Under the pieces are notes generated by a model. The model made no database searches and was not told where the DNA came from. It saw only the letters and a program-made list of their open reading frames with translations. A stretch of 60,948 nt of DNA, taken from an uncultured Anaeromyxobacter sp. (lineage in GTDB: Bacteria > Myxococcota > Myxococcia > Myxococcales > Anaeromyxobacteraceae). The position numbers and the translations under genes were made by a program. This document shows, piece after piece, positions 1 through 60,948 of the stretch. The DNA is taken from contig CAIVAR010000036.1 in assembly GCA_903904005.1 (NCBI GenBank), positions 1-60,948 of the forward strand, in the 5' to 3' direction. Position 1 is the first letter of the stretch. The number at the start of each line of letters is the position of its first letter.

Positions 1-1199
1 CCGGCGGTGAGCAGCCGCATGCGGGCGAGCTTCTCCAGCCGGTCCATCGAGCGCTTCTTCACCCGGCCGTCGTAGATCCCGGCCACCGCCGCGAAGGCGC
101 GCGCCACCGCGGCGTCGTCCCGCTCGCGGATGCGCACCGGGATGCCGGCGTTGGTGGTGACGTAGGCGATGCCCGAGCCCATCAGGCCGCCGCCCAGGAT
201 GCCCACCGACTCGACCTTGCGCCCCTTCACCGACGGATCGGAGGTGCCGTTGTCCTTCTTGAGCGCGGTGGTGGCGAAGAAGATCCCCATCAGCTCGCGG
301 GCCACCGGCGACACGGCCAGCTCGCCGAAGAGGCGGGCCTCGGCCTGGAGGCCGGCCTCGATCCCCTTCTCGATCCCGATCTGGATGGCCTCGAGCGCGG
401 CGACCGGCGCGGGGTAGTGCCCCTTCGTCTTGGCGAGGAGCTGCTTGCGGGCCTGGCGGAAGAGCACCTCGCGCCCCAGGAAGTTCTCCTCGAGCGCCAT
501 CTTCTGCAGGGTCGCCTGCGGGTCCTTCTTCAGGCGGTCGACCACGCCGGCCGGCGCGGGGCGCAGCCGCTCCCCGTCGACGAGCGACCGGGCCCGGGCC
601 CGGGCCACCTCGAGCAGCATGGCCGGCGGCACCGACTCGTCGACGAGACCGATGGCGAGCGCCTTCTTCGGCTTCACGGTCTTCCCGGCCAGGATGAGGT
701 CGAGGGCGGTGGCGATGCCGACGAGGCGCGGCATGCGCTGCGTCCCACCGGCTCCGGGGATGACGCCGAGCTGGACCTCGGGCAGGCCGAGCTGGGTCTT
801 CCGGTCGTTCGAGACCACGCGGTAGTGGCAGGCCATGGCCCACTCGAGCCCGCCGCCCAGGCAGGCGCCGTGGATGGCCGCGACCACCGGCTTGCCGAAC
901 TTCTCCAGCCGGTCGAAGCCGGCCTGCCCGTCGAGCGAGAGCCGCTCCGCCTCGTCGGCGCTCCCCACGTCGCGGAGCATCTCGATCTTGGCGCCGGCCA
1001 CGAAGCCGTCCTTCTTGCCGCTGGCGAGGACGATGCCCTTCACGGCGCCGTCCTTCTCGAGCGCATCGAGGACCGACTGGAACTCGGAGCCCGACTCGCG
1101 GGAGATGGTGTTCACCGGCTCGCCGGCCACGTCCACGAGCACGGTGGCGATGCCGTCCTGGAGCTCGATCCGGAAGTTCTTCCACTGGTTCTGGTTCAT
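1..1199 (-). CDS. fadJ: Fatty acid oxidation complex alpha subunit, N-terminal part (cut by window edge)
   Basis: Bifunctional enoyl-CoA hydratase / 3-hydroxyacyl-CoA dehydrogenase of beta-oxidation. About 399 N-terminal codons are present. The crotonase fold is visible first, with GKPVVAAIHGACLGGGLE (oxyanion-hole glycines) and later LPEVQLGVIPGAGGTQRMPR, the usual catalytic-Glu region. The Rossmann NAD-binding start GILGGGLMGSGIAYV lies near residue 340, so the dehydrogenase half runs off the left edge. The ATG is one base after the stop of the thiolase gene, so the two are translationally linked as a fadI-fadJ operon. A trifunctional FadB-type name is possible; FadJ is preferred because the partner thiolase looks FadI-like. 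Identity is confident; the fadB/fadJ distinction is less so. Confidence 0.93.
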   Translation of the reverse strand, partial: MNQNQWKNFRIELQDGIATVLVDVAGEPVNTISRESGSEFQSVLDALEKDGAVKGIVLASGKKDGFVAGAKIEMLRDVGSADEAERLSLDGQAGFDRLEKFGKPVVAAIHGACLGGGLEWAMACHYRVVSNDRKTQLGLPEVQLGVIPGAGGTQRMPRLVGIATALDLILAGKTVKPKKALAIGLVDESVPPAMLLEVARARARSLVDGERLRPAPAGVVDRLKKDPQATLQKMALEENFLGREVLFRQARKQLLAKTKGHYPAPVAALEAIQIGIEKGIEAGLQAEARLFGELAVSPVARELMGIFFATTALKKDNGTSDPSVKGRKVESVGILGGGLMGSGIAYVTTNAGIPVRIRERDDAAVARAFAAVAGIYDGRVKKRSMDRLEKLARMRLLTA

Positions 1200-1200
1200 G

Positions 1201-2547
1201 TCAGGCCTCCGGACCGTCGAGGACGACCGCGGCGCCGAGCCCGCCGGCGGCGCACACCGTGAGCAGCGCGTGTCGCCCCTTCCGCCGCGCCAGCTCGCGC
1301 AGCGCCTGGGTGATCATGCGGGCGCCGGTGGCGCCGAAGGGATGGCCGAGCGGGATCGACCCGCCGTTGGGGTTGAGCCGGGCGGGATCGATCTCACCGA
1401 GCGGCTCGGCGCGCCCGAGCTTCTCCTCGGCGAACTTCCGGGAGGCGAAGGCCTGGAGGTTGGAGAGCACCTGGGCCGCGAAGGCCTCGTGCATCTCCAC
1501 GATGTCCATGTCGCCGAGGACGAGGCCGGCCCGATCGAGCGCGATGGGGGCGGCGTAGGCCGGCCCCTGCAGGAGCTGGTCGCCCGGGTCGGTGGCGGCG
1601 TAGGCGTAGGCCCGCAGGAAGCCGAGCGGCTTCACGCCGAGCTCCCGGGCGCGCCCCTCCGACATGAGGATGACCGCCGCGGCCCCGTCGGTGAGCGGCG
1701 AGGAGTTGCCGGCGGTGATGGTGCCGTAGCGCTTGTCGAAGACCGGCCGGAGCGCGGCCAGCGCGGCGTAGGTGGTGTCGGCGCGGACGTTGTTGTCGGC
1801 GCTGGTGACCTTCGCGAAGCGGGGTGGGACGTCGACCGACATGACCTCCTCGGCGAACTTCCCGCTGGCCCAGGCGTCGGCGGCCTTGCGCTGGCTCTCC
1901 ACGGCGTAGCGGTCCTGCGCCTCGCGGGTGATCCCGTTCTCCCAGGCCATCTTCTGGGCGCTCTCGCCCATGGTGAGGCCGGTGGTTGGCTCCTTGAGCG
2001 CCGGCGGGACCGGTGCGGCGTCCTTGAGCGACAGGCCGGAGAAGGCCTTCAGCTTCTCGGGGAGGCTGCGGGCGCGCGAGGCGTTCACGAGCGCCTGGGC
2101 CAGCTTGTGGGAGGCGAAGATGGGGGCATCGGAGAGCGACTCGGCGCCGCCGGCGACGACGGTGTCGGCGTGGCCGAGCAGGATCTGGTCGGCCGCCTCG
2201 GTGGCCGCCTGCAGCGACGTGGCGCAGGCGCGGGAGGTGGTGTGGGCCGGAACGGTCCGCGGCAGCTCGGTGCGCAGCACCACCTCGCGCGCGATCAGCG
2301 AGGAGAGCTGTGACGGGACCACCTGCCCGAAGATGAGGGCGTCGAACTCCCCGAGGGGCAGCCCGCTGCGGGCCACGAGCTCGTTGACCAGGATGGCGCC
2401 GAGGTCGACCGCCGAGAGGTCCTTGAAGTCCCCTCCCGACTTGATGAACGGGGTGCGCAGCCCTGCGATGACGGCGACGCGGGGAGGGGGCGACCCGTCG
2501 GACGGGACGCGCGAGTGGTGGTGCCGATGCTTCCGGTAATGGGACAT
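1201..2547 (-). CDS. fadI: Acetyl-CoA acyltransferase (thiolase), FadI-type
   Basis: Catalyses the thiolytic last step of beta-oxidation, 3-ketoacyl-CoA plus CoA to acetyl-CoA and a shortened acyl-CoA. It has 448 residues. The nucleophilic Cys is C108 in TTSRACATSLQAA. The C-terminal half carries GHPFGATGARM (catalytic His) and CAAGGLGAA (second Cys). The N-terminal 20 residues are His/Arg-rich (MSHYRKHRHHHSR) and precede the usual family start at RVAVIAGLRTPF, so an internal start cannot be excluded, although this ATG has a G-rich stretch about 8 bases upstream. It is followed directly by fadJ. A 6-2-6 inverted repeat lies 16 bases upstream of the ATG. Confidence 0.93.
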   Translation of the reverse strand: MSHYRKHRHHHSRVPSDGSPPPRVAVIAGLRTPFIKSGGDFKDLSAVDLGAILVNELVARSGLPLGEFDALIFGQVVPSQLSSLIAREVVLRTELPRTVPAHTTSRACATSLQAATEAADQILLGHADTVVAGGAESLSDAPIFASHKLAQALVNASRARSLPEKLKAFSGLSLKDAAPVPPALKEPTTGLTMGESAQKMAWENGITREAQDRYAVESQRKAADAWASGKFAEEVMSVDVPPRFAKVTSADNNVRADTTYAALAALRPVFDKRYGTITAGNSSPLTDGAAAVILMSEGRARELGVKPLGFLRAYAYAATDPGDQLLQGPAYAAPIALDRAGLVLGDMDIVEMHEAFAAQVLSNLQAFASRKFAEEKLGRAEPLGEIDPARLNPNGGSIPLGHPFGATGARMITQALRELARRKGRHALLTVCAAGGLGAAVVLDGPEA

Positions 2548-2562
2548 TTACGACCCCCGGGT

Positions 2563-2576
2563 TGATTCTTGAATCA
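2563..2576. promoter_or_regulatory. Inverted repeat upstream of fadI, operator candidate
   Basis: TGATTC-TT-GAATCA is a perfect 6-base inverted repeat with a 2-base centre, starting 16 bases upstream of the fadI ATG in an AT-richer patch of a very GC-rich region. Its position fits a repressor site over the promoter of the fad operon. Fatty-acid regulators of the TetR/FadR type bind sites of this size, but the regulator is not in the window, so the function is inference. Confidence 0.45.
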
Positions 2577-2670
2577 GCGTTGTGACGAACTCAGTAACTC
2601 TTTCGACGCAGAGCGTCAAGAGGGGTCGGGCTTGCTGGGGTTCGCCGGAAACGGCCGGGGGGCGGAGCCC

Positions 2671-3222
2671 CTAGTCTTCCTTGCCCTGGCAGGCCGCGAT
2701 CGCCGCCTGCTCCTGCCGCTCGTAGGCCCGCTTGGCGTTCTTGGTCCCGGGATTCGGGTGCTCCTTCGGGAAGACCTTCTGGATGTATCGGGTCGCACAG
2801 CCGCAGACCTGGTCCTCGGTGAGGACGCTCCCCTTCGGCAGGCTCCCGGTCACTCGCGCCTTGCAGGACTTGAAGGCCTCCAGCGCGACGGGAAGCGGCC
2901 ATGGGTACGGCACGCCTCCGGTGAGTTCCTCGCGGAGGGCACCCTCTGCGGCGGCCTTCTCCAGGGCGGCGCGCAGCGCCTCCTCCTGCTCGAGGCTGAG
3001 TCCGGTTCCGGCGCCGGGCGCGGTGGGATCGACGGCCCCGGCCAGCGGCACGTCGCGGAACCCGTCTCCGAAGTCGCCGCCGCGCTTGGTGGCCCGGGCC
3101 TTGTCGGCATCGGTGCTCCCCGCAGCGCCACCGGACCCGTCGTCGAGCAGGACGAACGCTCCGAGGCCGGCCACTGCGACCGCGGTCACCAGAATCGACG
3201 CGACGAGCACCTTCTTGTTCAC
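2671..3222 (-). CDS. Hypothetical membrane-anchored or secreted protein with C-terminal Cys motif
   Basis: No family recognised. From a GTG start preceded by GGAGG with a 4-base gap, the 183-residue product begins VNKKVLVASILVTAVAVAGL, a signal anchor. A longer start at 3273 would add 17 residues and put charged residues before the helix. A Gly/Asp/Ala-rich linker and a Glu/Ala-rich helix follow. The C-terminal third has three cysteines (SCKARV and VCGCATRYIQKVFP), then a charged helix. It is probably periplasmic, and the closely spaced CGC could pair or bind metal. It lies 78 bases downstream of the lipocalin gene on the same strand, so co-transcription is possible. Confidence 0.7.
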   Translation of the reverse strand: MNKKVLVASILVTAVAVAGLGAFVLLDDGSGGAAGSTDADKARATKRGGDFGDGFRDVPLAGAVDPTAPGAGTGLSLEQEEALRAALEKAAAEGALREELTGGVPYPWPLPVALEAFKSCKARVTGSLPKGSVLTEDQVCGCATRYIQKVFPKEHPNPGTKNAKRAYERQEQAAIAACQGKED

Positions 3223-3300
3223 GTTGCCTCCGAGCGGGGTTTCTACCTCGAACCGCCGGGTCGGGCGCGCCATTTCCGGGTCGGGATCGGTCCCGGGGCC

Positions 3301-3825
3301 TCACCCCTTCGCGGGCAACTGGGGCGTCTTCACCAACCGTGACGTGTCGTAGGCCTGGGCGCGCAGCCGGGAGAGGATGCCGTCGTAGGTGGCGGGGTCC
3401 ATCTGGGGCGAGCGCGAGAGGATCCAGAGGTAGTCGCGGTCGGGATGGCCCACCACCGCCCACCGGTAGTCCGGGTCGAGGTCGATGATCCAGTAGGCGC
3501 CGTGGAAGGGCCAGAAGAACTGGACCTCCAGCTTCGCGTTGGATGGATCGACCGACCAGGCCTTGCCCTCGATGGAGCGCTCCGGTCCGTCGAGCTTCTC
3601 CTTGCGGCAGGTGTTCACGACGTCGACGTCCCCGTCGGGCCGGAGCGTGTAGTTGGCGGTCACGCCCACGCACCCCTTCTGGAACGACATGGGGATGGTG
3701 GCGATCTCGAACCAGCGCCCCATGTAGCGGGGGATGTCGACCCGCTCGACGGTCCGCAGCGGGGGACCGGGCGGGACGTGGGCGCATCCGGCGAGCAGCG
3801 TGGCGAGGAGCACGAGTCGGCGCAT
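3301..3825 (-). CDS. blc: Bacterial lipocalin, outer-membrane lipoprotein (Blc-like)
   Basis: A 174-residue lipoprotein with signal MRRLVLLATLLAGC: the lipobox LAGC gives a lipidated Cys14. The lipocalin signature GRWFEIATIPMSFQKGC follows, then VTANYTLRPDGDVDV, and the third conserved region DYRWAVVGHPDRDYLWILSR. Length fits Blc (about 175). Family members bind fatty acids or lysophospholipids and are linked to membrane maintenance. The fad operon lies nearby on the same strand, but nothing in the sequence ties them together. Confidence 0.9.
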   Translation of the reverse strand: MRRLVLLATLLAGCAHVPPGPPLRTVERVDIPRYMGRWFEIATIPMSFQKGCVGVTANYTLRPDGDVDVVNTCRKEKLDGPERSIEGKAWSVDPSNAKLEVQFFWPFHGAYWIIDLDPDYRWAVVGHPDRDYLWILSRSPQMDPATYDGILSRLRAQAYDTSRLVKTPQLPAKG

Positions 3826-3878
3826 CCCGATCCCCTAACCATTGCCGTGCCTCGTGCACGCCCTTATCGTGGCCTGCC

Positions 3879-4862
3879 GTGATCCAGGTCCGCGAGCTGC
3901 GCAAGGAGTACAAGGTGCATCGACGCCAGCCCGGACTGGGCGCGTCGATCCGCTCGCTGTTCCGGCGCCGCCACGAGGCGGTGAAGGCGGTCGACGGCAT
4001 CTCCTTCTCGGTGGGGCCGGGGGAGCGGGTCGGCTTCCTGGGACCGAACGGGGCCGGCAAGACCACGACCTTGAAGCTCCTCTCGGGGCTGCTCCACCCC
4101 AGCGGCGGCGAGGTCCGCGTGGCGGGCTTCGTGCCGGCCCGGCGCGAGGTGCCGTTCCTCAAGTCGATCACGCTCGTGATGGGGCAGAAGCAGCAGCTGC
4201 TCTGGGACCTCCCTCCCTCCGAGACCTTCGCGCTCAACCGCGCCATCTACGAGATCCCGCGCGCCGAGTTCGAGTCGCGGATGCGCGAGCTCGTCGACCT
4301 GCTCGCGCTGGGCGGCGTGATCGACAAGCCCACGCGGCAGCTCTCGCTGGGGGAGCGGATGAAGTGCGAGCTGGCCGCCTCGCTCATCCACCGGCCGCGC
4401 GTGCTCTTCCTCGACGAGCCCACCATCGGGCTCGACGTCACCATGCAGGCGACGGTGCGCGAGTTCATCCGCTCCTACAACGAGCGGCACGGCGCCACGG
4501 TGCTGCTCACCAGCCACTACATGGACGACGTGCTCGCCCTCTGCCCCCGCGTGGTGGTGATCGACAAGGGGCTGCTCATCTACGACGGGGATCTGAAGCA
4601 GCTTTCACGCGAGGTTCGCCCCGACAAGCGGGTCGTGGTCCGGCTCGGGCAGCCGGTGCCGGAAGTGGAGCTGGCCCGCTTCGGGACGGTGATCTCCCAC
4701 GCGGAGACCCAGGCGGTGTTCCGGGTTCCTGGCGGCGAGGTGGCGAGCATGGTGGGGCGGCTGCTGTCGTCGTTGCCGGTGACCGATCTCACGGTGGAGG
4801 AACCGCCGCTCGAGGAGATCATGAGCGAGCTGTTCCGCGGCGGGCGTGGCGCCGGAGCGTAG
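3879..4862 (+). CDS. ABC-2 type exporter, ATP-binding subunit (COG4586-like)
   Basis: A 327-residue ATPase starting at GTG. It has Walker A GPNGAGKTT (residues about 55-63), the Q-loop region in VMGQKQQLLWDLP, signature LSLGERMKCE and Walker B VLFLDEPTIGLD. The N-terminal extension with RRQPGLGASIRSLFRRR, and the phrase TLVMGQKQQLLWDLPPSETF, are typical of the COG4586 ATPases that work with the permeases COG4587 and COG3694. Those permease types occur in this window at 9230-10823 on the opposite strand, so the transporter genes appear to be split. No clear Shine-Dalgarno precedes the GTG, so the exact start is moderately sure. The substrate is unknown. Confidence 0.88.
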   Translation: MIQVRELRKEYKVHRRQPGLGASIRSLFRRRHEAVKAVDGISFSVGPGERVGFLGPNGAGKTTTLKLLSGLLHPSGGEVRVAGFVPARREVPFLKSITLVMGQKQQLLWDLPPSETFALNRAIYEIPRAEFESRMRELVDLLALGGVIDKPTRQLSLGERMKCELAASLIHRPRVLFLDEPTIGLDVTMQATVREFIRSYNERHGATVLLTSHYMDDVLALCPRVVVIDKGLLIYDGDLKQLSREVRPDKRVVVRLGQPVPEVELARFGTVISHAETQAVFRVPGGEVASMVGRLLSSLPVTDLTVEEPPLEEIMSELFRGGRGAGA

Positions 4863-5203
4863 GTGGCGCGGGGAGCCGTCCGGGGTGCCGGCGGGGCCGG
4901 GTGGCCCGCCTGGATACGGAGGGCGTTCCCGCGCCGGGGCCCGTTCTCGTCAGGACGATGGGCGGGCGATAGCTCGGGTTCTCGTCCACCCCCCGAGGAG
5001 CGCCGTTCGCGTCGCCTTCGGCCTCCGACGTCGCCAGCCGGCGAGGGCGCCACTCCGTGCGGCGCCTCCGCAGCAGCCCACTCCACCGTTCGTACAGCAC
5101 CGATCGGGTCTGCTGCGAGGACAAGCGCCGCGGAGGAGGGGCGACCCGGCGCCGGCGGCACACGGTCGGCGTCCCCGAAGGCGCCCCGCGAACGGCGGCC
5201 GCC
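4863..5203. other. Gap of about 340 bases without a recognisable gene
   Basis: This lies between the convergent ends of the ABC ATPase and the Rsm22-like gene. All frames give Arg/Pro/Ala-rich translations with no family resemblance, which is what random GC-rich sequence gives. No tRNA, obvious terminator or repeat was seen. Confidence 0.6.
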
Positions 5204-6367
5204 TCAGGGAACCGGTCGCCCCGCCGCGGCGATCACCCGGACGTCCGACTCCTTCGACAGCCGGAGCCCGTCGCCGCGCGGCTCGACCGACGTGATCTCG
5301 ACGACGTCGCCGCGCAGAAGCCGCTCGAACGCGCCGTTCCGCACCGTCACGTCCTTCTCCTGGAGCGCGAGCCCCTTGCGCCCGTCGGGCCCGCAACCCA
5401 TGTAGCGCAGCCGCCCCTTGGACGGCAGCGGCTCGGAGACGATGCGGAAGACCACGCCCGGGGGCGGGTCGCGCCACGCCTCGTCCTTCGGCGCGAGCAC
5501 GAGGTAGCTCATCTTCACCGCCTCCTTGCGGAGGCCGGCGCGCCGGCCGATCTCGTCGACGAGCGGCGGCGGCTCGACCGGCCGCTCGGCGTGGCACCAG
5601 TCGGTGGGTCGCACCAGCGCCGGGCAGGCACCGCGGAAGAGGCACGGGGCGCGGATCGGGACGCCGCGGGCCACGAGCAGGTCGCGCACCTCGAGGAGTT
5701 CCCGCGAGGTCTCGCGCAGCGCCGGCTCGATCACCACGACCGACCCCCCCGGCGCGAGGAGACCGAGCGCCTCCTCGAGCAGCGCCGCACGCCGCGTCGC
5801 CGCCCCCTCCCCCTGGAAGAGCTCGTTCACCACGTGACCCAGGGTGACGAGGTCGAACCGCCGTCCGCCGGCGAACCCGGCCAGGCCACCGCGCTTCTGC
5901 GGGTCCCACTCGCGGGTGGAGATGGGCTCCCCCAGCTCGCTGGCCAGGCGGCGAGCGGCCGCCAGCGCCCGGGCCGACCGGTCCGCGGCCACAACCTCGG
6001 CCGCTCCGGCGGCGAGCGCCGCGAAGGCCACGGGGCCCGGCCCGCTTCCCAGGTCGAGGGCCGAGCGGGGCCGGCCCGGCAACTCGGAGAGGATGCCGCG
6101 CGCCTGGAGGTAGGAGACCGGCCAGTAGAAGAGCAGGTAGGCGCCGAGCAGCCGGTCGTCGTCGAGGTAGCGGGCCCCGGCCAGCTTCCGGTCCCGGGTG
6201 AGGCCGAGCGAGAGGCGCTGCACCGCCGCGGCCACCTCGCGCAGCTCGTCGGGCAGCAGCTGGTCGGGCGGGGGGCGCGGCCCCCGGTGGACCTCGCGCC
6301 GCAGTCCGCGCCAGGTCGCGAGGAGTCCCGGCACGAGGCGCTGCAGGTCCTGGGAGGCCGATCCCAT
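5204..6367 (-). CDS. Rsm22-like SAM-dependent methyltransferase (ribosomal small subunit associated)
   Basis: A 387-residue methyltransferase. The SAM-binding motif is ALDLGSGPGPVAFAALA, followed by VVAADRSARAL and FDLVTLGHVVNELF. A Cys/His cluster, CLFRGACPALVRPTDWCH, is typical of the Rsm22/METTL17 family, in which it is reported to hold an Fe-S cluster. Family members associate with the small ribosomal subunit. The ATG lies two bases after the rnz stop (TGAACATG); an overlapping GTG at 6373 is an alternative. It is the last gene of a long minus-strand run. Confidence 0.85.
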   Translation of the reverse strand: MGSASQDLQRLVPGLLATWRGLRREVHRGPRPPPDQLLPDELREVAAAVQRLSLGLTRDRKLAGARYLDDDRLLGAYLLFYWPVSYLQARGILSELPGRPRSALDLGSGPGPVAFAALAAGAAEVVAADRSARALAAARRLASELGEPISTREWDPQKRGGLAGFAGGRRFDLVTLGHVVNELFQGEGAATRRAALLEEALGLLAPGGSVVVIEPALRETSRELLEVRDLLVARGVPIRAPCLFRGACPALVRPTDWCHAERPVEPPPLVDEIGRRAGLRKEAVKMSYLVLAPKDEAWRDPPPGVVFRIVSEPLPSKGRLRYMGCGPDGRKGLALQEKDVTVRNGAFERLLRGDVVEITSVEPRGDGLRLSKESDVRVIAAAGRPVP

Positions 6368-6369
6368 GT

Positions 6370-7287
6370 TCACTCCGCGTGAGGCATCTCGAGGATCAGC
6401 CCGTCGCGGGCCACCTCGACCGGCCCCGGGAACTCCTCGGCGGCCTGCTCCAGCAGCGGCCCGGGCTGGGTGTCGTAGCGGGTGGAGAGGTGGGTGAGGA
6501 CCAGCCGGGCCACCCCGGCCTCCCGCGCCATCCGGCCGGCCTCGCGGGCGGTGGAGTGGGTGGTCTCGATGGCCCGTTCGGCCTCGGCGTCGCCGAAGGT
6601 GCACTCGTGCACCAGGAGATCCGCGCCGCGGGTCGCCTCCGGGGTGGCGGGGCAGGGCCGGGTGTCGCCGGTCACCGCCACCTTCCGTCCGCGCCGCGTG
6701 GGGTCCACGATCGACCCGGGGTGAACCACCCTCCCCCCCTCGAGCGTCACCGGCCGTCCCCGCTGCAGCTCGCCCCAGAGCTCCCCCTCCGGGACGCCCG
6801 CCTCGCGGGCCCGGTCGGGATGGAAGCGACCGGGGCGGGTGTCCTCCTGCAGCACCCAGCCCACCGAGGTGATGCGGTGGTGGGTGGCCCAGGGGAGGAG
6901 CGTGGCGCCGTCGCGGCGGACCACGTCGCCGGGCCGGACCTCGTGGATCCGGATCTCGAAGGCCATCGGGTCGGTCCCGCCGAGGAGCAGCTCCTCCAGG
7001 AAGGGTCGCGCCGGGGCCGGACCGTAGACGTCGAGGGGGCGGCCGCGCCCCAGCATGGAGAGGGTCCGCACGAAGCCGATGGCCCCGATGTAGTGGTCGG
7101 CGTGGAAGTGGGTGAAGCAGATGGCGGTGACGTCGAAGCCGGTGCCGTACCGGATCATCTGACGCTGCGTGCCCTCGCCGCAGTCGAACAGGTAGTGCTC
7201 CCGCCCGTGGCGCACCGAGAGCCCGGAGAGGTTTCGTGCCGCCGTGGGCATGGCACCGGACGTGCCGAGGAAGGTGAGGCGGAGCAC
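6370..7287 (-). CDS. rnz: Ribonuclease Z (tRNA 3' processing endonuclease)
   Basis: A 305-residue metallo-beta-lactamase-fold nuclease that removes tRNA 3' trailers. The start MLRLTFLGTSGAMPTAARN, the metal-binding HFHADH (residues 60-65), the second His in WATHHRITSVG, the Asp in AVTGDTRPC, and the final HSTAREAG and LTHLSTRY histidines are all in place. Length matches the short bacterial RNase Z. It sits 20 bases downstream of the TPR membrane protein gene and is coupled to the methyltransferase gene that follows. Confidence 0.94.
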   Translation of the reverse strand: MLRLTFLGTSGAMPTAARNLSGLSVRHGREHYLFDCGEGTQRQMIRYGTGFDVTAICFTHFHADHYIGAIGFVRTLSMLGRGRPLDVYGPAPARPFLEELLLGGTDPMAFEIRIHEVRPGDVVRRDGATLLPWATHHRITSVGWVLQEDTRPGRFHPDRAREAGVPEGELWGELQRGRPVTLEGGRVVHPGSIVDPTRRGRKVAVTGDTRPCPATPEATRGADLLVHECTFGDAEAERAIETTHSTAREAGRMAREAGVARLVLTHLSTRYDTQPGPLLEQAAEEFPGPVEVARDGLILEMPHAE

Positions 7288-7307
7288 GGGTCGAGATTAA
7301 CAGGCGG

Positions 7308-9209
7308 CTAGGGGATCGGGCAGCCGAGCGCCGCGGCGGCCGCGGCCGCGTTGCGCGGGAGGGGGAGGAAGCGCGTCGTCACCCGGGCCCGGCGGTAGGT
7401 GGCGCAGGCCTCGTCCCGCTGCCCGATCACGGTGAGCGCGATGGCGGCGGTGACCGGGTAGATGGGATTTCCCGGGTCGAGCGCCTCGGCTGCCCGGAAC
7501 TCGTTCAGTGCGGCGCGCCAGTCCCCGATGGAGCAGAGGGCCACCCCGAGCATGTTCCGGAACTGGGGATTCCGGGGATCGGTGGCCGCGGCGATGCGCG
7601 CGTCGGCGACGGCCTCCTCGTTCCGGCCCAGCATCCCGAGCGCGGTGGACCGGTTCGACCGGAGTCCGGGTTCCCGCGGCGCGTACGGAATCGCGCGGTC
7701 CATGACCGCGACCGCCTCCTCGGGCCGATCGAGCTCGATGAGGAGACCCCCGAAGTTCTGGGCCACCGACACGATGCCATCCGGCGTGCGGACGATCGCC
7801 CAGGCCTCCCGGAAGCGGGCCTCGGCGCTGGCCATGTTCCCGGCCCTGCGGAAGGCGAGGGCCAGGTTGGTCACGATCCGCTCGCTGCCGGGCTGCAGGG
7901 CATAGGCCTCCTCCCAGATCCCCGCGGAGGAACTCCACGTGGCCGCGCGGGCCCGGAGCGAGAGGCCGAGCCCCAGGACCAGGGTGAGCGACACGACCAC
8001 CGCCGTGATCCGGGCGGCGCCCGGAGCGAGCCGGGCGTGGAGGAGCGCGTCCCCTGCCACGACGGCGGCCAGGAAGAGGCCGAGCGAGCCGAGGTAGACC
8101 CGGTGCTCCACGGCCAGGTCCATCACCGGGACCACGCTGGAGGTGGGGGAGAGCACGACGAACCAGAAGAAGATGCCGAAGGCTCCCAGGCGGAGTGCCG
8201 GCGCATCACGGTCGGCACGCTCGGCTCGGAACCACAGCCAGAACGCGAACGCGACCACGAGGAGCACGCCCAGCCCCGCCACGGCCACCGCGGGGTCCAG
8301 GGCGCGGCTGGCCGCGAACGGACGGTCGATGGAGAACCCCCGTGGCCAGGCCAGCAGCCGGACGTAGAGCCACTGGACCCTGAGCTGGGTCAGGAAGTAC
8401 TGCCACCCGGAGAGCGACGTCGCGGTGAACCCGGCGCCGCCCCCTGGCGTGGCAGCCATCTGGGCGAATTGCAGGCTGGCGCTCCAGACCACCAGCACCG
8501 CGACCGGCGCCGCGAGGAGCAGCGCCCGCAGCCCCCGCCGAACCACCGGCCGGCCGCCCCGTTCCCCGGACGGCGCGAGCACGAGCTGATCGAGCACGAA
8601 GGCCCCCGGCAAGCTGAGCGCGATGGCCTTCGCCCCCATGGCGAGGACCCAGGTGCCGATGCCGCCCGTCCAGGCGACGAGGCCGCTCCAGGTCTTCCAT
8701 CGACGGACCGCCGTGTCGAGCAGGAGGAGGGTGGCGAGGTACAGGATGGTCGAGAGCACCTCGGACCGCTGCGAGACGTAGGCGACCGACTCCATCTGGA
8801 TCGGGTGGAGGGCGAAGAGCGCGGTCGCGGCCAGCGCGACGCCGCCGGGGCGGGGGTGGCCCACGCGCGCCAGCAGGCTGCGCAGGAAGACGAAGGCCAT
8901 GGCGACGGCGGCCAGGTGGAGGAGGAGCCCGGTGAGGTGGAACCGGCGCGGGTCCAGGCTCGCGGCCCGCAGGTCCATGGCGAAGGTCACCGCGGTGAGC
9001 GGGCGACCGGTGCCGAGCATTTGCGCCAGGCCCGGAAGCAGCATCGCTTCCGACCCTCGCAGTTCGGGGTTCCAGGTGACGACCCGGTCGTCGTCGAGGA
9101 CGAAGACGCCGTCGAGCGACGGCGCGTAGGCGAGCGCGGTGACGGCGAGCAACACCGCAAGCCCGATGAAGGGCGCGGCGCGCGTCATCGTCCTTTTCTC
9201 GTTCGCCAT
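7308..9209 (-). CDS. TMTC-like multi-pass membrane protein with C-terminal TPR repeats
   Basis: A 633-residue protein whose ATG is preceded by GGAGG with 6 bases between. The N-terminal two thirds are multi-spanning, with family signatures near the first helix: SLDGVFVLDDDRVVTWN, GRPLTAVTFAMD, FHLTGLLLHL, and LFALHPIQMESVAYVSQRSE. The acidic loop after helix 1 and the HPIQ-E/SQRSE motif resemble bacterial relatives of eukaryotic TMTC O-mannosyltransferases. About three tetratricopeptide repeats follow (ALQPGSERIVTNLALAFRRAG onward), probably periplasmic. It lies 20 bases after the ABC permease gene and 20 before rnz. Glycosyl transfer is inferred from the family. Confidence 0.82.
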   Translation of the reverse strand: MANEKRTMTRAAPFIGLAVLLAVTALAYAPSLDGVFVLDDDRVVTWNPELRGSEAMLLPGLAQMLGTGRPLTAVTFAMDLRAASLDPRRFHLTGLLLHLAAVAMAFVFLRSLLARVGHPRPGGVALAATALFALHPIQMESVAYVSQRSEVLSTILYLATLLLLDTAVRRWKTWSGLVAWTGGIGTWVLAMGAKAIALSLPGAFVLDQLVLAPSGERGGRPVVRRGLRALLLAAPVAVLVVWSASLQFAQMAATPGGGAGFTATSLSGWQYFLTQLRVQWLYVRLLAWPRGFSIDRPFAASRALDPAVAVAGLGVLLVVAFAFWLWFRAERADRDAPALRLGAFGIFFWFVVLSPTSSVVPVMDLAVEHRVYLGSLGLFLAAVVAGDALLHARLAPGAARITAVVVSLTLVLGLGLSLRARAATWSSSAGIWEEAYALQPGSERIVTNLALAFRRAGNMASAEARFREAWAIVRTPDGIVSVAQNFGGLLIELDRPEEAVAVMDRAIPYAPREPGLRSNRSTALGMLGRNEEAVADARIAAATDPRNPQFRNMLGVALCSIGDWRAALNEFRAAEALDPGNPIYPVTAAIALTVIGQRDEACATYRRARVTTRFLPLPRNAAAAAAALGCPIP

Positions 9210-9229
9210 CCTGCGCCTCCGGTCCCGGC

Positions 9230-10018
9230 CTACGACGACGCCGAGGTATACCGCGCGATGGCCCGCTGCCACACCACCCTCGCGCAGGCCACGAAGCCGA
9301 GCGACCCGGCCACCGCGGCGACGAGCGCCGTCCCGTGGATGCGGCCGAGCAGGGCCTCGGCGGGGAAGGTGGTCATGAGGGCGAGGGGGATGACCACGGT
9401 GAAGAGCACGCGCCAGAAGCCGGTGAAGACCGAGACCGGCCAGCGGGCCGCGTCGAAGATGGAGAGGAAGAGGAAGGACAGGTTGTCCACCTTCACCACG
9501 AAGAAGGCGGCCGAGACCACCAGGATCCACAGGGAGTAGAGGACGGCCACGGCGCAGGCGGTGAGCAAGAGCGCCGCCGAGACCTCGGCCGGCCCGGGGA
9601 CCGTCCCCATCCGCGAGAAGGCCCAGGCGACGATCCCCGCCCCCGCGGCCAGGTCGACCACGTGCCAGGGCGCAAACTTGGCCGTCGACACCAGGAACTG
9701 GGCGTCGACCGGCTTGAGGAGGACGAGGTCGAGCGTGCCCTTTCGGATGTGCTCGACCACGCTGGCGAGCGAGGGATTCACCGCCCCCTCCAGCACCCCC
9801 TTCATGGCGAGGAACCAGCCCAGCACCACGAGCGCGTGGTCGAAGTCCCAGCCGGCCACCCGGTCGCGCTTGCCGTAGACGACGAGGAGCGGCACCACCG
9901 CCCAGGCCATCCAGAAGAAGGACATGGCCCCCTGCACCAGGAAGTCGACGCGGTACTGCATCGAGGTCTGGAGCGAGGCCCGGAACTGCACGCCGAGGAG
10001 GCGGAGGTAGCGGAGCAC
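9230..10018 (-). CDS. ABC-2 type transporter permease (COG3694-like)
   Basis: A 262-residue membrane protein with about six hydrophobic spans: FLVQGAMSFFWMAWAVVPLLVVYG, HALVVLGWFLAMKGVLEGAV, and several toward the C-terminus. The phrase VEHIRKGTLDLVLLKPVDAQF is characteristic of COG3694 permeases. It forms a heterodimer candidate with the permease just upstream (7-base gap). The matching ATPase type is encoded at 3879-4862 on the other strand. Confidence 0.88.
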   Translation of the reverse strand: MLRYLRLLGVQFRASLQTSMQYRVDFLVQGAMSFFWMAWAVVPLLVVYGKRDRVAGWDFDHALVVLGWFLAMKGVLEGAVNPSLASVVEHIRKGTLDLVLLKPVDAQFLVSTAKFAPWHVVDLAAGAGIVAWAFSRMGTVPGPAEVSAALLLTACAVAVLYSLWILVVSAAFFVVKVDNLSFLFLSIFDAARWPVSVFTGFWRVLFTVVIPLALMTTFPAEALLGRIHGTALVAAVAGSLGFVACARVVWQRAIARYTSASS

Positions 10019-10025
10019 GGGACCC

Positions 10026-10823
10026 TCAGCCTCCGAAGGCGGCGAAGCGGCGCGTGCCCAGCCGCCACATCCCGGCGGCCACGCCGAGGAGCAGGAGGAC
10101 GAAGCCCTGCTGCGCGGCGAGCTGGGCGAGCGCCTGGGGCCGGGAGAGCCCCCCGGTGACCAGCTCCACCGGGAAGGCCAGCATGTAGCGGAAGGGAAGG
10201 AAGTAAGAGACGTCGTTCACCCAGCGTGGATAGAGCTCGAGCGGCACCAGGTAGCCGGAGAAGATCCCGAAGAGCCCCAGCCAGACGTCGAAGAGGGAGG
10301 TCGCCGACTCGAACCAGAAGGCCAGGCAGCCCACCGCGGCCATGGCCAGGTAGGTGATGAGCCAGGCCGAGAAGACGGTCACCGGGAAGAGGAGGAGGAG
10401 CAGCGGGTCGTGGGTGACGTGCCGGCCGCCCAGGATCCAGAGGGCGAGCAGCGCCACCGGCAGCGAGACGGCGAGCCGCACCGGCATGGCGGCCACGTTC
10501 TCGGCGGCGTAGGCCACCAGCGGGTGCACCGGGCGCAGGAGCCGGAAGGCCAGCGTCCCCTGCCGGATCTCGAAGTTCATCTCCCAGACCACCCAGGCGC
10601 CGGTCATGAGCCGGACCACCAGCGCGGCCAGGTAGTAGGCGGCGAACTCGGCCTGGCCGAAGCGCCCCACCGGCCCGTCCCGGGCCACCGCGCTCCACAG
10701 CGCCAGCATGACGAGCGGCATGTTGGTGGAGAGGAGCCAGACCAGGAACTCGGCCCGGTAGGCCACCGCCTCGGAGAACCCCACGCGCAACAGGGTGGGC
10801 GCGGCGCGAAGCGTGCGGATCAT
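10026..10823 (-). CDS. ABC-2 type transporter permease (COG4587-like)
   Basis: A 265-residue membrane protein with six hydrophobic spans. The internal segment WVVWEMNFEIRQGTLAFRLLRPVHP parallels the GTLDLVLLKPV segment of the partner permease and is typical of COG4587. The ATG overlaps the stop of the M3 peptidase gene (ATGA), so translation is coupled. Together with the gene at 9230 and the ATPase at 3879 it should make one exporter; the cargo cannot be read from sequence. Confidence 0.88.
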   Translation of the reverse strand: MIRTLRAAPTLLRVGFSEAVAYRAEFLVWLLSTNMPLVMLALWSAVARDGPVGRFGQAEFAAYYLAALVVRLMTGAWVVWEMNFEIRQGTLAFRLLRPVHPLVAYAAENVAAMPVRLAVSLPVALLALWILGGRHVTHDPLLLLLFPVTVFSAWLITYLAMAAVGCLAFWFESATSLFDVWLGLFGIFSGYLVPLELYPRWVNDVSYFLPFRYMLAFPVELVTGGLSRPQALAQLAAQQGFVLLLLGVAAGMWRLGTRRFAAFGG

Positions 10824-12709
10824 GCCGGGTCGGAGGAGAGCCAGCGCTCGAACGGCGCGAAGCTCGCGTCGCGCCCCAGGAAGTCGTGGACCAGCTCCCG
10901 GGCCGGCTTCGACCCGCCCGGCTCGAGCACCGCCCGGCGGTAGCGGCGGGCCGGTTCCGGCGAGAGGATCCCCTGCGCCTGGAAGGCGGAGAAGAGGTCC
11001 TTCGCGATGACGAGCGACCACATGTACGTGTAGTAGAGGGCCGAGTAGCCGTCGAGGTGGCCGAAGGAGGCGTGGAAGAAGGTCCCGGGCACGTGGCGGA
11101 ACGGCGTGTAGCGCTCCATGAGCCCGGCCACGAGCGCGGTGGTGTCGAGCCCCTCGGGATCGCGCCGGTGCAGCTCCAGGCTGACGGCGGCGTAGAACAT
11201 CTGCTGCCGGACGGTGAGCCCCTTGCCGAACTCCTCCGACGCGTCGAGGCGCCGGACCAGGTCGGCCGGGATGGGCTCGCCGGTCTCCACGTGGCGGGCG
11301 AAGCGGCGCAGCACCTCCGGGTCGCGCACCCACTCCTCGAGCAGCTGCGACGGCGCCTCCACGAAGTCCCACTCGGTGGCCACGCCGGAGTGGGCGCTCC
11401 AGCGGGTGTGCCCGCCGAGCACGTGGTGGAGCAGGTGGCCGAACTCGTGGAGCAGCGTGCGCACCTCGGAGAGGTCGAGCAGCGCCGGCGCCTCGCCGGG
11501 GCGCGGGAAGTTGCAGACCAGCACCCCCTCCGGCAGCCGCCTTCCGGCCTGGCCGTTCACCCGGGTGAACTGGGCGAAGTGCTTGTACTTGCCGTCGCGC
11601 GGGTGCATGTCGAGCCAGATGCGGCCGAGCGGCCGCTCCCCCTCGAGCACGTCGAAGACCTCCACCTCCGGGTGCCAGGCATCCGGGGCCTCGACGCGCC
11701 GGTAGGCGATGCCGAAGAGGTTCGCGGTGAGGTCGAGGATGCCGTCGCGGACCGCGCCGTACTCGAGGTAGGGGCGGGCGGCCCGGGCGTCGGCGCCGAA
11801 GCGCTCGGCCTTGATCCGCTCCGCGTAGAAGGCCGAGTCCCAGGGGTCGACGGCCTCGGCCCCGGGCAGGTCGAGCCGCTTGCGGGCGAGCAGGTCGGCG
11901 TGGTCCCGCTCCATCCGCGGACCGGCCGCCGCGGCGATCCGCTCCACGAAGGCCGCCGCCTGCGTCTCGCCGCCGATCATCTTGTCCTCGGTGGCGTAGG
12001 CGGCCCAGGTGGGATGGCCGAGCAGGCGGGCCAGCTCGGCGCGCCGGGAGAGCATGCGGGAGAGCACCTCGAGGTTGGCCGGGTGGGCCCGCTGCCGCTG
12101 CAGCCGCCAGAGCCGCTCCCGCAAGCCGGCGCTCTCCGCCCAGGTCACCACCGGCACGTAGTCGGTGGGGTCGGTGGTGACGGTGACCTTGCCGTCGTCG
12201 CCGGCAGGGCGGGCGCGCAGCCAGTCGGCGGGCAGGCCGGCGAGCTCGGCCGGATCGACCCGCAGCGACTTCACGTCGTCGCGCACGTTGCGGCCGAACT
12301 CCTGCCCGATCCGGACCAGCTCGTCGCGCAGCGCGCGGATCCGGGCCCGGGTGGCGTCGTCGCGATCGACGCCGGCCCGCCGGAAGTCGCGCAGGCTCTT
12401 CTCGACCATCCAGCGGGTGACGCCGTCGGCGCCCGCGAGGTCGACGCGGGCCAGCGCCTCGTACAGCCCGCGGTCGACGGAGAGGCCGGTCTGGAAGGCG
12501 TCGAGCTCCTGCTCGTCCTGCTCGGCCGCGTCCCGCACCGCCGGATCGGGGTGGACGTTGCGCAGCAGGCTGGCCTGCGCAGCCGCGTTGCCCAGCTCGG
12601 CGAAGGCGTCGTCGAGGAGGCCGAGCGCCTCGTCGCGGGGCCGGGCCGCCTCGGTGCGAAAGCGCTCGATCTTCTCCCGCGCGACCGGGATGGCGTCGCG
12701 AGCGGACAC
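10820..12709 (-). CDS. M3 family oligopeptidase (thimet/oligopeptidase F-like)
   Basis: A 629-residue zinc metallopeptidase that trims short peptides. The active site is LLHEFGHLLHH near residue 420 with the downstream Glu in GVATEWDFVEAPSQLLEEW. It has no signal peptide, so it is probably cytoplasmic. The start is a GTG that shares its first base with the last base of the gpsA stop codon (TAGTG), so the two genes are coupled. The length fits the M3A group (about 650-700), slightly short. Confidence 0.9.
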   Translation of the reverse strand: MSARDAIPVAREKIERFRTEAARPRDEALGLLDDAFAELGNAAAQASLLRNVHPDPAVRDAAEQDEQELDAFQTGLSVDRGLYEALARVDLAGADGVTRWMVEKSLRDFRRAGVDRDDATRARIRALRDELVRIGQEFGRNVRDDVKSLRVDPAELAGLPADWLRARPAGDDGKVTVTTDPTDYVPVVTWAESAGLRERLWRLQRQRAHPANLEVLSRMLSRRAELARLLGHPTWAAYATEDKMIGGETQAAAFVERIAAAAGPRMERDHADLLARKRLDLPGAEAVDPWDSAFYAERIKAERFGADARAARPYLEYGAVRDGILDLTANLFGIAYRRVEAPDAWHPEVEVFDVLEGERPLGRIWLDMHPRDGKYKHFAQFTRVNGQAGRRLPEGVLVCNFPRPGEAPALLDLSEVRTLLHEFGHLLHHVLGGHTRWSAHSGVATEWDFVEAPSQLLEEWVRDPEVLRRFARHVETGEPIPADLVRRLDASEEFGKGLTVRQQMFYAAVSLELHRRDPEGLDTTALVAGLMERYTPFRHVPGTFFHASFGHLDGYSALYYTYMWSLVIAKDLFSAFQAQGILSPEPARRYRRAVLEPGGSKPARELVHDFLGRDASFAPFERWLSSDPA

Positions 12710-13707
12710 TAGATCTCCGCCTTGGTCTCCCGGGTCATGAGATCCACCACCGCCTGCTTGGGCGTCAGGTCCTGGTGGAGCACCCGGTAGACCACCTCGG
12801 TGATGGGCATCTCGACGTGGAGCCGGTGGGCCAGCTCCCGCACCGTGCGCGCGGCGACCACGCCCTCCGCCACCTGACCCAGCTCGGCCTGGATGTCGGC
12901 CAGCGTGCGCCCCTTGCCGAGCGCGAAGCCGACCCGCCGGTTGCGGGACAGGTCGGACGAGCAGGTGAGCACGAGGTCCCCGACGCCGGACAGGCCGGCC
13001 AGCGTCAGCGGGTTCGCCCCCTTGCGCACCGCGAGGCGCGTCACCTCGGCGAGCCCCCGGGTGATGAGGGCGGCCCGGGCGTTGGCCCCGAACCCCAGCC
13101 CGTCGGACATGCCGGCCGCGATGGCGATGACGTTCTTCACCACCCCGCCGAGCTCGTTTCCGGGGACGTCGTTCGAGGTGTACGGGCGGAACCAGCGGGT
13201 GTGAAAGGCGTCCTGCACCGACTTGGTCACCCGGTCCCAGCGCCCGGCCACGGTGATGGCGGTGGGCATCTGCTGCACCACCTCGCGGGCGAAGGAGGGG
13301 CCGCCGACGTAGGCCAGGTACGGGTGCATGGCCACCGGCAGCACGTCCTCGAGCACCTCGGCCATGGACATGAGGCTGCCTTCCTCGATGCCCTTGGCCG
13401 CCGAGACCACCGCCGTCCCGGCGTGGAGGTGGCGCTTGGCCTCGATGGCGACCTGGCGCATCCCCGAGCTGGGGACGGCGAAGACCACCAGCTCCGCCCC
13501 CTCGAGCGCGCGCTGCAGGCTGGGCGTGGCCCCGAGCGTCGGCGGCAGCTTGATGCCGGGGAGGTAGTGGGGGTTCTCGTGATCCTTCACCACGGCGTCG
13601 AGCACCGGGGCGTCTCGACCCCAGAGCGTCACCGGGTAGCCCTTGCTGGCCAGCACCGAGGCCAGCGCCGTACCCCAGGATCCCGCTCCGAGCACCGTCG
13701 AACGCAT
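12709..13707 (-). CDS. gpsA: Glycerol-3-phosphate dehydrogenase [NAD(P)+]
   Basis: Reduces dihydroxyacetone phosphate to sn-glycerol 3-phosphate for phospholipid synthesis. It has 332 residues, a normal length. The Rossmann motif [12 protein letters not shown] is at the N-terminus. [23 protein letters not shown], and the catalytic-lysine region [15 protein letters not shown] are all present, as is [12 protein letters not shown]. It heads the minus-strand run that continues through the M3 peptidase, two permeases, the TPR protein, rnz and the methyltransferase. It starts 28 bases after the stop of the upstream FAD oxidoreductase gene, so it may also be read through from the polyketide cluster. 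Confidence 0.95.
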
Positions 13708-13735
13708 CGTTGCCTCCGATCGAGAAGGGGGTCAG

Positions 13736-14863
13736 TTAACCACGGACCGGCGCGCTTGCGCTCGATTCTCGCGGCGATCCGCCCACGGCGGTGGCGAGGA
13801 GCGCGTCGAAGAGGCGCGGCGCGCGCCCCAGCCAGCGCACCGCCGCGCGTCGAAGCCCAGGCCGGCGGGCCATCCCGAGCACCAGCCGGGTCACGGCGGC
13901 GTGGCGCCGGTGGCGGGCCCGGATCGCCTGCTCCCAGGGGAGGAGCGATTCCCGCGTCGCGCCCCGGACGATTGCATCGGGGAGCAGGTCGCCGAGCAAG
14001 AGCGCCTCCTCGAGGGCGAGCGAGACCCCTTCCCCGGTGATGGCGTCGACGTAGCCGCCGGCGTCCCCGACGAGGACCAGCCGGTCCTGCACGCGGGTCG
14101 ACGCATCCCGGCCGAGCGGTCCGGCCCCGGCGAGCGCCGAGTCGAAGGGGGCCCCGGCCACCCGCGCGGCCAGGGCCGGGAACCGGGCGAGGAGCCTTTC
14201 GAAGTCGGGCGCAGGCCCCTCCTCGAAGAGGAAGGCCACCCCGACGCGGCGCGGACCGACCGGCGTCACGTAGGCCTCGGCCCCCGGCGAGAAGTGGACC
14301 TCGACCGCGTCCGACCAGGGAGGGAGGGCGAAGTGGCGGCGCAGACCGAAGCGGGGCAGCGCGCGCGCCGGCCCGGCGAGCCCCTCCCGTTCCCGGACGG
14401 CCGAGGCGAGCCCGTCGGCGCCGACGAGGACCCGGGCCCGGATCTCCTCGCCGCCGGCGAGCCCCACGGCAACGCCGGCAGCGTCGCGCCAGTGGGACGT
14501 CACCGCCGCCCGCTCCCTGACCTCGGCGCCGGCCTCGCGCGCCCGGGCGACGAGCGCGGCGGAGAGCGTCAGTCGGCGGATCCCCATGCCGCCCGGAGAG
14601 GGCAGGCGCGCCTCGGCGGCGCTCCCGTCCTCCTGGATCCAGCGGATGGCCCGCAACCGCGACCACCCGTCGGCGTCGAGGTGGCGCACCGCGCCGAGGG
14701 CCTCGAGCGCGGCCACGCCCCCGGGGAGCAACCCCTCCCCGCAGGCCTTGTCGGCCGGCAGCTCCCTCCGCTCCAGGACCAGCACGTCGAGCCCACGCGC
14801 GGCCAGCGCCGTCGCCGCCGCCAGCCCCGCCGGCCCACCCCCGATGACGATCACGTCGCGCAC
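13736..14863 (-). CDS. FAD-dependent oxidoreductase (geranylgeranyl reductase / UbiH-like)
   Basis: A 375-residue flavoprotein. The dinucleotide motif VIVIGGGPAGLAAATALAARG starts at residue 4, DKACGEGLLPGG follows (typical of the geranylgeranyl-reductase group), and LVLVGDAGGYVDAITGEGVSLAL is the second FAD motif. The GTG start has GGAGG directly upstream and lies one base after the stop of the acyl-AMP ligase gene. As last gene of the type III PKS cluster it may hydroxylate or reduce the polyketide ring, as the flavoprotein SrsC does in Streptomyces griseus phenolic lipid synthesis. That role is inference. Confidence 0.85.
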   Translation of the reverse strand: MRDVIVIGGGPAGLAAATALAARGLDVLVLERRELPADKACGEGLLPGGVAALEALGAVRHLDADGWSRLRAIRWIQEDGSAAEARLPSPGGMGIRRLTLSAALVARAREAGAEVRERAAVTSHWRDAAGVAVGLAGGEEIRARVLVGADGLASAVREREGLAGPARALPRFGLRRHFALPPWSDAVEVHFSPGAEAYVTPVGPRRVGVAFLFEEGPAPDFERLLARFPALAARVAGAPFDSALAGAGPLGRDASTRVQDRLVLVGDAGGYVDAITGEGVSLALEEALLLGDLLPDAIVRGATRESLLPWEQAIRARHRRHAAVTRLVLGMARRPGLRRAAVRWLGRAPRLFDALLATAVGGSPRESSASAPVRG

Positions 14864-14864
14864 G

Positions 14865-16535
14865 TCACCTCCCGGCCTGGAACCGGCGCAGCGCCTCGCC
14901 CCGGCGCATCTTGCCGCTCGAGGTGCGCGGCAGCGTGCCGGGCTCGAGGATCCGCACGGTGTGGGGGCGGACGCCGGTCCGCGCCGAGACGGCCTCCCGC
15001 ACCGCCTCCTCGAGGAGGGCGGGGTCGACCCGCGAGGTGCGCAGCCGCTCGGCCAGGACGAGGAGCTCCTCCCCGTCGCCGCCCGGGGGCACGAAGCCGA
15101 GCGCCGCCACGCAGCCGGGGCGCAAGCCCTCGATGGCGCCCAGGCAGGTCTCGAACTCGTCGGGGGCGTGGTTGGCGCCGCGCACGATGACGACGTCCTT
15201 GGCACGGCCGTGGACGAAGAGCTCGCCGCCGGCGTGGAAGCCCAGGTCGCCGGTGTCGAGCCAGCCGTCGCGGAGCGCGCGCCCGGTGGCGACGGGATCT
15301 CCCAGGTAGCCCTGCATGAGGGACGGGCCGCGGACGTGGATCCGGCCGAGACACCGCTCCCGGAGCGCCTCCCCGGCCTCGCCCCTCACCTCCACCTCGA
15401 CCCCGGGGACGGGCGCGCCCACCGAGACCACCTCCCGGTCGCCGGCCTCGACCCGGCCGGAGAGGAGCGCCGCAGGGTCGACCCGCTCGACGAGCGGGGT
15501 CCGCCCGCGGGGGGAGAAGGTCACCGCCAGCGACGCCTCGGAGAGGCCGTAGACCGGCATGAGCGCCCCGGGGTCGAGGCCGAAGGGGGCGAAGCGGTCG
15601 GCGAAGCGGCGCAGCGCACCGGCGGTGACCGGCTCGGCGCCGTCGAGGGCGATGCGCCAGGAGGCGAGGCTCGAGCCCTGCAGGTCCTCGTCGCGGACCC
15701 GGTCGGCGGCGTAGGCGTAGGCGAAGTGGGGCGCCGCCGAGATGGTGCCGCGGTGGCGGGCCAGCGCGCGGAGCCAGAGCGCCGGGCGGGCCAGGAAGTG
15801 CTCGGGCGGGAGGAGCACCAGCGGACCCGGGTAGCTCGCCGCGCCGAGCAGGCAGCCGATGAGCCCCATGTCGTGGTAGAGCGGCAGCCAGGAGACGACC
15901 ACGTCGTCGACCGTGGGTGAAATGACCGCCACCAGCGCATCGACCTGCGCCACGAGGCTTCGGTGGGAGAGCGCCACCGGCTTCGGGTCGACGGTCGACC
16001 CCGAGGAGAACTGCACCAGCGCGAGATCGGCGCCGCTGCGCGCCACCGAGCGCTCCGGCCCGTCGAGGAGCTCCGCCGCGTCCACCACGCCGAGGTCGAG
16101 CCCGGGGCCGGCTCCGGCCACCGCCCGGCCGATCACCCGCGCCACGTTGCCCGAGGTGACGAGCGCGCGCGCCCCCGACACCGCGAGCATGCGCGAGGTC
16201 GCGGCCACGTACTCGTCCATCCGGCCGAGCCGCACCGGCGGGTAGAGCGGCACCGGCACCGCGCCGGCGTGGAGGGCGCCGAAGAAGGCGTCGAGGAAGG
16301 CGGGCCCGGTGCGCAGCACGATGGCCACCCGGTCGCCCGGCCGGACGCCGCGGGCCGCCAGGGTGCCGGCGGAACGGCGGGCCCGGGCGTCGACCTCGGC
16401 CCAGGAGAGGCGCAACTCCTCCTCGCGGAGCCCGACGAAGGTGACGCCGGAGGGATGGCGCGCCGCAGCCGAGAGCATCGCCACCAGCGTGGCGTGGCGG
16501 GGTGCCGGCGCCGGCGGGCCCCGGAGCCGGGTCAC
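14865..16535 (-). CDS. Fatty acyl-AMP ligase / acyl-CoA synthetase-like enzyme
   Basis: A 556-residue ANL-superfamily enzyme that adenylates a fatty acid. The phosphate-binding loop is FSSGSTVDPKPV near residue 180. SWLPLYHDMGLIG, VYGLSEASLAVTF, DGWLDTGDLGF and the terminal lysine motif LPRTSSGKMRR are present. The VPVPLYPPVRLGRMDEY and YHDMGLIG signatures are those of fatty acyl-AMP ligases that load acyl carrier proteins. The GTG start overlaps the stop of the ACP gene by four bases, so the enzyme and its likely acceptor are co-translated. Whether it makes acyl-ACP or acyl-CoA is not decided by sequence alone. Confidence 0.86.
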   Translation of the reverse strand: MTRLRGPPAPAPRHATLVAMLSAAARHPSGVTFVGLREEELRLSWAEVDARARRSAGTLAARGVRPGDRVAIVLRTGPAFLDAFFGALHAGAVPVPLYPPVRLGRMDEYVAATSRMLAVSGARALVTSGNVARVIGRAVAGAGPGLDLGVVDAAELLDGPERSVARSGADLALVQFSSGSTVDPKPVALSHRSLVAQVDALVAVISPTVDDVVVSWLPLYHDMGLIGCLLGAASYPGPLVLLPPEHFLARPALWLRALARHRGTISAAPHFAYAYAADRVRDEDLQGSSLASWRIALDGAEPVTAGALRRFADRFAPFGLDPGALMPVYGLSEASLAVTFSPRGRTPLVERVDPAALLSGRVEAGDREVVSVGAPVPGVEVEVRGEAGEALRERCLGRIHVRGPSLMQGYLGDPVATGRALRDGWLDTGDLGFHAGGELFVHGRAKDVVIVRGANHAPDEFETCLGAIEGLRPGCVAALGFVPPGGDGEELLVLAERLRTSRVDPALLEEAVREAVSARTGVRPHTVRILEPGTLPRTSSGKMRRGEALRRFQAGR

Positions 16536-16786
16536 GGCGGGACCTCGGCGGGGGCGCGGGCGGCGACGATGCGGGCCAGGTCGGCGAGCGACCGGGCGGC
16601 GGCGGCGTCCTCCTCGGTGAGGACGATGCGGAACCGGTCCTCGACCGCCACCACGAGCGAGAGCAGCGCCAGCGAATCGAGCCGGGAGGCGAGCTCCTCG
16701 GAGTCGCCGAACTCGGTCCGGGCGTGCAGGTCCTCCCGGACGATGCGCCGGATCTCCGCGGCCACCTCGGCCTCGCGCCCACTCAC
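16532..16786 (-). CDS. Acyl carrier protein
   Basis: An 84-residue acidic helical protein. The phosphopantetheine attachment site is the Ser in SRLDSLALLSLVVAVEDRF, the usual DSL motif followed by helix II. It starts at GTG overlapping the stop of the ICMT-like gene (GTGA) and ends overlapping the GTG of the acyl-AMP ligase. Its place between these genes suggests it carries the fatty acyl starter for the type III polyketide synthase rather than serving general fatty acid synthesis. Confidence 0.88.
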   Translation of the reverse strand: MSGREAEVAAEIRRIVREDLHARTEFGDSEELASRLDSLALLSLVVAVEDRFRIVLTEEDAAAARSLADLARIVAARAPAEVPP

Positions 16787-17334
16787 GGGACGAACCTCCC
16801 CTTCTTCTCGAAGGCCCGGCTCCACTCCGGACCGAGCGCCCGCTCCTCCTCCCGGATGCGGAACCAGAGGATGATCGCGTTGCCCACCGTGAAGATGAGG
16901 GCGAGGCGCCACATCCCCCAGGCGAGCGGCAGGCAGGCCATCTCCACGATCACCGCCAGGTAGTTGGGGTGGCGCAGGAACCGGTACGGGCCGCCGGTGA
17001 CCGGGCGCTCCCGGGGAACCACGATGACCCGGGTGCTCCACCGGTCGCCCAGCGTCTTCACCGCCCACCAGCGGAGCCCCTGCGCCCCGATCGCGCCCAG
17101 CACGGCCAGCCAGGCCCAGGCGGGCGGCGGCTCCCGGTAGGCGATGGCGCCGAGCGCCAGCACCGGGAGGAAGACGGCGTGGAAGGCCACCATCACCTTG
17201 TAGAGACGCTGGCCGGTCTCCTTCCCGCCGCGGGCCAGCAGCCGGCGCGCGTTTCGCTTCGAGACCGAGAGCTCGGCGCCGCGCTCGCCGGCGACGAGAC
17301 CGAGGAGCGCCAGGTAGGCCCAGAGCGCCGTCAC
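16783..17334 (-). CDS. Isoprenylcysteine carboxyl methyltransferase-like membrane methyltransferase (SrsB-like)
   Basis: A 183-residue integral membrane protein with about four to five helices. The C-terminal signature GPYRFLRHPNYLAVIVEM and RIREEERALG is that of the ICMT/phospholipid methyltransferase fold. It lies 13 bases downstream of the type III PKS. In Streptomyces griseus the ICMT-like SrsB O-methylates alkylresorcinols made by the type III PKS SrsA. The same gene pairing here makes O-methylation of a phenolic lipid the most economical proposal (inference). Confidence 0.87.
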   Translation of the reverse strand: MTALWAYLALLGLVAGERGAELSVSKRNARRLLARGGKETGQRLYKVMVAFHAVFLPVLALGAIAYREPPPAWAWLAVLGAIGAQGLRWWAVKTLGDRWSTRVIVVPRERPVTGGPYRFLRHPNYLAVIVEMACLPLAWGMWRLALIFTVGNAIILWFRIREEERALGPEWSRAFEKKGRFVP

Positions 17335-17347
17335 GTGGGGATCCCTC

Positions 17348-18442
17348 TCACCACCGGAGGAGTACCATCTCGGCGCAGAAGCCGGGCCCCATGGCGACGA
17401 GCAGGCCGAGATCGCCGGGGCTGGGCTCCCCCGAGGCGACCAGGTCGCCGAGCACGAAGAGCACCGACGCCGAGGAGAGGTTCCCCACCTCCTCGAGCGA
17501 CCGCCAGGACCGGTCGAGCGCGCCGTCGGGCAGCGCCAGCGCCGACTGGAAGGCCTCGAGGACCTTCGGCCCGCCGGTGTGGGCGATCCAGTGCCGGACG
17601 TCGGAGCGCCGCAGCCCGTGCGCGGCCAGGAACCCGTCCACGTCCTTGCCGATGTTCTCGCGCGTGATGCGGGGGACCTCGGCCGAGAGCACCACCTGGA
17701 AGCCGGTGTCCCGGAAGTCCCAGCCCATGACCCACTCGGTGTCCGGGTAGAAGGCGGACCGGGTGGCGACGATCCGCGGGCCGGGCGGCCCCTTCACCGC
17801 TCGTGAACCACCGGCCAGGACCACCGCCGCCGCCCCGTCGCCGAAGATCCCCGAGGCCACCGCGTTGGCGACCGAGAGGTCCTCCCGCTGCAGGGTGAGC
17901 GAGCAGAGCTCCACCGAGAGCAGCACCCCCACGTCGCCCGGGAACCCGGTCAGCAGATCCGAGAGGCGGGCCAGCCCGGCGGCCCCGGCCACGCAGCCCA
18001 GACCGAAGACGGGCATCCGTTTCACGTCGCGCCGCAGCCCGAGCCGGTTCACCAGCTTCGCGTCGATGGACGGGGTGGCGAGGCCGGTGACGGTGACGAA
18101 GACGAGCTGGTCCACGTCGGCCGGCGCGAGCCCCGCCGCGTCGAGGGCCCGGGTGATCGCCTCGGCCCCCAGCTCCTCGGCCACCCGGATCCAGGCGTCG
18201 TTCGACCTCTTGAAGGTCCCGAGCTCCGGGTACTCGGCGAGCGGGAGCGCCAGGTGGCGCCCCTTCACCCGCACGGCCCGGTGCAGTTCCTCGAGCCGGT
18301 CGGCGTTGAAGTGCTGCCGGGCCCAGTGGGCCCGGAGGGCGGCGGTCAGGGTCTCCTGATCGGCGTAGTTCCCGGGGAGGGCGCGCCCGATGGAGAGCAC
18401 GGCCGGGGAGGTCGTCGCGGGTCGGGGAGAGGGATCGGCCAC
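17348..18442 (-). CDS. Type III polyketide synthase (chalcone/stilbene/alkylresorcinol synthase family)
   Basis: A 364-residue ketosynthase-fold homodimer candidate. The Cys-His-Asn triad is visible: Cys in [18 protein letters not shown] (near residue 149), His in [15 protein letters not shown] and Asn in [16 protein letters not shown]. The C-terminal [14 protein letters not shown] is the usual GPG loop. A GTG start at 18442 fits family length. An ATG at 18502 would add 20 residues behind a run of G, and is a real alternative. It is first in a five-gene cluster with methyltransferase, ACP, acyl-AMP ligase and FAD oxidoreductase. Product type (resorcinol or pyrone) cannot be read from sequence. 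Confidence 0.92.
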
Positions 18443-18521
18443 CTTCGGAGCCCTAATCGGGGCCGGGGCCACGCGCCCCAGCTGCGACGTCCGACACCCC
18501 ATTGGCCCCCCATTCCGGCAC

Positions 18522-18549
18522 TTGCCATGCATGCCCAGGGACTTACGAT
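18522..18549 (+). promoter_or_regulatory. Putative promoter of clpB
   Basis: TTGCCA, a 16-base spacer, then TACGAT. The -10 hexamer ends eight bases before the clpB ATG at 18558, so the expected transcription start is at or next to the start codon. It is a housekeeping-type match; no convincing heat-shock -35/-10 pair was seen. Confidence 0.45.
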
Positions 18550-18557
18550 TCAGGGAT

Positions 18558-21194
<2,637 letters not shown>

Positions 21195-21197
21195 CGG

Positions 21198-21221
21198 TCC
21201 GGCCCGGGCTTCCGGGCCGGA
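21198..21221 (+). terminator. Hairpin immediately after clpB
   Basis: A perfect 10-bp stem TCCGGCCCGG / CCGGGCCGGA around a 4-base loop, starting three bases after the clpB stop. It lacks a T-run, so it may stabilise the 3' end or work with the weaker second hairpin at 21260. Confidence 0.45.
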
Positions 21222-21259
21222 GCCGGCGCAGCCTCCAGCGGGGGAAAAAGGGGCGACCG

Positions 21260-21274
21260 GGGGCGTCCCGCCCC
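21260..21274 (+). terminator. Short GC hairpin followed by GTTTCT
   Basis: GGGGCG-TCC-CGCCCC, a 6-bp stem with a 3-base loop, followed by GTTTCT. It is a weak intrinsic terminator candidate for clpB. Confidence 0.35.
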
Positions 21275-21433
21275 GTTTCTCCACGCCGGAAGCGGGGATC
21301 AGGAAAAACAGTTCTTCTCATGGTTCCGTGATCACTGGAGATTTCGGGAGGGCGAATCCGGCACGCCCCCTGCTCTGGGAAGAATCGTCGGCCGATGGCC
21401 GCGCCACAACCCTTCCCACGAGGTTCACACAAC

Positions 21434-21835
21434 ATGAAGAAGATCCTGAGCTCGTTCGTCGCCGTCGCCTTCCTCTCCGCCCCCGCCTTCGCCGACGACA
21501 AGGCCGCTGCCAAGCCGGCCGCTCCGGTTGCCGCTCCTGCCGCCCCCGCCGCGAAGCCGGCTGCCCCGGCTCCTGCTCCTGCCGCCGCCGCCGTCGCCCC
21601 CGCCGCCAAGCCGGCCGCTCCCGCCGCTGCCCCGGCCGCCGCCCCCACGAAGGCCGAGAAGAAGGCCAGCAAGAAGAAGGCCGCGAAGCCCGCCGCCGAT
21701 GCGAAGCCGGCCGCTCCTGCCGCCGCCCCCGCCGCTGCCCCGGCCGCCGCCAAGCCGGCCGCTCCTGCTGCTCCCGCCGCCGCCCCGGCCGCTGCCAAGC
21801 CGGCTGCTCCCGCTCCCGCCAAGGAGGCCAAGTAG
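21434..21835 (+). CDS. Secreted Lys/Ala/Pro-repeat low-complexity protein
   Basis: A 133-residue protein. A clear signal peptide MKKILSSFVAVAFLSAPAFA is followed by a mature part made almost only of Ala, Pro and Lys in repeats such as KPAAPAAAPAA, with one central lysine-rich stretch (KAEKKASKKKAAK). Composition resembles the PAKA-type linkers of TonB-like and histone-like proteins. It is highly basic and extended, so periplasmic binding to an anionic polymer is possible, but no domain is seen. A strong terminator follows. The reading frame is supported by the signal peptide and by flanking regulatory elements. Confidence 0.75.
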   Translation: MKKILSSFVAVAFLSAPAFADDKAAAKPAAPVAAPAAPAAKPAAPAPAPAAAAVAPAAKPAAPAAAPAAAPTKAEKKASKKKAAKPAADAKPAAPAAAPAAAPAAAKPAAPAAPAAAPAAAKPAAPAPAKEAK

Positions 21836-21867
21836 AAGCGAGCGCTCTCCAAAGCCCAAGACCTTCG

Positions 21868-21893
21868 AGGCCGGTGGCGAAAGCCATCGGCCT
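21868..21893 (+). terminator. Intrinsic terminator after the repeat protein
   Basis: AGGCCGGTGGC-GAAA-GCCATCGGCCT forms an 11-bp stem (one G-T wobble) capped by a GAAA tetraloop and followed by TGTCGTTT. It lies 33 bases after the stop codon and is the clearest terminator in the window. Confidence 0.75.
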
Positions 21894-21933
21894 TGTCGTT
21901 TCCGGCGAGGGCGATTCGGGGCAGAATCCCCCC

Positions 21934-22710
21934 ATGGAATCCGAGCGACCCCGAACGTCGATCAAGCCACCGAGCGCCGTCCCGCTCGTGCTGGTGGTCC
22001 TGGCCATCGTCGCCGCCGCCGGCGGCGGGCTCTACTGGTTCCTGTCGAAATCCCCGCCGCCCCGCGCACCGGGCACGCCGGCGGACGCCGTGGCCGACCC
22101 ACCCCCTGCCGCAACCGGGCCGGCCGTGGACGCGGGCCGGCAGCGGACGCTCCTCGAGGCGGTGTCACCCGACCCGATCCTGCGCCGGCTCCTCGGCGAG
22201 GGGGAGCTTTCCCGGCGCTGGGCCGTCGCCGTCGAGAACCTGGCCAACGACGTCGTGCCCCGGAAGCAGCTCGAGCCCTTCGCCCCGAAGGGCACCTTCG
22301 CCGTGGTGCGCCGGGGCGGCACGGCCTACGTCGACCCGCAGTCCTACCGGCGCTACGACCTCTTCGGCGACGCGGTGGCCTCGGTCGACGTCGACGGGCT
22401 GGTCATCGCCTACGCCGCCCTCCGCCCCGGCCTGGAGGCCGCATACCGCGCGCTCGGCTACCCCGACGGCTCGATCGACCGGGCCGCGGCGCGTGCGCTG
22501 CACCGCATCGAGCTCGCGCCGGTACGGGACGGGGAGCTCGCCGTGGTGGAGGGGCCGGGGACCACCTGGGCCTACGCCGACCCGGCGATGGAGCGGCTCG
22601 GCGACGTCGACAAGCAGATGATGCGGCTCGGGCCCCGCAACGCGCGGATCCTCCAGGCGAAGGCGCGGGAGATCGCGCGGGCGCTGGGGCTCGGCGCGCC
22701 GGCGCGCTGA
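21934..22710 (+). CDS. DUF3014 family protein, single N-terminal membrane anchor
   Basis: A 258-residue protein. A short cytoplasmic tail is followed by one membrane helix (VPLVLVVLAIVAAAGGGLYWF) and a Pro/Ala linker. The conserved domain runs from TLLEAVSPDPILRRLLGEG through RRWAVAVENLANDVVPRKQ, RYDLFGDAVASVDVDGLVIAYAALRPGLEAAYRALGY and MMRLGPRNARILQAKAREI. These are the DUF3014 landmarks. The domain should be periplasmic; function is unknown. It converges with truA, with three bases between the two genes. Confidence 0.86.
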   Translation: MESERPRTSIKPPSAVPLVLVVLAIVAAAGGGLYWFLSKSPPPRAPGTPADAVADPPPAATGPAVDAGRQRTLLEAVSPDPILRRLLGEGELSRRWAVAVENLANDVVPRKQLEPFAPKGTFAVVRRGGTAYVDPQSYRRYDLFGDAVASVDVDGLVIAYAALRPGLEAAYRALGYPDGSIDRAAARALHRIELAPVRDGELAVVEGPGTTWAYADPAMERLGDVDKQMMRLGPRNARILQAKAREIARALGLGAPAR

Positions 22711-22713
22711 CCC

Positions 22714-23457
22714 TCAGCCGTCGTAGAAGACCTCGTCGAGCAGCAGTCCCTGCGGCGGCGCGGTGCGCCCGGCGAGCGTCCGGTCCCGGCTCTCGAGCAG
22801 CGCGGCCATGGACCCCGGAGCGCGCGACCCGAGCCCCACCTCCACGAGCGTCCCGGCGAGGTTGCGCACCATGTGCCTCAGGAAGGCGGTGGCCTCCGCC
22901 ACCACCTCGATGCGCCCGGCGCCGTCGTCCTCGACGTCGAGGCGGCGCAGCTCGCGCACGGCGTGGCGGGCCTCGCAGTCGGCGGCCCGGAAGGCGCTGA
23001 AGTCGTGCCGGCCGAGGAGGGGGGCCGCCGCGGCCCGCATGGCGGCCACGTCGAGTGGCCGGAACACCTGCCAGGCCTGCATCCGGCTCAGGGGCGCGCG
23101 GGTGGGGAGGTTCTCGATCCGGTAACGGTAGCGCTTGCCGCGCGCGTCGCGCCGGGCGTCGAAGGGGGCCTCGCGGACCTCGGCGTGGCGCACGGCGATG
23201 TCGTCGGGGAGGATGGCGTTCAGCCCCTTCACGTAGGCGGCCTCCGGCAGGGGGCGCTCCACGGCGAGGCTCGCCACCTGCCCGCGGGCGTGGACCCCGG
23301 CGTCGGTGCGGCCGGCCCCGGTCACGCGCACCGCTTCCTTGTGCAGGGTGGAGAGGGCCCGCTCGAGCTCCGCCTGGACCGACGGCCCGTTGGACTGGAA
23401 CTGCCACCCCACGTAGCGGGTGCCGTCGTAGGAGAGGACGAGCTTCACGAAGACCAC
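22714..23457 (-). CDS. truA: tRNA pseudouridine(38-40) synthase
   Basis: Isomerises uridines 38-40 of the tRNA anticodon arm. It has 247 residues. The catalytic Asp is D52 in GAGRTDAGVHARGQVA. YDGTRYVGWQFQ near the N-terminus, RYRYRI, FLRHMVRNLAGTLVEVG and the C-terminal APPQGLLLDEVFY are all family signatures. The start is GTG; a second in-frame GTG three codons later is possible. Confidence 0.95.
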   Translation of the reverse strand: MVFVKLVLSYDGTRYVGWQFQSNGPSVQAELERALSTLHKEAVRVTGAGRTDAGVHARGQVASLAVERPLPEAAYVKGLNAILPDDIAVRHAEVREAPFDARRDARGKRYRYRIENLPTRAPLSRMQAWQVFRPLDVAAMRAAAAPLLGRHDFSAFRAADCEARHAVRELRRLDVEDDGAGRIEVVAEATAFLRHMVRNLAGTLVEVGLGSRAPGSMAALLESRDRTLAGRTAPPQGLLLDEVFYDG

Positions 23458-23487
23458 CGGGGGACGGTAGCACGGCGCCCGGTTCCG

Positions 23488-24615
23488 TCAGGGATGGATG
23501 GTGAAGGTGAGCCCGAAGGCCAGGTCGGGGGCGTTGGAGTCGTAGAACCAGGTCGGCCCCAGCCCGGCCACGTACCCGGGGGTGAAGTCCTCGGCGAACC
23601 AGAAGGTGAGCGGTCCCCAGCGGACGCCGGCCGCGATCTGGTTCTGCGGGAGGGTCACCGCGGTGAAGGCGCTCGACTGCAGGTTCCACTCCGGGTTGGT
23701 CTCGACGAACCCCCATCCGGCCTGGAAGGGCGCGCTCGACCAGCGGTCCTCGATCAGGATCGAGACGTCGCCGAGGAGCACCACGAGCGAGAGCCCGGCG
23801 CTGGCCTGCCAGGTGCGGGGCTGGAGCGGCATGTCGCCCGTCATCGGCGACCAGGCCGACCCGCTCAGGATGGCGTGCCCCACGAGCCAGCTCGTGATCT
23901 GCCAGGTCCCGAGCAGGCCGAGCCCCACGTCCCATCCGCCCGAGCCGCCCATGCGCGAGAGCGAGCCGGTGGGGATCTTGAGATCCAGCCGCAGGGAGAC
24001 TCCGGCCCGGGCGGCCGGCCCCTCCATCAGGGGCTCGCCGCCCTCCCAGAGGAGGAGCTGGTTGCGGAGCACCACGTCGCCGAAGGCGAAGGTGGCCTGG
24101 TCGATCTGGACGGGTGCCGACCGGAACGAGGGGTGGAAGGCGAGGTGCACCTCGTTGGTCGGGAAGGCCGGGCGGGCGAAGTCGTTGTACGCGAAGAGCC
24201 GGTGCCAGGCGTCGATGACGCCGTCGCTCCAGCCGCCCCAGTGGAGCGTGCCCCGGACCTCGAGGGCGGTGGTGAGCCGCCGGAGGAAGGAGCCCTCCGG
24301 CGACCCCAGCACGGCACCCCAGGGCACGCGGATCGCGGCGGTGATCGAGTCGGCCTGCTCGTCGAGCCGCACGTCGACCGGCTGGCCGTCGCGCGCCAGC
24401 GTGGTGGGGGTGCTCCAGTCGTTGGCCAGGGTCCAGCCCACGTCGATCCGGAGCTCCGGGACGGAGCGCGCGTCCCAGGGCACCACGTCGAGGAAGAGGT
24501 CGCGCAGCGAGCCGGGCACCCGCACCTCGAGCGGCCCCTGCCGGGGCGCCGCCGCGGCGCCGGTGGCGGCGGCGAGCGCCAGCACGGCGACGAGTCGGCG
24601 GACCTGGGCGGGCAA
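23488..24615 (-). CDS. Secreted DUF3187-type outer-membrane protein, putative beta-barrel
   Basis: A 375-residue protein from a TTG start with GAGGA eight bases upstream. The signal peptide RRLVAVLALAAATGAAAA is followed by alternating hydrophobic/polar strands rich in aromatic and Gly residues and ending DLAFGLTFTIHP, a terminal beta-strand as in barrel proteins. Features such as PELRIDVGWTLANDWS and the lipid-facing strand pattern resemble the DUF3187 family. Family assignment is from memory and moderate. Nothing in the neighbourhood suggests a substrate. Confidence 0.72.
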   Translation of the reverse strand: MPAQVRRLVAVLALAAATGAAAAPRQGPLEVRVPGSLRDLFLDVVPWDARSVPELRIDVGWTLANDWSTPTTLARDGQPVDVRLDEQADSITAAIRVPWGAVLGSPEGSFLRRLTTALEVRGTLHWGGWSDGVIDAWHRLFAYNDFARPAFPTNEVHLAFHPSFRSAPVQIDQATFAFGDVVLRNQLLLWEGGEPLMEGPAARAGVSLRLDLKIPTGSLSRMGGSGGWDVGLGLLGTWQITSWLVGHAILSGSAWSPMTGDMPLQPRTWQASAGLSLVVLLGDVSILIEDRWSSAPFQAGWGFVETNPEWNLQSSAFTAVTLPQNQIAAGVRWGPLTFWFAEDFTPGYVAGLGPTWFYDSNAPDLAFGLTFTIHP

Positions 24616-24678
24616 GAACGGGTTCCTCGGCGCAGGCTAGGCCATGTCGGGCCCGGGGTCGACCACGAGGGTCACTCG

Positions 24679-24708
24679 TTGACCCGGCCGACGACGGCGC
24701 GCTATATC
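24679..24708 (+). promoter_or_regulatory. Putative sigma-70 promoter of the polyprenyl diphosphate synthase gene
   Basis: TTGACC, an 18-base spacer, then TATATC. The -10 ends nine bases before the ATG at 24718, so transcription should begin at about the start codon. There is no Shine-Dalgarno in between. Confidence 0.6.
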
Positions 24709-24717
24709 GCGCCGTTC

Positions 24718-25764
24718 ATGGGTAGCGACAAGGTGATCCGCGAGCAGCTGGAGGACGCCGCCCGGCGCGGCGCCCGGCCGGAGAAGGCCCAGGCCGCGCT
24801 GGCGCAAGTTCCCCGCCTCTTCGACGATCTCTCCGCGCTGGAGGGGGAGCTCACCCGGGCCACCTCCGATGCCGAGGCCACCCTGCAGGCCGCCGCCCGC
24901 CACCTGGTGGCCGCCGGCGGGAAGCGCATCCGCCCCACCGTGACGCTGCTCGCCTGCGGGGCCTGCGGCGGGGACATGGCGAGCGCGGTTCCGTTCGGGG
25001 TCGCCGCCGAGCTGACCCATTCGGCCACCCTGCTCCACGACGACGTCATCGACGACGGCCCGCTCCGGCGCGGCATGCCCGCCTCGCGCGTCATCTGGGG
25101 CAACACGGTCTCGGTGCTCGCCGGCGACTGGCTGCTCACCCGCTCGCTCGAGATCACCGCCGCCCACCCGGCGTCGGCACGCGCGCTCCCGGCGCTCCTC
25201 GCCACCATGCGCCGGCTCGTCGAGGGCGAGGTGAAGCAGCTCTCGCTCCGCGGCGGCTTCCGCGCCACCGAGCAGGACTACTTCCAGGTCATCGAGGGCA
25301 AGACCGCCTCGCTCTTCGGCTGGGCCTGCGCCGCGGGCGGCTGGGCCGCCGGCCAGGACGGCGCCTTCCCGGGGGCGCTGGCGCGCTTCGGCGAGGGCAT
25401 CGGCACGGCCTTCCAGCTCGTGGACGACGCGCTCGACTACGCCGCCGACCCGGAGAAGCTCGGCAAGCGGCTCGGGGCCGACCTGGTCGAGGGGAAGGCC
25501 ACGTTGCCCCTCATCCGCGCGCTCCACGCCGAGCCCGCGCTGCGCGCCCGGCTCGCCCCCATCGCCGACGGCGCCGACCCCACCGACGAGGTCTGCCTGG
25601 AGGTGATCGCGGCGGTGAAGCGCACCGGCGGGATCGAGGCGGCGCGCGGGCTGGCGCGCGAGCACACCCGGGCGGCGCTCTCCGCGCTCGAGACCCTCCC
25701 CGACGGCGTGCACCGGCGGGCGCTGGTCGAGTCGGCGGTGATGCTCACCGAGCGGGCGTTCTGA
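24718..25764 (+). CDS. ispB: Polyprenyl diphosphate synthase (octaprenyl/heptaprenyl type)
   Basis: A 348-residue trans-prenyltransferase that extends farnesyl diphosphate to the quinone side chain. The first Asp-rich motif is LLHDDVIDD (D108, D109, D112) and the second LVDDALDY (D236, D237, D240). GGKRIRP binds the diphosphate. The residues before the first motif are small (SAT), as expected for long-chain products. It is close to the menaquinone genes and probably supplies the substrate of the UbiA prenyltransferase at 34763. The gene symbol denotes the family, not a proven chain length. Confidence 0.92.
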   Translation: MGSDKVIREQLEDAARRGARPEKAQAALAQVPRLFDDLSALEGELTRATSDAEATLQAAARHLVAAGGKRIRPTVTLLACGACGGDMASAVPFGVAAELTHSATLLHDDVIDDGPLRRGMPASRVIWGNTVSVLAGDWLLTRSLEITAAHPASARALPALLATMRRLVEGEVKQLSLRGGFRATEQDYFQVIEGKTASLFGWACAAGGWAAGQDGAFPGALARFGEGIGTAFQLVDDALDYAADPEKLGKRLGADLVEGKATLPLIRALHAEPALRARLAPIADGADPTDEVCLEVIAAVKRTGGIEAARGLAREHTRAALSALETLPDGVHRRALVESAVMLTERAF

Positions 25765-25765
25765 A

Positions 25766-26287
25766 TCACGGCTGGGCGGCGATCCACTGCCGGATGCGCT
25801 CCCGGGTCGCCGGGTCGACCGCGAGCGACACCAGCCGCTGCTGGAGGGTCGCGCGGTCGACGATCCCGTGCCGGAGCATCACCGCCACGAAGGGGCCGTC
25901 CTTCTCCCGACCAGCGACGAGCTTGGAGAGCGCCATGTCGTTCGGCTCGAGACAGTAGGCGATCTTCTGATCGGTGTTCGCGTTCTGCACCCGGACGAGG
26001 CGCCCCGCCCATCCGGGCGGCAGCCGCGCCGTCTCCGGCCCCACGCCATGCGCGAAATAACCGAAGGTTTCGGCGAACGGAGAGCCTTCGCCGATCGCGC
26101 CCTCGATCGCCGTGGCGAGATCGGGGCGATGCAGCGGATACAGGTCGGCATCCATGGACACGAGCAGCTCGCCGGGTGCGTCCGGGACGGCGCCGAGGAT
26201 GGACTGGCTCCCGATGACGACGATCTCGGCCTGGTCGGAGACCGCGGCCGCGGCCCTCACGATGTGCTCGAGGTCCCTACGCTTCAT
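25766..26287 (-). CDS. DUF6036-like nucleotidyltransferase, toxin-antitoxin candidate
   Basis: A 173-residue protein with a minimal nucleotidyltransferase core: IVVIGSQSILGAVPDAP (the G-S motif) then LLVSMDADLYP (the D-x-D motif). Later NANTDQKIAYCLEPNDMALSKLVAGREKD is characteristic of AbiEii/DUF6036-type enzymes. It overlaps the upstream 107-codon gene by 11 bases. Such pairs are widely seen as toxin-antitoxin-like modules, with the nucleotidyltransferase usually considered the toxin. Assignment as a module is inference. It converges with ispB with one base between the stop codons. Confidence 0.78.
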   Translation of the reverse strand: MKRRDLEHIVRAAAAVSDQAEIVVIGSQSILGAVPDAPGELLVSMDADLYPLHRPDLATAIEGAIGEGSPFAETFGYFAHGVGPETARLPPGWAGRLVRVQNANTDQKIAYCLEPNDMALSKLVAGREKDGPFVAVMLRHGIVDRATLQQRLVSLAVDPATRERIRQWIAAQP

Positions 26288-26600
26288 CCCCTCGCCCCCA
26301 CGCCTTGAGGAACGCGAACCGCTCCTGGTTGCTCAGCAGGCACGCGAGCGGCGAGCACTGTCGCAGCGCCGCGGCATGCTCCGACTCCTCGACCGCCACG
26401 GCGAGGCTGGCGTCCATCCCCCGATCCAGCAGCCCTTCCCACTCGGCCAGGTAAGGCTGCGCGCCGGAACTCACCACCCCGCGCCACCGCTGGAGCGTCG
26501 CCCTGGCCCTCCCGAGCAGCTCCGGGTCACGCCGGATCTTCTCGGCGATCAGCCGATGCATCGCCAGGCTCCGGTCGTCGATCTGCCGATGGGTCTGCAT
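26277..26600 (-). CDS. Partner protein of the nucleotidyltransferase, putative antitoxin-like component
   Basis: A 107-residue helical protein beginning MQTHRQIDDRSLAMHRLIAEKIRRDPELL, then RWRGVVSSGAQPYLAEWEGLLDRG. I recognise this pattern as one recurrently found next to DUF6036 nucleotidyltransferases but know no proven function. The C-terminal half (ECS-like hydrophobic helix, LSNQERFAFLKAWG) may contact the partner. It overlaps the nucleotidyltransferase gene by 11 bases and lies 14 bases after the gene at 26615, so it is probably co-transcribed from mqnD. Confidence 0.72.
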   Translation of the reverse strand: MQTHRQIDDRSLAMHRLIAEKIRRDPELLGRARATLQRWRGVVSSGAQPYLAEWEGLLDRGMDASLAVAVEESEHAAALRQCSPLACLLSNQERFAFLKAWGRGDEA

Positions 26601-26614
26601 CCTGGGTCTCGGTC

Positions 26615-27265
26615 CTACGAGGGTAGCGTCCCGCCCGCCTCCCCGTCCACGGGCGGCGCGTAGATCGGGACCGGGAAGGACTCCTCCGCCCGGGCCCCTC
26701 CCCTTCCCAGGATCCGGAGTTCCCACCGGCGCGCCTCCGGGGACCGGAACGCCGTGCCGAGTTGCCGCGCCGTCCCGGGCAGCTCGAAGGCGAAGGCGGT
26801 CTCCGCGCCGGGGAGGATCACCTGGGTGGCCCGGTAGACCTCCACCTCGCGCGGCTCCGCACCCCCCTCGCCGGGGCGCCGCTCCAGGCAGGCGAGCGTG
26901 ATCTCCACGGCGCCCGCCTCGCCGGAGATGGGCGCGAGGACCAGCACCGCCTCGAAGGGCTCGCCCAGGAAGAAGGGGAACCGGTCGAAGCGGAGGCTTA
27001 CGGCGCCGAGGCGGCGCCAGGTCCGCCGCAGCCAGGCCCCGCGCAGGAGGAGCACCGCCGGAACGACGTCGGCCGCCCCCGCCACGCCGGGCCAGAGGAG
27101 GTCCGGCCGCACGGCCGCGAGGATGTTCCAGGGGAGCAGCACCGCCGACGCGGCCGCTCCCCACCAGAGGAGCCGGCGCCCCCGCCGCGCCAGCCGTCCC
27201 GGCTCGCCGGACGGATCCCAGGCGCGGTCGCTGCGCCAGGGCTGGGCGGGATCGGCCTCCGGCAA
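26615..27265 (-). CDS. Hypothetical membrane protein with C-terminal soluble domain
   Basis: No family recognised. A 216-residue product starting at TTG, four bases after the mqnD stop and with AGGAG 12 bases upstream. No ATG or GTG lies early in the frame. After an Arg-rich N-terminus come two membrane helices (LLWWGAAASAVLLPWNILAAV and GAADVVPAVLLLRGAWL). A beta-rich domain then follows: RFDRFPFFLGEPFEAVLVLAP, with ITLACLERR and FAFELPGTARQLGTAF, reminiscent of arrestin-like or DUF3592-associated domains. The location suggests expression with mqnD, but a role in menaquinone synthesis is not implied. Confidence 0.7.
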   Translation of the reverse strand: MPEADPAQPWRSDRAWDPSGEPGRLARRGRRLLWWGAAASAVLLPWNILAAVRPDLLWPGVAGAADVVPAVLLLRGAWLRRTWRRLGAVSLRFDRFPFFLGEPFEAVLVLAPISGEAGAVEITLACLERRPGEGGAEPREVEVYRATQVILPGAETAFAFELPGTARQLGTAFRSPEARRWELRILGRGGARAEESFPVPIYAPPVDGEAGGTLPS

Positions 27266-27269
27266 GGGC

Positions 27270-28124
27270 TCAGCGCTCCTGGAACTCGACCGTGACCGGC
27301 GGGACGAGCCCGAGGGCGGCCGCCTCGGAGAGGAAGAGGCGCACCGCCTCCTTCCCCTTCGGGCCCGCGTCGCGGGTCCACTCGTTCACGTACATCCCCA
27401 CGAAGCGGTCGGCCTTCTCGCGATCGAGGTCGCGGGCGAAGCCCATGGCGTAGTCGAGCGCCACCTCCCGGTGGTCGAGCCCCCAGGCCACCGTCTCGGC
27501 CATCACCCGGGCGAGCGTGCGGCGCAGCGGCTCCGGCAGGTCGCGCCGGAGCGCGTTCATGCCGAGCGGCAGCGGCAGCCCGGTACGCGCCTTCCAGCTC
27601 TGCCCCAGGTCCTCGAGGACGCGGAACCCGTCCTCGCGGGCGGTGAGCTGCCCCTCGTGGATGACCAGCCCGGCCTCGGCCTTTCCGAGCTTCACCATGC
27701 GTCCCACGTCCTTGAAGTCGACGAACATGGGGTCGAAGCCGGGGATGCGCATGCGCAGCGCCAGGTAGGCGCTGGTCCACTCGCCGGGCACGGCGATGCG
27801 GGCGCGGCCGAGCTCCTCGAGCCGGATGAACTGCGAGGTGGGGCTCACGATCACGGTGGGGCCATAGCCGTCGCCGAAGGAGGCCCCGGCGTCGAGCAGC
27901 ACGTACTTGTCGCTCACGTGGGCGTAGGCGGCCACCGAGATGGCGGTGATGTCGTGGAGCGCCTCGCGGGCCCGGTGGTTCAGGGTCTCGATGTCGCCGG
28001 TCTCCTGCACGAAGGCCAGACCGTCGGCCTTCACCGCGCCGGAGAAGAGGCCGCAGAACATGAACGCGTCGTCGGAATCGGGGCTGTGGGCCACCCGGAT
28101 CGTGTGCGGCATGGGCGCACTCAT
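27270..28124 (-). CDS. mqnD: 1,4-dihydroxy-6-naphthoate synthase (futalosine pathway)
   Basis: Converts cyclic dehypoxanthinyl futalosine to 1,4-dihydroxy-6-naphthoate. It has 284 residues in a periplasmic-binding-protein-like fold without a signal peptide. Landmarks: RVAHSPDSDDAFMFCGLFSG, ETLNHRAREALHDITAISVAAYAH, GPTVIVSP, VDFKDVGRMVKLGKAEAGLVIHEGQLT (substrate loop and catalytic His region), and LPLPLGMNALRRDL. The ATG at 28124 is chosen over the one at 28112 because it precedes the family core by a normal length. It is divergent from the ubiD gene with 54 bases between them and appears to lead a four-gene run to 25766. Confidence 0.93.
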   Translation of the reverse strand: MSAPMPHTIRVAHSPDSDDAFMFCGLFSGAVKADGLAFVQETGDIETLNHRAREALHDITAISVAAYAHVSDKYVLLDAGASFGDGYGPTVIVSPTSQFIRLEELGRARIAVPGEWTSAYLALRMRIPGFDPMFVDFKDVGRMVKLGKAEAGLVIHEGQLTAREDGFRVLEDLGQSWKARTGLPLPLGMNALRRDLPEPLRRTLARVMAETVAWGLDHREVALDYAMGFARDLDREKADRFVGMYVNEWTRDAGPKGKEAVRLFLSEAAALGLVPPVTVEFQER

Positions 28125-28139
28125 ATCTTTCAGCGATCG

Positions 28140-28168
28140 TTGAAACAAGGGGCGGAAGGGAGTAGATC
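28140..28168 (+). promoter_or_regulatory. Putative promoter of the menaquinone run (ubiD onward)
   Basis: TTGAAA, a 17-base spacer, then TAGATC, in the 54-base space between mqnD and the ubiD gene. The -10 ends ten bases before the ATG at 28179. There is no Shine-Dalgarno. Confidence 0.5.
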
Positions 28169-28178
28169 CCGCCAACCC

Positions 28179-29693
28179 ATGGCTTACCGGTCCCTGCGCG
28201 ATTTCCTCGATCGGCTGGAGCGGGCCGGCGAGCTGGCCCGTGTCACCGAGCCCGTCGACCTGAAGCTCGACATGGCGGCGCTGGCCGACCGTGCCGCCAA
28301 GCAGCAGGGGCCGGCGCTGCTCTTCGAGAAGCCCTCCTCCGGCGTGCTGCCGGTGGCCATGAACCTCTTCGGCACCCGGCGCCGCGCCGCCTGGGCGCTC
28401 TCCTGCGAGGACCTCGACGAGCCGGCCAGCGAGCTCCGGGCCCTTCTCAAGATGGCGCCGCCGCAGGGGCTCTGGGACAAGCTCAAGATGATCCCGAAGC
28501 TCGGGAGGCTCGCGTCCCTGCCGCCGAAGCACGTCTCCTCCGGTCCGGTGCAGGAGATCGTCGACCGCGAGCCCGACATGGGCTCGATCCCGGTGCTCAC
28601 CACCTGGCCGCACGACGGCGGGCCGTTCATCACCCTGCCGCAGGTCATCACCCGCGATCCCGAGACCGGCATCCGCAACGTGGGCATGTACCGCTGCCAG
28701 GTGATGGGGCCGCGCAAGGTCGGACTTCACTGGCAGCTCCACAAGACCGCCCACGCCCACTGGCGCGCCTACCGCAAGCGCGGCGAGCGCATGCCGGTGG
28801 CCATCGCGCTGGGCGGCGACCCGGCGCTCACCTACTGCGCCTCGGCGCCGCTCCCGCCGGGCATCGACGAGTACCTCTTCGCCGGCTTCCTGCGGAAGGA
28901 GTCGGTTCACATGGTGAAGGGCGTGACCGTGGACCTCGAGGTCCCGGCCGACGCCGACGTGGTCATCGAGGGCTACGTCTCCGAGCAGGGCGTGGTGCGG
29001 GAGGGCCCCTTCGGCGACCACACCGGCTACTACTCGCTCGCCGACGACTATCCGTTCCTCGAGGTCACGGCCATCACCCGGCGGCGCGACGCGATCTACC
29101 CCGCCACCGTGGTCGGCCCGCCGCCCATGGAGGACTACTGGATGGGCACCGCCACCGAGCGGCTCTTCCTGCCCATGCTCCAGCTCGTCTTCCCCGAGGT
29201 GGTGGACATGGCCTTCCCGCCGGAAGGGGTCTTCCACAACCTCTGCTTCCTCTCCATCAGGAAGGACTTCCCGGGGCACGCCAGGAAGCTCATGCACGGC
29301 CTGTGGGGCTCCGGGCAGATGTCGGCCACCAAGACGCTCGTGGTCTTCGACGAGGACGTCGACGTGCACGACTTCTCGCAGTGCGCCTGGCGCGCCTTCG
29401 CGAACGTCGACGCGAAGCGCGACATGGTGGTGCTGGACGGCCCGGTCGACGTGCTCGACCACGCCTCCACCGCCTTCGGCCTGGGCGCCAAGGTGGGTAT
29501 CGACGCCACCAAGAAGTTCGTCGAGGAGGGCGGGCGCGAGTGGCCCGAGCCCTGCGTCCACCCGCCCGAGGTGCTGGCCCGCATGGACGCGCTCTACGAG
29601 CGGCTCGTGCCCGGCGCGAAGGCTCCGGTGCGCCCGCGCATCGCCCTCCCGCCTGCGGCCAGCTGGATCCCGCGGCGCGGAGGCGGCGCGTGA
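28179..29693 (+). CDS. UbiD-family decarboxylase of menaquinone biosynthesis
   Basis: A 504-residue prenylated-FMN-dependent decarboxylase. It should remove the carboxylate of the prenylated 6-naphthoate in the late futalosine pathway (the MqnL/UbiD role). Landmarks: PVLTTWPHDGGPFITLPQVITRD, GLHWQLHKTAHAHWR, EGPFGDHTGYY (with the conserved catalytic acids), and YPATVVGPPPMEDYWMG. The length is normal. Its stop overlaps the GTG of the next methyltransferase (GTGA). Activity requires prenyl-FMN made by UbiX, whose gene two positions downstream is only a remnant. Confidence 0.92.
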   Translation: MAYRSLRDFLDRLERAGELARVTEPVDLKLDMAALADRAAKQQGPALLFEKPSSGVLPVAMNLFGTRRRAAWALSCEDLDEPASELRALLKMAPPQGLWDKLKMIPKLGRLASLPPKHVSSGPVQEIVDREPDMGSIPVLTTWPHDGGPFITLPQVITRDPETGIRNVGMYRCQVMGPRKVGLHWQLHKTAHAHWRAYRKRGERMPVAIALGGDPALTYCASAPLPPGIDEYLFAGFLRKESVHMVKGVTVDLEVPADADVVIEGYVSEQGVVREGPFGDHTGYYSLADDYPFLEVTAITRRRDAIYPATVVGPPPMEDYWMGTATERLFLPMLQLVFPEVVDMAFPPEGVFHNLCFLSIRKDFPGHARKLMHGLWGSGQMSATKTLVVFDEDVDVHDFSQCAWRAFANVDAKRDMVVLDGPVDVLDHASTAFGLGAKVGIDATKKFVEEGGREWPEPCVHPPEVLARMDALYERLVPGAKAPVRPRIALPPAASWIPRRGGGA

Positions 29694-30394
29694 CCGGCGT
29701 CCCCCTTCCCGGGCAGGGCGAGCGCGCCCAGGCGGTGCGCGCGATGTTCGACCGCATCGCCCCCACCTACGACCTGCTCAACCGGGTCATGACGCTCCGG
29801 GTGGATCAGCTCTGGCGGCGGCGGGCGGTGCGCACGCTGCGCCTCGCGCCGGGAGAGCGGCTCCTCGACGTGTGCGCCGGGACCATGGACGTGGCCGCCG
29901 AGGCGCGCCGGCAGTACCCGCAGGCCATCGTGCTGGGCAGCGACTTCTCCATCCCCATGCTCTCCCGCGGCGCGGTGAAGACCGGGTTGCCCGCCGCCAC
30001 CGCCGACGCGCTCCACCTTCCCTTCCGGTCCGGCTCGGTCGACGCGGTCACGGTGGCCTTCGGCGTGCGCAACCTCGACAGCCACGAGGTCGGGCTCTCC
30101 GAGATGGCGCGGGTGATGAAGCCCGGCGCCCGCCTCGCCATCCTCGAGTTCTTCCGCCCCGAGTCGACCGGCACGCGCGCCTTCCACGGCGCGTACAACA
30201 AGCTCGCGCTCCCGGTGATGGGGCGGCTGCTCTCCGCCGACGCCGGCGCCTACCGGTACCTGGTCGAGTCGATGGAGCGCTTCGCGTCCCTGCCCGAGTT
30301 CATCGAATCGGCCGGACGGGCCGGCTTCCGGGACGTGAAGGGGGAGCTGCTCTTCCCGGGCGTCTGCGGGCTGGTCACGGGGGTGCGCGCGTGA
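29690..30394 (+). CDS. menG: Demethylmenaquinone methyltransferase (UbiE/MenG)
   Basis: Last step of menaquinone synthesis, C-methylation of demethylmenaquinone with SAM. It has 234 residues. N-terminal VRAMFDRIAPTYDLLNRVMTLRVDQLWRRRAV, the SAM loop LLDVCAGTMDVAAEA (GTMD replaces the more common GTGD), VAFGVRNLDSHEVGLSEMARVMKPGARLAILEF and the C-terminal GAYRYLVESMERFASLPEF all match UbiE. The GTG start overlaps the stop of the upstream decarboxylase gene. Its own stop overlaps the GTG of the ubiX remnant. Confidence 0.93.
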   Translation: MTGVPLPGQGERAQAVRAMFDRIAPTYDLLNRVMTLRVDQLWRRRAVRTLRLAPGERLLDVCAGTMDVAAEARRQYPQAIVLGSDFSIPMLSRGAVKTGLPAATADALHLPFRSGSVDAVTVAFGVRNLDSHEVGLSEMARVMKPGARLAILEFFRPESTGTRAFHGAYNKLALPVMGRLLSADAGAYRYLVESMERFASLPEFIESAGRAGFRDVKGELLFPGVCGLVTGVRA

Positions 30395-30534
30395 GGCTCG
30401 TCGTCGCCGTGGGCGGGGCCTCCGGCTCGCCGTACGCGAAGCGGCTGCCCGACCGCCCCGGCATCCCCAACGAGCTGATGCGCCGCTGGACCGGGGTCTC
30501 CCCCCACGGCTGCGGCGAACCGACGGAGGAATGA
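30391..30534 (+). pseudogene. ubiX: Flavin prenyltransferase UbiX, in-frame internally deleted remnant (47 codons)
   Basis: An intact reading frame from GTG (overlapping the menG stop) to TGA (overlapping the mqnE ATG). Residues 1-19, VRLVVAVGGASGSPYAKRL, match the UbiX N-terminus (V-G-x-T/G-GASG-x-x-YA-x-RL, the FMN-binding loop). Residues about 20-37, PDRPGIPNELMRRWTG, match the very end of UbiX (R-x-LD-x-x-GI-x-x-x-L-x-RW-x-G). The roughly 140 residues in between, including most of the active site, are missing. Such a peptide cannot fold as UbiX. Both coupled ends are kept, so the deletion preserves translation into mqnE. Confidence 0.78.
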
Positions 30535-31694
30535 TGCTCTCGTCCCTGGCGAACCGCGCACTCGAGCGCGACGGGCTCGGCCCCATCCGAGACAAGGTGC
30601 TCTCCGGCACGCGGCTCTCGCAGGCCGAGGCCATCACCCTCTTCGAGGCCCGCGACCTGGCGGCGCTGGGCGCGCTCGCCAACCACGTTCGCGAGGCGCG
30701 CCACGGCGACTCCACCTTCTACAACCGCAACGTCCACCTGAACCCCACCAACGTCTGCGTCGCCACCTGCAAGTTCTGCTCGTTCGCCCGCCCCGACGAC
30801 AAGCAGGCCAGCGAGGGCTACACGATGTCCCTCGACCAGGCGGTGCACCACGTGGTGTCGAAGCGGGCGCTCGGGATCACCGAGGTGCACATCGTCTCCG
30901 GGCTCCACCCCGACCTTCCCTGGTCGTACTACCTGGAGACCGTCCGGCGCATCCGGCAGGCCTGGCCCGAGCTGCACATCAAGGGCTACACCGCGGTCGA
31001 GCTGCACTTCTTCGCCGAGAAGTTCGGGATGACGCTCGAGCAGGTGCTCTCCGAGCTCATCGCCGCCGGCCTCACCACCATCCCGGGCGGCGGCGCCGAG
31101 ATCTTCGCCTCCCGGGTCCGCCGGAAGATCTGCGACGACAAGGCCACCGCCGAGCAGTGGCTCGACGTGCACCGCACCGCCCACCGGCTGGGCTTGAAGT
31201 CGAACGCCACCATGCTCTACGGCCACATCGAGACGCTGGCCGAGCGGGTCGACCACATGGCCCGGCTGCGCGACCTCCAGGACGAGACCCGTGGGTTCCA
31301 GGTCTTCATCCCGCTCGCCTTCCACCCCGAGCACAACATGATCGGCAAGGCCTTCCCCAAGCCCACCGGCTACGACGGCCTGCGCACCTTCGCGGTGGCC
31401 CGCCTCTTCCTCGACAACTTCGACCACGTGAAGGCCTACTGGGTCTCGCTGGGGGAGCGGCTCGCGCAGGCCTCGCTCTCCTTCGGCGTCGACGACGTCG
31501 ACGGCACCGTCCTCGAGGAGCGCATCTACCACATGGCCGGCGCCACCACGCCGCAGGCCCTGTCCGAGGCGCAGCTCCACCGGATGATCCGCTTCGCCGG
31601 GCGCGTGCCCGTCGAGCGCGACAGCCTCTACCACGTGCTCCGGGTGCACGACGCCACGGCGCCGCTGCCGGCCAGCGCCGGAGGCGCCCGATGA
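30534..31694 (+). CDS. mqnE: Aminofutalosine synthase (radical SAM)
   Basis: Joins 3-[(1-carboxyvinyl)oxy]benzoate with SAM-derived adenosyl to give aminofutalosine. It has 386 residues. The radical SAM cluster motif NVCVATCKFC (C75, C79, C82) follows NRNVHLNPT. HIVSGLHPDLPWSYYLE, IPGGGAEIF and IPLAFHPEHN are family landmarks. Two adjacent ATGs occur; the second (30534) lies at a better distance from GGAGG, while the first (30531) would add one Met. The stop overlaps the mqnA ATG. Confidence 0.94.
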   Translation: MLSSLANRALERDGLGPIRDKVLSGTRLSQAEAITLFEARDLAALGALANHVREARHGDSTFYNRNVHLNPTNVCVATCKFCSFARPDDKQASEGYTMSLDQAVHHVVSKRALGITEVHIVSGLHPDLPWSYYLETVRRIRQAWPELHIKGYTAVELHFFAEKFGMTLEQVLSELIAAGLTTIPGGGAEIFASRVRRKICDDKATAEQWLDVHRTAHRLGLKSNATMLYGHIETLAERVDHMARLRDLQDETRGFQVFIPLAFHPEHNMIGKAFPKPTGYDGLRTFAVARLFLDNFDHVKAYWVSLGERLAQASLSFGVDDVDGTVLEERIYHMAGATTPQALSEAQLHRMIRFAGRVPVERDSLYHVLRVHDATAPLPASAGGAR

Positions 31695-33553
31695 AGCTCC
31701 GTGCCGCAGCCGTCTCCTTCCTCAATGCGCGCCCGCTCACCGCCGGGCTCGCCGACAGCCCGCTCATCGACCTGGTGCTGGCCGAGCCCTCGCTGTGCGC
31801 CTCCATGCTCGAGGCCGGCGACGTCGAGCTGGCGCTCCTGCCTGTGGGCGCGCTGCCCGGGCAGGACTGGGAGGTGGTGCCGGGCATCGCCATCGGCGCC
31901 GACGGCCCGGTGCAGACGGTGGTGCTGGCCGGCGAGACCCCGCCCGAGGAGTGGGACGAGGTCTTCCTCGACACCGCCTCGCGCACCTCGCAGATCCTGG
32001 CGCAGCTCGTGCTGCGCGAGCGCGGGCTCTCCCCCCGCTACACCCACATGCCGGCCGTCGAGGGGCTCTCCCGCGCGGTGGGGCCGAAGGGGGCGCTCGT
32101 CATCGGCGACCGGGCCTTCGAGGTGAAGAAGAAGGTGGTCCTCGACCTGGGGCGCGAGTGGAACCGGCTGACGAAGCTCCCCATGGTCTTCGCCGTCTGG
32201 GCGGCCCGCCCCGGCGTGCTCCGCCCGGAGGACGTGCAGGAGCTGGCCCGCGGCGCCCAGGTCGGCCTGGGCATGCGCACCGAGCTGGCCCAGGCCTTCG
32301 CCCGCGAGGCGGGGGGAGACCCCGAGCATTACCGGCGCTACCTCACCCAGAAGATCCGCTACGGGCTCGGCCCCCACGAGCTGGAGGGGCTCGAGACCTT
32401 CCTCGGCCGCGCCGCCGCGGTGGGGCTCGTCCCGCCCACCACCCTGCGCTTCGCCGACGACGTGGTGCGCAGCCGGCGCATCCGCCGTGCCGTCTCGGTC
32501 GACACCGCGCTCCAGAAGGGGGCCGATGGCGAGCGGATCGACGCCGACGAGGCCGAGGCGCTCGACGAGAAGGCACCGCTCCTCGAGCTGGGGCTGGCCG
32601 CCGACATGCGCCGCCGGGCGCTGCACCCCGAGGGGGTGGTCACCTACATCGTGTCACGCAACGTGAACTACACGAACGTGTGCACGACCGCCTGCTCCTT
32701 CTGCGCCTTCTACCGACCGCGCAGCCACGGCGAGGCCTACGTGCTCGACCGCGGGCAGATGGCCCGCAAGATCGAGGAGACGCTCTCGCTGGGGGGCATC
32801 GAGATCCTTCTGCAGGGCGGGCTCCACCCCGACCTGGGCGTGGAGTGGTACGAGGATCTCTTCCGCTGGGTGAAGTCGACCTACCCCGCCATCAACCTGC
32901 ACGCCCTCTCCCCCGAGGAGATCTGGCACATCGCCCGCACCAGCCAGCTCCCGCTCGACGCCACCATCGACAAGCTGGTCTCCGCCGGGCTCGACTCCAT
33001 CCCGGGCGGCGGCGCCGAGGTGCTCGACGACGAGGTCCGCCGGCGCATCGCCCCGCTCAAGTGCTCCACCGACGAGTGGCTCACGGTGATGCGCGCCGCC
33101 CACCGCAAGGGGCTGAAGAGCACGGCCACCCTCATGTTCGGGGTGGGCGAGCAGGCCCAGCACCGGGTCAACCACTTCCTGCGGCTGCGCGAACTGCAGG
33201 ACGAGACCCAGGGCTTCACCGCCTTCATCTGCTGGACCTTCCAGCCCGAGAACACCCGGCTCGAGCCGTCCGACAACAGCGCCCACGCCTACCTGCGCAC
33301 GAACGCGCTGGCCCGCCTGGTCCTCGACAACGTCCCCAACTTCCAGGCCTCCTGGGTCACCATGGGCGGCGGCGTGGCCCAGGCCGCCCTGCACATGGGC
33401 TGCAACGACTTCGGCAGCGTGATGATCGAGGAGAACGTGGTCTCCGCCGCCGGCACGACCTTCCAGATGGACGCGGAGGAGGTCGAGCGGCACATCCGCG
33501 ACGCCGGCTTCCGCCCGGCGCGCCGGAACATGCGCTACCAGCTGGTCGCGTAG
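31691..33553 (+). CDS. mqnAC: Fused chorismate dehydratase (MqnA) - cyclic dehypoxanthinyl futalosine synthase (MqnC)
   Basis: One 620-codon frame with no internal stop. Residues about 1-265 are MqnA: KLRAAAVSFLNARPLTAGL, ASRTSQILAQLVL, ALVIGDRAFEVKKK. A short charged linker (VVRSRRIRRAVSVDTALQKG) leads into residues about 285-620, MqnC: radical SAM motif NVCTTACSFC (C331, C335, C338), LQGGLHPDLGVEWYE, IPGGGAEVLDDEVRRRI, and FICWTFQPENTRLEPSDNSAH. These enzymes are separate proteins in the well-studied organisms and act at the first and the fourth step. No ATG and no ribosome site suits an internal MqnC start, so a genuine fusion is favoured. Confidence 0.9.
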   Translation: MKLRAAAVSFLNARPLTAGLADSPLIDLVLAEPSLCASMLEAGDVELALLPVGALPGQDWEVVPGIAIGADGPVQTVVLAGETPPEEWDEVFLDTASRTSQILAQLVLRERGLSPRYTHMPAVEGLSRAVGPKGALVIGDRAFEVKKKVVLDLGREWNRLTKLPMVFAVWAARPGVLRPEDVQELARGAQVGLGMRTELAQAFAREAGGDPEHYRRYLTQKIRYGLGPHELEGLETFLGRAAAVGLVPPTTLRFADDVVRSRRIRRAVSVDTALQKGADGERIDADEAEALDEKAPLLELGLAADMRRRALHPEGVVTYIVSRNVNYTNVCTTACSFCAFYRPRSHGEAYVLDRGQMARKIEETLSLGGIEILLQGGLHPDLGVEWYEDLFRWVKSTYPAINLHALSPEEIWHIARTSQLPLDATIDKLVSAGLDSIPGGGAEVLDDEVRRRIAPLKCSTDEWLTVMRAAHRKGLKSTATLMFGVGEQAQHRVNHFLRLRELQDETQGFTAFICWTFQPENTRLEPSDNSAHAYLRTNALARLVLDNVPNFQASWVTMGGGVAQAALHMGCNDFGSVMIEENVVSAAGTTFQMDAEEVERHIRDAGFRPARRNMRYQLVA

Positions 33554-33560
33554 GCGCCGC

Positions 33561-34766
33561 ATGCCCGTCCGCGTCGTCGCTGCGACCTGGGTGCTGCCCG
33601 GACCGGACCTCCCGCCCCTGCGGGACGGGGCGGTGGCGCTCGACGGCGACCGGATCGTCGACGTGGGGCCGCGGCTGGTGATGGAAGCGCAGCACGGCGC
33701 GGCCGAACGGGTCGACGCGGTTCTCCTCCCGGCGCTGGTGAACGCCCACCTGCACCTCGAGCTCTCCCACCTGGCCGGGAAGGTCCCGGGCGGCCGGGGG
33801 CTCGTGCCCTGGATCGAGGCGCTGGTGGCCCAGCGGGCCCGGCGCGACGGCGCCATCGAGGAGGGCATGGCCCGGGGCGCGGCGGCGCTGCGGGAGGCCG
33901 GCGTGGCCGCGGTGGGGGACGTGACGAACGGCCTCGGCTCCGCGCGCCACCTGGCGCGGGAGGGGATCTCGGGCACGCTCTTCCACGAGGTCTACGGCTT
34001 CACCGAGGCGCGGGCGGCGGAGGCGATGCGGGCGGCCTCGGAGGCCCGGAACCGGATGGGCCCCCCGGGGCCCGGGCTGCGGGTGGCGCCGAGCCCGCAC
34101 GCCGTCTACTCCACCCACCTGCCCGCCGCGGCCGCGCTGCTCTCCGCCGGCCCGGCCTCGATCCACCTCGCCGAGGTCCCCGAGGAGCGGGCCTTCGTCG
34201 CCGAGGCGAGCGGCCCCTTCGCCGACCTCGTGCTGCGGCTCGGCCTCGACCCGGGCGCGCTCCGCCCCTTCGGCCGGTCGGCGGTGGGCGCGGTGTCCCG
34301 CTGGCTCGGCCCGGGGACGCTGGTGGTGCACGCCGTCGACCTCGACGACCTGGACGTGGCCACGCTGCGCGCCTCCGGGGCCACCGTCGTCCTCTGCCCG
34401 CGCTCGAACCGGCACGTCTCCGGTGGGTTCCCCGACCTGCCGCGCCTGCTCGCGGCCGACATCCCGCTCGCGGTGGGCACCGACTCGCTGGCCTCGTCCC
34501 CCTCCCTCTCCCCGCTCGAGGAGCTCGCCGTGCTGCACCAGGCGTTCCCGGAGGTGAGCCCCGCGCGGCTCCTCGCGATGGGCTGGAACGGCACGGCGGT
34601 CGGCGCTCCCGAAGTGGGCAGGCTGGCCGCCGGCACGGCGCCGGGCGTGCTCTCCGTGCCACTCGAGGGGGCGGACCCGATCGACCCCTTCGCCTGGCTC
34701 CTGCGGGCCCAGGCTCCGGGCGCCCTCTCCTGGCTCGCCCGCCACCGTCCCGAGGACCGCGCATGA
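33561..34766 (+). CDS. mqnX: Aminofutalosine deaminase (amidohydrolase family)
   Basis: A 401-residue metal-dependent hydrolase. The first metal-binding pair is in LPALVNAHLHLELSHLAGK (H63, H65). APSPHAVYSTH and SIHLAEVPEERAF supply further ligands, and GTDSLASSPSLSPLEEL holds the conserved Asp. NAHLHLELS is the phrase typical of 6-amino-6-deoxyfutalosine deaminases, which turn aminofutalosine into futalosine. The position right after mqnE and mqnA-mqnC supports this. A plain cytosine/chlorohydrolase-type activity is the alternative. It starts 7 bases after the previous stop and overlaps the next gene. Confidence 0.85.
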   Translation: MPVRVVAATWVLPGPDLPPLRDGAVALDGDRIVDVGPRLVMEAQHGAAERVDAVLLPALVNAHLHLELSHLAGKVPGGRGLVPWIEALVAQRARRDGAIEEGMARGAAALREAGVAAVGDVTNGLGSARHLAREGISGTLFHEVYGFTEARAAEAMRAASEARNRMGPPGPGLRVAPSPHAVYSTHLPAAAALLSAGPASIHLAEVPEERAFVAEASGPFADLVLRLGLDPGALRPFGRSAVGAVSRWLGPGTLVVHAVDLDDLDVATLRASGATVVLCPRSNRHVSGGFPDLPRLLAADIPLAVGTDSLASSPSLSPLEELAVLHQAFPEVSPARLLAMGWNGTAVGAPEVGRLAAGTAPGVLSVPLEGADPIDPFAWLLRAQAPGALSWLARHRPEDRA

Positions 34767-35632
34767 CCGTCGGCGCCGTTGCACGAATGGTGAAGTTCTC
34801 CCATTCCCTCTTCGCCCTGCCCTTCGCGGTGTCGGCGGTGGTCCTGGTGTCGGGGCAGGCCCGCCTCGAGCCGGTCCGGCTCCTGCTCGTGGCGGTCGCG
34901 GTGGTGGCGGCGCGCACCGCGGCGATGGCGATGAACCGCATCGCCGATCGCTCCTTCGACGCGCGGAACCCGCGGACGGCGGCCCGGGAGCTGGTGACCG
35001 GCGAGGTGTCGCCGGTGGCGGCCTGGGCCCTCCTCGTCGGGTCGAGCCTGGTCTTCGTCGCCGCGGCGGCGCTCCTCTCCCCCCTCACCGGCTGGCTCGC
35101 GCTGCCGGTGCTCGGGATCCTGCTCGGCTACTCGTACGCGAAGCGCTTCACCTGGGCCTGCCACCTCTGGCTCGGCGTGGCCCAGGCGCTCGGCCCCATC
35201 GGCGTGGCCATCGCCCTCACCGGGACCGCTCCCCCGTCGGCGGTCCTCCTCGGCCTCGGGGTGGGTGCCTGGATCGCCGGCTTCGACGTCTTCTACTCGA
35301 TGCAGGACGCCGATTTCGACCGGTCCCTGGGACTCCACTCGATCCCGGCCCGCTTCGGGGTCGGCGGCGCTCTCGTCTGGGCCCGGGTGCTCCATGTCGT
35401 CGCCGTCCTGCTCCTCCTCGCCGCCGGGACGGCCGGCGCGCAGGGGCCGGCCTGGTTCCTCGGGACCGCGCTGCTCGCCGCGGTCCTCCTCGCCGAGCAC
35501 CTCTACGTCGCGCCGCAGGGGGTGCTCCGACCGGAGCGCATCGGGAAGGCCTTCTTCGACTTCAACGCATTCGCCTCGGTGGCCTTCGCGCTCTGCGCCA
35601 TCGCCGGACTGCTGCTGCGGGTGCGTTCGTGA
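34763..35632 (+). CDS. mqnP: UbiA-family prenyltransferase of menaquinone synthesis (MqnP-like)
   Basis: A 289-residue integral membrane enzyme with about eight helices that attaches the polyprenyl chain to the naphthoate ring. The first Asp motif is NRIADRSFDARNPRTAARE and the second YSMQDADFDRSLGLHSIPARFG. VKFSHSLFALPFA at the N-terminus is typical of the UbiA group that works in the futalosine pathway. The ATG overlaps the stop of the deaminase gene and the stop overlaps the GTG of the next gene. Confidence 0.92.
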   Translation: MTVGAVARMVKFSHSLFALPFAVSAVVLVSGQARLEPVRLLLVAVAVVAARTAAMAMNRIADRSFDARNPRTAARELVTGEVSPVAAWALLVGSSLVFVAAAALLSPLTGWLALPVLGILLGYSYAKRFTWACHLWLGVAQALGPIGVAIALTGTAPPSAVLLGLGVGAWIAGFDVFYSMQDADFDRSLGLHSIPARFGVGGALVWARVLHVVAVLLLLAAGTAGAQGPAWFLGTALLAAVLLAEHLYVAPQGVLRPERIGKAFFDFNAFASVAFALCAIAGLLLRVRS

Positions 35633-36180
35633 GCGCCCCGGGAAGCGCGGCGACGCCGCTCGGGCCCCCGGCGTCCGCGCTGCGCCGAGCCGAGCAGCGG
35701 GCCGCCGACACGGTCGGCGCGCTCCTCGTCCTCTGGGGCTTCAAGCGGCAGATGGGGCGGGTCTGGACCATCCTCTTCCTCTCCGAGCGACCCCTCACCG
35801 CGGCGGAGGCCTGCGACCGGCTGGGCATCTCCACCGGGCTCCTCTCCATGACGCTCGCCGACCTGCGCTCCTGGGGCGCGGTGCGCACGGTGACCGTCCC
35901 CGGCGAGCGGCGCGAGCGCTACGAGGCCGAGGTGCAGGTGTGGCGGATGGTGCTGCGCGTGCTCGGGAGCCGGGAGCGCGGAGCGCTCGACGAGGCGTTG
36001 CGCGCCTTCGAGGCCTCGCTCGAGGAGGTGCGCGCCTCGCTCGTGGACGCCGATCCCTCGGTCCGGGCGGCGGCGCGGTTCCGGACCGAGCGGCTCGGCA
36101 AGCTGGTCGCCCACACGCGCGGGGCGGTGGCCCTGCTGCGGCTGCTCACCGCGGCGATCGCCGGCCGGCGGCGCGGGTAG
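35629..36180 (+). CDS. GbsR/MarR-like winged-helix transcriptional regulator
   Basis: A 183-residue DNA-binding protein. The winged helix spans about residues 25-95: GFKRQMGRVWTILFLSERPLTAAEACDRLGISTGLLSMTLADLRSWGAVRTVTVPGERRERYEAE. The order 'LS-x-x-PLT-x-x-x-LGIS-G-LS-x-x-L-x-LxxWGAV' is typical of the GbsR (COG1510) group. The C-terminal part is helical and probably the dimer interface. The GTG overlaps the stop of the prenyltransferase gene, so it is the last gene of the menaquinone run and may sense quinone or membrane status, which is inference. Confidence 0.85.
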   Translation: MSAPGSAATPLGPPASALRRAEQRAADTVGALLVLWGFKRQMGRVWTILFLSERPLTAAEACDRLGISTGLLSMTLADLRSWGAVRTVTVPGERRERYEAEVQVWRMVLRVLGSRERGALDEALRAFEASLEEVRASLVDADPSVRAAARFRTERLGKLVAHTRGAVALLRLLTAAIAGRRRG

Positions 36181-36192
36181 GGCGCGGAGGCG

Positions 36193-37515
36193 CTATTCCG
36201 CCAGCGCCCGGCGCGCCGCCTCGACCGCCCGCGCCGAGACCTCCACCGGATCGACCCCGAGCGGTACGCCCTCGCGCAGGCGGACCTCTCCGGCGACGAC
36301 GACCCAGGCGGCCGGTGCGCCGGCCCAGAGGATGGCGGCGTTCCCTCCCCGCCCTTCCGGCTCCACGGCGCCGGGGCGCCAGTCGAGGATGACGAGGTCG
36401 GCCGCCGCGCCTGGCTCCACGGCTCCGAGCCGGGTCCCGAGGAGCTGGCTCGCAAGCACGGCGCCCGTCGGCCAGACCGATTCCTCCAGGAACTCGGCGC
36501 CCGGCGGCGGGGCGGAGCGGCGCCGGCGCAGGTGGGCCGCGAGTTCCACCGCCTCGCCGGCGAGGTCGGCGAAGAGCCCGTCGGTCCCCAGCGCGAGCGG
36601 CGCCTCGGAGGTGCAGGCCAGCTCCACGCTCACCGGGTCGACGCCCCAGTACCGGGCCGCCCGCATCGCGACGACGATCGTCGCGTCGGCGGTTCGGATC
36701 GCGTCGGCCTCGGGCGTCGCCAGCGTGGAGGCGTGGGCGACGAGGGTCCGGCTCCCGAGGAGCCCGGAGTCGTCCAGGAGCTGGATGGGCCACTTCTGCT
36801 CGAGCGCCCAGGCTCGCTCCAGGTCGGAGGCGTCCTCGCAGACGGAGGCGTGGATCCCGAACCGGGCGGTGGGCTCGGTGAGCGCATCGAGCGTCTCGCG
36901 CGTCGTCGCGTGGAGGCCGTCGAGCCCGGCCATCCCGCGCACGAGCGGGTCCCCCGCCCGCGGGGCGGCGAACTCCACCGCGGCCCGCGCCGAGTCCTTT
37001 CCTCGGTGGGCGCCGCCGAGGTCGCTCGCGCCGTGGGCCAGCAGCGCACGGATGCCGACGGCCCGCACCGCCCGCTCGGCGGCGTGGAGCGTGGCGAGTT
37101 CCTCGCCGGGCATGGCCCGCTCCAGCGCGAAGACCGTCGTCGTCCCGGCCCGCAGCGCAGCGAGCGCCGACGCCGTGGCGAGCGCCTCCAGGTCGGCGGG
37201 GGCGAGCCGGTCCTCGACCGGCCGGCGGAACCCCTGCCGCAACGCCCGCGGAGAGCCGGGGTAGCGGACCGGGAGGCCGGCGAAGCGGAGCAGGGCGCCC
37301 ATCCCGAGGTGGGTGTGGGCGTCCACGCCCCCCGGGACGACCAGCCTTCCGTCGGCGTCGATCTCCCAGTCCCCGGGCTCGGGCGCGACCGGCTCGCCGG
37401 CGAGCGCCACGCGGACGATCCGATCCCCCACCACGACCACCGTGGCTCCGTTGGCCGGCGGGTCCCGGACCAGCCGGGCGCGGCGGATGACGAGTCGGGT
37501 GGACACCCGGGCCAT
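36193..37515 (-). CDS. Amidohydrolase family protein (SsnA/dihydropyrimidinase-like)
   Basis: A 440-residue metal-dependent hydrolase. The metal-binding GGVDAHTHLGMG is followed by ALRAGTTTVFALERAMPGEEL, the histidine in RFGIHASVCEDASD, the His in LVAHASTLATPEADAI, and the conserved Asp in LALGTDGLFADLAGEAVEL. C-terminal VEPGAAADLVILDWRP returns to the small beta-domain. It resembles SsnA-type aminohydrolases. The substrate is unknown. An ATG at 37515 is preferred; a GTG two codons upstream is possible. It converges with the regulator gene, so it is not part of that operon. Confidence 0.82.
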   Translation of the reverse strand: MARVSTRLVIRRARLVRDPPANGATVVVVGDRIVRVALAGEPVAPEPGDWEIDADGRLVVPGGVDAHTHLGMGALLRFAGLPVRYPGSPRALRQGFRRPVEDRLAPADLEALATASALAALRAGTTTVFALERAMPGEELATLHAAERAVRAVGIRALLAHGASDLGGAHRGKDSARAAVEFAAPRAGDPLVRGMAGLDGLHATTRETLDALTEPTARFGIHASVCEDASDLERAWALEQKWPIQLLDDSGLLGSRTLVAHASTLATPEADAIRTADATIVVAMRAARYWGVDPVSVELACTSEAPLALGTDGLFADLAGEAVELAAHLRRRRSAPPPGAEFLEESVWPTGAVLASQLLGTRLGAVEPGAAADLVILDWRPGAVEPEGRGGNAAILWAGAPAAWVVVAGEVRLREGVPLGVDPVEVSARAVEAARRALAE

Positions 37516-37592
37516 CCTCACCCGCCCCCTTCTCCCCGTAAAGCCTGGGGTTTCCCGTGACGCCCCGATCGGGACTTGTCGACCGATTTCAT

Positions 37593-37604
37593 AATGATAT
37601 CATT
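37593..37604. promoter_or_regulatory. 12-bp perfect palindrome over the SPFH promoter
   Basis: AATGATATCATT reads the same on both strands and stands out as pure A/T-rich in a GC-rich context, 27 bases before the SPFH gene start. TTGTCG at 37576-37581 with a 16-base spacer to TATCAT (inside the palindrome) would make a promoter, so the palindrome covers the -10. The ribbon-helix-helix protein encoded as second gene of the same operon is the obvious candidate ligand (inference). Confidence 0.55.
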
Positions 37605-37630
37605 TCGACATCAGCCCCAGGAGAACGCAC

Positions 37631-38497
37631 ATGATCGTCGAAAAGGAACTGCATCCGCCGTCCGGCATCGCCTTCCTCGTCTTCCTCGTGCCCGCCTTCC
37701 TCGGCTCGGTGGCGCTGCTCGTCCTCGCCGCCCGCACCGGGCAGCCCGCCCCGACCATCGCCTGCGGGCTGCTCGTGGCATTCCTCGGCCTGCTCTTCGC
37801 CGGGCTCTTCGTGGTGAACCCGAACGAGGCCAAGGTGCTCCAGCTCTTCGGCCACTACGCCGGGTCGGCGCGCGAGCCCGGGCTGCGCTGGGCGAACCCC
37901 TTCTACACGAAGAAGAAGGTCTCGCTCCGCGCGGTCTCCTTCGAGTCGGGGAAGCTCAAGGTCAACGATCTCGACGGCAACCCGGTGGAGATCGCCACCA
38001 TCGTGGTCTGGAACGTGGTCGACAGCGCCCAGGCCGCCTTCCAGGTGGACGATTACGCGGAGTACGTGCGGGTCCAGAGCGAGGCGGCGCTGCGCGGCCT
38101 GGCCTCGCGCTACCCCTACGACGCCCACGACGACGAGAAGACCTCGCTGCGCGGCGCCACCGCGCTCGTCGCCGAGCAGCTCCAGAACGAGGTCCAGGAG
38201 CGGGTCGCGGCGGCCGGCGTGAAGGTCCAGGAGGCCCGCATCAGCCACCTCGCCTACGCCCCGGAGATCGCGCAGGCCATGCTGCAGCGGCAGCAGGCGG
38301 CGGCCATCATCTCGGCCCGCACCCGGATCGTGGAGGGGGCGGTGAGCATGGTGGAGATGGCGCTCGACCGGCTCGAGAAGGCGGGCACCGTCCACCTCGA
38401 CGAGGAGCGCAAGGCGGCCATGGTCTCGAACCTGCTCGTGGTGCTCTGCGGAGACCGCTCGGCCCACCCGGTCATCAACGCCGGCACGCTGTACTAG
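37631..38497 (+). CDS. SPFH/Band 7 domain membrane protein
   Basis: A 288-residue protein. Two N-terminal membrane helices (about residues 12-34 and 41-62: GIAFLVFLVPAFLGSVALLVL and IACGLLVAFLGLLFAGLFVV) precede a Band 7 domain starting VNPNEAKVLQLFGHYAGSAREPGLRWANPFYTKKKVS, the usual entry of SPFH proteins. EIATIVVWNVVDSAQAAFQVDDY and RISHLAYAPEIAQAMLQRQQA complete it. Family members assemble into membrane scaffolds. A good ribosome site (AGGAG) precedes the ATG by about 9 bases. The stop abuts the ATG of the RHH gene. Confidence 0.93.
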   Translation: MIVEKELHPPSGIAFLVFLVPAFLGSVALLVLAARTGQPAPTIACGLLVAFLGLLFAGLFVVNPNEAKVLQLFGHYAGSAREPGLRWANPFYTKKKVSLRAVSFESGKLKVNDLDGNPVEIATIVVWNVVDSAQAAFQVDDYAEYVRVQSEAALRGLASRYPYDAHDDEKTSLRGATALVAEQLQNEVQERVAAAGVKVQEARISHLAYAPEIAQAMLQRQQAAAIISARTRIVEGAVSMVEMALDRLEKAGTVHLDEERKAAMVSNLLVVLCGDRSAHPVINAGTLY

Positions 38498-38701
38498 ATG
38501 GCCGAGCGGAAGCCCTTCCTGCTGCGCATGGACCCCCGGGTCCTGGAGGCGCTGCAGCGCTGGGCCGACGACGACCTGCGCAGCCTGAACGGGCAGATCG
38601 AGTACCTGCTCCGGCGCGCGCTGCACGAGGCGGGGCGCGCGCCGCGGGTGGAGGGCACCGGCGGCCCTTCCTTGCCCCCCGGGCGCGACGAGGGTAAGTA
38701 A
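38498..38701 (+). CDS. Arc-type ribbon-helix-helix DNA-binding protein
   Basis: A 67-residue protein. [43 protein letters not shown] is a full RHH fold: beta-strand KPFLLRM, helix A, the [10 protein letters not shown] turn and helix B. The C-terminal tail is Gly/Pro-rich. It begins immediately after the SPFH stop codon, so it is co-expressed, and is the likely autoregulator acting at the palindrome 27 bases upstream of the SPFH gene. No toxin partner is recognisable, so a toxin-antitoxin role is not proposed. Confidence 0.87.
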
Positions 38702-38709
38702 CCGCTCCC

Positions 38710-39825
<1,116 letters not shown>

Positions 39826-39832
39826 GGAGCGC

Positions 39833-40690
39833 TTGAGCGACGAGGCCTGGACCCCGCTCCGTCTCATCACCTGGACGCAGGGCTTCTTCGCGAAGGGGGG
39901 CGTCGACGCACCCCGGCTCACCGCCGAGATCCTGCTCGCCCAGGCCCTCTCCTGCGACCGGGTGCGGCTCTACCTCGACTTCGACAAGCCGCTCGGCGCG
40001 CCCGAGCTCGCCGCCTTCCGCGAGCTGGTGCGCCGCCGGGCCGCCGGCGAGCCCACCGCATGGCTCACCGGGCGGCGCGAGTTCCTGGGGCACGCCTTCC
40101 GGGTGACCCCGGCGGTGCTGGTGCCCCGCCCCGAGACCGAGCTCCTGGTCGAGGCGGCGCTCGCCCACCTGCCGCCGGAGGGGGCGCTGCTCGACCTCTG
40201 CACCGGCTCGGGGTGCATCGCCATCTCCGCCGCGCTCGCCCGGCCCGACGCCCGGGTGGTCGCCACCGAGCTCTCCCCCGAGGCGCTCGCCGTGGCGCGG
40301 GAGAACGCGACGGCGCTGGGGGCGAAGGTGGAGTGGCTGGAGGGGGACCTCGACGGGCCGGTAGAGGCGGGGGAGCGGTTCGACGTGATCGTCGCGAATC
40401 CGCCCTACGTTCCGGCGGGGGAGATCGCGGGTCTGTCCCGGGAGGTGCGGAGGGAGCCGAGGATGGCGCTCGACGGGGGGAGTGACGGGCTGGACACCCT
40501 CCGTCGCATCGTGTCCTGCGCGCCCTCCCGTCTCCGCCGGGAGGGCTTGCTGGTGGTGGAAATGCACGAGTCCCACGAGGTTCCGCTGCCGGCGCTCTGC
40601 CGCGAGGCCGGGTTCTCCGGCGTCGAGGTGGGGCGCGACCTGGCCGGGCTGCCGCGCTGGGTGGTGGCGCGCCTCCCCGCCCCGGCCTAG
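39833..40690 (+). CDS. prmC: Peptide chain release factor N5-glutamine methyltransferase
   Basis: Methylates the GGQ glutamine of release factors. It has 285 residues. The helical N-terminal domain has PRLTAEILLAQAL and RRRAAGEPTAWLTGRREFLG. The SAM site is ALLDLCTGSGCIAIS and the catalytic NPPY lies at residues 189-192 in VIVANPPYVPAGE. The start is a TTG seven bases after the prfA stop, with GAGGAG just upstream. A tight prfA-prmC pair is the common bacterial arrangement. Confidence 0.95.
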   Translation: MSDEAWTPLRLITWTQGFFAKGGVDAPRLTAEILLAQALSCDRVRLYLDFDKPLGAPELAAFRELVRRRAAGEPTAWLTGRREFLGHAFRVTPAVLVPRPETELLVEAALAHLPPEGALLDLCTGSGCIAISAALARPDARVVATELSPEALAVARENATALGAKVEWLEGDLDGPVEAGERFDVIVANPPYVPAGEIAGLSREVRREPRMALDGGSDGLDTLRRIVSCAPSRLRREGLLVVEMHESHEVPLPALCREAGFSGVEVGRDLAGLPRWVVARLPAPA

Positions 40691-40717
40691 AATCCGGCCC
40701 TCCGAGATCCTCGACCG

Positions 40718-41982
<1,265 letters not shown>

Positions 41983-41986
<4 letters not shown>

Positions 41987-42636
41987 GCCGGACCCCGTCG
42001 GCGGAGCTCCTCTCGGTGGCCATCCCCAAGGGACGGCTGCTCGGCGAGGCGTCGGAGCTCTTCGAGCGGGCACTGGGCGTCTCCCCGAAGCGGCTCCTCG
42101 AGAACACCCGCAAGCTCGCCGCCGACGCCCCGGAGCACGGCCTGCGCTTCATCTCCATCCGCGCCGCCGACGTGGCGAGCTACGTGGAGCACGGGGCGGC
42201 CGACGTGGGGGTGGCCGGACTGGACGTGCTGCGCGAGGAGCCGCGCGACCTCTACGAGCCGCTCGACCTGGGGATCGGCCGCTGCAAGGTGATCGTGGGG
42301 CGGCCCCGCAACGGCCGCCCGCTCCCCCGCGGCGTCGCCCCGCGGGTGGCCACCAAGTACGTGAACCTGGCGGCACGCCACTTCGCGAAGAAGGGGCTCC
42401 CCGCCGAGATCATCCCGCTGCACGGATCGATCGAGGTGGCCCCCTCGCTCGGGCTCGCCGATCTGATCGTCGACATCACCGAGACCGGCGAGACCCTGCG
42501 CGCCAACGGGCTCGTCGTCGAGGAGACCGTGCTGGAGGTGTCGGCCCGCCTGGTGGTCAACCGGGTGGCCCTGAAGCTCCACCCGGAGCGGCTCCGCCGG
42601 CTGGTCGAGGCCCTCCGATCGGTGGCCAAGGCCTGA
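41983..42636 (+). CDS. hisG: ATP phosphoribosyltransferase, short form
   Basis: First step of histidine synthesis. It has 217 residues and lacks the C-terminal regulatory domain, so it belongs to the short HisG form that works with HisZ; no hisZ is in the window. [63 protein letters not shown] (PRPP loop) are all present. The ATG overlaps the murA stop (ATGA). A promoter-like pair follows within 20 bases, so the transcript may continue only weakly. Confidence 0.94.
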
Positions 42637-42652
42637 GATCGGCGCACGGACG

Positions 42653-42682
42653 TTGATCCGGGCCTACCCTTCTCGTTATCAT
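42653..42682 (+). promoter_or_regulatory. Putative promoter of the zinc-ribbon protein gene
   Basis: TTGATC, an 18-base spacer, then TATCAT. The expected start is near 42689, giving a leader of about 48 bases that carries GGAGGAGG ahead of the ATG at 42737. Confidence 0.5.
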
Positions 42683-42736
42683 CCGCACCCACCCCCCATC
42701 CAATGCGGTTCCGGTCCTGGAGGAGGACCAATTCTC

Positions 42737-43117
42737 ATGGATTGCCCACGCTGCAGTGTCGAGATGACGGAGATCGCCGGTGACGACAGCGTCATGCAGA
42801 GGTGCTCCGACTGCGGTGGGATCTGGGTGGACAACTCGGACGTCAATCGCTTCCTGGTCCACGGCAACCTCCCCGCCCTGACCGCCATCGGCGGGTGGCT
42901 CAATGCCGAGGTCATGGCCGGCCTCTGCCCCGCCTGCCAGGTGGACCTGGTCGAGATCGAGGGGGGCGAGAAGAAGTCGCTCCACTACGACACCTGCGAG
43001 TCCTGCGGTGGCATCTGGGTGGACGGTCCCGAGGAAGGGGACATCGCCGAGTCCGTCGACTGGAAGGGCGCGGCGAAGGAGATCGTCGGGTTCTACCGGC
43101 GCTTCGCCAAGAAGTGA
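42737..43117 (+). CDS. zf-TFIIB-type zinc-ribbon protein with two ribbons
   Basis: A 126-residue protein made of two similar zinc ribbons: MDCPRCSVEM with RCSDCGGIWVDNSDV, and GLCPACQVDLVEI with TCESCGGIWVDGPEE. Each carries two C-x-x-C pairs. The repeat CGGIWVD is the hallmark of the zf-TFIIB family in bacteria. It is small, soluble and of unknown role, perhaps binding nucleic acid or protein. A strong Shine-Dalgarno (GGAGGAGG) lies 11 bases upstream of the ATG. It converges with the molybdoenzyme gene. Confidence 0.87.
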   Translation: MDCPRCSVEMTEIAGDDSVMQRCSDCGGIWVDNSDVNRFLVHGNLPALTAIGGWLNAEVMAGLCPACQVDLVEIEGGEKKSLHYDTCESCGGIWVDGPEEGDIAESVDWKGAAKEIVGFYRRFAKK

Positions 43118-43139
43118 GGGCACCCGCCGCCCGGCGCGG

Positions 43140-43826
43140 TCACCAGTCGCGGTCGTCGCGCCAGGGCCAGCCCGTGTTGGAGTAGCCCCGGATCTCCCAG
43201 TAGCCGCGCCGGTCGTGGGGCATGAACTCCACGCGCCGCACCCACTTGGCGCCCTTCCAGGCCCACAGCTGCGGCGTCACCACCCGCACAGGACCGCCGT
43301 GCTCGGTGGAGAGCGGCCCCCCGTCCACCCGGTGCGCGAGCAGCACGTCGGGCTTGAGCGCCTCCTCGAGCGGCAGGTTGGTCGAGTAGCCGTCGTAGGA
43401 GTGGAACATGACGTGGGTGGCGGCGAGCGTCGGGCGCGCCAGCGCGGCCAGCGTCTCGAAGGGCACCCCCTCCCAGCGCATGTCGAGCCGGCTCCAGCCG
43501 GTGACGCAGTGGAAGTCGGAGACGTCCTCGGCCTGGGGCAGGGCCAGGAAGTCGGCCCAGTTTAGCCGCACCGGCACCTCGACCTCCCCCTCGATGCGGA
43601 GCTCCCAGCGATCGGTCGACACCACCGGCTGGTCGGCGCAGTCGAGCACCGGCCAGCTCGCGAGGACGTTCTGCTTGGGCGGGACCTGGGGCATTCCGTG
43701 CCGGTTCCGCGGCCCCGTCCCCTGGGGGGTGGCGTCGGAGAGCGACGGGGTGGTCCGCATGGCGTCGCCGAAGCGCTGCCGGAGCGCCGCCCGCCCTTCC
43801 TCGATCCGCTTCAGGATGTCGGTCAC
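43140..43826 (-). CDS. Sulfite-oxidase-like molybdopterin-dependent oxidoreductase
   Basis: A 228-residue single-domain molybdoenzyme. The molybdenum-ligating Cys is in EDVSDFHCVTGWSRLDMRWEGVPF. HSYDGYSTNLPLEEAL, LAHRVDGGPLSTEHGGPVRVV, and PQLWAWKGAKWVRRVEFM are the other landmarks. There is no signal peptide or Tat motif, so it is probably cytoplasmic, unlike MsrP/YedY. The substrate is unknown. It starts just after the cytochrome gene ends on the same strand (9-base gap), and could exchange electrons with a cytoplasmic partner; the octaheme protein itself is periplasmic. Confidence 0.88.
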   Translation of the reverse strand: MTDILKRIEEGRAALRQRFGDAMRTTPSLSDATPQGTGPRNRHGMPQVPPKQNVLASWPVLDCADQPVVSTDRWELRIEGEVEVPVRLNWADFLALPQAEDVSDFHCVTGWSRLDMRWEGVPFETLAALARPTLAATHVMFHSYDGYSTNLPLEEALKPDVLLAHRVDGGPLSTEHGGPVRVVTPQLWAWKGAKWVRRVEFMPHDRRGYWEIRGYSNTGWPWRDDRDW

Positions 43827-43835
43827 CCCGGGAGT

Positions 43836-45092
43836 CTAGCGCGGCGGCCGCGTCCGCCGCATCTCCTTCGCCGCGGCCCGGATCTCGGCCAGGTCCTTCT
43901 GCATCTCGCTCCAGCCCGACCAGAGCGCGTGGTCGGGGCTGTCGTGGAAGGCCCCCTGGAAGGCCCGCATGCGGTGCACCATGAACATGGTGAAGAGCTT
44001 CAGCTCGACGACGCTCGCCGAATCGTGGAGCCGCAGCACGTCCGGGTAGTCGACCCGCTGCCCCTTCGACCGCTGGAGCAGTCCGTCCCGGTAGAGCCCG
44101 GCCACGATCTCGATGGCCTCGGCCATGAGCCGGTCGGCCTCCCGGATCATCTGGTCGCCGCGCCGGAGCTGGGATCGGGCGAATGACTCCGCGTGACACT
44201 GCCGGCAGGTGACGAGCATCCGGTCGCGCTCCCCCTGCCACTCCGCCTCGGTCATGCGCGCCATCTTGGCGCCCTTCACCACCTCGAGCATCGTGGTGGG
44301 CTTGCCAGCCGGGTCGAGGATGCCGAGCGCCTTCATGATGGTGGTCTGGTCGGCGCGCCAGGCCGGGTCCTCGGGGAGCGGGAACCGGATCCCCAGGAAG
44401 CCCCAGCCGGTCATCACCCCGTGGTCCCCCTTCGGCATGTGGCAGGTCTGGCAGGTGGGGGCGGACGCGGTGGCCGGCAGCGCGCCCAGCTTCACGAGCT
44501 CGTGGCGGACGCCGTGCTTGGAGGCGTCGTACATCTCCCACTGGGCGTGGTCGAAGCCCATGTGGCAGCTCTTGCAGGCCTGCGGCTCGCGCGCCTCCTT
44601 CACCGAGAAGGTGTGCCGGGTGTGGCAAGAGTCGCAGCTGCCCGCCCCGTAGTCGCGCCCGGACACCTTCGCGATGGCCTTCTGATCGGCCTCCTCGCGC
44701 AGGCCGATGGCGTGGCACCCGCCGCAGCCCTTCAGGCCGTCGGTGAGCACCGGCGACTGGTAGTGGAAGGTGGGCATGGCCATCATGGCGGCCCAGGCGA
44801 GCGCGTGCTTGGAGCCCTTGTACTGCGCGACCTGCGCGGCGTGGCAGCGGGCGCAGGTGTCCGGGCCCGGGAGCCTCGCCTTCGCGGCATCGGCCGCGGT
44901 GCCGTGCTCCGTGCCGTGGCAGGAGTCGCAGCCCACCGACGCCTCGGCGTGGCGGGACAGCTTCCAGTCGGAGACGATCCCCGGTGTGGATCTCGCGTGG
45001 CATTCGATGCACCGGATGCTCGCCTTGGGCGGCGACCCGAAGGGACTCGCGAGGAAGAGCGCAGCGAGGGCGGACAGTGCGGCGAGCGGCAT
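43836..45092 (-). CDS. Octaheme c-type cytochrome, hydroxylamine oxidoreductase (HAO)-like
   Basis: A 418-residue secreted cytochrome. A signal peptide (about residues 1-18) is followed by eight CxxCH sites: residues 28-32, 55-59, 80-84, 123-127, 153-157, 173-177, 214-218 and 296-300. GSKHALAW, CDSCHTRHTFSVKEAREPQACKSCHMGFDH and CQTCHMPKGDHGVMTGWGFLG are specific to the HAO superfamily. The tail AFQGAFHDSPDHALWSGW, where oxidative HAO carries the Tyr that cross-links to the active heme, has Phe/His instead, which points to the reductive type (assignment from memory). GGAGG precedes the ATG. No quinol-dehydrogenase partner is in the window. Confidence 0.9.
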   Translation of the reverse strand: MPLAALSALAALFLASPFGSPPKASIRCIECHARSTPGIVSDWKLSRHAEASVGCDSCHGTEHGTAADAAKARLPGPDTCARCHAAQVAQYKGSKHALAWAAMMAMPTFHYQSPVLTDGLKGCGGCHAIGLREEADQKAIAKVSGRDYGAGSCDSCHTRHTFSVKEAREPQACKSCHMGFDHAQWEMYDASKHGVRHELVKLGALPATASAPTCQTCHMPKGDHGVMTGWGFLGIRFPLPEDPAWRADQTTIMKALGILDPAGKPTTMLEVVKGAKMARMTEAEWQGERDRMLVTCRQCHAESFARSQLRRGDQMIREADRLMAEAIEIVAGLYRDGLLQRSKGQRVDYPDVLRLHDSASVVELKLFTMFMVHRMRAFQGAFHDSPDHALWSGWSEMQKDLAEIRAAAKEMRRTRPPR

Positions 45093-45107
45093 CGGGGACG
45101 CCTCCTC

Positions 45108-46772
<1,665 letters not shown>

Positions 46773-46885
46773 GGCGGGCCGGGAACTTTCCACGAAGGCG
46801 GGCCGGCCGCAAGGGCGGGTACCCCCGCTTCCGATCAGGGGAAGGATCCGCTAGTTTCCCGGGTTTCCGGGATCCGGGGAGCCGA

Positions 46886-47203
46886 ATGGGACTGCGGGAT
46901 GCGCTGGGAATCGGTCGGAAGGGCGAGGGGGCGGTGGACGCCCCGGCCCGCCCTGCGTCCGCCGCCGGCCCCGGGCCGGCCCACGGCGCGCACGGCGGGG
47001 TCTCCTGGGCACCCCGCATCGAGGCGGGCGCCTGCCGCGGTTGCGGGACGTGCCTCGACGAGTGCCCCACGGGCGTCTTCGCGATGGGGCGCCACGACAA
47101 GGGGGCGCGGGTGGCCCGGCCGCAGGACTGCCGCGACACCTGCGACAAGTGCGCGACCCATTGCCCCGAGGAAGGGATCTCCTTCCCCGGGCGGAAGCCG
47201 TAG
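46886..47203 (+). CDS. Small ferredoxin-type 4Fe-4S protein
   Basis: A 105-residue protein. After a Gly/Ala/Pro-rich N-terminal half comes a ferredoxin domain: CRGCGTCLDECP and, after a short insert, CRDTCDKCATHCP. Each motif gives three closely spaced Cys and a fourth ahead of Pro, so two [4Fe-4S] clusters are possible. The spacing of the second group (C-x3-C-x2-C-x3-C) is slightly unusual. It is divergent from ettA, starts after GGGGAG, and converges with ccsBA. The redox partner is unknown. Confidence 0.83.
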   Translation: MGLRDALGIGRKGEGAVDAPARPASAAGPGPAHGAHGGVSWAPRIEAGACRGCGTCLDECPTGVFAMGRHDKGARVARPQDCRDTCDKCATHCPEEGISFPGRKP

Positions 47204-47218
47204 CGCCGGACGGCCGGC

Positions 47219-49510
47219 CTACGTCGCGGCGCCCTCGAGCAGGTGCCGGTTCTTCCGGAAGGCCGTCCAGCCCCAGCCCAGGAAGGCCAGCTCCACCACC
47301 GCCGTGATGACCATCCACATCACCACGGGTGAATCGCCCATGCCGTAGGAGTGCATGCCGCTGGTGAGGACGAAGTTCACGCCCAGGTAGGTGAAGAGGA
47401 TGGTCTGGAAGGCGGCGATGCTGATGGCCGCCACGCCGAACTGGCCGATCTGCTTGTCGACCTTGGCGTGCAGGATGGCCATGTAGCAGAGGAAGGCCAC
47501 CAGCGACCAGACCTCCTTGGGATCCCAGCCCCAGTAGCGCCCCCAGGACGACGCCGCCCACATGGAGCCGGTGAGGATGCCGGCCACGAGCAGGATCGAG
47601 CCGACGAACATGTACCAGTAGAGCAGGTCGTAGAGCCGGTCGATCACCTCGACCTTCGCGGGCGCGAAGATGGTGAAGCCGATCTGCATGTGGGCCACGA
47701 CGAGCCCGAGCGCCAGCACCGCGTAGCCCACCATGATGATGGGCACGTGGATGGCGAGCCACGGGGTGCCCGCCAGCACCGGCGCGATGGGGTGGATGAA
47801 CCGGTCGATGGGGAGCAGGTCGGTGAGCGCCATGGTGAGCGCCGCCATCACCGCGGCGTTCAGCACCACCACCCGGTTGCGCATCACCGCGTAGGCGATG
47901 ACCGCGAAGAAGCCCACGCCCCAGGCCAGGAAGAGCATCGACTCGTACATGTTGGCGGCGGGGATGCGGTCGCCCGAGTCCCAGCGCAGCAGGATGCCCC
48001 AGGACATCATGGCGAAGCCGGCCACCAGCACGCCGAAGGCGGCGCCGTCGAGCAGCTTGCTCTTGCGGAAGCCGGCCACCAGCGAGACCACCAGCGCCAC
48101 GAGCAGGATGATCCAGGAGAGCCGGACCGGGTTCACCTCGTTGTAGCGGATCTCGGTGGCGATCTTGTCGGGCGCGGGCCAGCCGGGAAGGCGGGGGCCG
48201 GCGGCGAGGGCGACGAGCCCCTCCTGGGTGAGCGGCTCGGAGACGCCCCAGCGGGCGTTGGGATCGGCCGCCACCGGGATGGCGCGGATCGCCTCGCGCG
48301 ACAGGAAGGACTGCAGCTTCAGGAGGCGCGGCTCGAGCTTCTCGGCGTCCTGGATCACGCCGGTGCGGGGGCGACCCTGCTGCTCGTACTCCCGGGCCTG
48401 CTCCATGAGCTGGAGGGCCTTCGGGTTGCGGACGATCTGGAGGAACGAGGCGTGGGTCGTCCCGGACGGAAGCCCGATCTCCCGGGCCAGGTCGGCGCTC
48501 CCAACCTTCACGATGGGTGCGTTGGCGGCGGCAGCCGGGTCGAGGAGCCAGCCGGTGGCGGTGACCACCGGATCCTCGCCGTGCCAGGCGTAGGAGCCGG
48601 TGACGTTCCAGACCGCCTCGCGGGCCAGGGTGTCGAGCGGCATGGTCCGGCCGTCGTGCTGCACGGGGAGGCGGCGAAGCGTGTCGGCGGGAGCGGCCGC
48701 CAGGGCCGGTCCGGCCAGCGCGGCGAGGAGCAGGGCCACCACGGCCTTGCCGGCGCCGGAGGCGGCGTCGCGGGCCTCGAGGGCGGCCCGCTCGCGGGTC
48801 TGCCCGACGCGGGTGAAGAGCACGACGATCATCCCCAGCACCATGGTGATGTAGCCGAGGAAGACGATGTTCTGGCCGGGGTCCTTCGACACCGCGAGGA
48901 CGGTGGCCTCCCGCCGGCCGTCCTGCTGGTAGCTCGACTGGAAGAGCGTGTAGCCCCGGTACTCCATGGGGTTGTTCATCCAGATCCGCCCCTCGAGGAG
49001 CGGCCCCTTGCCGCCGGGCGCATCCCGGTCGGAGACGTAGACGATGCTCTTGAAGCCGGACGGCCGCATCGTGCCCGGGTAGGTCTCGAGCACGAAGTCC
49101 CGGAGCGTCACCGCGAAGGGGAGGTCGTGGGTGGACGCCACCCGGTTGTCGGGGCCCCGCTGGACGATCTGGTAGCCGGTCTCCCCTTCCCAGAGGAAGA
49201 GCTGCCCCTCGGTCTTGAAGAAGTAGGTGACGGCCGACCCGGCGAAGATGAGGAGCAGGGAGGCGTGCAGCATGAGGAAGCCGATCCGCTTCTTCCCCCA
49301 CGGGAAGAGGTCGGCGATCGAGAGCGACACGTTCAGCGCGAAGACACCCTGCAGGACGAGGAACCACCAGGAGTAGTAGACCACCCGTCCCGCCACCTCG
49401 ACGCCCGAGCGCGACTCGATGATGGTCCCGGCCGAGAGCCCGACCAGCAGGAGCACGAGCAGGATGACGGCCAGCTTCAGCGAGGCGAGGAACGTGAGGA
49501 GGCTCTTCAT
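47219..49510 (-). CDS. ccsBA: Cytochrome c synthase CcsBA (fused ResB-CcsA, system II)
   Basis: A 763-residue membrane protein that exports heme and ligates it to CxxCH motifs. The N-terminal ResB half has SLKLAVILLVLLLVGLSAGTIIE, a large periplasmic domain and a further helix near WGVLFT-like segments. The C-terminal CcsA half has the tryptophan-rich heme motif WGRYWGWDPKEVWSL near residue 660 and heme-ligand histidines in nearby helices (PIAPVLAGTPWLAIHV, SGMHSYGMGDS). ResB and CcsA are fused in some epsilon- and deltaproteobacteria. It fits the need to mature the octaheme cytochrome encoded nearby. ATG follows AGGA. Confidence 0.94.
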   Translation of the reverse strand: MKSLLTFLASLKLAVILLVLLLVGLSAGTIIESRSGVEVAGRVVYYSWWFLVLQGVFALNVSLSIADLFPWGKKRIGFLMLHASLLLIFAGSAVTYFFKTEGQLFLWEGETGYQIVQRGPDNRVASTHDLPFAVTLRDFVLETYPGTMRPSGFKSIVYVSDRDAPGGKGPLLEGRIWMNNPMEYRGYTLFQSSYQQDGRREATVLAVSKDPGQNIVFLGYITMVLGMIVVLFTRVGQTRERAALEARDAASGAGKAVVALLLAALAGPALAAAPADTLRRLPVQHDGRTMPLDTLAREAVWNVTGSYAWHGEDPVVTATGWLLDPAAAANAPIVKVGSADLAREIGLPSGTTHASFLQIVRNPKALQLMEQAREYEQQGRPRTGVIQDAEKLEPRLLKLQSFLSREAIRAIPVAADPNARWGVSEPLTQEGLVALAAGPRLPGWPAPDKIATEIRYNEVNPVRLSWIILLVALVVSLVAGFRKSKLLDGAAFGVLVAGFAMMSWGILLRWDSGDRIPAANMYESMLFLAWGVGFFAVIAYAVMRNRVVVLNAAVMAALTMALTDLLPIDRFIHPIAPVLAGTPWLAIHVPIIMVGYAVLALGLVVAHMQIGFTIFAPAKVEVIDRLYDLLYWYMFVGSILLVAGILTGSMWAASSWGRYWGWDPKEVWSLVAFLCYMAILHAKVDKQIGQFGVAAISIAAFQTILFTYLGVNFVLTSGMHSYGMGDSPVVMWMVITAVVELAFLGWGWTAFRKNRHLLEGAAT

Positions 49511-49759
49511 CGGGTTCTTCCTGGGAAGGGAGTTTCGCCCCTAGCCCCACTTGGGGGCATCGAGGGCGGCGGATTTTGCCACTCCAGAACCCGTGGCGTC
49601 GAGCAGATACTCCGGATCCGACGGGGAAGTTCGCCCCTCCACGTAGGATAGGCCACGTCGCTCGTCGTCATGGCGCGGGAGCGCCACTTCGTCTCGGGGA
49701 CCTCGCGCGATCCGTCATCGACCCGGTCGCGCTGGCTGCCTTCGCGGCCGGCTGCGCCT

Positions 49760-49906
49760 TCATCCCCGCCCTGGCGATCGCGGGGCGTGCCCGCTCGCGG
49801 CGCTCGGGGCGGGGTGGATGAGCCGGAGCACGGGGCGCATGGCCAGCGCCCAGAGCAGGAAGACGACCACGACGGGGATGTAGGTCCAGGCGAGCGCGAG
49901 CATCAT
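49760..49906 (-). CDS. Small single-span membrane protein (48 residues)
   Basis: This short gene has a strong ribosome site, AAGGAGG five bases before an ATG, a clean hydrophobic helix (LALAWTYIPVVVVFLLWALAM) and a positively charged C-terminal tail, so it should insert with the N-terminus outside. No family recognised. It lies 250 bases upstream of ccsBA on the same strand, so a role as a small subunit of cytochrome c maturation is one possibility (like CcmD in system I), but this rests on location only. Confidence 0.6.
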   Translation of the reverse strand: MMLALAWTYIPVVVVFLLWALAMRPVLRLIHPAPSAASGHAPRSPGRG

Positions 49907-50075
49907 GGCTGCCTCCTTCTGCCTCCACCCGCCTGCGCGGCCGATGGATCTACCCGTGTGAAATGCATCCGGCGGACCAGCGGCAGATCGCGGCCAAGTG
50001 CCGGGATTCCCGTGTCCGACCCGGCCGGGGGGTCGCGGACTTCGGACCCTTTTCGCCTCGGATGGTCGAAAAGCG

Positions 50076-50091
50076 GCCGACCCGGGTCGGC
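50076..50091. repeat. 16-bp perfect palindrome in the gap before the phosphatase gene end
   Basis: GCCGACCCGGGTCGGC is a perfect palindrome lying in a gene-free stretch (49907-50153). It could be an operator for the 48-codon gene or a transcription-stop hairpin; in GC-rich DNA it may also be chance. Confidence 0.3.
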
Positions 50092-50153
50092 GGGGACACT
50101 CACCCGAAGGGCCGGGGCCACCTGGGGCTTGCAACCGGCGTGAGCTTCGATTT

Positions 50154-50771
50154 CTAGACGAGCGCGGCCCCGGCGATCCGCCCTTCCAGGAGCGTGACCC
50201 GGTAGACGTGGCCGTTCTGGATCCCGTGGAGCGGCCACGCCGACGACGACGGGCGGGGCATGGCGCCGACGTGGTCGGCGAGGAGCGCCCGCATCGACCC
50301 ACCGTGCATGACGACGAGGAGCGGTCCGGGGAGTTGGGCCACCGCGGCGGAGACGGCAGGGAGCAGGCGGCCGAGCAGCTCGTCGCGCGACTCGCCCCCG
50401 GGAGGCGCCGGCCCGGGGTCGGCGAGGTGGCGCGCCCAGGCCTCGGGGAAGCGCGCCGCCGCCTCGTCCCGGGTCAGCCCCTCGAAGCTGCCGAACCGGC
50501 GCTCGCGCAGGGCGGCGTCGACGTGGTTCACCATGAGTCCAAGCCCGGCGGCCACGATGGCGGCGGTGTCGCGGGCCCGCAGCAGATCGCTCGAGGCCAC
50601 GGCGCGGATGCCCTCCCCCCGCAGCCGCAGGGCGACCTCCCGGGCCTGCTCCCGCCCGCGGGGGTTGAGCGGCACGTCGGTCTGCCCCTGCCAGCGCCCC
50701 TGGGCGTTCCAGTCGGTCTCGCCGTGGCGGACCAGGAAGAGTGTGGCGGATCCGTGCATCCTCGACGCCAT
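50154..50771 (-). CDS. Histidine phosphatase family protein (phosphoglycerate mutase/CobC-like)
   Basis: A 205-residue phosphatase. The phospho-accepting His is in LFLVRHGETDWN. RWQGQTDVPLNPRGREQA, SSDLLRARDTAAI, LRERRFGSFEGLT (second Arg/Glu) and VVMHGGSMRALL (second His) complete the active site. Substrate not defined by sequence: CobC (alpha-ribazole phosphatase), GpmB-like or broad phosphatase. ATG at 50771; an internal ATG at 50759 is possible. It is divergent from the GST gene with 17 bases between, so each promoter must sit inside the other gene's 5' part. Confidence 0.9.
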   Translation of the reverse strand: MASRMHGSATLFLVRHGETDWNAQGRWQGQTDVPLNPRGREQAREVALRLRGEGIRAVASSDLLRARDTAAIVAAGLGLMVNHVDAALRERRFGSFEGLTRDEAAARFPEAWARHLADPGPAPPGGESRDELLGRLLPAVSAAVAQLPGPLLVVMHGGSMRALLADHVGAMPRPSSSAWPLHGIQNGHVYRVTLLEGRIAGAALV

Positions 50772-50788
50772 CGTACTAGACCGTCTCC

Positions 50789-51451
50789 ATGGCCTACACG
50801 CTCTTCATCGGGAACAAGAACTACTCCTCCTGGTCGCTGCGCCCCTGGCTCGTGCTGCGGCAGGGCGGGATCCCCTTCCAGGAGCAGCTGGTCTCGCTGC
50901 AGGACGACCCGGGCAAGGCGGCCCGCTTCGGGCGGCTGCCGGCCGGTCGGGTCCCGGTGCTGGCCCACGGCGAGGTCCTGGTCTGGGACTCGCTGGCCAT
51001 CTCCGAGTACCTGGCCGAGCGCCACCCCGGGCTCTGGCCCGCCGACCCGGTGGCGCGGGCCTGGGCGCGCTGCATCGTGTCCGAGATGCACTCCGGGTTC
51101 ATGGACCTCCGTCGGGAGATGTCGATGGACGTGCGCTCCCGGCGGCCGCAGCGGCGCCGCACCGACGGCGTCCTGCGCGACATCGTACGGGTCGAGCGGA
51201 TCTGGACGGACACCCGGGCCCGCTTCGGCGCCCGCGGCGACCTGCTCTTCGGGACCTTCACCATCGCCGACGCCTTCTACGCGCCGATCGCGTTCCGGTT
51301 CCGGACCTACGGGGTCACGCCGTCGGGGGCCCCCGGCGAATACCTGGCCGCCCTGCTGGCGCTGCCGGGGATGGTGGAGTGGGAGGGCGCGGCCGCCGGG
51401 GACGAGCGGCTGGCCGATCACGACCTCGACCTGCTCTACCCGGGAGACTGA
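50789..51451 (+). CDS. Glutathione S-transferase family protein
   Basis: A 220-residue protein with the thioredoxin-like N-domain: YTLFIGNKNYSSWSLRPWLVL (the SSWSLRPW phrase with the catalytic Ser/Tyr is typical of the YfcF/maleylacetoacetate isomerase-like group), GRVPVLAHGEVLVWDSLAISEYLAERHP for glutathione binding. The helical C-domain has LLFGTFTIADAFYAPIAFRF. Soluble. Substrate unknown. It converges with the secreted protein gene at 51459. Confidence 0.9.
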   Translation: MAYTLFIGNKNYSSWSLRPWLVLRQGGIPFQEQLVSLQDDPGKAARFGRLPAGRVPVLAHGEVLVWDSLAISEYLAERHPGLWPADPVARAWARCIVSEMHSGFMDLRREMSMDVRSRRPQRRRTDGVLRDIVRVERIWTDTRARFGARGDLLFGTFTIADAFYAPIAFRFRTYGVTPSGAPGEYLAALLALPGMVEWEGAAAGDERLADHDLDLLYPGD

Positions 51452-51458
51452 AGGACCC

Positions 51459-52067
51459 CTACTTGTTGACCTTCACGTCCTTGGTGACGAACCTGTAGCT
51501 CGCCACCAGGTCGGCGAAGGCGGGGAGTGCGGCCTTGTAGCTCTCGGCCGTGCGGGCGGTGAGCACGATCGTCACGAAGATCGACTCCTCGGCGAGGAAG
51601 GCGATCGACTCCCGGTTGCCCCACTTGTCGCCGGTGAAGGTGCGGACCTCCGCCCGCTTCTTGTCGCCGGTCTCGATGGTGCGACCCTTCTCGACCTTCA
51701 CGGCGGGCGAGTCCTTCCTCATCCCGGCGACGTCCCGGGCGATGAAGTCCTCGAGCCGCAGCCCCTTCTCCCGCGTGGCGGTGTTCACGTACAGCACGGC
51801 CGACGCCTCCGCGAAGGTGGAGCCCATCGGGTAGAAGACCGTGGCGAGGCCGTTGCCCCCCTCGCCCTTCCCCTGGATCATCCAGCCGCGCGGGGCCTGC
51901 ACTGTGAACAGGTGTCCCGTGCCGAAGACCATGCCGGTGGTGCGGCCGACGGGATCCGGCGTCGCCGGTGGAACCGGGTCTGCGGCGCTTCCGGTCGACG
52001 GAGTGGTCGTGGCGAGCGCGAGGAGGCAGGCGAGCAGGGTGCGGGCGAGGGTTGGCGGGCGCGGCAT
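51459..52067 (-). CDS. Hypothetical secreted protein
   Basis: A 202-residue protein from ATG 52067. A signal peptide LARTLLACLLALATTTPSTGSA is followed by a mature domain of mixed strands and helices: GMVFGTGHLFTVQAPRGWMIQGKGEGGNGLATVFYPMGS, EASAVLYVNTATREKGLRLEDFIARDVAGMRKDS, AEVRTFTGDKWGNRESIAFLAEESIFVTIVLTARTAESYKAALPAFADLVASYRF. This layout (a PsbP/DcrB-like fold with the closing 'S-Y' helix) is common in secreted proteins of unknown role. No motif indicates enzyme activity. An upstream ATG at 52103 is possible. Confidence 0.78.
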   Translation of the reverse strand: MPRPPTLARTLLACLLALATTTPSTGSAADPVPPATPDPVGRTTGMVFGTGHLFTVQAPRGWMIQGKGEGGNGLATVFYPMGSTFAEASAVLYVNTATREKGLRLEDFIARDVAGMRKDSPAVKVEKGRTIETGDKKRAEVRTFTGDKWGNRESIAFLAEESIFVTIVLTARTAESYKAALPAFADLVASYRFVTKDVKVNK

Positions 52068-52171
52068 CCGCACAGCCTTCCACAAGGTGGCCCGACGGTC
52101 CACCGGCGCCGGAAAACCCGCTTACCCGATCCGTGACAGGACGGAGACACGCCGGGATTAACCAGCACCGC

Positions 52172-53002
52172 ATGCTCTACCCCGAACTGTTCCGCTCTCT
52201 CGAGGAGGCCCGCTGGAGCCTCTCCTCCGACGTCCCCTGGGCCAGCTTCGACCCGGCGCTCCTCACCGACGAGCAGGCGCTCACCGTGAAGATGAACGCC
52301 ATCACCGAGTGGTCGGCCCTGCCCGCCACCGAGATGTTCCTGCGCGACAACGCCGGGGACGCCGACTTCTCTGCATTCATGTCGATCTGGTTCTACGAGG
52401 AGCAGAAGCACGCGCTCGTTCTCATGGAGTACCTGCGCCGATTCCGTCCGGAGCTCCTGCCCACCGAGGAGGAGCTGCAGGCGGTCCGCTTCCCCTTCGA
52501 CCCGGCGCCGCCGCTCGAGACGCTCATGCTCCACTTCTGCGGGGAGCTGCGCCTCACGCAGTGGTACCGGCGGGCGGCGGCGTGGCACGACGAACCGGTG
52601 CTGCGCCACGTCTACGGCCTCATCGCCCTGGACGAGGCGCGGCACGGCGGCGCCTACCTCCAGTACATGCGGCGTGCCGTCGAGCGGGACGGTGAGGAGG
52701 CGAGGCGGGCCTTCTCCCGCGTGGGCGTGCTCATGGCGAGCGGAGGGCGGGCGGGCAAGCCGCTCCACCCCACCAACCTCCACGTGAGCCGGGCGCTCTT
52801 CCCGAACGACACGGTCCAGGGCCGCCTCCCCGACCCGGGCTGGCTCGACCGCTGGCTCGACCAGCAGATCCGCTTCGACGCGGAGTGCGAGCAGGGCGTG
52901 GTGCGGTCGATCCTGGCCAACCTCTCGACGCTGCTCGACGAGCCCGTCCGCTCCGTGCGCGAGCTCTCCCGGTACCGGAAGGCCCACGCCGTCACGGCGT
53001 AG
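52172..53002 (+). CDS. Ferritin-like diiron protein (acyl-ACP desaturase-like fold)
   Basis: A 276-residue helical protein. Four helices carry a diiron-site pattern: EWSALPATEM, FYEEQKHALVLMEYL (E-x-x-H), HFCGELRLTQWYRRA (Glu) and ALDEARHGGAYLQYM (D-E-x-R-H). Two E-x-x-H helices plus two further Glu residues are the signature of the ferritin-like carboxylate-bridged diiron enzymes; the spacing resembles acyl-ACP desaturases and related oxygenases. No signal peptide is seen. Substrate is unknown. It is preceded by no clear ribosome site; the start at MLYPELFRSLEEARW fits the fold. Confidence 0.82.
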   Translation: MLYPELFRSLEEARWSLSSDVPWASFDPALLTDEQALTVKMNAITEWSALPATEMFLRDNAGDADFSAFMSIWFYEEQKHALVLMEYLRRFRPELLPTEEELQAVRFPFDPAPPLETLMLHFCGELRLTQWYRRAAAWHDEPVLRHVYGLIALDEARHGGAYLQYMRRAVERDGEEARRAFSRVGVLMASGGRAGKPLHPTNLHVSRALFPNDTVQGRLPDPGWLDRWLDQQIRFDAECEQGVVRSILANLSTLLDEPVRSVRELSRYRKAHAVTA

Positions 53003-53017
53003 GGCCGGGCCCGGGCT

Positions 53018-53023
53018 TACAAT
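53018..53023 (+). promoter_or_regulatory. -10 hexamer TACAAT before the M13 peptidase gene
   Basis: TACAAT ends eight bases before the ATG at 53032 and matches the -10 consensus at five of six positions. There is no clear -35. The start codon would be at or near the first transcribed base. Confidence 0.4.
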
Positions 53024-53031
53024 GCCCGCCC

Positions 53032-55056
53032 ATGCACGCCACCGCCGCGCTCCTCGCCCTCTCCCTCGTCGCAGCCGACCGCCCCTTCACCGAGCTCCCC
53101 TACACGCCGGGGCTCGACCCGGCGGCGATGGACCGGTCCGTCGACCCCTGCGTCGACTTCTACGCCTACTCCTGCGGGGGCTGGCAGAAGCGGAACCCCA
53201 TCCCCGCCGACCAGTCCTCCTGGAGCGTCTACGGGAAGACCGCGACGGAGAACTTCCAGTTCCTCTGGGGGCTGCTCGAGACGGCCGCGGCGAAGCCCGA
53301 CGCGGAGCGGACCCCGGTCGAGCGCCAGGTGGGGGACTTCTTCCAGGCCTGCATGGACGAGAAGGCCATCGACGCCGCAGGGGCGAAGCCGGTCGCCGCG
53401 GACCTCGCCGCCATCGACGCCCTGAGGTCGAAGGCCGACATCGCGAAGCTCGTGGCCCGGCTCCACCTCACCGTGGACGGCGGGATGCTCTTCGGCTTCG
53501 GGAGCGAGCAGTCCTTCGACGACTCGGAGCAGGTGGTGGCCTGGGTCATGGCCGGCGGCCTGGGGCTCCCGGACCGGGACTACTACCTGAAGGACGACGC
53601 CCGCTCGAAGGAGATCCGGGCGAAGTACCTGGCCCACGTGGCCGAGACGCTCCGCCTCTCCGGCGTGCCGGAGAAGAAGGCCGCGGAGGGTGCACGGACG
53701 GTGATGCGGATCGAGACGGCGCTGGCCAAGGCCTCGCTCACCCAGGTGGAGAAGCGCGACCCGAAGAAGATCTGGCACCCCACGCCGACGGCCGACCTGG
53801 TCAAGGGATCGAAGGCGTTCCGGTGGGCCGACTACCTGGCCGCCTCCGGCGCACCGGCCGCTCCCTGGCTGAACGTCGGCCAGCCCGCCTTCCTCGCCGA
53901 ACTGGACCGGCAACTCGCCCGGGAATCGCTCCCCGCCTGGAAGACCTACCTGCGCTGGCACCGCGTCCGTGCCGCGTCCCCCTACCTCTCCACCCCGTTC
54001 CAGAAGTCGAGCTTCGGCTTCTACGCGGCCACCCTGCGCGGGGCGAAGGAGCTGGCGCCGCGCTGGAAGCGCTGCGTGCGCTGGACCGACGCCGACCTGG
54101 GCGAGGCGCTCGGCCAGGTCTTCGTCGCCAGGGTCTTCCCTCCCTCGGTGAAGGGGGACGCCGACGCCATGGTGAAGTTCGTGCAGGCGGCGATGGCGGA
54201 GCGCATCGACGCGCTCGACTGGATGGCGCCGGAGACCAGGAAGGCGGCCCACGAGAAGCTCGCCGCCATGCGAAACAAGATCGGCTACCCGGAGCGGTGG
54301 CGCGACTACGGGCCGGTGGTGGTGAAGCGGGACGACTTCGCGGGCAACGTGGCCCGGGCCACCGCCTTCGAGACCCGCCGGCAGCTCGCCAAGATCGGCC
54401 AGCCGCTCGACCGGACCGAGTGGGGCATGACTCCACCCACGGTGAATGCCTACTACAACCCCTCCATGAACGACATGAACTTCCCGGCCGGGGTCCTGCT
54501 CCCGCCGCTGTGGGATCCGAGGATGGACCTCGCCCCCGGCTATGGAAACACCGGCGGGACGGTCGGGCACGAGCTCATCCACGGCTTCGACGACGAGGGG
54601 CGGCAGTTCGACGCCCGGGGGAACCTGCGCGACTGGTGGACCGAGGCCGACGGGAGGGAGTTCGAGAAGCGGGCTGCCTGCGTCGCCGACCAGTACGCGC
54701 AGTACACGGTGGTGGACGACATCAAGATCAACTCGAAGCTCACCCTCGGCGAGGACATCGCCGACCTGGCCGGGATCCTGCTCGCCTGGGACGCCTGGAA
54801 GCTCGCCACCTCGGGGCAGAAGCTCGAGCCGCGCGACGGGCTCACCCCCGAGCAGCGCTTCTTCGTGGGCAACGCCCAGTGGGTCTGCGCCAACGAGCGC
54901 CCCGAGGACATGCGCGTCCGCGCCATGACCGACCCCCACTCCCCGCCGGCCTGGCGCGTGAACGGCCTCATGCCCAACGTCCCCGAGTTCGCCAAGGCCT
55001 TCTCCTGCAAGACCGGCCAGCCCATGGTGCGGGAGAACGTCTGCCGCGTCTGGTGA
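53032..55056 (+). CDS. M13 family metallopeptidase (neprilysin/endothelin-converting-enzyme-like)
   Basis: A 674-residue secreted zinc peptidase. A short signal peptide, MHATAALLALSLVAA, precedes the mature start DRPFTELPYTPG and DPCVDFYAYSCGGWQ, a typical M13 N-terminal region. The active site is GHELIHGFDDEGRQFD near residue 512, the third ligand is in GEDIADLAG, and NAYYNPSMNDMNFPAG binds substrate. The C-terminal CRVW motif closes the chain. Probably periplasmic. The preceding hexamer TACAAT suggests a leaderless message. Confidence 0.94.
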   Translation: MHATAALLALSLVAADRPFTELPYTPGLDPAAMDRSVDPCVDFYAYSCGGWQKRNPIPADQSSWSVYGKTATENFQFLWGLLETAAAKPDAERTPVERQVGDFFQACMDEKAIDAAGAKPVAADLAAIDALRSKADIAKLVARLHLTVDGGMLFGFGSEQSFDDSEQVVAWVMAGGLGLPDRDYYLKDDARSKEIRAKYLAHVAETLRLSGVPEKKAAEGARTVMRIETALAKASLTQVEKRDPKKIWHPTPTADLVKGSKAFRWADYLAASGAPAAPWLNVGQPAFLAELDRQLARESLPAWKTYLRWHRVRAASPYLSTPFQKSSFGFYAATLRGAKELAPRWKRCVRWTDADLGEALGQVFVARVFPPSVKGDADAMVKFVQAAMAERIDALDWMAPETRKAAHEKLAAMRNKIGYPERWRDYGPVVVKRDDFAGNVARATAFETRRQLAKIGQPLDRTEWGMTPPTVNAYYNPSMNDMNFPAGVLLPPLWDPRMDLAPGYGNTGGTVGHELIHGFDDEGRQFDARGNLRDWWTEADGREFEKRAACVADQYAQYTVVDDIKINSKLTLGEDIADLAGILLAWDAWKLATSGQKLEPRDGLTPEQRFFVGNAQWVCANERPEDMRVRAMTDPHSPPAWRVNGLMPNVPEFAKAFSCKTGQPMVRENVCRVW

Positions 55057-55065
55057 GGTGACGAC

Positions 55066-56082
55066 ATGACCGCCCGGCCCCGTTGGGTTTTCGCCCTCGC
55101 GCTGCTCCTCGCCGCCCCCGGCGCGGAGGCGGCCAGCTTCGACTGCAAGAAGGCGACGAGGCCCGAGGAGAAGCTCGTCTGCTCCGATCCCGAGCTGTCG
55201 CGCCTCGACGAGGCGCTCGCGAAGGCCTACCTGGCCGGGCGCCAGAAGCTGGGGGGCTCCGCCAGGGAGTCGGTGCAGGTCGCCCAGCGGAGCTGGCTCG
55301 GGTGGTGGCCCCGGGCCTGCAGCACCGGGCGGAAGGGCGTGAAGCTGGGGCGGGACGCGGTGGCCTGCGCCCGGCGGGAGTACGAGGAGCGGCTGAAGGC
55401 GGTCCAGGTGACGACCGGGCTCGACGGGCGGTTCACGGTCTACGGCGTGGCGAGCTACTCCCTCCTGGAGGCCAGCCCCGAGGCGAGCGGCGTCCTCTTC
55501 GCGCAGCACGCCTGGGTCCATCCCCGGATCGACCTCGCCGGGCTCTCGGGGGCCGACGTCGACCTCGCCGGAAAGGTGAACGCATGGCTCACCCCCGTGC
55601 CGGCGAGCGTGGAGGAGACGATGAAGGACCGGGAGTCCACCACGTCCACGTCGACCGTGCTCGGCAAGGTCACGCCGAACATCCTGGGTGCCTTCACGAC
55701 CACGGAGTTCTACGCGCTCGGCGCCGCCCATCCCATGGACGGCTCGGGCGCCGCGTACTTCAACGTCGCCCGCCTTCGCCCGCTCACGGCCGGGGATGTC
55801 TTCACGGGCACGCAGTGGGTCACCGTGCTCGCGGACGGCGCGCTGGCGCAGCTTCGGGCGGCGCTGGATGACGGGCTCCTGGTCGAAAAGGCTGCCGACC
55901 TGCACGAAATGGTGAAGCGGCCGGGGTCGTGGATCTTCAAGCCCCAGGGGCTGGAGCTCGACTTCGGCGTGGACGAGGTGGCGCCCTACGCGGCCGGCCC
56001 CCAGTCGGCGACGATCCCGTGGGCGTCGCTGCGGGCGTTCCTGACCGACTTCGGCCGGGCCGAGGTGGCGAGCCTGAAATAG
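55066..56082 (+). CDS. Secreted LprI-like / DUF3298-like protein
   Basis: A 338-residue secreted protein. A signal peptide RWVFALALLLAAPGAEA is followed by an LprI-type domain: SFDCKKATRPEEKLVCSDPELSRLDEALAKAYLAGRQ, with the paired Cys and the LDEALAKAY helix. The remaining 200 residues are beta-rich (GRFTVYGVASYSLLEASPEASG, GVKFGVDEVAPYA-type ending), similar in layout to DUF3298/RsiV-like domains, an assignment of moderate confidence. LprI-type domains inhibit lysozyme in mycobacteria. It starts 9 bases after the M13 gene and is probably co-transcribed with it. Confidence 0.82.
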   Translation: MTARPRWVFALALLLAAPGAEAASFDCKKATRPEEKLVCSDPELSRLDEALAKAYLAGRQKLGGSARESVQVAQRSWLGWWPRACSTGRKGVKLGRDAVACARREYEERLKAVQVTTGLDGRFTVYGVASYSLLEASPEASGVLFAQHAWVHPRIDLAGLSGADVDLAGKVNAWLTPVPASVEETMKDRESTTSTSTVLGKVTPNILGAFTTTEFYALGAAHPMDGSGAAYFNVARLRPLTAGDVFTGTQWVTVLADGALAQLRAALDDGLLVEKAADLHEMVKRPGSWIFKPQGLELDFGVDEVAPYAAGPQSATIPWASLRAFLTDFGRAEVASLK

Positions 56083-56122
56083 CCCGAGGCCCGCGTCCTC
56101 GAGGCCATCCCCGCGCTTCGTC

Positions 56123-56151
56123 TTGACGGGAGGCTGAGTCTCGGGCAGATC
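56123..56151 (+). promoter_or_regulatory. Weak promoter of tRNA-Gly
   Basis: TTGACG at 56123 with a 17-base spacer to CAGATC, a poor -10. The geometry places the start about 7 bases before the tRNA at 56165. Confidence 0.35.
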
Positions 56152-56164
56152 TGCCAACCGAAAT

Positions 56165-56240
56165 GCGGGAATAGCTCAGTTGGTAGAGCATCAGCTTCCC
56201 AAGCTGAGGGTCGCCGGTTCGAATCCGGTTTCCCGCTCCA
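56165..56240 (+). tRNA. glyT: tRNA-Gly (anticodon CCC)
   Basis: A 76-nt cloverleaf. Acceptor GCGGGAA pairs with TTCCCGC, followed by discriminator T and an encoded CCA. D-arm GCTC-AGTTGGTAGA-GC. Anticodon arm TCAGC-TTCCCAA-GCTGA gives anticodon CCC, glycine. T-arm GCCGG-TTCGAAT-CCGGT has the invariant TTCGAAT. The gene is intact even though it is the attachment site of the adjacent element. Confidence 0.97.
56191..56240. other. Probable attachment site (attL core region) inside tRNA-Gly
   Basis: The integrase reading frame ends inside the tRNA, and the integrase lies directly next to it, which is the arrangement of tRNA-targeting elements. The crossover core should lie between the anticodon loop and the 3' end. 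The right-hand copy is beyond the window, so the exact core length cannot be read. Confidence 0.6.
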
Positions 56241-57564
56241 GTTCAACGGCCGGGAGTTCCTCGTGAATGTCCGAGGGGTTCCCGGTCTTCTCTTTGGTGC
56301 CCTGGGGTCCGGGTAGAAGCCGGGTAGAAAACGGGCCCAGAATCTCGCTGGAGACAGTCCTGCCCTCCACCTCGATCACCGGCGGCATGTTGGGCGCGAT
56401 GAGCCCGAAGGCCAGTAGGTCCACCTCGGACTTCAGGTAGCCAGGGGCAAGGTGCCCATAGATGGACGTGGTCGTCTTTGGGTCAGCGTGCCGAAGGATG
56501 CGCTGCACGGCCGCTGGGTTTGCCCCAGCCTGCATCAGGAGACTGGCCGTCGTGTGCCTGAGGTCGTGAAACCTGATCGGACGGATCTTCGCCACCGGCC
56601 AGAGCTTGTGCCCGTGGACCGGGCAGCGCAGCAGGGCGTCCGTAGAGGCCTCCTGGGCGTGCTCACAGCCCTTCTTGCGGCATACGTGCCGGTAACCCTC
56701 GACGATGCCTGCACGGGCCAGGGCACGCCGCAGGACGTGCTCCAGGTTGACCTCCTTGGACATCATCCTCCCCTTGGGATCCGGGAAGACGAGGTTGGAG
56801 GGGGACAGGGCCATCGCTACCTTCAGGTACGCGAACAACTCGGCCGCGACGGGGATCCGGTCCGCGTGGCCACCCTTCGTCGTGTCCCGGTCGTAGGACC
56901 GATTCACGGTGATGATGCCCGCCTCCAGATCGACGTCCGCCTTCCGTAGGCCCAGAAGCTCGCCCTTCCTCATGCCTGTGTAGAGCGCAGCGGCGAACAA
57001 GGGACGCCAGCGTTCAGCCAGCTGCTCCATGACTGGCCCGACCTCGTGCGCCTTGAGGTAGTCGGGCATCCGGGTTGGAACCTTTCGGCGGCTCACGTTG
57101 TCGGCCGGGTTAAGGCCCGCCCATTTCCCGGCCTTCTTTGCCGCGCCGAAGGCACGGGAGACGTAGCCTCGGAGATGGTTAATGGTCTGGGGAGAGAGGT
57201 CCTTGGACTTGGCTTGGAGGAACGTCTCCAGGCGTCCTGGAGTGACGGCTACCAGCGGAAGCGCAGCCAAGTCAGTACCGGAAAAGTGGCAGCGAATCGC
57301 ACTTTCGTCGGTCACGTACGCTGGCTGACCCACCCTGTACGTCTTCAGCCACCACTCGAACAGGTCCCCTAGCGTTCCCCCACCGTCGGCCGGAGTGGCG
57401 GCCTGGAGCCCGAGGCGAACCCTTTCGGCTTGGTGCTCCAACTCGGAAGCGAACCGCTTGGCCTCCGTCTTGGTCCTCGCCTTGGTGGCGAGGTTTACCC
57501 GTTTCCCGGTCTCGTCCCGCAGGTTGGCGTACCAGACGCCACGCTTTGAGTAAGCTGATGCCAC
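56191..57564 (-). CDS. int: Tyrosine recombinase (integrase) with Cys-rich insertion
   Basis: A 457-residue site-specific recombinase. N-terminal arm-binding domain (KRGVWYANLRDETGKRVNLATKARTKTEA), core-binding SAM-like domain near residues 70-160, catalytic domain after. The catalytic set is Arg in YTGMRKGELLGL, His-x-x-Arg in HDLRHTTASLLM, His in ILRHADPKTTTSIYGHL, with the nucleophilic Tyr in IYGHL. Between them is CRKKGCEHAQEASTDALLRCPVHGHK, a Cys/His-rich insert. The last 16 residues (ETGFEPATLSLGS end) are encoded by the antisense strand of tRNA-Gly. GTG start with AAGGAG seven bases upstream. Confidence 0.95.
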   Translation of the reverse strand: MASAYSKRGVWYANLRDETGKRVNLATKARTKTEAKRFASELEHQAERVRLGLQAATPADGGGTLGDLFEWWLKTYRVGQPAYVTDESAIRCHFSGTDLAALPLVAVTPGRLETFLQAKSKDLSPQTINHLRGYVSRAFGAAKKAGKWAGLNPADNVSRRKVPTRMPDYLKAHEVGPVMEQLAERWRPLFAAALYTGMRKGELLGLRKADVDLEAGIITVNRSYDRDTTKGGHADRIPVAAELFAYLKVAMALSPSNLVFPDPKGRMMSKEVNLEHVLRRALARAGIVEGYRHVCRKKGCEHAQEASTDALLRCPVHGHKLWPVAKIRPIRFHDLRHTTASLLMQAGANPAAVQRILRHADPKTTTSIYGHLAPGYLKSEVDLLAFGLIAPNMPPVIEVEGRTVSSEILGPFSTRLLPGPQGTKEKTGNPSDIHEELPAVELERETGFEPATLSLGS

Positions 57565-57565
57565 G

Positions 57566-57766
57566 CTATCTCCTTTGGGTCCTGCGTTCGCGGACAGCCT
57601 TCGTCGAGGCCGGGATGGAATGAAGGAAGCCTTCTCTGGCGAGATGATCGGAGAGCAGCTTCAAGACGAGACCACTCATGCTTCTGTGGTCGGCCTTCGC
57701 GGCTTGCCGGAGCGCTTCCTTTACCTGCACCGGGACTCGCATGATGAGAATCTCATCCCTTTCCAT
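57566..57766 (-). CDS. Ribbon-helix-helix (CopG/Arc-like) DNA-binding protein
   Basis: A 66-residue protein starting MERDEILIMRVPVQVKEALRQAAKADHRSMSGLVLKLLSDHL, a complete RHH fold. A longer frame reaching 57796 would start inside the promoter and is rejected. It lies one base before the integrase gene. A strong promoter (TTGATT-17-TATACA) precedes it, with the -10 embedded in a TGTATATACA palindrome, which makes autorepression plausible. Confidence 0.85.
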   Translation of the reverse strand: MERDEILIMRVPVQVKEALRQAAKADHRSMSGLVLKLLSDHLAREGFLHSIPASTKAVRERRTQRR

Positions 57767-57772
57767 ACCAAC

Positions 57773-57801
57773 TGTATATACAAAATACATACACAAATCA
57801 A
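57773..57801 (-). promoter_or_regulatory. Promoter and overlapping palindrome for the RHH-integrase genes
   Basis: On the minus strand TTGATT, a 17-base spacer and TATACA form a near-consensus sigma-70 promoter. The -10 is part of TGTATATACA (57773-57782), a perfect 10-bp palindrome, and TGTAT repeats flank it. The -10 ends six bases before the ATG at 57766. Confidence 0.65.
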
Positions 57802-58025
57802 CTCGGCATGGAATGCCCGCGCCGCCCGGTCGCGGCCCGGGGAGTCTTCCCGAGCGCGTAGTTTCTGACCTCCTCTGGTGGGTAGCGACGGAGCCCGCCG
57901 ATCCGCAATTCAGGTAGGTCTCCGCGGTCGCCGTGGAGATAGACCCACGAACGGGAAACCTTGAGATACGTCGCTACATCCTCGGCATCCCAGAGGGGCT
58001 CAGCGGTGAAGGGGCGGACGCTCAT
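57798..58025 (-). CDS. Excisionase-like helix-turn-helix protein (AlpA/MerR-type fold)
   Basis: A 75-residue protein: LWDAEDVATYLKVSRSWVYLHGDRGDLPELRIGGLRRYPPEEVRNYALG has the winged helix-turn-helix of DNA-binding excisionases (helix-turn-helix, then the wing with G-x-x-R-Y-P-x-E). The ATG overlaps the stop of the ATPase gene (ATGA), so they are co-translated. It probably controls excision with the integrase. Confidence 0.87.
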   Translation of the reverse strand: MSVRPFTAEPLWDAEDVATYLKVSRSWVYLHGDRGDLPELRIGGLRRYPPEEVRNYALGKTPRAATGRRGHSMPS

Positions 58026-59809
58026 ATCGCCATCTCTTCGACGTAGTCAGCACGGGGTGCCCAGTCCCATTGCTCATGCCGGGCTGGCTCCTCCCGTCCA
58101 AGGTCTTGCAGGGCATCGCTGGATTCCTTGATGGAGACTTCCAGCCGGTTCGCGATCTCGTCTCCTTCGAGTACCGGGACAACAGCGATTCGGTCCGCAA
58201 CCCGCCCGGCAAGAACGGCCAGATCCTGGACGGCTTCGGGCGACTCGGCCTGCTTCGCCTCATAGATCTGTTCATTCACCGCGGTAATGCCTTCTCCCCT
58301 TAGGACGGAAGGGCTGGGCGACTTCTTCGCCGCCCATGCCCCTCCGCCCGTCCCGTGCAGAACCAACGACTCACCTGGGCGGCTGTCATGGGCGGGTTCG
58401 ACCGAACCTGGCAGGAGTTCCGTCCCTCCTCCCCTGGTAGGCGCGCCTCGGACCAGATACCCGTCCAGGATTGCCGCCAGGACAGCCTCCTTCACCCTTG
58501 CCTTAGCGAGACCAATTCGACCTCGGTGGTCATCACGCAGCTTGGTCTCGGTAACCGTCACTCCTTGCCCGATGAGTTCCTCCACAACTTCCTTTAGACG
58601 CTTGCCTACGAGGCGGCGGCCCGCCTCAACCCCTGCTGCCACGCCACCGGCACCTTTGGGTCCATAGGGACGCAGCGTGAGTCCCCACGCGTTGGGATTT
58701 CTCTCCAGCAGGATGGGCTCCGTCGGCGCGGCGAAGTTGCCCTTGGCCAGCGTCAGAACCAAGAGGTCCTCGGTCTCCTCTCTGGAGATCCCGGCCTCCC
58801 TCAACTGCCCGGTCACTCTCTCGTCAGCCTTGGACAGAACGAGCACGTACCGAGCGTTATCCGAGATGGCCGACCCACCGCGGGCCGAATGGGCGTCGCT
58901 GAACCGTTCCCGAGCTGCAGCTTTGGAGACGTGAGCGACGAGCAGGACTGCGGCTCCGGTGATCTGGGCAACCTGTTCTGCGGCAACCATGAGGGCCGAC
59001 ATTGCCGGGTTCGACTCGTCTCCGCCTAGCCTGCTCACCGTCTCCATGATGATCAGATCGGCTCCCGGCGCCTTCTCCTTGACCACCGCCGCGAGCCTTT
59101 CAGATGCCTCCGAGGGACTGAACTGGCCACCCCTGCCGTTCACCAACTGGAATGGCTTCCCCGAGAGGTCGCAAATGTGGACTCGGTCAGCTACGGCTGC
59201 CAGATCGAGCCCAGGTGTGGCCTCCCTGATAGCGGTCAGTTTGCGCCAGTAGTCCTCAAGAGAGTCTTCAGTGGAAACGAGGACCGTGCTCCCCCGCTTG
59301 ACCTTCCTTCCAAGGAATTCGCCGCCGACCGCACGGGCGACGGCCAGCCCGACCAGGAGGGATGTCTTGCCCCCACCCCCTGCACCGGCCAGTACCCCCG
59401 CCTTCCCGGCAGGGATGAAGCCCTCCCAGAGGAACTCCAGGCGCGGCGGGTCTGCCTTCAGTTCCGCCGCGGTGAGCGTCCTCCATCCCGACCGAATGAG
59501 CCCTTCGACAGGGGAGATGACGGGCGCCTCCCCTTGAGTCTGGGCGATGAGGCCAAGATGCCTGCTCAGAACGTCCGCATATGGCTCCGGGTGATTGGTG
59601 CCCGAGTAGATCCGCGAGATCCCGCCAGGCGTGAGTCCACCAGCCCGTAGTCGATCCCTGGTGAATGGTCCGGCAAGGAGGACGCGCAATGCGAGACGCT
59701 GTTCAACGTTGAGGGACTCCTCGGGCGGAGGATTTGCCCGTGCATCTGCTTCCCGGCCCTGGGCGGCGCCAAGAACTCGCCACCCACTCTCCACGACGGC
59801 GCTATCCAC
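58022..59809 (-). CDS. RepA-type AAA ATPase (AAA_25-like, replication helicase/primase loader)
   Basis: A 595-residue protein. The RecA-fold core has Walker A in GVLAGAGGGGKTSLL near residue 130, VLVSTEDSLEDYWRKL, ADLIIMETVSRLGGDESN (Walker B) and AAVLLVAHVSKAA (sensor His). It is typical of plasmid and phage RepA-like (AAA_25) ATPases used for replication of the excised element. The GTG start at 59809 has GGAG seven bases upstream and overlaps the stop of the Xre-like gene. A longer frame to 59896 would overlap that gene more and lacks a ribosome site. The C-terminal third has no recognisable domain. Confidence 0.86.
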   Translation of the reverse strand: MDSAVVESGWRVLGAAQGREADARANPPPEESLNVEQRLALRVLLAGPFTRDRLRAGGLTPGGISRIYSGTNHPEPYADVLSRHLGLIAQTQGEAPVISPVEGLIRSGWRTLTAAELKADPPRLEFLWEGFIPAGKAGVLAGAGGGGKTSLLVGLAVARAVGGEFLGRKVKRGSTVLVSTEDSLEDYWRKLTAIREATPGLDLAAVADRVHICDLSGKPFQLVNGRGGQFSPSEASERLAAVVKEKAPGADLIIMETVSRLGGDESNPAMSALMVAAEQVAQITGAAVLLVAHVSKAAARERFSDAHSARGGSAISDNARYVLVLSKADERVTGQLREAGISREETEDLLVLTLAKGNFAAPTEPILLERNPNAWGLTLRPYGPKGAGGVAAGVEAGRRLVGKRLKEVVEELIGQGVTVTETKLRDDHRGRIGLAKARVKEAVLAAILDGYLVRGAPTRGGGTELLPGSVEPAHDSRPGESLVLHGTGGGAWAAKKSPSPSVLRGEGITAVNEQIYEAKQAESPEAVQDLAVLAGRVADRIAVVPVLEGDEIANRLEVSIKESSDALQDLGREEPARHEQWDWAPRADYVEEMAI

Positions 59810-60023
59810 GGACTGTCTCCGTGGGTCGCAGTAGGTGCAGTTCACACCCCAGAACGACCGCGAATTTGATCGCCATCGCGGCGGAAAGGAAGCCACCTCG
59901 CTCTGCGAGGCTCACGGTTGAGAGGGAACAATTTGCGCGGGCAGCAAGCAGCACCTGGGAGATACCCAGGCGCAGTCGCTCACGTCGCAGGGGGCTTTCG
60001 GGTTCAGCAGAAGCAGTAGGCAT
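59802..60023 (-). CDS. Xre-like helix-turn-helix transcriptional regulator
   Basis: A 73-residue protein with a lambda-Cro/Xre-type helix-turn-helix: LRRERLRLGISQVLLAARANCSLSTVSLAERGGFLSAAMAIKFAVVLGCELHLL. The recognition helix is STVSLAERGG. The ATG at 60023 has AGGA nine bases upstream; a GTG at 60059 would extend it. Its stop overlaps the GTG of the ATPase gene, so both are one translational unit and the protein may set the element's replication control. Confidence 0.83.
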   Translation of the reverse strand: MPTASAEPESPLRRERLRLGISQVLLAARANCSLSTVSLAERGGFLSAAMAIKFAVVLGCELHLLRPTETVRG

Positions 60024-60099
60024 AGCGGCATCCTGCACTATTGCCCGACCGCATAACACTCCCCGTGAAGTGGTTCACCAGTCCCTGATTTCCCGGAAA

Positions 60100-60121
60100 C
60101 GAAGCTCGGTCCTGAGCTTCG
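60100..60121 (-). terminator. Intrinsic terminator after the unknown gene at the window end
   Basis: On the minus strand CGAAGCTC-AGGACC-GAGCTTCG forms an 8-bp stem followed by TTTCC. It lies just after the stop of the gene at 60134 and before the Xre-like gene. Confidence 0.55.
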
Positions 60122-60133
60122 CTTCCGCGAAAC

Positions 60134-60948
60134 TCACCCCTCTGGAACGAGGCCGTCCCTTGTTCGCTGGATGCGCCGAACATCGGCCACAGCCTGTACC
60201 CTCACGGCGGCAGCTAGTTCCTGGGATGCTCGGTCGGTCCTGGCCGCCTTGAGCCTCATGTCCCAACGCTTCCGCCGACCTTCGAAGTCCGCCCTAGACT
60301 TGGTGGGCCGCTCCAGGCCGACCGCGATGGCGAAGAGCCCTGCGAGGCCACCGTTCACCTTTTCGCCTCCCCTGCCCTCGCGGCGCGTCTTGACGCTCGG
60401 AAGTTCTCCGTTCGCCATGAGCAGCAGCGCAGCGATTGCGACGCTTGCCTTGTCCCCGGCCCGTCCGCCGGTCGGGCCTCGCTGCCAGTCCTCGGGCTTG
60501 AGTGGCGCTGCCGCCTTCCAGAGGCCATCTGCTCGCTGCCCCAGATCCATCGCGTCCATCCAGAAGGTGATGAAACGAAGGCGAGCTTCGTGCGGGTCGC
60601 CCTCGCCCAGCGGAGGGGCGTTTACTGACACCCACGCGATTGCATTCTTCTGATCGGGGGACTCGATGAGGTTTCCCAGGTCACTTTCTCGAAGGGCGGT
60701 TTCCAGTGAGCGAAGGGATGCCGTGGCCGCGCGCAATTGCTTCTTCACTCTCGCCCAGACCAGCGCGTTGCGGTTCGTTGCAGCCCCTATGCCCAGCCGC
60801 ATGGAGCCCTCGGCGGACACCCAAATCCGGCCAATGAGGGGCGGCTGAAAACCGGCCAACGGAGAAGAGGGACCCGAGACGTTGACGCGGGCGGGCGAGG
60901 CATGGCCCACCGCCGGGATGGCCAACGTCTTGAGCGAAGAGAAGAAGG
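60134..60948 (-). CDS. Unknown protein of the integrative element, open at the window edge
   Basis: No family recognised. At least 263 residues; the frame has no stop up to the right edge, so the start may be a TTG at 60925, an internal ATG, or lie outside the window. It is basic and helical: ALVWARVKKQLRAATASLRSLETALRE, ARLRFITFWMDAMDLGQRADGLWKAAAPLKPEDW, FAIAVGLERPTKSRADFEGRRKRWDMRLKAAR. There is no signal peptide, Cys cluster or P-loop. A terminator-like hairpin follows its stop. It could be a replication accessory or structural factor of the element, which is only a guess. Confidence 0.6.
   Translation of the reverse strand, partial: FFSSLKTLAIPAVGHASPARVNVSGPSSPLAGFQPPLIGRIWVSAEGSMRLGIGAATNRNALVWARVKKQLRAATASLRSLETALRESDLGNLIESPDQKNAIAWVSVNAPPLGEGDPHEARLRFITFWMDAMDLGQRADGLWKAAAPLKPEDWQRGPTGGRAGDKASVAIAALLLMANGELPSVKTRREGRGGEKVNGGLAGLFAIAVGLERPTKSRADFEGRRKRWDMRLKAARTDRASQELAAAVRVQAVADVRRIQRTRDGLVPEG

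Follow-up and report, generated by a model that had tools for sequence, protein, structure and literature searches.

An ftp-type operon coupling a fatty acyl-AMP ligase and an acyl carrier protein to a type III polyketide synthase in an uncultured Anaeromyxobacter

The window, meaning the whole 60,948-nucleotide stretch of DNA from an uncultured Anaeromyxobacter sp. that was analyzed, carries a compact group of five genes on its minus strand. These genes and their two neighbors, the latter named from their translations alone, are as follows.

17348 to 18442, minus strand: type III polyketide synthase (PKS; FtpA/SrsA/Pks11-like), 364 amino acids as drawn; PF00195/PF02797
16783 to 17334, minus strand: ICMT-family (SrsB-like) membrane methyltransferase, 183 amino acids; PF04140, 90 bits; placed as in most myxobacterial clusters and in Streptomyces
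16532 to 16786, minus strand: discrete acyl carrier protein (ACP), 84 amino acids; PF00550, 28.7 bits; DSL phosphopantetheine-attachment motif, LDSLALLSLVVAVE
14865 to 16535, minus strand: fatty acyl-AMP ligase (FAAL), 556 amino acids, with the FAAL-specific helix region and CoA-excluding residues
13736 to 14863, minus strand: FAD-dependent oxidoreductase (FAD_binding_3/geranylgeranyl-reductase superfamily), 375 amino acids, GTG start at 14863; PF01494, 82 bits; putative SrsC-like hydroxylase by position
about 18557 to 21194, plus strand: clpB-like gene, the divergent neighbor
12709 to 13707, minus strand: gpsA-like gene, the other neighbor

The five genes are co-directional and are transcribed in the order PKS, ICMT, ACP, FAAL, and FAD, with intergenic spacings of +13, −4 (overlap), −4 (overlap), and +1 bases, which suggest that they form one transcription unit. 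Each of the five proteins exceeds the Pfam gathering score for its assigned family. A preliminary description of this DNA had reported a five-gene cluster with tight gaps or overlaps, and its coordinates, spacings, and families agree with the open reading frames and the Pfam scan. The start codon of the PKS gene is uncertain because the frame is open to position 18775 and homologues align only from approximately residue 8 to 13. Only ~115 bases (18443–18557) separate the PKS gene from the divergent clpB-like gene, and the arrangement in L040 is similar; in other genera of the family, a clpB-like match lies ~0.7 to 2.8 kb from the PKS gene. A short open reading frame at 21395 to 21835 on the plus strand encodes a low-complexity protein rich in Ala, Pro, and Lys with a signal-like N terminus.

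The best match of the PKS in the PDB is Pks11 of Mycobacterium tuberculosis (E 1e-100), followed by cyanobacterial CylI. In an alignment with 14 relatives, the catalytic triad Cys150-His288-Asn321 is invariant, as is Trp241, which aligns with Trp230 of M. tuberculosis Pks11, an equivalence established by counting positions in the Pks11 alignment. A Trp residue that is found in ArsB, FtpA, SrsA, PKS10, and PKS11 has been tied to resorcinol formation (PMC5916927). As read through the Pks11 alignment, W241 is the Trp residue expected of a type III PKS that forms alkylresorcinols.

Several features of the ligase distinguish it from an ordinary acyl-CoA ligase, a candidate assignment that is disfavored by model scores, structural matches, and CoA-blocking residues alike. 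The NCBIfam model named “fatty acyl-AMP ligase” gives 414 bits, whereas PRK06187, a general model for long-chain acyl-CoA ligases, gives 180 bits. None of the ligase scores reaches its curated cut-off, and a model called long-chain-fatty-acid--CoA ligase ranks second with 399 bits. The match to the Escherichia coli FAAL structure (EcFAAL, 3PBK) has an E value of 8e-88; among structures of acyl-CoA synthases, the best match reaches 1e-31. The counterparts of EcFAAL P107, W224, P226, M231, and F279, which block CoA or line an alternative pocket (eLife 2021, PMC8460268), are identical in the window ligase and invariant among the 69 operon sequences aligned. The FAAL-specific helix (EcFAAL T252–R258) also aligns without gaps, PPEHFLARP being matched with RTQDFAMRP.

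The stretch that follows YGLSE, a candidate for the FAAL-specific insertion of the N-terminal domain, aligns with EcFAAL and is somewhat shorter in the window ligase. In several homologues (L072/L040, L061, L062/L094, L065, L081, L090, L113, L119, and L138) this loop, probably the insertion, is strongly shortened while the CoA-blocking residues are all kept. Such short-loop FAALs offer a natural experiment on the feature responsible for excluding CoA.

The attachment serine of the ACP (within DSL, DSM, or DSI) is present in 12 of the 12 homologues listed, and the genome carries two genes of the holo-ACP synthase family (PF01648). For the flavoprotein, the top-scoring model is the geranylgeranyl-reductase superfamily (GG-red-SF) at 138 bits, which is below the cut-off of 158.8. 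Its position in the operon and its homologue in the Streptomyces globisporus operon, to which it is 47% identical, point to a probable role as a hydroxylase.

Orthologous operons are widespread. The PKS is found at 58 to 88% identity in most of 40 related genomes, and the order PKS-(ICMT)-ACP-FAAL-FAD recurs in nearly all related genomes with enough flanking DNA. In a scan of named genomes, the full five-gene order was present in Anaeromyxobacter oryzae, Corallococcus, Myxococcus eversor, Pyxidicoccus caerfyrddinensis, and Archangium lansinium; it also occurs in several metagenome-assembled genomes (MAGs) labeled Acidobacteriota. Because the order is kept in dozens of genomes, the grouping of these genes is not due to chance. 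Among operon relatives in the same family and order, identities to the window proteins are 62 to 68% for PKS, 54 to 61% for ICMT, 45 to 60% for ACP, 59 to 68% for FAAL, and 55 to 58% for FAD, and the nearest relative (L072/L040) is 84 to 88% identical in PKS, ICMT, ACP, and FAAL. Operons of this type are common in Anaeromyxobacter itself (L080, L082, and L041–L060). One genome of the same genus that is 99% complete (G003) seems to lack the whole type III PKS cluster, with only KAS III-like matches being recovered.

The relationships among these synthases were evaluated with a maximum-likelihood, midpoint-rooted tree of 81 sequences, for which the 80 loci that most closely resemble the window were sampled. 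The window PKS groups with those of Anaeromyxobacteraceae, inside a set of 35 rows that has 100/100 support and that is composed of myxobacteria and four MAGs labeled Acidobacteriota; 32 of these rows have a FAAL gene. Within the fetched flanks, no FAAL match was found near the PKS gene in Streptomyces, in Acidobacteriaceae, or in a few Archangium MAG clusters. The Streptomyces clusters consist of PKS-ICMT-FAD alone, and the Acidobacteriaceae form is PKS-FAD.

Three MAGs labeled Myxococcales or Archangium (L095, L096, and L101) have PKS-ICMT-FAD and no FAAL or ACP match. In the tree, their synthases cluster together with support amid the FAAL-bearing synthases of myxobacteria, a position suggesting that the loading module may have been secondarily lost in this group. 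With midpoint rooting, the deepest split of the tree has FAAL-bearing rows on either side, and the rows from Streptomyces are nested within these. Within the limits set by sampling and rooting, this pattern is consistent with an origin of the FAAL-ACP module before that of the three-gene form in Streptomyces. For this sample of 80 loci chosen by similarity to the window, we rejected a single gain of the module, as the tree needs four to six state changes, changes that we read as losses.

The methyltransferase gene shows a separate pattern of absence. It is missing between the PKS and ACP genes in most genomes of the genus labeled g4, which belongs to the same family as the window (L041, L042, L043, L046, L056, L058, L060, and L067) and also in Anaeromyxobacter oryzisoli (L082), and it is kept in A. 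oryzae (L080). Relocation of the gene in Anaeromyxobacter lacking it at this position was rejected, since no ICMT homologue was found in G006, G015, G017, G019, G020, G021, or G023, of which G017 and G023 are fragmented assemblies; G011 gave only a weak 31% ICMT match. We tentatively entertain, as a possibility on the doubtful side, that the operon fed by FAAL-ACP came first, and that the CoA-primed SrsABC system of Streptomyces and the PKS-FAD form of Acidobacteriaceae arose from it when the loading module was lost. Independently, the methyltransferase would have been lost in part of Anaeromyxobacter, so that those strains would make a quinone lipid without the methyl group, which may suit anaerobic respiration.

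The window operon is very probably an orthologue of the Myxococcus xanthus ftp cluster that is fed by a FAAL-ACP pair and that makes a methoxyhydroquinone or alkylbenzoquinone membrane lipid. As judged from the gene families, the FAAL would adenylate a long-chain fatty acid and attach it to the phosphopantetheine group carried by the small ACP. The PKS would then take the acyl chain as a starter and extend it with malonyl-CoA, perhaps also with methylmalonyl-CoA, and ring closure would yield an alkylresorcylic acid or alkylresorcinol, possibly along with alkylpyrones. The ICMT-like enzyme would O-methylate a phenol, and the flavoprotein would hydroxylate the ring to give the methoxyhydroquinone or alkylbenzoquinone lipid of the membrane. 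We infer how the substrate moves through the pathway, whether methylation precedes oxidation, how long the chain is, and what the exact product is, which is likely to be a methoxylated alkylresorcinol or an alkylbenzoquinone, possibly with alkylpyrones. The same sequence of adenylation, ACP loading, condensation, O-methylation, and oxidation had been put forward in the preliminary description, and it fits the families to which the genes belong, the catalytic residues, and the conservation of the operon. Delivery by the ACP need not be obligatory, because FtpA is described as using malonyl- and methylmalonyl-CoA together with long-chain acyl-CoA starters (PMC5916927). By analogy with this description, acyl-CoA can likely prime the window PKS as well.

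The type of ring, resorcinol or pyrone, is the main uncertainty of this pathway, since alkylpyrones have also been attributed to type III PKS clusters of myxobacteria (Hug 2019, as cited in PMC12766979 and PMC9684338). An operon that makes mainly alkyl-α-pyrones of the alkylpyrone-407/393 type, wherein the methyltransferase and flavoprotein act on a pyrone or on minor resorcinols, would agree with later surveys that annotate such clusters by similarity to the characterized alkylpyrone cluster BGC0001831 (PMC12766979, PMC9684338). It would also agree with the nearest solved structure being Pks11, whose paper names methyl-branched alkylpyrones in its title. We nevertheless consider this alternative unlikely, since the Trp residue aligned with the resorcinol-associated Trp is invariant, the presence of SrsB- and SrsC-like enzymes in the operon suggests decoration of a phenol, and FtpA is reported, in the title of Hayashi et al. 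2011, as a maker of alkylresorcylic acid. It is highly improbable that the ligase and ACP serve another lipid pathway while the PKS takes its starters from a general pool of acyl-CoA or FAS acyl-ACP: the clusters without a FAAL match in the fetched flanks and the acyl-CoA starters described for FtpA (PMC5916927) would permit it, but PKS, ACP, and FAAL keep their adjacency and order in myxobacteria and in many Acidobacteriota, and no other close FAAL was found in the genome, where the next best ligase matches at E 6e-22.

The operon, for which resorcinol formation, methylation, and oxidation fed by the FAAL-ACP pair is our preferred reading, belongs to a known system. Involvement of a FAAL with the M. 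xanthus type III PKS FtpA was published by Hayashi et al. 2011, as represented by the papers that cite it (PMC10896814, PMC5916927, PMC8460268, PMC5006271), and FtpA products are stated to be oxidized to alkylquinones (PMC10896814). An M. xanthus FAAL loads its ACP, the pair not necessarily being that of the ftp cluster (eLife 2021, PMC8460268). The uncultured bacterium Mor1 has a cluster organized alike, with a synthase, a methyltransferase, an AMP-dependent synthetase, and a monooxygenase (PMC5006271).

The 2011 M. xanthus work, as described by its citing papers, and the conservation of the operon together rule out the combination of FAAL, ACP, and type III PKS as new. The preliminary description had remarked that type III synthases normally use free CoA thioesters, which overlooks the FtpA precedent as those papers relate it, and had called the discrete FAAL-ACP module unusual, when it is the common form in myxobacteria and in some Acidobacteriota. 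Its mechanism is broadly right, and the operon is a new example of a known system that adds a clean Anaeromyxobacteraceae case to a published pathway and illustrates the wide retention of the form fed by FAAL-ACP among myxobacteria and Acidobacteriota. The absence of the ICMT gene in several Anaeromyxobacter, the short FAAL loops, and the possible antiquity of the FAAL-ACP module are modest extras, new but minor. A 2025 survey reported that a conserved myxobacterial alkylpyrone cluster is absent from Anaeromyxobacter (PMC12766979). The ftp-type operon, being common in that genus, may help to reassess this call if the surveyed cluster and the operon correspond.

Four known systems invite comparison. 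In the cylindrocyclophane pathway, CylA is a FAAL, CylB is an ACP, and CylI is a type III PKS, and a type I PKS extends the chain ahead of the type III enzyme. The window operon shares the use of a FAAL and an ACP to prime a route ending in a resorcinol-making type III PKS, whereas no type I PKS is seen in it. The cyanobacterial hidABC operon and a related planctomycete operon likewise combine a methyltransferase, an FAD oxidoreductase, and an alkylresorcinol-forming type III PKS, but there the PKS gene is last rather than first, and these are described as three-gene operons without FAAL-ACP (PMC10896814).

The preliminary description had recognized the logic of SrsA-SrsB-SrsC, and this resemblance is borne out. 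The window operon shares with srsABC of Streptomyces griseus the gene order PKS, ICMT-like methyltransferase, flavoprotein, as seen in other Streptomyces, and the PKS, ICMT, and FAD proteins of S. globisporus and Streptomyces anulatus are 62 to 63%, 51 to 53%, and 47% identical to the window proteins over the aligned parts. The window operon differs from the three-gene srsABC in having FAAL and ACP genes. Because SrsABC is without FAAL and ACP, Ftp is the better comparator. Like the window operon, the M. xanthus ftp cluster unites a FAAL, a type III PKS, and accessory genes, and all five genes occur in the same order in Myxococcus, Pyxidicoccus, and Corallococcus relatives, with protein identities of ~47 to 62% as measured on M. 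eversor relatives rather than on M. xanthus itself.

Follow-up and report, generated by a model that had tools for sequence, protein, structure and literature searches.

The stretch of DNA analysed here (the window; 60,948 nt) is contig C36 of a draft genome of an uncultured Anaeromyxobacter sp. that amounts to 4.56 Mb in 186 contigs and is 98% complete. A futalosine-type menaquinone operon spans positions 28179-35632 of the window, with genes in the order ubiD/mqnL, menG, a 47-codon frame, mqnE, an mqnA-mqnC fusion, a gene for an aminofutalosine deaminase-like hydrolase and one for a ubiA-like prenyltransferase. The features on which the analysis rests are listed below, where N:S gives the amino-acid and silent changes on the branch leading to the window.

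28179..29693, + strand: ubiD-like menaquinone decarboxylase (mqnL), intact and constrained; TIGR03701 639.7 bits, cut-off 495.9; branch 7N:45S
29690..30394, + strand: menG/ubiE methyltransferase, intact; TIGR01934 206.6 bits, cut-off 158.35; branch 5N:23S
30391..30534, + strand: ubiX/mqnM remnant, 47 codons plus stop, made of 19 N-terminal and 28 C-terminal UbiX codons
30446..30453, + strand: deletion junction, TGCCCGAC in the window, matching the direct repeat at both breakpoints of the full-length gene
30525..30529, + strand: GGAGG, ribosome-binding-site-like motif of mqnE, within the last remnant codons
30531..31694, + strand: mqnE aminofutalosine synthase, intact; TIGR03700 509.2 bits, cut-off 434.55; branch 15N:23S
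31691..33553, + strand: MqnA-MqnC fusion of 620 aa; PF02621 at residues 3-242, TIGR03699 at 281-618
34763..35632, + strand: UbiA-like prenyltransferase, above the TIGR01475 cut-off, with MqnP models below theirs

The first gene encodes all three UbiD domains (PF20695, PF01977 and PF20696), and its family match (TIGR03701) identifies the UbiD-like enzyme that the original prediction had noted in this run of genes as an intact menaquinone decarboxylase. For the aminofutalosine deaminase-like hydrolase, the top NCBIfam match scored 103 bits against a cut-off of 320. The domains of the MqnA-MqnC fusion were checked in the window and, for MqnC only, at the relative locus L063; a frame of 620-626 aa with an MqnA-like start was seen at 11 of the 12 relatives' loci inspected, L064 being unmatched by the pattern used. 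Elsewhere in the window, positions 21318-22710 hold long frames that overlap one another and have a high content of Arg, Pro, Ala and Gly; one strand may encode a repeat-rich basic protein there.

The 47-codon frame runs from a GTG at 30391 to a TGA at 30532-30534, and the earlier observation that the frame and both of its overlaps are retained was confirmed, as it shares 4 nt with the menG stop and 4 nt with the start of mqnE (ATG at 30531). When compared with UbiX from two genomes of the same genus, G002 and G003, codons 1-19 of the frame match the N-terminus and the last 28 codons the C-terminus, and G002 UbiX used as a protein query against the window's own genome recovered the C-terminal piece at 30442-30531 with 83% identity. 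The shared position and the match of both ends in G002 and G003 show descent from an operon ubiX, bearing out the original prediction of a ubiX remnant left by an internal in-frame deletion. Middle codons are indeed absent, as had been proposed, but alignment with the full-length ubiX of both G002 and G003 opens a gap of exactly 447 nt, or 149 of 196 codons, rather than the approximately 420 nt and 140 codons first estimated. The counterparts of P. aeruginosa UbiX R122, K129, R139, E140, Y169 and R185, which we take to be active-site residues, all align inside the 149 deleted codons. The frame resembles the operon UbiX in lying between menG and mqnE and in both of its ends, and derives from a full-length ubiX, but differs from it in having lost most of the gene, including the conserved middle of the enzyme, and in having no recognisable PF02441/TIGR00421 domain. 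Named MqnM in the futalosine menaquinone pathway (PMC4746308), the full-length protein is a UbiX flavin prenyltransferase. The 47-aa product gave no family matches in Pfam (E up to 10) or NCBIfam (E up to 0.001), and family and protein searches of the genome for the missing middle of ubiX returned no match elsewhere at E up to 0.001.

The family genomes searched numbered 24, the window's own included, and 22 of them have a full-length ubiX of the operon type. The two genomes without it are the window's own and G001, which is 74% complete and is also without a menG match. The gene directly follows menG in 21 of the 22 relatives that carry it; in the remaining one, G016, menG is not visible because only 60 nt of the contig precede ubiX. 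In all 22 relatives mqnE lies behind ubiX (17 by motif, 5 by tblastn), and ubiX is 194-229 codons long, counted from the second codon. The refuting case named with the original prediction, that relatives conserve the short frame as a separate small protein, is not supported, as the gene is full-length in every one of these 22 relatives.

The ends of the missing segment coincide with a direct repeat in the full-length gene, 8 bp long in G002 (TCCTCGAC) and 6 bp in G003 (CTCGAC), and its two copies share one codon phase, each supplying a Leu-Asp pair (in RLLDFL and in RVLDRL). Recombination or slippage between these copies, a plausible though not proven route to the deletion, would give an in-frame product automatically and with no need for selection. 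In G002 ubiX the breakpoint repeat is one of eight repeats of 8-9 bp lying at least 60 nt apart, while in G003 it is only 6 bp and falls outside that gene's list of repeats of at least 7 bp; among repeats of at least 8 bp and at least 60 nt apart, those spaced by a multiple of three number 7 of 8 in G002 ubiX and 5 of 11 in G003 ubiX. Since the frame is dictated by the phase of the repeat, its retention is no evidence for selection, and the suggestion that the deletion had been kept for translation coupling to mqnE is not supported as stated, repeat phase alone being enough to account for the frame. An in-frame deletion need not signal selection for frame, and the present case, in which the end repeats are themselves in phase, is an example. 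Selection, if any, may act on the 3' end of the remnant: all 22 relatives have GGAGG or GAGGA within the final 18 nt of their ubiX, the window has GGAGG, and because this motif of mqnE lies in the end of the remnant, persistence of that end requires no peptide function.

Changes in the 46 retained codons, with the start excluded, were polarised using G003 as the outgroup. This revealed 6N:2S on the window branch and 0N:6S on the G002 branch, with one change ambiguous (Fisher p 0.0097); the counts are small, with 14 base changes polarised in all and a single codon accounting for two of them. Over the codons after the start of ubiD (479), menG (233) and mqnE (359), the pooled counts were 27N:91S on the window branch and 29N:83S on the G002 branch (flank vs flank p 0.65), and these neighbouring genes remain constrained. 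On the window branch the remnant differed from the pooled flanks (Fisher p 0.0041), from ubiD (7:45, p 0.0008) and from menG (5:23, p 0.005), with p 0.12 against mqnE (15:23); the excess gave p 0.012 with the double change counted once and p 0.034 with two Leu-to-Pro changes removed. Windows of 46 codons with at least as many amino-acid changes as the remnant made up 55 of 313 in mqnE, 5 of 187 in menG and 0 of 433 in ubiD. The pairwise dN/dS with G002 was 0.21 for the remnant, against 0.07 for menG, 0.15 for mqnE and 0.08 for ubiD, and is thus raised but well below 1. The Leu-to-Pro changes fall at remnant codon 20, where all 22 relatives have Leu, and at codon 23, where all 22 have Leu, Met or Ile; the remaining changes (K to R, I to V and D to T) are mild, and Thr is found at the last position in some relatives. 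On these small counts, the pattern leans towards the retained codons having lost constraint and suggests that they did so for part of the branch.

These data bear on the possibility that the in-frame remnant is selected as a coupling leader, or as a small protein, through which ribosomes leaving menG reach mqnE. In its favour, the remnant still overlaps each neighbour by 4 nt, GGAGG still precedes the mqnE start, GGAGG or GAGGA stands near the end of ubiX throughout the 22 relatives, and the pairwise dN/dS of 0.21 is below 1; against this, the frame is explained by the phase of the repeat, six amino-acid changes stand beside two silent ones on the window branch, and the short form occurs in 0 of the 22 relatives with the locus, making selection of this kind unlikely.

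We consider it distinctly unlikely that the gap is an assembly artefact or a minority variant, with a consensus that dropped 447 bases at a short repeat and a living population that has the full ubiX. In favour of an artefact, the assembly is a 186-contig draft, a short direct repeat lies at the junction, and the signal of relaxed constraint is weak when set against mqnE alone (p 0.12). However, the 6-8 bp repeat is far shorter than the 141-nt overlap found at one contig end of the same assembly, so the join was probably present in the reads, and searches at E up to 0.001 detected no further piece of the operon ubiX in the genome. Amino-acid changes are also in excess in the retained codons (6N:2S vs 27N:91S in the neighbours), which suggests, again on small counts, that this is not the collapse of a working gene. 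The deletion of the ubiX middle is thus probably real.

Among the options offered by the original prediction for the supply of prenyl-FMN, namely another ubiX, a different cofactor route or a non-working pathway step, a search of the genome recovered the first. Only one UbiX scored above the TIGR00421 cut-off, on contig C33, and it is full-length (TIGR00421 234.4 bits, cut-off 108.9; NF004685 271.9 bits, cut-off 188), below the VdcB cut-off and nearest to the solved chain 1sbz. It shares 39% identity with the operon UbiX of G002, keeps the residues aligned to P. aeruginosa R122, K129, R139, E140 and Y169, and has a Lys at the position of R185, as does the solved 2ejb. The C33 copy is like Pad1-like UbiX in being a full-length UbiX, and differs from the operon UbiX in belonging to a different subfamily by NCBIfam scores, in lying in a low-GC cassette and in having a partner ubiD split by an insertion sequence. 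The operon copy is the only UbiX in G002 and G003, while G004 and G014 retain it alongside a second UbiX that shares 55-56% identity with that of C33. A third ubiX may have been missed, the assembly being a draft in 186 contigs that is 98% complete. The other PF02441 match in the genome, on contig C5, was rejected as a ubiX: it is CoaBC-like, its partial frame scoring 206 bits against a cut-off of 219.7.

The C33 ubiX sits in a prpF-ubiD-ubiX cassette of low GC, the ubiD of which is without its N-terminus at the contig end. The final 141 nt of C33 are identical at C128 and C72, and 91% identical at C48, and C128 runs through a transposase gene (DDE_Tnp_1, above cut-off) and then the UbiD N-terminal domain in matching orientation. 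The two parts of the cassette lie as follows.

C33:47980-48129 and C128:1-1559: split ubiD and the insertion sequence in it, which has inverted ends and is flanked by a 9-bp target duplication
C128:1672-3000: PrpF-family gene upstream of the split ubiD

The insertion sequence is 1,244 bp long (C128:1-1244), with inverted ends of 13 nt exact, or 20 nt with one mismatch, and the 9-bp target duplication CTTCAGGAT is present on both its C33 and its C128 side. The PrpF gene upstream of the split ubiD suggests that a prpF-ubiD-ubiX cassette was acquired. The genome has two UbiD central domains, one in the intact menaquinone UbiD and one in the gene split by the insertion sequence, and two ubiX genes, of which the menaquinone copy is gutted and the C33 copy intact; each cassette is half broken, and between them one UbiD and one UbiX survive intact. 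Apart from these, the model of the UbiD N-terminal domain weakly matched C142:10366-10503, scoring 21.7 bits, below its cut-off of 24.3.

Over 7.1 kb (C33:6001-13106, about 33 kb from ubiX), contig C33 shares 86% identity with G002, which places it in the genus and makes contamination unlikely. Its last 2 kb have 63% GC and its last 3.1 kb deviate in tetranucleotides (0.867, compared with 0.92-0.99 for chunks of the window), as would an acquired cassette. An ABC permease adjoining the C33 ubiX had no close match in the 23 other genomes (best-scoring 28%), which marks that end of the contig as accessory. The deviant composition of the last 2 kb and the adjoining gene without a close match in those 23 genomes would also fit a chimeric contig end, which this might conceivably be. 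A simple sigma-70 scan returned 0 promoter sites before the C33 ubiX, and the insertion sequence could be polar on it.

Taken together, our analysis favours, with a probability of roughly 0.7, the reading that the C33 UbiX supplies the menaquinone UbiD and that the remnant is a pseudogene whose end holds the ribosome-binding site of mqnE. The native operon ubiX (mqnM) would have been destroyed by the 447-nt deletion between short direct repeats, leaving a 47-codon remainder that is predicted to yield no working enzyme and to drift as a pseudogene, with its last codons persisting as the carrier of the mqnE ribosome-binding site. Prenyl-FMN for the intact MqnL would then be made by the Pad1-like C33 UbiX, which we presume to be expressed and to feed MqnL. 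The prpF-ubiD-ubiX cassette was probably acquired, and its ubiD would have been split later by the insertion sequence. The remnant has already changed, whereas one end of the insertion sequence still matches another copy over 141 nt without a difference; this suggests but does not prove an order of events in which the cassette was gained, the operon ubiX was then deleted and the insertion sequence came last.

The prenyl-FMN made by UbiX is in reduced form; it is taken up by UbiD and has to be oxidised there. That a foreign UbiX can serve a UbiD is indicated by the UbiD-type enzyme LpdC, which was active in cells when combined with P. aeruginosa UbiX, although some UbiDs require more than UbiX, according to the same source (PMC10865409). 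A counter-point to supply in trans is that G004 and G014 retain the operon ubiX despite a second UbiX; another is the Lys that the C33 copy has in place of R185. It is very unlikely that the menaquinone pathway is instead dead at decarboxylation, with no effective prenyl-FMN and an operon bound to decay, for while the native ubiX is destroyed and the remaining one lies downstream of an insertion sequence with no promoter recognised by the sigma-70 scan, ubiD, menG and mqnE have accumulated changes (27N:91S) similar to those of the G002 branch (29N:83S; p 0.65), and the excess in the remnant implies time since the loss, by which a dead operon should show marks.

Supply of the cofactor by the C33 UbiX would make this event one of an ordinary, known kind, a pseudogene with its function supplied in trans, for which the rescue is unusually clear but only probable. 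Pseudogenes after displacement arise when a native gene decays in the presence of another copy of its function, and the operon ubiX resembles them in decaying alongside such a copy. It differs in that the partner gene of the displacing copy is also broken, leaving the intact pair spread over two loci. On balance, we lean towards the wider reading that two ubiD/ubiX cassettes of different origin have decayed reciprocally; the quinone pathway would then rely on a UbiX that was probably gained by horizontal transfer and later lost its own UbiD to the insertion sequence. We found no record of such a case in the open-access literature searched, which is not proof of absence.

It is the reciprocal decay of the two cassettes that gives the locus its interest. 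The completeness of a pathway is often deduced from gene neighbourhood, and here an operon that looks complete is without a working cofactor gene, the function of which is probably encoded next to a broken partner gene on a different contig. If this is true, the two surviving genes form a cross-cassette pair linked by a diffusible cofactor alone, and constitute a natural test that MqnL is indifferent to the subfamily of its UbiX. If confirmed, this would be a natural instance in which a UbiD previously served by one UbiX subfamily draws its prenyl-FMN from another, with a bearing on the annotation and expression of UbiD enzymes.
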